From positions 1 to 24,409 of IMG/VR virus record IMGVR_UViG_3300032011_000126: a stretch of DNA of 24,409 nucleotides. One strand, written 5' to 3'. This document shows positions 1 through 24,409 of this stretch, in pieces (position 1 is the first letter of the stretch; each line of letters opens with the position of its first letter). A model generated the notes under the pieces. That model saw only the letters and a list, made by a program, of their open reading frames with translations, made no database searches and was not told the DNA's origin. Source of the stretch: a virus. A program made the translations under genes and the position numbers.

Positions 1-486
1 AACAGCAATGTAAGTTTAGGTTTATCAGCTACTTTATCTATACCACTTGATAGACGTCTACATAGAGGATGTATCAAAGCAGCTAATACACAAACAGCTT
101 TACAAGAACAAATATTAGCTAGTAAAAGATTAGACTTTGAATTAGCAAGACTAAAACACTGTGGTGAACAAGCAAAATTAGGTGTATCCTTCCATCCAAA
201 ATCACCTTATTCCTCAATTTGTGCAGATATTGTTGTACAGAATATAACTACTGTGAAACAACATAAACATATTATTTCTTCAGAGCCGTCCGAAGAGTCC
301 GTATCGCTCGATTCCGATCTCGTTGAGCAAGAATCCGTTCCATCCGAGATTCCTTCTTCGGAGGCTTCCCTCTCAACTTCTGAAGCTTCTTCATTAAAGT
401 CTTTACAGCAGGCTTTATCACCTTCAAAAGAAGATCAGCCAGGGGCTTTGCTAGGATTGCCGATGTCGTTGCCACAACCGCAATAG
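1..486 (+). CDS. Virion structural-like protein, C-terminal part (partial)
   Basis: The plus-strand frame is open from base 1 to the stop at 484-486, giving at least 161 residues; the start lies before the window. Residues 1-82 look globular: a segment with IPLDRRLH, then a helical LQEQILASKRLDFELARL stretch, then HPKSPYSSICADIVV. From memory, this pattern belongs to a conserved virion protein of marine cyanophages. After about residue 84 the protein becomes a low-complexity Ser/Glu/Pro tail. That tail is encoded opposite the basic C-terminus of the convergent 266-residue gene, overlapping it by 215 bp. The tail may be antisense read-through to the first stop rather than a selected domain. 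The globular part is convincing as coding; the product name is from family memory only. Confidence 0.7.
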   Translation, partial: NSNVSLGLSATLSIPLDRRLHRGCIKAANTQTALQEQILASKRLDFELARLKHCGEQAKLGVSFHPKSPYSSICADIVVQNITTVKQHKHIISSEPSEESVSLDSDLVEQESVPSEIPSSEASLSTSEASSLKSLQQALSPSKEDQPGALLGLPMSLPQPQ

Positions 487-1072
487 ACGTAGTAGTTGTA
501 ACAGCTCCAGCACTTGGTAGAGATGCTACAACTTGACTAATAATAGGTACTTCTTCGTAAAGAGTTACACATCTATTGCTCTGAATCTCATAACCACTTA
601 TAGTCTTCTTCCCTCCATCAACTTTTGTTCCTATTACAGGAGCTTCCCGTGGAGGACAAATAATATTTGCTGTATTTGTATTTAAATTACCTGTTGGTGG
701 TACAGATGTTTCAGTTTCAGTATCTTTATTAGTACTTTTCTCTGTGTTGGGTATAACAGGTACTCCAGCTGGTTTAGTTAGTATTATTTGTTCAGGTTCA
801 AAATCAATAGGATTAAAATTCGGAACGGTTCCATCACAAAGAACAACATTCCCGTTCTCATCATCATCTACTAAACTTTGGGATCTTTTATTCGCACGGT
901 TGTATTCAACACAACCTGGAAGATCAATAATAGGAGTGCCAATTCCAACGGTTACGGGAGGAGCTTCAGGAGTGGAGTAAATGAAGGGAAAAGAGAACTC
1001 AGGTATACGAGCTACTTGAGGCCCTCTAATAGTTATATTAGTCCCGACGGTGATATCAGGAATTTGCTCCAT
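272..1072 (-). CDS. Putative virion structural protein with PGCVE motif
   Basis: This 266-residue protein starts one base into the stop codon of the 73-residue gene upstream (TAATG), so the two are probably translationally coupled. The N-terminal third has a beta-rich PVTVGIGTPIIDLPGCVEYN segment, which I recall from conserved cyanophage virion proteins. The middle (about 90-145) is Thr/Asn/Pro-rich and linker-like. A hydrophobic stretch around 190-215 may be a membrane segment. The last 50 residues are strongly basic, with many Lys and Arg. That basic tail is encoded opposite the plus-strand gene ending at 486, and local GC there is about 50% compared with about 33% nearby. No enzyme motif is visible. 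It may be a minor virion or membrane-associated protein; its exact role is unknown. Confidence 0.75.
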   Translation of the reverse strand: MEQIPDITVGTNITIRGPQVARIPEFSFPFIYSTPEAPPVTVGIGTPIIDLPGCVEYNRANKRSQSLVDDDENGNVVLCDGTVPNFNPIDFEPEQIILTKPAGVPVIPNTEKSTNKDTETETSVPPTGNLNTNTANIICPPREAPVIGTKVDGGKKTISGYEIQSNRCVTLYEEVPIISQVVASLPSAGAVTTTTSIAVVATTSAILAKPLADLLLKVIKPAVKTLMKKLQKLRGKPPKKESRMERILAQRDRNRAIRTLRTALKK

Positions 1073-1293
1073 TAGAAAGGAGGTATAGCCAGCCCTGTAG
1101 ACTTAGGTAATTTTGAAGTTGGTAGATTTTTTGTTATGGAAGATCCTATGGCTCCTGTTAACTCTTTTTGTAGCTTCTCCTTAACACCCTCTATGAGTGA
1201 ATCCTTATTTGCATATACGTAAAGACCAGTACCAGCAATGGAAGCAGATATAACGAAAGACGCAATAGAAAGTACATTGATTATCTTTTGCAT
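1072..1293 (-). CDS. Small membrane-anchored phage protein
   Basis: This 73-residue protein has one clear hydrophobic segment at about residues 5-28 (VLSIASFVISASIAGTGLYV), then a charged amphipathic helix (about 30-48) and a Pro-ending tail (LAIPPF). The layout is a single N-terminal membrane anchor with a short soluble domain. From memory, similar small proteins beginning MQK and carrying such an anchor are common beside PGCVE-type proteins in marine cyanophages. A weak ribosome site, AAAGG, lies about 7 bases before the ATG. Its stop overlaps the next start by one base. It could be a virion membrane-contact protein or a lysis accessory; the sequence does not decide. Confidence 0.7.
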   Translation of the reverse strand: MQKIINVLSIASFVISASIAGTGLYVYANKDSLIEGVKEKLQKELTGAIGSSITKNLPTSKLPKSTGLAIPPF

Positions 1294-1384
1294 TTTGAGA
1301 CCTTTAGATTCTGTCTAATTGTATGAGTCCTTAACTTTAACTACCTTCCTTCGTCTGTGTCATACCTGATGGATGGGATTTTCA

Positions 1385-3034
1385 TTAACCAGTTTGCGTA
1401 ACAGTTTTAGTTGCACCAGTATAAGGAATTCCATTATCATCACTCCCGTTATAAGCCTCAAGATTATTCCAATCACCAAAAGTTGGAGTTTCAGTTTGCA
1501 TCTGCATATTTGAATTTCCTCCTCTATTTGTATTTAGATTGCCAGGATTTATATCGAAAATATTTGTATTATTCTGAACTAGAATGATATCTCCATAAGT
1601 ACCAGAATCGTCTAACTTCTTATGTATTTTGAAAACCATACCTGCTCGTCGAGGGTTGGCGTTTCCTGACGTTGGCGGTCTAGAACAAACGTAAAGAAAA
1701 TCACCCTTCATTTCCATTGCATTTCTATTACTATAATCATCACTAGGCCAATACAAACTTTCCTCACCAAATGTAGTAAATACGCTCATTACTTTATCAA
1801 TTCCCCAGTCAGCACTTACACTACTCCTTGTTAGTTTTAGAAGTGAAAAACCATATCTACCACTGGAATCACATATACCCCAAGCACACATATACAGTAT
1901 ATTATCATCTTCAGGATCAAATTTTAATCCTCTACAATTGCTGCCGTACCAAGGTGTAATATTATTGTTATTAGTTTTATTTAATCCAAAAAGTGTGTTT
2001 TTCCTGAATGCATACTGTGTTCCATGATCTGAACCATTAAATTGATCCATTATGATATAAGTACCACTCCCAAAGTTTATATTTCTATACATAGAACTTA
2101 GGTGAATAACCTCACCTGTCGACGAAACAGCTAGAATACCAGTATCATAGGAATGTGCGCCATTATTCTGACCATTATAACTAGCATATCTACTTCTTAA
2201 ATTTCCAAAGGATGACCCGCTGTGACTAAAATGCTGGATCTGTACACTTGACAGTGTTGCTGATGGGCTAGAACCACCAGAACCGTTATAGCCATTATCA
2301 TTAGAGAAATAAGCAACAATCAGATTAGTTCCATCATGTGCTAAACCACAACTTTGTAATCCGTATTCATTCTTATTCCACTGAGCATTACCACCTGTAT
2401 AAGTTCTTCCGCAAAAAGTAGCTTTAAGTCTTGCACCAGTCATTCGGTTTAGTTGCGCTATCCATACTTTTCGACCAATATCACCTTGGCTGGAATTATT
2501 ATTGTTTTGAAAACCCATTATAAAGAGATTATTACTACCATCAACAAAGATATCTACTGCTACTGAGTTTTTGTTATTAGACTTAATTCTTGTCTGTTTA
2601 CCCCATTGTCTAACACCAGAGCTATTTCGTTTCTCAGTATAGATAGAGTCATAGTCAACAGCATGACCCTTGCGTGTATATACGATATAAACATCACCGC
2701 TTGAATCGCAAGTAATTGAAGGTCCGTGTAATGGTAATGAATTATTTACAAATTGAGGTTGTTGATGCCTAAGAGCCTTACTCCACTGAAAAGTTCCTTC
2801 TTTATTTAGTTTAGTTAGGTAACTCATACGAGCACTATAATTACTACCACTCGTAATTACTTGTGCAACATGGGCATAATAAACATTTTCATCTCCATCG
2901 ATTGCGACGCTACATGCACTTGCATATGAACCGCCAATCAGATTAGTTGAATCACTTGCCCCCATAACGTTTTTAAATACCCATCCTTTTTCTCTAGCTG
3001 CTCCTAAACCTATTAGCATCTGTTGTATAGCCAT
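1385..3034 (-). CDS. Putative tail adhesin with beta-propeller-like repeats
   Basis: This 549-residue protein starts MAIQQMLIGLGAA, an N-terminal signature I associate with tail fibre or adhesin proteins of marine phages. It lacks Cys-rich or catalytic motifs. The body shows recurring short strands of the form 'Y-x-x-K-x-N-x-x-G-x-x-x-W', for example LTKLNKEGTFQWSK and TEKRNSSGVRQWGK. These alternate with DSSGDVYIVY-like and DGSNNLFIMG-like stretches, as in SBBP/Kelch-type beta-propellers. Asn, Ser and Gly are abundant, as usual in extracellular receptor-binding proteins. The gene begins inside the stop codon of the upstream fibre gene (TAATG), so the two are co-translated. I infer a receptor-binding role for the distal tail. 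The propeller reading rests on repeat spacing only. Confidence 0.7.
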   Translation of the reverse strand: MAIQQMLIGLGAAREKGWVFKNVMGASDSTNLIGGSYASACSVAIDGDENVYYAHVAQVITSGSNYSARMSYLTKLNKEGTFQWSKALRHQQPQFVNNSLPLHGPSITCDSSGDVYIVYTRKGHAVDYDSIYTEKRNSSGVRQWGKQTRIKSNNKNSVAVDIFVDGSNNLFIMGFQNNNNSSQGDIGRKVWIAQLNRMTGARLKATFCGRTYTGGNAQWNKNEYGLQSCGLAHDGTNLIVAYFSNDNGYNGSGGSSPSATLSSVQIQHFSHSGSSFGNLRSRYASYNGQNNGAHSYDTGILAVSSTGEVIHLSSMYRNINFGSGTYIIMDQFNGSDHGTQYAFRKNTLFGLNKTNNNNITPWYGSNCRGLKFDPEDDNILYMCAWGICDSSGRYGFSLLKLTRSSVSADWGIDKVMSVFTTFGEESLYWPSDDYSNRNAMEMKGDFLYVCSRPPTSGNANPRRAGMVFKIHKKLDDSGTYGDIILVQNNTNIFDINPGNLNTNRGGNSNMQMQTETPTFGDWNNLEAYNGSDDNGIPYTGATKTVTQTG

Positions 3035-4629
3035 TATGACAACCCTGCACCTGAGATGTAGCTAACACTACTGGTTAGCCAAATCAGAGTAGCCATTCCT
3101 CTAGCCGCAAGAGTACGACTGCCTGTTGCGCCATCAGCCGTGTTGTAAATAGTATGATTACTTCCTTGGGTAATTGTTTGATCAGATCCACTATCATTCA
3201 CTAAAGTGACAGCATCACCCACAGACATTACTCCATTTGGAATAGTCCAACCCCCGGTTGTATTAGGTATGAATTTCCCTGCATCTGAAGCTGTAATAGT
3301 ATAAGCTCCTGTTTTTGCATTTTTTGGTATAGTACGAAGATCGCCTTTGCTGTCTGATACCGTTCCAGCAAAAGTGGCGTTCTGTGAGGCATCTAAGGTT
3401 AAGGCTGTTGTACTAGTAGTTTGGAATTGAAGTGTGGAAGCTGATTGATTAACTGCTATATATCCAACAGCTGTACCTCCATCAATCCATAGTTCTAATC
3501 TTTTATTACCAGATTCTTGACTTTCTATTTTTATTCTTGGATCAGTCGCACCTTGAACTTCTAATTCAGTATCTGGAGTTGCAGTACCAATACCAACCCG
3601 ATTATTCGTAGCGTCAACGTGAAGTGTATTTGTATCGACTGTTAGGTTTCCACTGATACCAAGAGAAGTAAGCGTCCCCAAACTTGTGATCGCAGATTGA
3701 GCAGCACCCGTAACCGTTGCAGCACTTCCAGAAACATTACCTGTAACATCACCAGTTAATGCACCTACAAAGGATGTAGCTGTTAATGCTCCAGAACTAG
3801 AGTTAAAGGTTAAATTACTTCCAGATTTAGCTCCTAGATCACCTGTTGCAGCAGTCGCAAATAATGGGAAGCAAGTTGTATCAGATGACTCATCAGCAAT
3901 TGTGATTGCAGTTGCTATGGCTGCTGTTCCAGAACATGAGCCTGAAGAACCTGAAGCATTTCCAGTTACATTTCCAGTTAACGCACCAACAAAACTTGTA
4001 GCTGTTAACGCTCCAGTATTTGAATTAAACGTTAAATTTGTTCCAGATTTAGGTGGTAAGTTTCCTGTTGCTGCTGTAGTAAATAGAACATTACAGCTAG
4101 TATCAGTAGATTCATCAGCAACCGTAACTTGTGTTGCGGGACCAGCAAAAGATGTAGCTGTACAAGTACCTGTAATATCTAAACCATTACCATCAAAATC
4201 TAAAATTTTAACCCCATTAGAAGTAAACCCTACAGAACCAGAGCCAATACGATACCAACCTGTATCTGTATCACTTTCAAATGTAAAACTTGGAGAAGCA
4301 ACAGTACCATCTGGGAACTCTGAACCTGCTGTTACATAATCAGCACCTGCATAAATTACACCAAAGAAAGCGTGTCCGTTAGCTGGAGCAGAACTAAATA
4401 CTATATTTGATCCTAATAACTTGAAACCTGCACTACCACCGGGATCTGGTTCCTGTACAACACCATTAACAGATATCATTACCTGCTGCGTATTTATAGG
4501 AAACGGAACAGGACTAGCTCCTCCTACTTGTAAAGCAAAAGAGGTTGTACTCCCATTGAATCCTGAACTGATATCGTCAATTATCTTATAGCTAGGATTT
4601 GCAATCTGCAGATCGTTCCCAATATACAT
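3034..4629 (-). CDS. Putative tail fibre protein with tandem repeats
   Basis: This 531-residue protein is rich in Thr, Ser, Gly and Ala. The N-terminus (about 1-100) resembles the conserved virion-attachment domain of cyanophage fibres, with MISVNGVVQEPD and FFGVIYAG. Residues about 112-150 contain a DTDTGWYRIGSGSVGF motif typical of trimeric fibre shafts. Two 61-residue repeats, at about 167-227 and 242-302, share ADES-T, NLTFNS and ALTATSFVGALTG. After about residue 340 come RVGIGTATPDTELEV and a C-terminal part with GDAVTLVND, a shaft or knob region seen in many marine phage fibres. The upstream neighbour is a tail assembly chaperone-like gene, and the stop overlaps the next start. The role is inferred to be host attachment. 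A TATAAT box at 4649-4654 on this strand is a possible promoter element. Confidence 0.8.
   Translation of the reverse strand: MYIGNDLQIANPSYKIIDDISSGFNGSTTSFALQVGGASPVPFPINTQQVMISVNGVVQEPDPGGSAGFKLLGSNIVFSSAPANGHAFFGVIYAGADYVTAGSEFPDGTVASPSFTFESDTDTGWYRIGSGSVGFTSNGVKILDFDGNGLDITGTCTATSFAGPATQVTVADESTDTSCNVLFTTAATGNLPPKSGTNLTFNSNTGALTATSFVGALTGNVTGNASGSSGSCSGTAAIATAITIADESSDTTCFPLFATAATGDLGAKSGSNLTFNSSSGALTATSFVGALTGDVTGNVSGSAATVTGAAQSAITSLGTLTSLGISGNLTVDTNTLHVDATNNRVGIGTATPDTELEVQGATDPRIKIESQESGNKRLELWIDGGTAVGYIAVNQSASTLQFQTTSTTALTLDASQNATFAGTVSDSKGDLRTIPKNAKTGAYTITASDAGKFIPNTTGGWTIPNGVMSVGDAVTLVNDSGSDQTITQGSNHTIYNTADGATGSRTLAARGMATLIWLTSSVSYISGAGLS
3724..4131 (-). repeat. Tandem 225-bp-spaced repeats inside fibre gene
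   Basis: Two copies encode residues about 167-227 (4131-3949) and 242-302 (3906-3724) of the 531-residue fibre protein. Both contain an ADES-(T/S)-DT start, an AATG-(N/D)-L middle and an ALTATSFVGALTG end. The spacing is 75 residues. Confidence 0.75.
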
Positions 4630-4682
4630 CTTTAGTATTTAGTAACTTATTATATCTATTGTATTCTGCCCTTATACAGGTC

Positions 4683-4997
4683 TTAATCCGTATGAGGTCC
4701 TTTTGTCGATGGAGTGGTAGGCCATTTAACAGCACTATACCCATCAACTCGGTATGTTTGAGGAATATCTCTTAAAGATTGTCTATAAGCAGCCCATGCT
4801 GACTGATCAACAGTACAACCTGGAGTCATTGTCCAATCTGTTGTTTTTAAAAGAAAATCTCTCTTCTTACGAATAATTGCCCAACTTGTTTCTTCTAAAT
4901 TCAATATTGTCTTATCAAATTGCTTGTCAATCTCCTCTTTAATAACTGTAAATTGATTTTGAAGCGTAGCAATGTCGCCAACTAGTGTTAATCCCAT
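4683..4997 (-). CDS. Tail assembly chaperone-like protein (Phage_tail_APC type)
   Basis: This 104-residue protein has two parts. Residues about 1-45 form an amphipathic, coiled-coil-prone helix. Residues about 45-80 match the pattern known from Phage_tail_APC proteins: RDFLLKTTDWT, then a Pro/Cys turn, then WAAYRQSLRDIPQ. The key residues are the TDWT motif and the W-x-x-YRQ-L-R-DIP motif. Proteins with this domain are found near tail fibre genes, and some act as fibre assembly chaperones. Its place directly before the 531-residue fibre gene fits that. The window gives no sign of the frameshift used by the classical tail-tube chaperones. The family match is by eye. Confidence 0.75.
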   Translation of the reverse strand: MGLTLVGDIATLQNQFTVIKEEIDKQFDKTILNLEETSWAIIRKKRDFLLKTTDWTMTPGCTVDQSAWAAYRQSLRDIPQTYRVDGYSAVKWPTTPSTKGPHTD

Positions 4998-5001
4998 AAT
5001 C

Positions 5002-5343
5002 TTAAGTCTGATCGAGGTAGCTAACAGTTAAATCAACAGCAGAACCAGTGGCTGCTCTAGCCCTTAAAATATCACTAGATTCCATAATAATTTTACTTCC
5101 ACTAATGAGTTCTAAGGATGATCCTGCTGGAACTGGTACATCTTTTAGTAAATAAACATCATCTCCTGAGTTAGTAACAACGTAAACGTCTAAATTTACA
5201 CTTGTACTTGTCTTATTAGCACATAGACAACTAAGAAGAATTAATGTTGAAGATCCTCCTGCGGTAAGGATGTTTGTATTAGTACTACTCACAGCGTCTG
5301 TAACAACACTGGATTTAGTAGCCATCTTGAAAGTATTGGCCAT
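5002..5343 (-). CDS. Small beta-rich virion protein
   Basis: This 113-residue protein is made almost entirely of predicted beta strands. Typical segments are SSTLILLSCLCANKTS, SVNLDVYVVTNSGDDVYLLKDVPVPAGSS (split here as one jelly-roll-like run) and a closing GSAVDLTVSYLDQT. From memory, similar roughly 110-residue proteins with an N-terminus like MANTFK and a 'KD-PVPAGSSLE' turn occur widely in marine phages and are annotated only as structural. The gene sits in the fibre array, 4 bases from its downstream and 1 base from its upstream neighbour. No catalytic motif is seen. A decoration or fibre-accessory role is an inference from context. Confidence 0.7.
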   Translation of the reverse strand: MANTFKMATKSSVVTDAVSSTNTNILTAGGSSTLILLSCLCANKTSTSVNLDVYVVTNSGDDVYLLKDVPVPAGSSLELISGSKIIMESSDILRARAATGSAVDLTVSYLDQT

Positions 5344-5344
5344 A

Positions 5345-5743
5345 TTAACTTAGAGCTACAATGAGAGCGAGGTTGTCTGGGTATGATCCTGTTACAGATA
5401 GATCTCCACTAATGGAGACATTTCCTGAAAAAGTAACAACACCTGATGAGTCTATTGTAAGCCTTGCACTACCTCCAGTAGCAAGCCCTATTTGATCTGG
5501 TCCACCAGAAAATAGCCCAGTATTCGTATCACCTACAAAAGCAAGAGAGGGATTTGTACCTGTCCCTGTTAGCAGTGCAGAATTACTTCCGTCATTTCTT
5601 AATAAGGAAAAACCACCTGGAGTTGTTCCATCATGTATAACACAAGTATTAAGACTCGTATTTACAGTAACTTCTCCTACGGCTCCAGTAAAAGTACTGG
5701 TCTCACCTGTAGTGCCTCTTCGGAATTGTACTTGGGTTGACAT
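5345..5743 (-). CDS. Short fibre protein with Mtd-N-like head
   Basis: This 132-residue protein starts MSTQVQFRRGTT, followed by GAVGEVTVNTSLNTCVIHDG. This is the pattern of the N-terminal domain shared by major tropism determinant-type and many other fibre proteins, in which a short 'QFRRGT' strand precedes 'GE-T-VNT...-V-VHDG'. Residues about 70-110 carry the same DTNTGLFSGG...GSARLTIDSSG motif as the shaft of the 531-residue fibre. The protein ends in a hydrophobic LALIVALS tail. It is short for a full fibre and may be an adaptor that joins others in a trimeric shaft. I see no variable-repeat or reverse transcriptase cassette. Confidence 0.7.
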   Translation of the reverse strand: MSTQVQFRRGTTGETSTFTGAVGEVTVNTSLNTCVIHDGTTPGGFSLLRNDGSNSALLTGTGTNPSLAFVGDTNTGLFSGGPDQIGLATGGSARLTIDSSGVVTFSGNVSISGDLSVTGSYPDNLALIVALS

Positions 5744-5747
5744 AAGC

Positions 5748-6977
5748 CTATCCTAATGCAACTGCTATTGCGGTAGCAAAACTTTCAGTGGATATTGTCC
5801 CTGAATCGTTAGGTGCCGTTAATGTTCGAGTCGTACTACCAGATATACCTGAACATTCAAAAGCTAATTGTTTTGTATTATCTGAGTTATCTCTAATTCT
5901 GAAGCCGTCGTCATTAGTAACTATTGCATTGCAAGTAAAGGAAGACAAACCAGCAATTGTAGAAGCTGTTCCTCCTAAAGCAACTGCGGTACTACCTATT
6001 GTCACAGTGCTATTAGCTAATTGAGCATTAGGAATAGAACTTGTACCAAATGCACCTGTAGATGAGTTATATGTAAGTCCTGAACCACCTGCAACACTTA
6101 ATGAACTTAATAAAGCAACAGTACCTGCAGCGTTCGGAAAATTAATAGCTCTATCAGCAGTCGCATCCACAACATTAATTGTGGTTTCATAACCATCTGC
6201 TGTCGATCCCTCAAAAACAAGTCCAGCAGTCCCTATAGATACTGAGTTAACAGCGTTAGCAGCTCCTGCATAAAGAGTTGTAGCTGTTAATGAAGTTAAG
6301 CCTGCAATTGTAGAAGCTGTAGCTCCTAAAGCTATAGATGTACTACCAATAGTCAAAGAATTAACTGTTGGAGTAATAGTAGAAGCTGTTGTTAAAAGAG
6401 TACCCGTCTCATTTGGCAGTGTAAGAGTACGATCAGCAGTTGCATCCGTTGCTGTCAGAGTTGTTTCGTAACCATTGGCTGTTGAGCCTTCAAAAACTAT
6501 ATTTCCACTAGCTATTGATATTGAATTTGCAGCATTAGCAGCTCCTGAATAAAGAGTAGTAGCAGTCAGAGAAGTTAATCCGGCAATCGTTGATGCAGTA
6601 GCTCCTAAATTAATAGAGGTACTACCAACAGTTACCGAACTATTAGCTAATTGACTATTAGGTATTGCATTTGTACCTATTTCTCCAGAACTAATAGTTA
6701 AGCCAGAACCGCTAGCTACACTAATAGCGCCCGTAATGTCTGAGTTAGATGGTCCAGTATAAGTGATAGCTCCAGTACTACCGTTATAAGCTAAACTTCC
6801 TAAGCCACCTGCGTCTGTAACAGAAACAGCGCCTCTAGCTCGTGCATTTGTGTAATAAAGATTAGTACCTTCAGGTATATCGGTGGAGGAATTACCACCA
6901 AGATCTAATTTATCTGAAGAAGTGTTTAACTCCTGAAACAGACCACTAACAATTACAAGTGATTTTCTTGTTGCCAT
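5748..6977 (-). CDS. Repeat-rich tail fibre protein
   Basis: This 409-residue Ser/Thr/Ala/Gly-rich protein has an N-terminal (about 30-100) segment with NLYYTNARARGAVSV and an SDITGAISV-like pattern, as in phage fibre shafts. Two long repeats occupy residues about 117-197 and 209-290; each contains ASTIAGLTSLTATTLY, FEGSTA-GYETT and DATADR. A shortened third copy begins near 327. A second nested duplication pairs residues 87-134 with 294-342 (GSGLT...IPN-QLANS-VT-GST). The C-terminus (about 353-395) has DGFRIRDNSDNTKQLAFECS, a motif I recall from fibre proteins of marine phages. The gene lies between the Mtd-N-like gene and the paired 153/176-residue genes. The inferred function is host attachment or a structural shaft. 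Confidence 0.75.
   Translation of the reverse strand: MATRKSLVIVSGLFQELNTSSDKLDLGGNSSTDIPEGTNLYYTNARARGAVSVTDAGGLGSLAYNGSTGAITYTGPSNSDITGAISVASGSGLTISSGEIGTNAIPNSQLANSSVTVGSTSINLGATASTIAGLTSLTATTLYSGAANAANSISIASGNIVFEGSTANGYETTLTATDATADRTLTLPNETGTLLTTASTITPTVNSLTIGSTSIALGATASTIAGLTSLTATTLYAGAANAVNSVSIGTAGLVFEGSTADGYETTINVVDATADRAINFPNAAGTVALLSSLSVAGGSGLTYNSSTGAFGTSSIPNAQLANSTVTIGSTAVALGGTASTIAGLSSFTCNAIVTNDDGFRIRDNSDNTKQLAFECSGISGSTTRTLTAPNDSGTISTESFATAIAVALG
5928..6629 (-). repeat. Tandem 276-bp repeats inside fibre gene
   Basis: Two near-full copies at 6629-6387 and 6353-6108, and a truncated third from 5999, encode the ASTIAGL...DATADR units of the 409-residue fibre. Unit spacing is 92 residues, in frame. 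Confidence 0.75.
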
Positions 6978-6986
6978 GTCTTAATT

Positions 6987-7448
6987 TTAACCAACCTTAA
7001 CTGGGGGTTCTAAACTTACGTGCAAAGAAGCACCTGATATAGCCTCACCTACCCTCGTCATATATTGTCCTGAACCAGTAGGAGCAGTAGACGTTATACC
7101 TCCATAGCCTGTACTAAGAAAATAAAGTTCTCCTGCATCCAAACCAGAAGTTGCTAAATTTCCAAATACAAGACATCTGACTGTTTCACCAGTAGATTTA
7201 CTTGTTTGTGCAAAACCTACAACTCTTGCCTCATCTGCATTACCAGCAGCTCTGGCTAAACCTAACTTCCCATCACTACTCCTTGCATATAAAGGCTGTC
7301 CTTGAACAACATTCTCAAATGCAATAGATTCAAAACCAGCAACAGAATAAACATTTCTCCCACCTAAAGTATCTTTTAAATCAATAAGAGCCTCTGTAAA
7401 ACCCTTAGAATTAGGGGCATATGGTGTGTAATTACTTGTTCCAGCCAT
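6987..7448 (-). CDS. Fibre-array protein, paralogue of upstream gene
   Basis: This 153-residue protein is clearly related to the 176-residue gene just upstream. Both begin with a Y-x-P-N-x-x-G helix (GFTEALIDLKD), then have an F-E-(N/T)-V strand, a (Q/D)-(P/A)-(L/V)-Y-(A/M)-RSSDG-(K/Q)-(L/V)-G segment, a VVGF/I strand, a 'L-x-x-G-(E/D)-LY-(F/Y)-LS' segment and a TAPTGSGQ-MTRVGEA finish that ends in EPPVK. The beta-rich VGFA/VGIT core resembles small decoration or fibre-tip domains (DUF2190-like folds), but no proof is visible. Its start overlaps the stop of the upstream paralogue by one base, and it is probably translated by coupling. Confidence 0.7.
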   Translation of the reverse strand: MAGTSNYTPYAPNSKGFTEALIDLKDTLGGRNVYSVAGFESIAFENVVQGQPLYARSSDGKLGLARAAGNADEARVVGFAQTSKSTGETVRCLVFGNLATSGLDAGELYFLSTGYGGITSTAPTGSGQYMTRVGEAISGASLHVSLEPPVKVG

Positions 7449-7978
7449 TATGCTAACTTCACAGGTGGCTCAATATAAATACTAAAAGATGTAGTTGTAG
7501 CTCCTTCTCCTATTCTTGTAACAGCTTGCCCTGAACCAGTAGGTGCAGTTGTTGTTATAGCACCAGCAGTTGTCGGACTTAAATAATACAAATCGCCAGG
7601 GTCTATTGAAGACATTGTTTTCATCCCAACTACTAAAACTTTGACTTCATTACCAGCAGAGGCAGCAGCATCAGTAATACCTACAACATGAGCATTTTCT
7701 AAAGCACCATTAGCAGCACTAGCTTTTCCAACCTGACCATCACTAGATCTCATGTAAACAGCGTCTCCATCTGCTACAGTCTCGAAGGCAGTCACGTCAA
7801 AACCTACACGAGTTGGTGAAAAGACAGGAAAACCATCTTTTACATCAATAATCGCATCTACTAAACCTCGATAATTAGGTTCATATGGTTGACGAGTCAT
7901 TGCAAAGTTATTAGCAGTCATTAAATCAATTAAAACTGTAATAGCACCCTCTACATTTGGTTCATATCCTGTTGCCAT
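7448..7978 (-). CDS. Fibre-array protein, longer paralogue
   Basis: This 176-residue protein shares most of its length with the next gene but has an extra N-terminal segment of about 30 residues. Within that segment the short motif Y-x-P-N-x-x-G-x-x-x-x-(L/I)-ID is repeated: YEPNVEGAITVLIDL and then YEPNYRGLVDAIIDV. The core carries RSSDGQVGKAS, VVGITD, DPGDLYYLSP and TAPTGSGQAVTRIGEG, and ends EPPVKLA. This suggests duplication of a helix-plus-beta module, first within the gene and then of the whole gene. It is divergent from the plus-strand holin-like gene across a 68-bp AT-rich gap. Its role is unknown; a fibre-tip or decoration role is inferred from position. Confidence 0.7.
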   Translation of the reverse strand: MATGYEPNVEGAITVLIDLMTANNFAMTRQPYEPNYRGLVDAIIDVKDGFPVFSPTRVGFDVTAFETVADGDAVYMRSSDGQVGKASAANGALENAHVVGITDAAASAGNEVKVLVVGMKTMSSIDPGDLYYLSPTTAGAITTTAPTGSGQAVTRIGEGATTTSFSIYIEPPVKLA

Positions 7979-8046
7979 ACTTTTATTCCAACTAATTAAT
8001 ATTTTAAATTGTAAAATCCTTTAGAATAAAGAAAAAGGGAAAGAAA

Positions 8047-8292
8047 GTGGAAACAGAACTCATCGCTGCTGTCATTTCTGGAGGCATTGGTGTTTTTGCT
8101 GGCTTAACACAAGCTTTAGGGAAATTTAATAAAAAATTAGATAGAAGATTTTATAACATCGAAAGTAATCTTGATAAACTAAAAAATGAAGTAGTTCATG
8201 ATTATGTTTTGAAAGAAGATTTCCTACGTGAGATGCAAGCTGTCCATACGAAATTAGACAGGATACTTGATCATTTATTAGCTAAAAGTTAA
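8047..8292 (+). CDS. Holin-like membrane protein
   Basis: This is the only complete plus-strand gene in the window (81 residues). It starts at GTG with an AGGGA ribosome site six bases before it (8036-8040); no ATG lies in frame upstream. The layout is an N-terminal hydrophobic segment (about 5-23, AAVISGGIGVFAGLTQAL), then a basic coiled coil (about 26-80) with LDRRFYNIESNLDKLKNEV and LREMQAVHTKLDRILDHLL. One membrane helix plus a coiled coil resembles XhlA-like holin accessories and small cyanophage proteins annotated as holin or virion. No endolysin is visible in the window. Its stop shares bases with the stop of the opposing 141-residue gene (TTAA at 8289-8292). Confidence 0.7.
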   Translation: METELIAAVISGGIGVFAGLTQALGKFNKKLDRRFYNIESNLDKLKNEVVHDYVLKEDFLREMQAVHTKLDRILDHLLAKS

Positions 8293-8714
8293 ACAGCTAC
8301 CCAAGCAGTTGTACTTAATTTATAAAGATACAAAGCACTAGTAGTAGTGTTGTAATGTAACTGCCCATCTACAGGATTAGAAGGATATCCTGCTGCCACT
8401 GAAGCTACTGCTTTGGCTGTCTGCCAAGCAGCACCATCAAAAATCTTGTAAATATGAGTACTAGTTGTATCTAGCCAAGACTCACCTTTACTATTACCAG
8501 CAAACCCAGCAGCTGTGTTGTTTGGAGCAGTGGTACCTACAGATATAGGACCAACTTTAATTAAGCCGGTGGTAGGAGAAGCTGTATTATCAGGGAAAAA
8601 GAGTCCGGGCTCACCTGCATTGTTATTAACAGCCAGCTCAGCAGAGCCAAGACGGATAGGGAAGGGACGGTCATGTAATACACTGGAGCGTCTAGATAGA
8701 ATTTGTACGGCCAT
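8289..8714 (-). CDS. Fibre-type structural protein
   Basis: This 141-residue protein begins with MAVQILSRRSSVLHDRPFP, then GSAELAVNNNAGEPGLFF and GESWLDTTSTHIYKIFDGA. 'GE-WLDT-T--IYK-(F/Y)DG' and 'P-x-x-PVDGQLHYNTTTSALYLY' are signature strands of short fibre or shaft proteins in marine phages. It has no catalytic residues. The gene lies two bases downstream of the 767-residue structural gene and is convergent with the holin-like gene, sharing its stop bases. It probably continues the late structural transcript towards the fibre array. The role is inferred as fibre or fibre adaptor. Confidence 0.7.
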   Translation of the reverse strand: MAVQILSRRSSVLHDRPFPIRLGSAELAVNNNAGEPGLFFPDNTASPTTGLIKVGPISVGTTAPNNTAAGFAGNSKGESWLDTTSTHIYKIFDGAAWQTAKAVASVAAGYPSNPVDGQLHYNTTTSALYLYKLSTTAWVAV

Positions 8715-8716
8715 AT

Positions 8717-11020
8717 CTAAATATTAATATAAAGATCAGCATCGACAACAGTATCTTGATCTGTTAGAGGTGAATATGTCGAAGAATCAATAATACTGAC
8801 AGTAGTTGCATCTTCTGTTGGCGTTCCACTTATATATTCTCCTCCATCTATCAAACCTGCTTCAAATTCCGAGGTATATTCACTCAGAGGCTTGTTAATA
8901 ATACCTAACTTTACGTCTTGTAAGAGAGTTGGTGATTTATTAAAGAGTTTATTAACTAAATTAATCATTCTATTAGTTAAATTTGATGCTTTACCAGATC
9001 TACTTAACTTTCCTTCAGTATCTCTTTTTACACTATCTGTAAGTGTCATTCCAATAAGAGATGGATCGAAATCTGCAACAGATTGAGGTAAACCACGATT
9101 ACCTATAACCTCTTTTTGACCACTCCAAGCTGTATTCTGCTTGACAAGTAACAAAGTCTCCACAGCCGACTCTAATTTCTCCTTCTCTTTCTCAAATTTA
9201 TGTTCAAAACGTTCTAAACCTTCACCAATTGGCTTGTCATTCGGCTCTAATAACCATGCTCCTACATAATCATGCTTCTTTAAGTTACTAATCGTACAAT
9301 ACCCGCTTGTTTGACTACTAAATGGATAAATAACAACAAAATTATCAGAATTAGGTACAGACGTAACTGTATATTCACCAGATAAAGCATTTCCGCTCGT
9401 AAAAGTTATTTCAAGTTTAGTATTTGCTTCTAAATTATGCCCAACAACATTAATAGTAATATTTGGACCATTTTGAACATAAGAACCAGTTAAATTAATG
9501 GGATCATTACCTTCATCATGTTTTAAAGCAAACATGGCGGCATAAATGTGTTTGCACCACCTTAATTGGTAATACATCAAATTAGCTGTATCATTTCCAC
9601 TAGTATCTTCATAATCAGGAAGCTGATAGAAGTTATTAATGGCGACAAAACCTAAATCTCTAAATGTACCTGGAATATCTCTTTCATCGCTATAAGTTCC
9701 ATCTGGCTGTAATACCTGTCCTGGTTTAGTTGAACGTACTGTTGTAGTTGGAAAACGTCTTTTTGTTAATTCACTATATAGATCGTAACTATCTCTACGT
9801 GAAAAATCTTGACAGGAGCATTGCCAGCGTAACTCGGTAGTTAAATATCTACCAACAGTAAAACCACGATGTGCTGGAACAACTGTCTTTGTAACAGTAT
9901 CTACTGTAGTAGCTCCATAGCTATCCTTTCTTTGGAAAATTATCTCTTTATTAGAGGCATCAATACCTGTAACGGTGTATCCAACATAGTCGTCATACCT
10001 ACGACCACGTAGTAATCTACTTAAAGTTAAATTACCATTTGTATTACCACTCGTAATAGTAGATATTTCTAATTGAGTTGTATTAGGAACCGTAACAGTA
10101 TATCTACCAGAAGAAACATCTCCGCTACTTACATCTATGTATACTTTATTGCCTGTAGATAAGCCATGTGCTGAACTACATGTGATAGTAAGAGTTGAGC
10201 CTACTCTCGCATAAGTAGAACTAATACCAGGATCTTTTTCAATAATACGATCTGCTAGACGTTCCCCTGCAAAGAAAGTAACATCTGTAGGGATATAGCG
10301 AAGGCGAACTCGAATAACAGTCCAACGCGAATCCCCAAAAGTAGTCGATAAATAATAATTAACATTTCCGCTAACATTAACTGCTGTCGAAGCCGTTACT
10401 GTGAAAGTATTTTGTGTCGTACTAACAATAGTTAAAGTTTCATCAACACCTGCACCAGATTGAATATCTAGATAGACACTTTCTCCTGGATACAAACCGT
10501 GATCTTGCTTTGTAATTACCAACGTAGTACCAGCTTGATTATAAGTTCCACTAACCACATTTCCTAAATATCTAACACCCAAGATCGGTAATCCGTGCTC
10601 ATAAAAACTAAAAGCATCAGTATCTCTCATGCCAACTAACTGTTCACCTAATTCTTGATTAACCGAAGGGAAAGTATATATTCGAGCAGGAATAAAGACA
10701 CCTGGGTATTGTTGAAAAGTGAAATAAACTCGATAATCTCCTCTTCTTCCTCTCTCAGATGCAGTGGAACCTAAAAAACTCTGTGTCGCAGCATATAATT
10801 CATACCCTCGTCTCCAGCGAGACCATAAGGAATCTGTATTGTAAAAATCAACTTCACTATTTTTATAACTCTTTCTATTACTAGAAACATCAAAAGGTGT
10901 TCTTTCATGACCCCACTTCGCAGTTTTGCCAAACTGTTTCTCGTCTTCAAATGTCTTTGAAAATTTAGTATTAAAACCTAATTTTGAAGGATTACTAAAT
11001 CCTTTTGCCCCAAATGGCAT
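8717..11020 (-). CDS. Large virion/tail protein with SWIM-like zinc motif
   Basis: This 767-residue protein is built from a leading domain (1-150, Phe/Tyr/Arg-rich) and three Ig-like HGL modules at about 158-224, 269-334 and 512-577. Each module has H-(G/N)-L, then a V-Y-(L/I)-D-(I/V)-like or LEITF strand, then S-(G)-x-Y-TVT. A C401-x-C403 pair and a C489-x-H491 pair match the SWIM pattern CxC...CxH, including the usual CKHIYAA, but the spacer is 85 residues, much longer than usual. A coiled coil (about 603-625) and a Ser/Thr/Asp-rich tail follow. The position after the connector genes suggests a tail or nozzle-type protein. Zinc binding has not been shown, and the assignment as a tail component is inference from order. 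Confidence 0.75.
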   Translation of the reverse strand: MPFGAKGFSNPSKLGFNTKFSKTFEDEKQFGKTAKWGHERTPFDVSSNRKSYKNSEVDFYNTDSLWSRWRRGYELYAATQSFLGSTASERGRRGDYRVYFTFQQYPGVFIPARIYTFPSVNQELGEQLVGMRDTDAFSFYEHGLPILGVRYLGNVVSGTYNQAGTTLVITKQDHGLYPGESVYLDIQSGAGVDETLTIVSTTQNTFTVTASTAVNVSGNVNYYLSTTFGDSRWTVIRVRLRYIPTDVTFFAGERLADRIIEKDPGISSTYARVGSTLTITCSSAHGLSTGNKVYIDVSSGDVSSGRYTVTVPNTTQLEISTITSGNTNGNLTLSRLLRGRRYDDYVGYTVTGIDASNKEIIFQRKDSYGATTVDTVTKTVVPAHRGFTVGRYLTTELRWQCSCQDFSRRDSYDLYSELTKRRFPTTTVRSTKPGQVLQPDGTYSDERDIPGTFRDLGFVAINNFYQLPDYEDTSGNDTANLMYYQLRWCKHIYAAMFALKHDEGNDPINLTGSYVQNGPNITINVVGHNLEANTKLEITFTSGNALSGEYTVTSVPNSDNFVVIYPFSSQTSGYCTISNLKKHDYVGAWLLEPNDKPIGEGLERFEHKFEKEKEKLESAVETLLLVKQNTAWSGQKEVIGNRGLPQSVADFDPSLIGMTLTDSVKRDTEGKLSRSGKASNLTNRMINLVNKLFNKSPTLLQDVKLGIINKPLSEYTSEFEAGLIDGGEYISGTPTEDATTVSIIDSSTYSPLTDQDTVVDADLYINI

Positions 11021-11025
11021 CGTTC

Positions 11026-11811
11026 TTAGTAATAACCACCTTGAACATTACAATAGAAACCAGTTGTTAATGCAGTAGCACCTGTTGCTGCTACGTATAA
11101 ACCTTGACCTCTCTTTAACATAAGACCACGTTGTTTCGGAGCTACTTCGTTATTTGCAGTAACAAAATTAGAACCTGCTTGTACTACAGGATGATTAATA
11201 AAAGGTAGATCCTCATTCAATGTAAGACTATAATTCTGCTTTGATGCAACAGAATCAATACTCGCTGTGAATAAAGGGAAATATTGGTTGGTATTAGTTA
11301 CAGTTCCAGTACTTACTAAGTAAAAACAAAATAAAGTCGGTTGATAAACAGTAACGTTACCAGTGATAGCACCTTGTGAAGGTATGGTGACATCAAATGT
11401 TGTCGCAGTTACTTTAATAACACTAAAAGTATTATCTACAGGTACTGCTCCTCCGCTATAAGTCGTAAAATCTAATTTAACTTCTTGCCCTACTTTTAAA
11501 TGGTGACCAGCAGTAATGGTAACTGTACAAGTTGTCGAGTTAGCTGCATATGTTCCAGTTGTTCCTGCACTAGGTGCCATAAATTCAACTTCATGTTTCC
11601 CATACTGAAACCAAATTTCATCTATATATGCACCACTGATAGATGTATCTGTTAAAGCGGAGTCTGCATCAAAAACTTTCGTCGCATTACCAACCGCTGT
11701 TGGAATAAAGCTTGTACCAAAACTTTGACCAGCCGCAACAGTTACTAAAGTAGATGTTGTCGCTGGACGATCTACCATTAATGGCTGTTTATTTGAACTA
11801 CTGCTTGACAC
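11026..11811 (-). CDS. Structural protein with an HGL-type module
   Basis: This 261-residue protein probably starts at GTG 11811 (the first residues are Ser-rich); an ATG 11 codons further in is an alternative. Residues about 85-156 repeat the same module as the next gene, beginning H-H-L-K-VGQEVKLDF and ending GNVTVYQPT. A C-terminal segment has KRGQGLYVAATGATALT, a typical closing strand of phage structural proteins. The 53-base gap upstream carries TATAAT at 11837-11842 on this strand, a possible promoter box. No ribosome site is apparent. Its role is probably a tail or connector component, but no named family is recognised. Confidence 0.7.
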   Translation of the reverse strand: MSSSSSNKQPLMVDRPATTSTLVTVAAGQSFGTSFIPTAVGNATKVFDADSALTDTSISGAYIDEIWFQYGKHEVEFMAPSAGTTGTYAANSTTCTVTITAGHHLKVGQEVKLDFTTYSGGAVPVDNTFSVIKVTATTFDVTIPSQGAITGNVTVYQPTLFCFYLVSTGTVTNTNQYFPLFTASIDSVASKQNYSLTLNEDLPFINHPVVQAGSNFVTANNEVAPKQRGLMLKRGQGLYVAATGATALTTGFYCNVQGGYY

Positions 11812-11864
11812 GTTTATTTACTAGTAGATTTAAAACCTATTATAACGGAAGAGTTTCTTATAAT

Positions 11865-12059
11865 CTAAGAATAATTTCTGACATGTGGCCAATCATCAGG
11901 AAAAGTTTCCCAATTTGGCATTCCTTTGAATGTCTCCCATACACCTAAATCTTCAGGTCTTACAGCTTTGTCTGAATAACCTACACCTTGAGGGGCTGCC
12001 ATGTAATTTGCAATAATAGCTCCAACTGCTGGACTACCTGCCATTCTTTGACGTGCCAT
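11865..12059 (-). CDS. Small hypothetical structural-operon protein
   Basis: This 64-residue protein begins with a basic MARQRMAG segment, then VGAIIANYMAAPQGVGYSD, then an acidic and aromatic half with WETFKGMPNWETFPDDWP. It sits one base after the stop of the 56-residue gene and reads in the same direction as all its neighbours. The Trp/Asp-rich C-terminus and the small size suggest a tail-connector accessory, but I recognise no family. Tight spacing supports it as coding. The opposite strand also has an open frame here, but it is a poorer match to the operon. Confidence 0.6.
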   Translation of the reverse strand: MARQRMAGSPAVGAIIANYMAAPQGVGYSDKAVRPEDLGVWETFKGMPNWETFPDDWPHVRNYS

Positions 12060-12060
12060 C

Positions 12061-12231
12061 TTATGCTCTTAAATCTATACCTAATTTAGAACCAGCATAT
12101 CTACGTGGTTCCCTAGAATTAACAAATTTTTCCTCACCCCCATGCTCAGGTTCGTAAGGTTCTCTTACTCTCCAACGATGAGGTCTTATCCCTTCTCTAT
12201 AACCTAATCTAGTAGTAGGACGAATAGACAT
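12061..12231 (-). CDS. Small basic protein (56 residues)
   Basis: ATG at 12231-12229 opens a 56-residue frame that stops at TAA 12063-12061. One base separates it from the stop of the 114-residue gene (12235-12233) and one from the start of the 64-residue gene (12059), so it fills this gap exactly. The protein is rich in Arg and Pro (begins MSIRPTTRLGYREGIRPHRW), has an acidic middle (EPYEPEHGGEE) and a basic end. No family is recognised. The tight packing, with only one base on each side, is strong evidence that it is real despite its length. The role is unknown; a virion neck or connector partner is possible. Confidence 0.65.
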   Translation of the reverse strand: MSIRPTTRLGYREGIRPHRWRVREPYEPEHGGEEKFVNSREPRRYAGSKLGIDLRA

Positions 12232-12232
12232 T

Positions 12233-12577
12233 TTAAGAAGCAGCTATACTAAAGACCACAGTGGCAGCAGTACCTCCATTCTCAGAAACAAATCTTGGTC
12301 TTATCCATCTAACAGGAGTATTAGCAACGTTATACACAGAAGTACCATTAGCTGTTATTGTCTTTTCAGCAATAATTATTCCGTAGTTTGTACCATCAAT
12401 ACTTCCTTCTAAAGTGACTTTTACGTTGGTATTTATAGTGGCAACAGTAACAATAAGAGTGTAGTCCTTTGTGTTGAACGTATTGTTTACAGCTACTTGT
12501 AAAGCGGTACCAACACCAGGAGCTTCTAAAGCACTATCTGTCTGAAAAATAGTATCTTGAAAGTAAGTTATAGCCAT
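12233..12577 (-). CDS. Small beta-rich structural protein
   Basis: This 114-residue protein is almost all beta strand: TKDYTLIVTVATINTNVKVT, then LEGSIDGTNYGIIIAEKTI and a C-terminal segment with VRWIRPRFVSENGG and TVVFSIAAS. The motif 'LEGS-DGTNY' followed by 'V-W-RP-(F/V)V' is one I associate with small structural proteins of tailed phages that resemble a jelly roll or discoidin fold. It lies between the connector-like gene and the two small proteins, in the head-to-tail section. Head completion, tail terminator or decoration are all possible. The frame has an ATG start and no clear ribosome site. Confidence 0.65.
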   Translation of the reverse strand: MAITYFQDTIFQTDSALEAPGVGTALQVAVNNTFNTKDYTLIVTVATINTNVKVTLEGSIDGTNYGIIIAEKTITANGTSVYNVANTPVRWIRPRFVSENGGTAATVVFSIAAS

Positions 12578-12620
12578 GAATTTGAAGGTTACCTATTAAT
12601 AAGAATAACAGGGGGACATG

Positions 12621-13100
12621 CTATCTATAATTTGTCTCTAAAAGAAGTCTGGTACCTACCGCTACATCAGCTGGTCCAGGTAGTGCTTGAATAAATTCTG
12701 CACCTTCTCTATTAAACCTATATCTAGCTTGTTCTGGATTCCTATAGTTTGGAACATATAAGTGGAGTGCTAACCTATCTGTCTCAAATAAATAAATCTG
12801 AGTCCAAGTTTTTAACGTCTCCTTAAAATCAGAAGTTGAAATTGTACGATCAACGTCTCCAGCAATACTTTCAATACGACTCTTAGGAGCGGAATCATTA
12901 TTCACACTTCCTGTCATATCAGTACGCTTTTCAGCTTCATCACAACGACCTATTTGTTCAACAATTTTGTCATACCAAAAAGAATCTTGAATATTATCTA
13001 ATGCTTCTTCAAGACGACCTTGGTCACCAGCAGGTACCGAAGTTAAGTTATAGCCTAAGTGCCATCGAACCTTAGACTTTAAAAAAGTATCAAGCTTCAT
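12621..13100 (-). CDS. Putative head-tail connector protein
   Basis: This 159-residue protein has a helical first half (LKSKVRWHLGYNL, EEALDNIQDSFWYDKIVEQIGRCDEAE) with charged amphipathic helices. The second half has TWTQIYLFETDRLALHLYVPNYRNP and a closing RFNREGAEFIQALPGPADV. An all-helix start and a beta-containing end in a protein of this size, directly after the helix-hairpin-helix gene, resembles the neck or adaptor proteins of tailed phages (gp6/gp15-like connectors). The similarity is structural guesswork, as no motif proves it. No ribosome site is seen. It is separated by about 85 bases, without a gene, from the upstream gene. Confidence 0.55.
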   Translation of the reverse strand: MKLDTFLKSKVRWHLGYNLTSVPAGDQGRLEEALDNIQDSFWYDKIVEQIGRCDEAEKRTDMTGSVNNDSAPKSRIESIAGDVDRTISTSDFKETLKTWTQIYLFETDRLALHLYVPNYRNPEQARYRFNREGAEFIQALPGPADVAVGTRLLLETNYR

Positions 13101-13186
13101 TAACTAATTACAAATAATCCTAGTAGTAGTTTACGTGAACTAAGTTCTCCCCATCGTCCCCTCTCCAACTATTAGAACCCACGTTT

Positions 13187-13627
13187 TTAGTCCACTCGCA
13201 CGAGGTTTTCGCCAAAAATAGTATCCCAATCCACTCTTTTAATGGATCGTAACTGTTCTAGCTTTTGAAAACGCTCTCCAGAACATGTCGTTTGTAAATC
13301 TTTTATATCTCTTGCAGTTTTTAAACCTACTCCAGGTAGTGCATCTGCAATCTGGCGAGCACTCGCTGTATTTATATTTACACGAACATCAATCGGAAAG
13401 CTCTCACGTGGTGTTGGCTTATCTGGACTAGCTCCATCAGCTTTTAGCTCTGCTGTAAGTCTCTCTTCTGTCCTAATTTTCTCATTAGTAGCATCGATTT
13501 GGGGAAGTAAATCTGACTCGTCAGCATAAATGACTTCATCTTGTGCATCGACACACATCATAATTCCTTCGCCATGTTGAGATATGACTTCAACTAATCC
13601 ACCTGTAGGTTTGTACTGATACAACAT
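13187..13627 (-). CDS. Helix-hairpin-helix protein (ComEA-like domain)
   Basis: This 146-residue protein has an N-terminal beta-rich part (about 1-45) and a clear helix-hairpin-helix unit from about residue 83. The unit runs VRVNINTASARQIADALPGV, then GLKTARDIKDLQ. The NINTAS start and the LPGVGLKTA hairpin (97-105) match ComEA-type HhH domains, which bind the DNA backbone without sequence preference. The tail (EQLRSIKRVDWDTIFGENL) resembles the second helix pair of such domains. It is the first gene after the terminator downstream of the capsid genes and precedes the connector-like gene. A role in head closure or in holding the packaged DNA end is inference. Confidence 0.75.
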   Translation of the reverse strand: MLYQYKPTGGLVEVISQHGEGIMMCVDAQDEVIYADESDLLPQIDATNEKIRTEERLTAELKADGASPDKPTPRESFPIDVRVNINTASARQIADALPGVGLKTARDIKDLQTTCSGERFQKLEQLRSIKRVDWDTIFGENLVRVD

Positions 13628-13681
13628 AACTTGATTGTTAACCTCTGATTAGCATACCAGTGTCTACCTTTGATTTCAACT

Positions 13682-13774
13682 CTATTGAGGATGATTTGGA
13701 TGTGAATTGGACATAAGAAGAGCTATTAAAGATAAACAAATACCCACAATTAATACAGCACTAACGAAAGCCAT
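13682..13774 (-). CDS. Possible 30-residue membrane peptide
   Basis: An ATG at 13774 opens a 30-residue frame ending at TAG 13682. It encodes one hydrophobic helix (MAFVSAVLIVGICLSLIALL) and a short polar, His/Pro-containing tail. It lies between the terminator at 13834-13808 and the helix-hairpin-helix gene. A weak AGG lies about 14 bases before the ATG, further than usual. Short hydrophobic frames can arise by chance in AT-rich DNA, so this is tentative. Leader peptide or small holin-like protein are both possible. Confidence 0.3.
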   Translation of the reverse strand: MAFVSAVLIVGICLSLIALLMSNSHPNHPQ

Positions 13775-13807
13775 AATGTTTTTATAGACCTACTTAGTAT
13801 AGACAAG

Positions 13808-13834
13808 AAAAAAGCGAGCCACAAGGACCCGCTT
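13808..13834 (-). terminator. Rho-independent terminator after capsid genes
   Basis: On the minus strand, arms at 13834-13825 and 13820-13812 pair (AAGCG with CGCTT, plus a GGTCC/GGCT stem with one bulge) around a four-base loop. Six T's follow at 13813-13808. It sits 24 bases past the stop of the 273-residue gene, so it ends the capsid-gene transcript. Confidence 0.75.
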
Positions 13835-13857
13835 CGTTCATCTAAGAGTAAAAAATA

Positions 13858-14679
13858 TTACTCGTCGTTACCACCTAATTGTGATGCAAAGTCAATAAAG
13901 CCTTGAACATCATTCCAAGATACAGCAGCAGCAGGACGGAGATAGTTCACACGACATACGATGTATGCAGAGCGACCAGCGTCAGAATCGTCTTGACTGA
14001 TGTAAACACCGTCACCAGTTGGTGTTGTGTTAGCTGTAGCGTTTACGTTGTAAACCTTGAAAGTAGTATCAGCAGTTGCTTGATACATCATTGCATCCGC
14101 AAAATTAGCTTGCGTATACGAAGTACCAATCACTCTGAGGAAAGGTAGGTTTCCATCTGTTGTGTCAGATGTACCTTGAGCAATACCTGTTGCACCTATA
14201 CCAAGACTTGCAGAAGCTGCTTTTAAGCCATTGACAGGAGCTGCAGGAATACCCAAAGGATTACCACCATTGTCTGGTCCTAGTAGAAGAACCTCAGTGT
14301 TGGTACCTAGTAAATCAGCTGTTACAGGAGCTGCAGGAAAACCTGCTCTGTCCTGTGCGGCAGATGGGACATCTTGTGCAACGCAGATAGAAGCACCGTA
14401 GATATATGCAGGACGTGATGCGTCAGCTTGTACTACGAGGCTTGTACGATCATTACGTACACGATCACCTACACGGCGATCTGGTGAAGGAACAGTTAAG
14501 TCGAAGCTCTTATATGAAGCTTTAGTAGCAGCAAGGTTAGATACCTTTGCATAGCCAACAAGTTCAAATGCCTCAACCCCAGGCCATCCAAATACACCTT
14601 CATCGTTGTATGAGGATAGACGGTTGATCTGGTTACCAGGCTGAAGAATAGCTCCAGCGGAAGATTTGTAAGTTGCCAT
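13858..14679 (-). CDS. Probable capsid accessory (decoration-type) protein
   Basis: This 273-residue protein follows the probable major capsid gene directly. A perfect AAGGAGGT ribosome site at 14696-14689 lies nine bases from the ATG and overlaps the upstream gene's stop codon. The composition is Ala/Gly/Asp/Thr-rich with many beta strands (SYKSFDLTVPSPDRR, TEVLLLGPDNGGNPLG, SAYIVCRVNYLRP). Such a gene after the capsid gene is typical of an abundant capsid-associated protein. No protease or enzyme motif is seen. A hairpin terminator follows it, so the pair forms a self-contained, highly expressed unit. Decoration protein is the most likely role; minor capsid protein is the alternative. Confidence 0.7.
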   Translation of the reverse strand: MATYKSSAGAILQPGNQINRLSSYNDEGVFGWPGVEAFELVGYAKVSNLAATKASYKSFDLTVPSPDRRVGDRVRNDRTSLVVQADASRPAYIYGASICVAQDVPSAAQDRAGFPAAPVTADLLGTNTEVLLLGPDNGGNPLGIPAAPVNGLKAASASLGIGATGIAQGTSDTTDGNLPFLRVIGTSYTQANFADAMMYQATADTTFKVYNVNATANTTPTGDGVYISQDDSDAGRSAYIVCRVNYLRPAAAVSWNDVQGFIDFASQLGGNDE

Positions 14680-14688
14680 TAGTTATAT

Positions 14689-14696
14689 ACCTCCTT
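14689..14696 (-). promoter_or_regulatory. Strong Shine-Dalgarno site for accessory capsid gene
   Basis: AAGGAGGT on the minus strand, nine bases from ATG 14679, overlapping the stop of the capsid gene. It is the only perfect site I see in front of a gene here. Most other starts lack any such site. Confidence 0.8.
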
Positions 14697-15843
14697 ACTC
14701 AGATACCGTGAAGGCTGTTGTGATGAAGTCCTTGTTCAAGTTCGCAAAACCAGCATATAGCTGCCATATTAAAATAATGAATCTCGAAAAGTCATCATTA
14801 TTATTAATTAGAACTTGAGCATTAGGTCCACCAATACCTACACCGATAGCCTGAGGACCGAAGAACAATCCAGCAGGAGTAGTTTTGGAGCCTGCACCAT
14901 TACCATCACCTATATCAGAGGTAATAGTTTTAGCAGGGAAGTTTGTAGATTCGAAGAATCTTACTCCTTCGAAAACAAACCCGGATGGCATTACTGGCTC
15001 TCCAGCTACGAACTGAGCTTGGCCATATTGACCACCGCCGTAGATAGCTTGGTTAGGAGAACCGGCACCCATTAGAGGAGAGCCTTGTCCAGGCATTCCA
15101 GGGTAGCGAGCAACTTCACGGAAGCCTTGATCTGCACGAAGATCCTTCATGAATGAAGGGTCAGCAATACATCTATAGTAGCCGTCTTCAAAGACAGGTA
15201 CGTGACGCTTACGTAGACTCTTTACAACTTCTAAAAGGTCAGTTTTTACGTTGAACTTAAAGCGCTCAGAAGCATATTCTGTAGCTGTATAAGCGGTAAG
15301 AGTAGTTGAGTTTGTTTTTGCTTTACCATTTGGATAGTAGTATCCACCTTGAGAATCAGATGACTGTCCACGAGACTCACTCTTGAAGAGTTCGTCAATG
15401 AAGACTCTGTCACGCCAACGACGGTAGTCGTCTAAAAGCGTAAGGCTACCAATCGACTGGTGGAACATATTAAGGTTCCCAGTATCAAGCAGCAGACGCT
15501 GTGCTGTCATCAAGGTCTCACGAGCAATCTTGAAAGTGCTAGGGAGATTGTTGTTATTTGGATCGGCTGGTCCTGTATACTCACGAAGAGATACAAGTAC
15601 TTTATCCTTGACAATAGATCTGCTGTTAGCTGTACCTATGGTTTGATCCTGAGTACGCTCACGGCTTGTCTTTGTTCCTGGATTGCCGAAAAATCTGTAG
15701 CGGTCGAGTTGTACGGTCTGTCCAGGTTGCTTCGTAAAATCATGTACGACTACTGGCTCAGCAGCCATCTCTACGATATACGCTGGATGGGGACGATACA
15801 ATTCCGCGCCAAGGAGTTTGGGGAAATCGTTATCAATAAACAT
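14695..15843 (-). CDS. Probable major capsid protein
   Basis: This 382-residue protein begins MFIDNDFPKLLG; two stop codons directly upstream fix the ATG as the furthest possible start. The features fit a HK97-fold capsid: an N-terminal extended region with PGQTVQLDRYRFFGNPG (charged E-loop-like), a helical region with RETLMTAQRLLLDTGNL and DDYRRWRDRVFIDELF (spine-helix-like), a middle rich in Gly and Asn, and a closing strand-rich part (AQFVAGEPVMPSGF). The gene is preceded by scaffold, portal and terminase and followed by an accessory gene and a terminator, the usual order. No ribosome site is seen. Instead its 128-base leader contains perfect stem-loops at 15852-15866 and 15875-15889. The fold assignment is inferred from order, length and composition. 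Confidence 0.8.
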   Translation of the reverse strand: MFIDNDFPKLLGAELYRPHPAYIVEMAAEPVVVHDFTKQPGQTVQLDRYRFFGNPGTKTSRERTQDQTIGTANSRSIVKDKVLVSLREYTGPADPNNNNLPSTFKIARETLMTAQRLLLDTGNLNMFHQSIGSLTLLDDYRRWRDRVFIDELFKSESRGQSSDSQGGYYYPNGKAKTNSTTLTAYTATEYASERFKFNVKTDLLEVVKSLRKRHVPVFEDGYYRCIADPSFMKDLRADQGFREVARYPGMPGQGSPLMGAGSPNQAIYGGGQYGQAQFVAGEPVMPSGFVFEGVRFFESTNFPAKTITSDIGDGNGAGSKTTPAGLFFGPQAIGVGIGGPNAQVLINNNDDFSRFIILIWQLYAGFANLNKDFITTAFTVSE

Positions 15844-15851
15844 TGGTTATT

Positions 15852-15911
15852 ACAGCACGGAGCTGTTGATACCTGAGGAATGAATCCTCTATAACTGGAA
15901 AGTGAATTCCA
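15852..15911 (-). promoter_or_regulatory. Structured leader upstream of the capsid gene
   Basis: Three inverted repeats lie in a row: ACAGC/GCTGT (15852-15866, five-base loop), GAGGA/TCCTC (15875-15889, five-base loop) and GGAA/TTCC (15898-15911). Together they occupy most of the leader just before the capsid start codon. Confidence 0.45.
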
Positions 15912-15931
15912 TTATAAGAATTATACCAAGA
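15912..15931 (-). promoter_or_regulatory. Possible promoter boxes for the capsid gene
   Basis: Two TATAAT boxes read on the minus strand here, the first at about 15926 and the second at about 15917. No good -35 element is seen 17 bases before either. Similar lone TATAAT boxes precede the 261-residue (11837-11842) and 531-residue (4649-4654) genes. Confidence 0.3.
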
Positions 15932-15971
15932 CTTAATAAAGCTAGTTATATAAGTTTGACGTCTACTCGGC

Positions 15972-16568
15972 TTAATCAGCTAGTAAATAAAGTGTTTCAC
16001 TAATCTTCATAGAAGCTACCTTCGCAGGTCTTACACATGACTTCTTAGGTAAAATACAAAGAGGATCATCTTCTGGAGCCTTCGCATACTGCACTACAAG
16101 AACTCCCCATGCATCTTCCTTCCCCATAATGGGACAAGCAGCATTAGGGAATTTTCTATCCAATCTGGTGCAAGAACCAAGAACAAAATTTCCTATAACT
16201 CTTTCATCACCAGGCATCCAATATCCACTTGGTAATGGATCTCTAGCATTTCGTGGTGAATTAAAAACAGGAACTATATTTCGTGCATCTGGCCAATCGT
16301 ATAGCCATACTGAACTAATATCTCTATTACTTCTAGTTAAGTCATTTAATATCTCTTCTACTTCTAATTTCTTCTCTGGTTTCTCCTCAAAGATAACCTC
16401 AATAGAATCATCAGGTCCTTCTTCCTCTTCTTGTGAACCAGTGTAAACTTTATACCCTGCAAACCCTATACCTGCTACTACTCCTACACCTATAATCTTC
16501 ATTAAAAACTGACTCCAGTTTTGTTCTGGAGAGATGATGTTTTTAACGGTATCTATAACAGCTTTCAT
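15972..16568 (-). CDS. Membrane-anchored protein with GAF-like region
   Basis: This 198-residue protein has an N-terminal amphipathic segment, a hydrophobic helix at about residues 21-42 (FLMKIIGVGVVAGIGFAGYK), a very acidic stretch (about 46-75, EEEEGPDD and similar), then a soluble domain. In that domain, VWLYDWPDARNIVPVF and RKFPNAACPIMGKEDAWGVL resemble the conserved strands of GAF sensor domains (the A-CPI and WGVL segments). This likeness is weak and by eye only. It sits between the 54-residue gene and the capsid gene, an unexpected place for a membrane protein. It has four or five cysteines in the C-terminal half. It could be a membrane-embedded virion component or an inner-membrane lysis or ejection factor. 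Confidence 0.6.
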   Translation of the reverse strand: MKAVIDTVKNIISPEQNWSQFLMKIIGVGVVAGIGFAGYKVYTGSQEEEEGPDDSIEVIFEEKPEKKLEVEEILNDLTRSNRDISSVWLYDWPDARNIVPVFNSPRNARDPLPSGYWMPGDERVIGNFVLGSCTRLDRKFPNAACPIMGKEDAWGVLVVQYAKAPEDDPLCILPKKSCVRPAKVASMKISETLYLLAD

Positions 16569-16585
16569 AAAACTGAAAAGTATAT

Positions 16586-16750
16586 TTAAATTCTATTAAA
16601 GTCAGAATAACCTGTTGGTGGCATGTATCCATCTGGTTTTCCTAAGGCGCCCATCTGGAGTCCACTTGGTTGCAGAGCAGGACCTTTCCCGTTCTGTCTT
16701 TTATATTCTTCTGCAGCTTCAACTGCTTGTTGTGCAAGCTCTGGATTCAT
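16586..16750 (-). CDS. Small hypothetical protein (54 residues)
   Basis: ATG at 16750-16748 opens a 54-residue frame ending at TAA 16588-16586, 17 bases before the start of the membrane-anchored protein. The N-terminus is a charged helix (MNPELAQQAVEAAEEYKRQN), followed by a Gly/Pro-rich part (PSGLQMGALGKPDGYMPPTG). I recognise no family. It lies immediately after the terminator hairpin at 16789-16757, with only six bases between the T-run and the ATG. It must therefore be read through or be attenuated from the scaffold transcript. No ribosome site is seen. Confidence 0.6.
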   Translation of the reverse strand: MNPELAQQAVEAAEEYKRQNGKGPALQPSGLQMGALGKPDGYMPPTGYSDFNRI

Positions 16751-16756
16751 TGTTTT

Positions 16757-16789
16757 AAAAAGAAAAGAGGGGCAGTATTACCTACCCCT
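16757..16789 (-). terminator. Terminator or attenuator after the scaffold gene
   Basis: On the minus strand, an eight-pair stem (AGGGGTAG with CTGCCCCT, one G-T pair, arms 16789-16782 and 16775-16768) and a six-base loop precede CTTTTCTTTTT. It starts 18 bases past the stop of the scaffold-like gene. No promoter fits between it and the 54-residue gene, so partial termination is likely. Confidence 0.7.
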
Positions 16790-16806
16790 TATTTAATGAG
16801 TTTTTA

Positions 16807-17847
16807 TTATTCCATTACAAGGAGCTTCTGACGGAAGACCTCAGGGTTTTGCTGGGCAGCATTTAGATACTTCCATGCATTCTGAGGATCTCTATCAGCA
16901 GCACTTCCAAAGTTGTTCCAGAAGTCGCCTGGGTTAGCCGCAGCTTGTGGCTGTGGTGGAACAGGCATCTCAGGACGCTGTGGAGCGTTTACTGGTGCTT
17001 GAGCTTGAGTTTGAGCTTGTACTTGACCTTGTGTCTGGAACTGTTGCCCTACTGTTTGACGAGCTTGTGCAGGAGCTGCAGGAGCTTGCTTGGAAACAGG
17101 GTGAGGACCATTAGGACCAAAGAACTTAGTAGTATAGTCAGCTAAAACATTAGGATCTGTAAGAATTCTTGTATAAGCTTTATGCTCTGCATTCAAATCC
17201 TTTAAAAGATTTACTCCTTGCTTTAATTGTGTATCAGTCTTAATTAATGAATCTTCTATCTTGCATGCATAGTCATTAAGTATGGCTGGAGCGTCAGCAC
17301 CAAAATGATCAATTACTTGAAGACTTGCTTGACTTACTCCGCTTGCCGCTAGCTGCTCCTGGGTTATCCCCGTAGATGTTTGGGAAGAGTCGTTGGAGTA
17401 AACCTGGTTGTTGTTGATCCCAGGCGTAGAGGTCGGCTGAACCGGGTTGCTGTATTGGGTTGCTGGTTGGGAAGCGTAGTTGGCCTGGCCTGCTGCTTGA
17501 CTCTGAGTCGATTGTTGACCCTGGAACGGGAACTGGACTGGTGAACTCAGGAGCCCGACTACCTTGTTGAATGCCTCCTTGTATGGACTCTCCTGTTGTT
17601 GGGGAGCCTGATATTCTTGGTAGCTTGACGGAGTAGGGTTGTACTGGGGAGTCGTTACGCCCATCTGCGCTTGCACTGATGGAGCTGGTGCCGCCATGGA
17701 TTGGGAGTTGGCTACCCACTGCGGCGACGTTGCCACTGCTGCTGGTGCCTGTGCCACTGCCTGAGCCGCTGGAGCCACGTAGCTGGTCGGCTGGGTCTGG
17801 GATACTTGGGGTGCCGATTGGGTCGGCGCTACGGTAGCGTCCTGCAT
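16807..17847 (-). CDS. Scaffold-like protein, 5' half inside the portal gene
   Basis: This 346-residue protein begins at ATG 17847, with an AAGGA ribosome site about nine bases before it and an in-frame stop just upstream, so the start is well placed inside the portal gene. Residues about 1-160 are disordered and rich in Ala, Pro, Gln, Ser and Thr. Residues about 165-245 are helical (ASLQVIDHFGADAPAILNDY, then KIEDSLIKTDTQLKQGVNLL and LTDPNVLADYTTKFF). A Gln/Ala/Pro linker and a C-terminal helix region (DPQNAWKYLNAAQQNP) follow. A mostly disordered, helix-containing protein between portal and capsid suits a scaffold. The first 180 codons share DNA with the portal C-terminus in another frame. 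A family name is not certain. Confidence 0.75.
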   Translation of the reverse strand: MQDATVAPTQSAPQVSQTQPTSYVAPAAQAVAQAPAAVATSPQWVANSQSMAAPAPSVQAQMGVTTPQYNPTPSSYQEYQAPQQQESPYKEAFNKVVGLLSSPVQFPFQGQQSTQSQAAGQANYASQPATQYSNPVQPTSTPGINNNQVYSNDSSQTSTGITQEQLAASGVSQASLQVIDHFGADAPAILNDYACKIEDSLIKTDTQLKQGVNLLKDLNAEHKAYTRILTDPNVLADYTTKFFGPNGPHPVSKQAPAAPAQARQTVGQQFQTQGQVQAQTQAQAPVNAPQRPEMPVPPQPQAAANPGDFWNNFGSAADRDPQNAWKYLNAAQQNPEVFRQKLLVME

Positions 17848-19585
17848 AAGTTAATTCCTTCTGAAGTTGCTCTAGTGTTTTATATAGAAATGGAGTGAGA
17901 TCGAGTCTCGGATCGGCAGCCATCGGTAAATTCGGTTGCTGCGGATGTGGCGTTCTCATTTCTTGATTAGCTAAATCAATGAAAGCAGAGAATGCTCTTT
18001 GTACCTCTCCGACCATTCTAAACGGATAACCAGATAACATCGTTGCTATCTCGTCGTCAGTTTTGGAAGGAAATAGGTACTTCAGTGCTTCTATGCTATC
18101 AACGCCTAATTCTTGTAGGTTCCTGACAAATATAGATTGATTCAATTTATCTTGTGCAGTATCCTCATAAACGGGTCCCATCCACCGCCATAGAATGGTT
18201 CTATCACCATCAGGTGCAAGTCCTACAACTCCATCGGGTATCTCTCCTGTCTCAAGTGCAAGATCAACTGCTTGTTGTAATTTAACCTCATATTTCATCT
18301 TTCCTTTCTCATACTTCTCAACTGCTTTTTCATCAGTTAAATCTTCAGGAACAACTGGATATTTGATTCCAGAGACAAAAGCAAGAGACTTTTTAAATAT
18401 CTGTTCTTCTTGGAAAAGTATTAATTCAAAGCATTTACATATTCCATACGTGTATAGCTGTAGGCATTTCTTCTTAGCAGTGGCGCTGACACGTCCATAG
18501 GCAGACTTAATCTCTGTTGCAGTAACATTTGTGATACTTAGGTCATCTATGCCTCCTAAGGCGAGACGTAGCTCACTACGGAGCTGTTCTGCATATCTAG
18601 CCTGATCTGTACTAACCGCATTCGGTGTAATAAAACCAACACGATCAGCTGGCTCCAAGTTTGAGATGACTCTTGGAACACGTAAACCTGAACCTGGCTT
18701 TCCTATATAACCTGGCTGCGTTCTAGTTATTGGATCTTGCTTAAATGTAGAACTAGATAAATCAAAGTTGGATTGGAACCCTGATTGACTAGAAATACTT
18801 GGCCTTTGTACTGCACCATCTTCGGAACTTTCTACAATATCTTGCTTAGGACGAGAAGAAAGTAATGTTGGATTACCAAAGAACGATAAGTTTGCTCTTA
18901 TGTTCTTAACCATCTCATCATGAGCGATGATTTGATTAGATAACCACTCAAACTCACCTGCGCCATCAGTTCCAAAAGCATCAGGATTATTGAAAACTTC
19001 TATACATGGAATGAACTCCATGGTGTTTTCTAAAATCTTCTTATTACCAGAACCAAAATTAACAGTATCCTGCTCAAAAGTTATTTCGTGTTCACTATGA
19101 AACTCTTCAATTTCACTTGCAGTAATACGTAAACGCATATAACGCTTATCTGTATTTAAACCTGCTCCGTTAAAACCTTTCTTAGAACGGACCTTGTAAG
19201 CATAAATAATAATTACTTCTTCTAATTCACCTTCTGGTGTGTAGTAAGTACGGTATGCATCCTTATCAAACCAATAAATACGATATGTCTTCCTTGTAGG
19301 TCTTATATAAAATAAGCCTTTTCCATAAGCTAAAAATCTATCCCAAATTGAATCAAGTCGTGCATCTAGTTTATTGAATTTTATTACTTGCTGAATAAAG
19401 TCAAACCGTTGGGTTCCTAAATTATCTTGCTGGGGAAAAAATTCGACTCCCTGTCTTATCCCAAACATCTTCATTTGAGATAAATGGGCGTTGATCAACA
19501 TGGTATCGGCAGTACCGTTACCATCTCGTTCTATAACTGATTTTACAATAGAATCGAGTGCGGATTTACTATTACTATCGCTCAT
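17309..19585 (-). CDS. Portal protein
   Basis: This 758-residue protein follows the terminase and the AbrB-like gene. The N-terminal 250 residues match portal-type sequence: LAYGKGLFYIRPTRKTYRIY (about 86-105), EEVIIIYAY (122-130), then FIPCIEVFNNPDAFGTDGAG (191-210) and VKNIRANLSFFGNPTLLSSR (226-245). Residues 350-400 form the helical stem and crown region (TATEIKSAYGRVSATAKKKC). From about residue 580 it becomes a Gly/Ser/Pro-rich disordered tail of about 180 residues, longer than usual for portals. That tail is the part encoded in the overlap with the scaffold-like gene. The portal forms the ring through which DNA is packaged and leaves the head. Assignment rests on order and these motifs. 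Confidence 0.85.
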   Translation of the reverse strand: MSDSNSKSALDSIVKSVIERDGNGTADTMLINAHLSQMKMFGIRQGVEFFPQQDNLGTQRFDFIQQVIKFNKLDARLDSIWDRFLAYGKGLFYIRPTRKTYRIYWFDKDAYRTYYTPEGELEEVIIIYAYKVRSKKGFNGAGLNTDKRYMRLRITASEIEEFHSEHEITFEQDTVNFGSGNKKILENTMEFIPCIEVFNNPDAFGTDGAGEFEWLSNQIIAHDEMVKNIRANLSFFGNPTLLSSRPKQDIVESSEDGAVQRPSISSQSGFQSNFDLSSSTFKQDPITRTQPGYIGKPGSGLRVPRVISNLEPADRVGFITPNAVSTDQARYAEQLRSELRLALGGIDDLSITNVTATEIKSAYGRVSATAKKKCLQLYTYGICKCFELILFQEEQIFKKSLAFVSGIKYPVVPEDLTDEKAVEKYEKGKMKYEVKLQQAVDLALETGEIPDGVVGLAPDGDRTILWRWMGPVYEDTAQDKLNQSIFVRNLQELGVDSIEALKYLFPSKTDDEIATMLSGYPFRMVGEVQRAFSAFIDLANQEMRTPHPQQPNLPMAADPRLDLTPFLYKTLEQLQKELTYAGRYRSADPIGTPSIPDPADQLRGSSGSGSGTGTSSSGNVAAVGSQLPIHGGTSSISASADGRNDSPVQPYSVKLPRISGSPTTGESIQGGIQQGSRAPEFTSPVPVPGSTIDSESSSRPGQLRFPTSNPIQQPGSADLYAWDQQQPGLLQRLFPNIYGDNPGAASGKRSKSSKSSSN

Positions 19586-19604
19586 GAGTGTTCAGTAATT
19601 TGGT

Positions 19605-19787
19605 CTATTCTTCAATGTCGTAACCGGCATGGAGACGTTTCAAAGTGATAACATCATCCTCTACTTCGATTTCAAACCTTTCATTTGGCTGGATCGCTAA
19701 ATCGTGGCAGATTTCATCTGTAAGAGGAATCACTGCGGAACCGTAAGCATCTTGCTCCAGTTCGACTGTGTAATAACTAGGTGACAT
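19605..19787 (-). CDS. AbrB/SpoVT-like small DNA-binding protein
   Basis: This 60-residue protein has the pattern of a SpoVT-AbrB swapped-hairpin domain: a strand (YTVELEQDAYGSAVIPLTDE, residues 6-25), a short helix (ICHDLAIQPNER, about 26-37), then strands with ERFEIEVEDDVITLKRL. 'A-x-IP' followed by 'L-I-x-(P/E)-(N/G)-(E/D)-(R/E)-(F/V)-(E/I)-E-(V/I)-E-D--(I/V)-x-(I/L)-(K/L)' is the typical AbrB/MazE antitoxin arrangement. Such proteins bind DNA as dimers. The gene lies 28 bases past the terminase stop and 19 bases before the portal gene, in the same direction. A regulatory role is inferred; a structural adaptor using the same fold is possible. Confidence 0.7.
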   Translation of the reverse strand: MSPSYYTVELEQDAYGSAVIPLTDEICHDLAIQPNERFEIEVEDDVITLKRLHAGYDIEE

Positions 19788-19815
19788 TGGAAAGTTGTAT
19801 TTCTAGTTTAAATCG

Positions 19816-21339
19816 TCAATACTCTAACTCTAGTTTTCCTCTGGTCATCAATCCATTACATAGCCAAACCAAAGCATCTACACAATCATCGTGAGAACTA
19901 ACACCAAAATTTACGATCTCATCTGTTAAAGCAGTGAACTTCCGATACTTATTAAAAGTAATCTTTCTTTGTTCAAATAGACCCATAATTCCCCTAAAAC
20001 GTGCAACTTTGTCTCCTCTAAATCCTTTAACAGGATGCCAAAGAACGTTATACAATCCCTGATCTCCTAAACATATCCGTTTAAAATCAGCTTCCAACGA
20101 TGCCTGATAAGCAACTGCTTCAGACCACACATGAATCGAACTCCCTGTAGGGAAATAATTATCTCCATCTTTATGGATAACACCCCACTCTTCCATCATT
20201 TCCATTAATGCCTCTAACTTCTCTAGATTTCCCATTATCCTTATTCTTTTACAATCAATAATATGAATTTTATTTCCGATTCTTCCACCCATTACAAAGA
20301 CAGTAAAGTCATTCTGCTCTCTTACACCAGCTGAAAGGTCAACTCCAATACCCATTTCATCAAAGTGAGTCGAAATAGCACCTTTAACAACCAAATCTGG
20401 AGAAAGAGATAACTCACTCGTTTGTACAATTTGATTTTGATACTGGAAACTAAAAGCAACTGGAGCTTGTCTTCTTCTATCTCGCAAATAATCCAAAGAC
20501 CACATGTCAGGCCAATACGAAATCTCTTCACCATCTTTATCAACGGTGATTGCAGATTGAACTATTTGAACCCAGTCATTAGCTGGAGTAAAAGTACTGT
20601 TGTGAATATCATCATGACGGAAACGAGTTCCTAAACAAATAGCTCTTCCTCCTTCAAACATAGTTGGAACAATGACGGAGTTCCAGTTATCTTGCATAGC
20701 TTGGCGAATATCCCTGTTCTTAATATCATCTGCACTTTTAATTGCGTCATCAATAATACAAAGATGTGAACGTTTAGATGTCACAGCACCTTTCAATCCT
20801 GCACAACAAACAGTAAATTCTTCTTCACCTGTTGACTTAATACCTGCAAATTTCCAATCAATACTCCAATATTCATTTGAATTTATACCTTTTGCAATCT
20901 TTACTCTGGGGAAAATTTCACGATAAGTCTTACTCTCTTCGATAATCCTTTTGATAGCTGCACTCTTAGGTCTTGCAACATCAACAGTGTAAGAAATATA
21001 TAAAACCTTTAATGGTTGCTTGTTAAGAGCATGTATACCAACTGTCCAAGCTGTATATAAACCAAGAATTGTTGATTTAGCACTACCTCTTGGTGCCAAG
21101 ATATCAATGTTTGGTCCACCAATACCAACTAAACACTCACTATCCTTTCCTGTACATAAATAACGATGCCATTCTTTATGGTGCGTGGCTGGTGGTTTAT
21201 CTCCTACAACATCACAAAAGTAGGCAAAATCTTCTCGTGCTCTTTCTATATCAATATTAGATGTTTTTTTGACAACTTGTTGTTTAGCGGCTGCTCTCGC
21301 AGTTCGTCGATAAACACTGTAAATACTTGTTCCTGCCAT
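19816..21339 (-). CDS. terL: Terminase large subunit
   Basis: This 507-residue protein has the full motor and nuclease layout. The Walker A motif is APRGSAKST (82-90), where the Gly-Ser-x-Lys-Ser arrangement is typical of phage terminases. Walker B is HLCIIDDAI (about 192-200, with adjacent Asp197/Asp198). A coupling segment LGTRF follows (236-240). The RNase H-like nuclease has GVDLSAG (332-338, Asp334), and the closing acidic cluster is HDDCVDALVW (483-492, Asp484/485/488). It cuts the concatemer and pumps DNA through the portal. No ribosome site is visible. Its position, 24 bases after the candidate small subunit and next to the AbrB-like gene and portal, is typical of packaging modules. 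Confidence 0.95.
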   Translation of the reverse strand: MAGTSIYSVYRRTARAAAKQQVVKKTSNIDIERAREDFAYFCDVVGDKPPATHHKEWHRYLCTGKDSECLVGIGGPNIDILAPRGSAKSTILGLYTAWTVGIHALNKQPLKVLYISYTVDVARPKSAAIKRIIEESKTYREIFPRVKIAKGINSNEYWSIDWKFAGIKSTGEEEFTVCCAGLKGAVTSKRSHLCIIDDAIKSADDIKNRDIRQAMQDNWNSVIVPTMFEGGRAICLGTRFRHDDIHNSTFTPANDWVQIVQSAITVDKDGEEISYWPDMWSLDYLRDRRRQAPVAFSFQYQNQIVQTSELSLSPDLVVKGAISTHFDEMGIGVDLSAGVREQNDFTVFVMGGRIGNKIHIIDCKRIRIMGNLEKLEALMEMMEEWGVIHKDGDNYFPTGSSIHVWSEAVAYQASLEADFKRICLGDQGLYNVLWHPVKGFRGDKVARFRGIMGLFEQRKITFNKYRKFTALTDEIVNFGVSSHDDCVDALVWLCNGLMTRGKLELEY

Positions 21340-21363
21340 GCACGTAGCATAGCTTAAGAATCT

Positions 21364-21849
21364 TTAACTTTCTTCTTGTAATATTTTTGTCCAAACTCCC
21401 ATGGATGCTTCTTGTAATGGACCTTCTATTGGATCATCACGGAAAATAGTTAACATCTCACGCAAAGCTCTGTCTGCACCAGCAAGAATTAAACCTTGTT
21501 TATCCATTAATACCTTCTCATCTCCTATTTGTTTTATTGAACCTCTTAATTCCTTTTGAAGCATTGCAATACGTGCTGTACCCATATCTTGTTTAACCAT
21601 TCCCATATCAATAGCTTCTCTTAATTTTGAAATATCTTGCTGCATATTATCTATCTCTTGTTCTAATAAAACAGTGAAATCACGTTTCTTAAATTTCTTC
21701 TTAGACCAGTCATCACACTCAACTATTGTTCCTTTGAAACCAAGGAATCGTGCGTATAAATAAATTTGTATTGGTGATGCTGTTTGTTTGCAAAAAGCTA
21801 AATAGGATTCTCGGTCTTTGTCTGTTAGTCCGTTAATCCATTTGTTCAT
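21364..21849 (-). CDS. Candidate terminase small subunit (coiled-coil)
   Basis: This 161-residue protein starts MNKWINGLTDKDRESYLAFC, a helical N-terminus with a possible helix-turn-helix segment (ASPIQIYLYARFLGFKGTIV, about 24-43). The middle (about 58-125) is a strong coiled coil with many Lys, Glu and Gln. The C-terminus is shorter and mixed. It overlaps the stop of the upstream repeat protein by four bases (ATGA) and lies directly before the large terminase, where the small subunit is normally encoded. The order of N-terminal DNA-binding helix and central coiled coil fits small terminases. No diagnostic motif is visible, so this is context-based. Confidence 0.55.
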   Translation of the reverse strand: MNKWINGLTDKDRESYLAFCKQTASPIQIYLYARFLGFKGTIVECDDWSKKKFKKRDFTVLLEQEIDNMQQDISKLREAIDMGMVKQDMGTARIAMLQKELRGSIKQIGDEKVLMDKQGLILAGADRALREMLTIFRDDPIEGPLQEASMGVWTKILQEES

Positions 21850-22622
21850 GCTTTGTAGGCCGTTTGAGCTTGGCCGTAATCTCTTGCTTCTTTATAGCGA
21901 CGGAACATCTCTCTTTGCAAGTCTGTTTCTCTGACTTCCTGACCTTCTACCCGTTTTGTCATGCGTTGCTGTGTCCCTGTCTCAGACATCCCTGCTCTCT
22001 GCTCTTGTCCTGCAACTCTTGCAGATTGCCTTTGTTGACTACCAGTTTCAGCCATTCCAGCTCGTTGTTCCTGCCCCGCAACTCTTGCAGATTGCCTTTG
22101 TTGTGTCCCTGTCTCAGCAGTACCTGCTCTCTGTTCTTGACCCGCGACTCTGGCTGACATTCTCTGTTGAGTACCTTGTTCAGCCATACTTGCTCTCTGT
22201 TCCTGACCACCTACTCTCTGACCTAAACGTTGTTGGAACCCAGATTCTCCCATTCCTTTTCTTTGCTCTTCTCCTGCAACTCTTGCACTTAAACGTTGTT
22301 GCTCTCCACCAACCATTTGACCTAACCTGCTTTGTGCTCCTTCAGATTGACCTTTCTTTATATCCTGAGTGGTGTAGAACTCTCTTTGAATACGATCTAA
22401 TTCAGCAGCAGTCTCTAAATTTAATTGTTGTTGAGTATTCTGTATATCCATTAGTGCAATTTGAGATTGCAAAGAAGGATCGTTTATTTTTGTAATATCC
22501 TGAGCACCTCCTCCTATAGTGTCATCATCGTCACCTGATGCAGCACCAGCAGCATTATTTTGGACGCTTGTTAAATAATCTGTGGCAAATTTTGTACCTA
22601 CCTTTTTTACGTCTTCAGACAT
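21846..22622 (-). CDS. Hendecad-repeat virion protein (candidate ejection protein)
   Basis: This 258-residue protein has an acidic, Asp-rich N-terminus (about 1-50), a helix with LDRIQREF (about 80), then about twelve 11-residue repeats from about 98 to 228. Each unit begins (Q/E)-Q-R and ends near Gly, and pairs alternate SARVAGQ with AGMAETG. Repeats of 11 and 22 residues favour amphipathic helices or right-handed coiled coils. The C-terminus (about 229-258) is charged. It overlaps the candidate small terminase by four bases. With the two upstream genes it may form a set of internal virion proteins. No named family is recognised. Confidence 0.6.
   Translation of the reverse strand: MSEDVKKVGTKFATDYLTSVQNNAAGAASGDDDDTIGGGAQDITKINDPSLQSQIALMDIQNTQQQLNLETAAELDRIQREFYTTQDIKKGQSEGAQSRLGQMVGGEQQRLSARVAGEEQRKGMGESGFQQRLGQRVGGQEQRASMAEQGTQQRMSARVAGQEQRAGTAETGTQQRQSARVAGQEQRAGMAETGSQQRQSARVAGQEQRAGMSETGTQQRMTKRVEGQEVRETDLQREMFRRYKEARDYGQAQTAYKA
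21949..22344 (-). repeat. 66-bp tandem repeats (six units) coding for 22-residue units
   Basis: The same bases (ACTCTTGCAGATTGCC or close variants on the plus strand) recur at 22015, 22081, 22147, 22213 and 22279, exactly 66 bases apart. A degenerate unit lies at 21949. The protein period is two 11-residue units. Confidence 0.85.
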
Positions 22623-22664
22623 AACTACTACTTATTTTGTATCTATTCTACTGAACGTGAATGG

Positions 22665-23459
22665 TTAAGTTACACGAATACCAGAATAACGCCCTAAACC
22701 AGCGGCTGTTGCGTCAGCTATATTCTTTTGAGCCCTAGCTCTACCTTCTAATGCATCAACATAACCTCTTCTACTAGCATTATATCTATTTTGTATTTCA
22801 CTAGGACTGTTGTATTCAATTTGCATTCTTCTATTGTATATTTCATCATTTATTACTCCTGCTAATTGAGGATAAGCAGCAAGAATATAGTTCAACTGGT
22901 CATCTCTTTTTCTTCTTGCTCTTGCATCACTGTAATCATCCAATACTTCACGACCTTCAAGAGCTTCATATACTTCATTTCTAGTAGGAAGAGCCCTACC
23001 TTCGGTAAGATCATTTCTTCTCTGAACTTCTTTTAACCTATTTTGCTCTTCTTGATCCCACTCTCTTCCGTATCCAGATCCACTTGCCCAAGGTAATATA
23101 CCTTTCTTATGTTCTAGACCGCCACCAAACGGAGCCCATAATTTACCACTTTGATCAAAATCATGTACTCCAAAAGTTGCAATATCTGCAAGACCTTTTA
23201 AAAAATGTGTAAAAGCATTAGTACCTACATCTTCACCTACAAGTACTTGATTTTCATTTAAACCTGTACCACGTGTTTCTAATTGAGCACCTTCAGGAAT
23301 AGGAGCTGGCTCTACCTCTACTGTGGCGTAAGCAAGAGGGTCATTTAATTTGACATCACGTTGACCAGTACCTAAATCTATTCCTGCCGACTTAATCGTC
23401 GCAAGCGTGGCCATATCCTCTAAAGAAACAGTTTTTAGTAAATCTTCTATACTTGCCAT
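22665..23459 (-). CDS. Hypothetical virion protein (candidate internal protein)
   Basis: This 264-residue protein has a mostly helical, charged second half (about 130-245) with many Arg, Glu and Gln, for example REWDQEEQNRLKEVQRRND and YNRRMQIEYNSPSEIQNRYN. The first half has LAYATVEVEPAPIPEGAQLE, then HFLKGLADIATFGVHDFDQS and WAPFGGGLEHKKG (a Gly/Trp segment). It has no hydrophobic membrane helix and no catalytic motif. It lies two bases from the upstream Gly/Ala-rich gene and 42 bases from the repeat protein. Together these may be internal head or ejection proteins. This is inference from position and composition only. Confidence 0.55.
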   Translation of the reverse strand: MASIEDLLKTVSLEDMATLATIKSAGIDLGTGQRDVKLNDPLAYATVEVEPAPIPEGAQLETRGTGLNENQVLVGEDVGTNAFTHFLKGLADIATFGVHDFDQSGKLWAPFGGGLEHKKGILPWASGSGYGREWDQEEQNRLKEVQRRNDLTEGRALPTRNEVYEALEGREVLDDYSDARARRKRDDQLNYILAAYPQLAGVINDEIYNRRMQIEYNSPSEIQNRYNASRRGYVDALEGRARAQKNIADATAAGLGRYSGIRVT

Positions 23460-23461
23460 AA

Positions 23462-24301
23462 TTAAGTATATTGGTACTGGTTAACTAAAGCTTGACCAGC
23501 TTGTTGAGCCCCTGTAAGACCCATTCCTAAACCAGCAGCTTGTGCAGCTTGTAACATTGCAGCATTCGTAGCAATGTTCTGTCTAATACCAGCAGCAGCC
23601 ATATTCCTTTCAAAGTCATCCTTCTTAGCTTGCTCAGTAAACTTACGAATTGTAGGTAAGTAGGCATTAGCAGCATCAGCCATTGTCTGTGCATTCTTAA
23701 GTGTTGTAAATCTCTGAGTACCTGCTGGGCCACCTGGTTGTGCAGCATCTATTAAACTACCGCCAACAGGAGGAACACCTCCATACTGACCTGTACCTGG
23801 AGGAACCGCTGTTCCATATAAAGGCTCACCAGTTACAGCGTGATATCCAAGAAGTCCGACTGCATTATTAGCTATCTGATTTCCTCCTCCTGCCACAGTA
23901 TTAGCAACGGCAGCGCCTGGACCTCCTGAACCTTGTTGCGATCCGAGACCGACGGCAGCTAATGGTATACCTAAGTTTAATAAGTTCTGTGCAACATTAG
24001 GGTTTAAACCCGCTTTTATTAATTGATTTCCAGCAGCCGATTGAGCCCATCCCAAACCTGGTGTACTCCCAATTGGCAGAGCACCGAAAGATCCTCCCAG
24101 TGCCGCTCCTCTAAGTCTTCCGCCTAAGGTTCCATCTTGATTAGTTGCTGCTCCAATTGTTCCACCTAAAACACTCCTTGCCCAAGGATTACCCATTAAT
24201 TGAGCACCTCGCTGTAAGTAAGGATTTGCTGTCGCAGCTAATCTTGGACCAAATTTTGTCCCTGCTTGTAATAATGAACCAGCTAATCTTGCAAGCGACA
24301 T
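23462..24301 (-). CDS. Gly/Ala-rich hydrophobic virion protein (candidate ejection protein)
   Basis: This 279-residue protein is rich in Gly, Ala, Leu and Gln. Residues about 10-130 contain Gly-rich amphipathic or hydrophobic stretches (LGGTIGAATNQDGTLGGRLR, NLLNLGIPLAAVGLG) with no single clear membrane helix. The middle (150-200) is Gly/Pro-rich linker, and the last 80 residues are helical and charged (NAYLPTIRKFTEQAKKDDFE, NAAMLQAAQAAGLGMGLTGA). Amphipathic Gly/Ala-rich segments plus a helical end fit internal virion proteins that insert into the cell envelope during DNA entry. A weak ribosome site (AGAGAAA) lies before the ATG. Position beside the packaging genes supports a virion role. 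Confidence 0.6.
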   Translation of the reverse strand: MSLARLAGSLLQAGTKFGPRLAATANPYLQRGAQLMGNPWARSVLGGTIGAATNQDGTLGGRLRGAALGGSFGALPIGSTPGLGWAQSAAGNQLIKAGLNPNVAQNLLNLGIPLAAVGLGSQQGSGGPGAAVANTVAGGGNQIANNAVGLLGYHAVTGEPLYGTAVPPGTGQYGGVPPVGGSLIDAAQPGGPAGTQRFTTLKNAQTMADAANAYLPTIRKFTEQAKKDDFERNMAAAGIRQNIATNAAMLQAAQAAGLGMGLTGAQQAGQALVNQYQYT

Positions 24302-24346
24302 TTTCTCTAACTAAATACTTATATAGTAATTATTTTAAATCGACTA

Positions 24347-24409
24347 CTACTTAGAAGATTCAGCCAATATCTCTTCTCTCGCCATGCGTAGATAATTTCT
24401 TAAAACATT
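24347..24409 (-). CDS. 3' end of an upstream gene (partial)
   Basis: The minus strand is open from the window end to a TAG at 24349-24347 (another TAG follows three bases on). The last 20 residues end RMAREEILAESSK, a charged helix. It is 45 bases before the start of the Gly/Ala-rich gene. The open frame is only 21 codons long and could be chance, but the helix and the tight spacing support a real gene end. Confidence 0.5.
   Translation of the reverse strand, partial: NVLRNYLRMAREEILAESSK

Follow-up and report, generated by a model that had tools for sequence, protein, structure and literature searches.

Portal and putative scaffold genes share about 540 nt in two reading frames in phages related to cyanophage S-EIV1

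The gene block and its nearest relative

The stretch of DNA analyzed here (the window), a virus record 24,409 bases long, comes from a marine relative of cyanophage S-EIV1. Its minus strand carries a block of genes for terminase, portal, a scaffold-like protein, a 198-aa protein and the major capsid protein, in that order:

19816–21339, minus strand: terminase large subunit, 507 aa (phrog_38, E 1.3e-76)
17309–19585, minus strand: portal, whole open reading frame, 758 aa
16807–17847, minus strand: scaffold-like gene, whole open reading frame, 346 aa
15972–16568, minus strand: gene for a 198-aa protein, between the scaffold-like and capsid genes
14695–15843, minus strand: major capsid protein (phrog_1357, major head protein, E 3.4e-15), which gives context for the scaffold assignment

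Among annotated phages, the sole relative of the window was Synechococcus phage S-EIV1 (KJ410740), whose lineage corresponds to gOTU G238 (PMC5332604). Homologous portal, capsid protein and terminase (51–55%, 70% and 66% identity, respectively) in a syntenic order place the window among the S-EIV1-like cyanophages. Comparison of the two genomes also revealed several features of the flanking genes. The S-EIV1 terminase gene (positions 4535–7075 of its sequence) is annotated at 2541 nt and matches the window's 507-aa terminase in two separate pieces, such that this over-long gene may hold an insertion, for example an intein. The S-EIV1 capsid gene can be read as a plus-strand frame of about 383 aa (11314–12465) that is 70% identical to the window's, and GenBank presents the region as a minus-strand hypothetical gene (11239–12000) plus a plus-strand fragment (11995–12465). 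The window's 198-aa protein probably has an N-terminal membrane segment and matched nothing in PHROG or Pfam.

The portal assignment rests on family membership and on fold. The window's protein matched phrog_20475 (E 1.5e-213) and the portal family phrog_64 (E 2.3e-4), and relatives matched the portal families phrog_64 and phrog_104 with best E-values of 3e-5 and 2e-3. A Foldseek search of the PDB returned phage portals for all of the top 31 matches with T7 gp8 first, and because the underlying AlphaFold model is poor (mean pLDDT 41) we use this fold match only to support portal identity. By sequence the protein was not assigned to the T7 type, as T7-like portal profiles gave hhalign probabilities of 0.2–0.3%, and a sequence search of solved structures with the portal and scaffold profiles gave no match. 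Alignments for structure prediction contained the locus sequences of the window and its relatives only, with the GenBank S-EIV1 row excluded.

The second protein is likely the capsid scaffold, judging from its position and its predicted shape. Its gene sits between those for portal and major capsid protein, and AlphaFold predicted a first half that is disordered except for a helix at residues 88–100, followed by central helices (186–243, pLDDT up to 83) and a C-terminal bundle (306–345). Profile searches found no family match for the window's protein, its AlphaFold model had no fold match, and no similarity to T7-like scaffold profiles was seen.

Geometry of the overlap

The portal and scaffold-like open reading frames have 539 nt in common on the same strand, with the scaffold frame lying +1 relative to portal, i.e., one base 3' of the portal frame. 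The parts are as follows:

17849–19585, minus strand: portal core, residues 1–579, coding in a single frame (assigned from the phrog_20475, phrog_64 and Foldseek matches above)
17309–17848, minus strand: portal C-terminal tail, residues 580–758 plus stop, Gly/Ser/Pro-rich (omega 0.34 marine, 0.44 freshwater)
17309–17847, minus strand: N-terminal half of the scaffold-like protein, 180 codons, Ala/Pro/Gln-rich (omega 0.15 and 0.25; ATG kept in 190 of 190)
16807–17308, minus strand: C-terminal half of the scaffold-like protein, outside the overlap (helices 186–243, helical bundle 306–345; from pLDDT and alignment)
17856–17860, minus strand: Shine-Dalgarno site AAGGA, 8 nt 5' of the scaffold ATG and within the portal frame

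A preliminary description made from the sequence had reported this overlap at 17309–17847, a ribosome site at the scaffold start, and GC contents of 65% at 17701–17820 and 35% at 18301–18360, and each was reproduced (65.0% and 35.0% for GC). Across the whole overlap GC is 57.1% versus 39.4% for the window. In the low-confidence portal model, the last predicted helix of the core spans residues 564–581 and the scaffold ATG falls at its end. Under the arrangement we propose, the portal gene contains a separate ribosome-binding site and ATG from which the scaffold would be translated, while the portal frame continues to residue 758, such that about 540 nt would encode two proteins.

An open second frame in one sequence is in itself modest evidence, because Gly/Ser/Pro codons seldom yield stops in the +1 frame. 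The 180-codon stretch is the longest open +1 stretch among the 12 genes of the window (the next longest is 83), and codon composition by itself kept the second frame open in 4.6–8.7% of trials for the window's sequence, the upper value coming from shuffles of synonymous codons. Such shuffling at other loci gave values from 0 to 74% depending on sequence. We accept the overlap as real because it is kept in 190 distinct relatives and because selection acts in both frames, as described below.

Conservation among relatives

Scans of viral contigs and bacterial genome contigs yielded 190 distinct loci with both gene ends, of which 81 were closer to the window and 109 closer to S-EIV1. The overlap was present in every one of them, at 476–677 nt (median 548), and the scaffold ATG stood at the same portal codon throughout, the isolate S-EIV1 included. 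The start context was TATG in 188 loci and CATG in the other two (L070 and L071), where portal Tyr580 has become His and yet the scaffold ATG is retained. A Shine-Dalgarno motif (AAGGAG, AAGGA, AGAGG or AGGAG) at a spacing of 6–8 nt was found in 188 of the 190, and the N-terminal scaffold peptide MQDATV is common to groups with 55% portal identity.

Scanning with a portal-core motif independent of the junction revealed no overlap-free relative, and the other new matches were contigs ending before the overlap. The preliminary description had named a portal ending near residue 580, or a frame lacking conservation, as what would speak against it; among the relatives no portal ends there save where the contig stops, and both frames are conserved. 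The sole exceptions to the overlap look like damaged or truncated contigs: L066 and L202 are a single contig with an out-of-frame deletion within the overlap, L107 has its stop within about 10 nt of the contig end, L249 stops at the portal length of L107 and likewise near its contig end, and L172 is ridden with frameshifts. In the first of these (IMGVR_UViG_3300030110_000115) the deletion fuses the portal tail motif onto the beginning of the scaffold, which could be natural or an assembly error. Separately, S-EIV1-like contigs (L281–L283) with an intact portal/scaffold overlap lie inside bacterial MAGs (Bacteroidetes IN_BCD_1 and bacterium LLD_282), probably through binning contamination.

Selection in both frames

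At portal third positions, which are free to vary elsewhere, nucleotide diversity was lower in the overlap than in the core: 0.255 against 0.415 for the marine group and 0.146 against 0.450 for the freshwater group. Using independent pairs of relatives, we classed substitutions by their effect on each protein, with omega expressed relative to the doubly silent rate. Portal omega among scaffold-silent changes was 0.34 (0.20–0.63) in the marine and 0.44 (0.31–0.62) in the freshwater group, and scaffold omega among portal-silent changes was 0.15 (0.09–0.27) and 0.25 (0.15–0.37), intervals that are wide because doubly silent sites are few. As controls, a phantom +1 frame within the portal core gave 0.97 and 0.99, and a phantom frame within the scaffold tail gave 0.83 and 1.09 with wide intervals. 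With omega below 1 in both frames and phantom frames near 1, both frames are real and under purifying selection, and in the overlap the scaffold frame is held tighter than the portal frame. Doubly silent changes occurred at about the ordinary silent rate of the core (0.061 versus 0.050; 0.033 versus 0.043), and therefore no added RNA-level constraint is visible.

Evaluating constraint along the overlap revealed a mosaic, with two motifs standing out:

17515–17586, minus strand: scaffold-frame motif (N)PYKEAFNKVVGLLSSPVQFPFQGQ, at predicted helix 88–100
17378–17443, minus strand: portal-frame motif GSADLYAWDQQQPGLLQRLFPN, residues 715–736, from conservation and substitution classes

Tail codons 1–24 are constrained in both frames. 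Across codons 25–110 constraint comes chiefly from the scaffold frame and peaks at AFNKVVGLLSSPVQFPFQG (conservation 0.96), with codons 97–108 scoring 0.96 for scaffold versus 0.67 for portal and scaffold-altering changes in the motif there (helix AFNKVVGLLS) running at 0.05–0.09 of neutral. Over codons 111–156 the portal frame is the stronger constraint (GSADL..QPGLL..LFPN): conservation of the portal-frame motif was 0.73–0.85 for portal versus 0.49–0.63 for scaffold, and portal-altering changes occurred at 0.24–0.27 of neutral versus 0.37–0.42 for scaffold-altering ones, in both groups. The portal frame is relaxed at codons 25–84 and from 157 onwards, where portal-altering changes reach 0.30–0.63 of neutral. 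Shared and segregated models of overlap constraint have been reviewed (PMC8227390), and the mosaic seen here is a mix of the two. As for the earlier suggestion that a linker had been overprinted and that both overlapped parts are disordered, two mostly disordered segments do overlap, with disorder predicted for the scaffold N-terminus apart from helix 88–100 and weakly so for the portal tail given its poor model, but neither segment is a mere linker, as each has a conserved motif.

What the overlap encodes

Taken together, these observations very probably reflect a real and old terminal overlap of two co-directed virion-assembly genes. The GenBank record of S-EIV1 presents it otherwise: there the scaffold-like gene starts at 10318 instead of 9742, so that only about its last 133 residues are annotated and about the first 190 are omitted. 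If the downstream gene indeed began after the portal stop, the open frame upstream would be an accident of Gly/Ser/Pro codons, and portal codon composition alone does keep the second frame open in up to 74% of simulations at some loci (and in none at others). That composition does not predict a scaffold-frame omega of 0.15–0.25 where phantom frames give about 1, nor an ATG in all 190 relatives with a Shine-Dalgarno motif in 188, nor MQDATV shared across groups at 55% portal identity; moreover, the window's scaffold-like frame lacks any ATG close to where the portal ends, and we regard a late start as exceedingly improbable. It is also very unlikely that the portal tail is a functionless, passive read-through of the scaffold gene. 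The portal frame is the weaker of the two and relaxed over the two stretches given above (0.30–0.63 of neutral), as such a reading would have it, but portal omega of 0.34 and 0.44 with upper bounds of 0.62–0.63 argues against it, as does the GSADL..QPGLL..LFPN segment, which in both groups is under tighter portal-frame than scaffold-frame constraint. A third reading holds that the overlap serves regulation, with the portal:scaffold ratio being set by translational coupling, by frameshifting or by an RNA element, and the scaffold ribosome-binding site does lie within the portal frame such that portal ribosomes must cross it. We found no stable RNA structure at the scaffold start (6 loci, z from −1.3 to +0.7 versus shuffles), Rfam and tRNA scans had no match, and the rate of change at doubly synonymous sites is about that of core synonymous sites; regulation is thus a very improbable purpose. 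Assembly calls for many more scaffold molecules than the 12 portal subunits, which makes a fixed tie between the two unexpected, and the preliminary description's suggestion that the overlap ties portal and scaffold levels together found no support, given that the scaffold has its own Shine-Dalgarno site and ATG and that no sequestering structure was found at its start.

Portal C-termini point into the capsid interior, where the scaffold sits during assembly, and the P22 portal C-terminal region is unstructured in the procapsid (PMC12005531). By this analogy, the tail with its LFPN motif may, tentatively, touch scaffold, capsid or internal proteins while the procapsid assembles. The tail has a median pI of 9.5 (above 7 in 145 of 190 relatives) and the overlapped scaffold N-terminus a median of 4.1 (above 7 in 0 of 190), and these opposite charges, calculated from sequence, would permit direct interaction without demonstrating one. 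That the basic tail and the acidic N-terminus bind each other in the procapsid strikes us as doubtful; were it so, the overlap would lock together the evolution of an interacting pair.

Order of events

We think it probable that portal and scaffold genes abutted in the ancestor, as they do in T7-like phages, and that loss of the portal stop let the portal frame continue out of phase through the scaffold gene, which would have given portal a newer tail. This extension may have been tolerated because the overlapped part of the scaffold is disordered. Portal–scaffold gaps are +99 nt in T7, +2 in P-SSP2, +2 in VEN, +6 in RHph_TM33 and −4 in BUCT700, and here the scaffold ATG stands at the end of the portal core, where abutting genes would place it. 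The scaffold, furthermore, reaches T7-like size (about 264–307 aa) only with its overlapped half, being about 308–385 aa in full and about 120–185 aa without it. Lastly, of the two overlapping frames that of the portal tail varies more, which is typical of newer frames in known overlaps (PMC8227390).

The opposite order, in which the tail came first and the start of the scaffold shifted upstream into it, is a possibility that we consider unlikely. Long portal C-termini are known elsewhere, such as the P22 barrel (residues 601–725; PMC12005531), and in 97 of 125 loci the portal frame agrees slightly better with codon usage; against this order stand the position of the ATG at the core's end as in abutting T7-like genes, the shortness of a scaffold without its overlapped half, and the greater variability of the tail. 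Both frames fit codon usage poorly and it is uninformative on which frame is older. In the comparison of homologous loci that the preliminary description had proposed for dating the frames, the outgroup junctions suggest a younger portal tail. Since no sequence similarity to T7-like profiles was detected, the support for this outgroup polarity comes from gene order together with a fold match of low confidence, and with codon usage of no help either the order of events stays an inference.

Significance and comparison with known systems

Small RNA and ssDNA viruses provide well-studied examples of long out-of-frame overlaps. A deeply conserved overlap of about 480–680 nt between portal and probable scaffold genes in a widespread dsDNA phage family offers a natural test of DNA sharing enabled by disorder, and with 190 distinct sequences, one cultured relative and motifs for each frame, its age, order and function are directly testable. 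It also reveals that half of an important gene is lost in standard annotation, as for the S-EIV1 scaffold-like protein. Overprinting is already known and the gene order is T7-like; of this portal/scaffold frame overlap we found no published account in the literature searched, which did not cover the S-EIV1 genome paper.

One of the closest systems is the S-EIV1 lineage itself, which belongs to the same family, has a portal core 55% identical to the window's and carries the same overlap (554 nt), and differs in being a freshwater clade. The T7 block (genes 8, 9 and 10) and those of P-SSP2 and Vibrio phage VEN share the gene order, the strand and a scaffold start at the end of the portal core, with T7 gp8 the first fold match of the window's portal, whereas their genes adjoin one another or lie apart (−4 to +99 nt across the T7-like phages compared), their portals are tail-less at about 506–548 aa, and they have no detectable sequence similarity to the portal and scaffold here. 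P22 resembles the window's phage in that its portal has a C-terminal extension, unstructured at the procapsid stage, but this extension turns into a helical barrel in the virion, and no out-of-frame scaffold overlap is seen in the available part of that account (PMC12005531). Terminal overlapping genes that arose by overprinting, in phiX174 and others (reviewed in PMC8227390), are alike in their same-strand 3'/5' overlap, disordered products and segregated constraint; unlike them, the present overlap belongs to a family of dsDNA phages whose genomes are near 80 kb, and overlaps in DNA viruses are usually short, with a median of 15.6 nt overall and 14 nt for +1 overlaps (PMC8903798).
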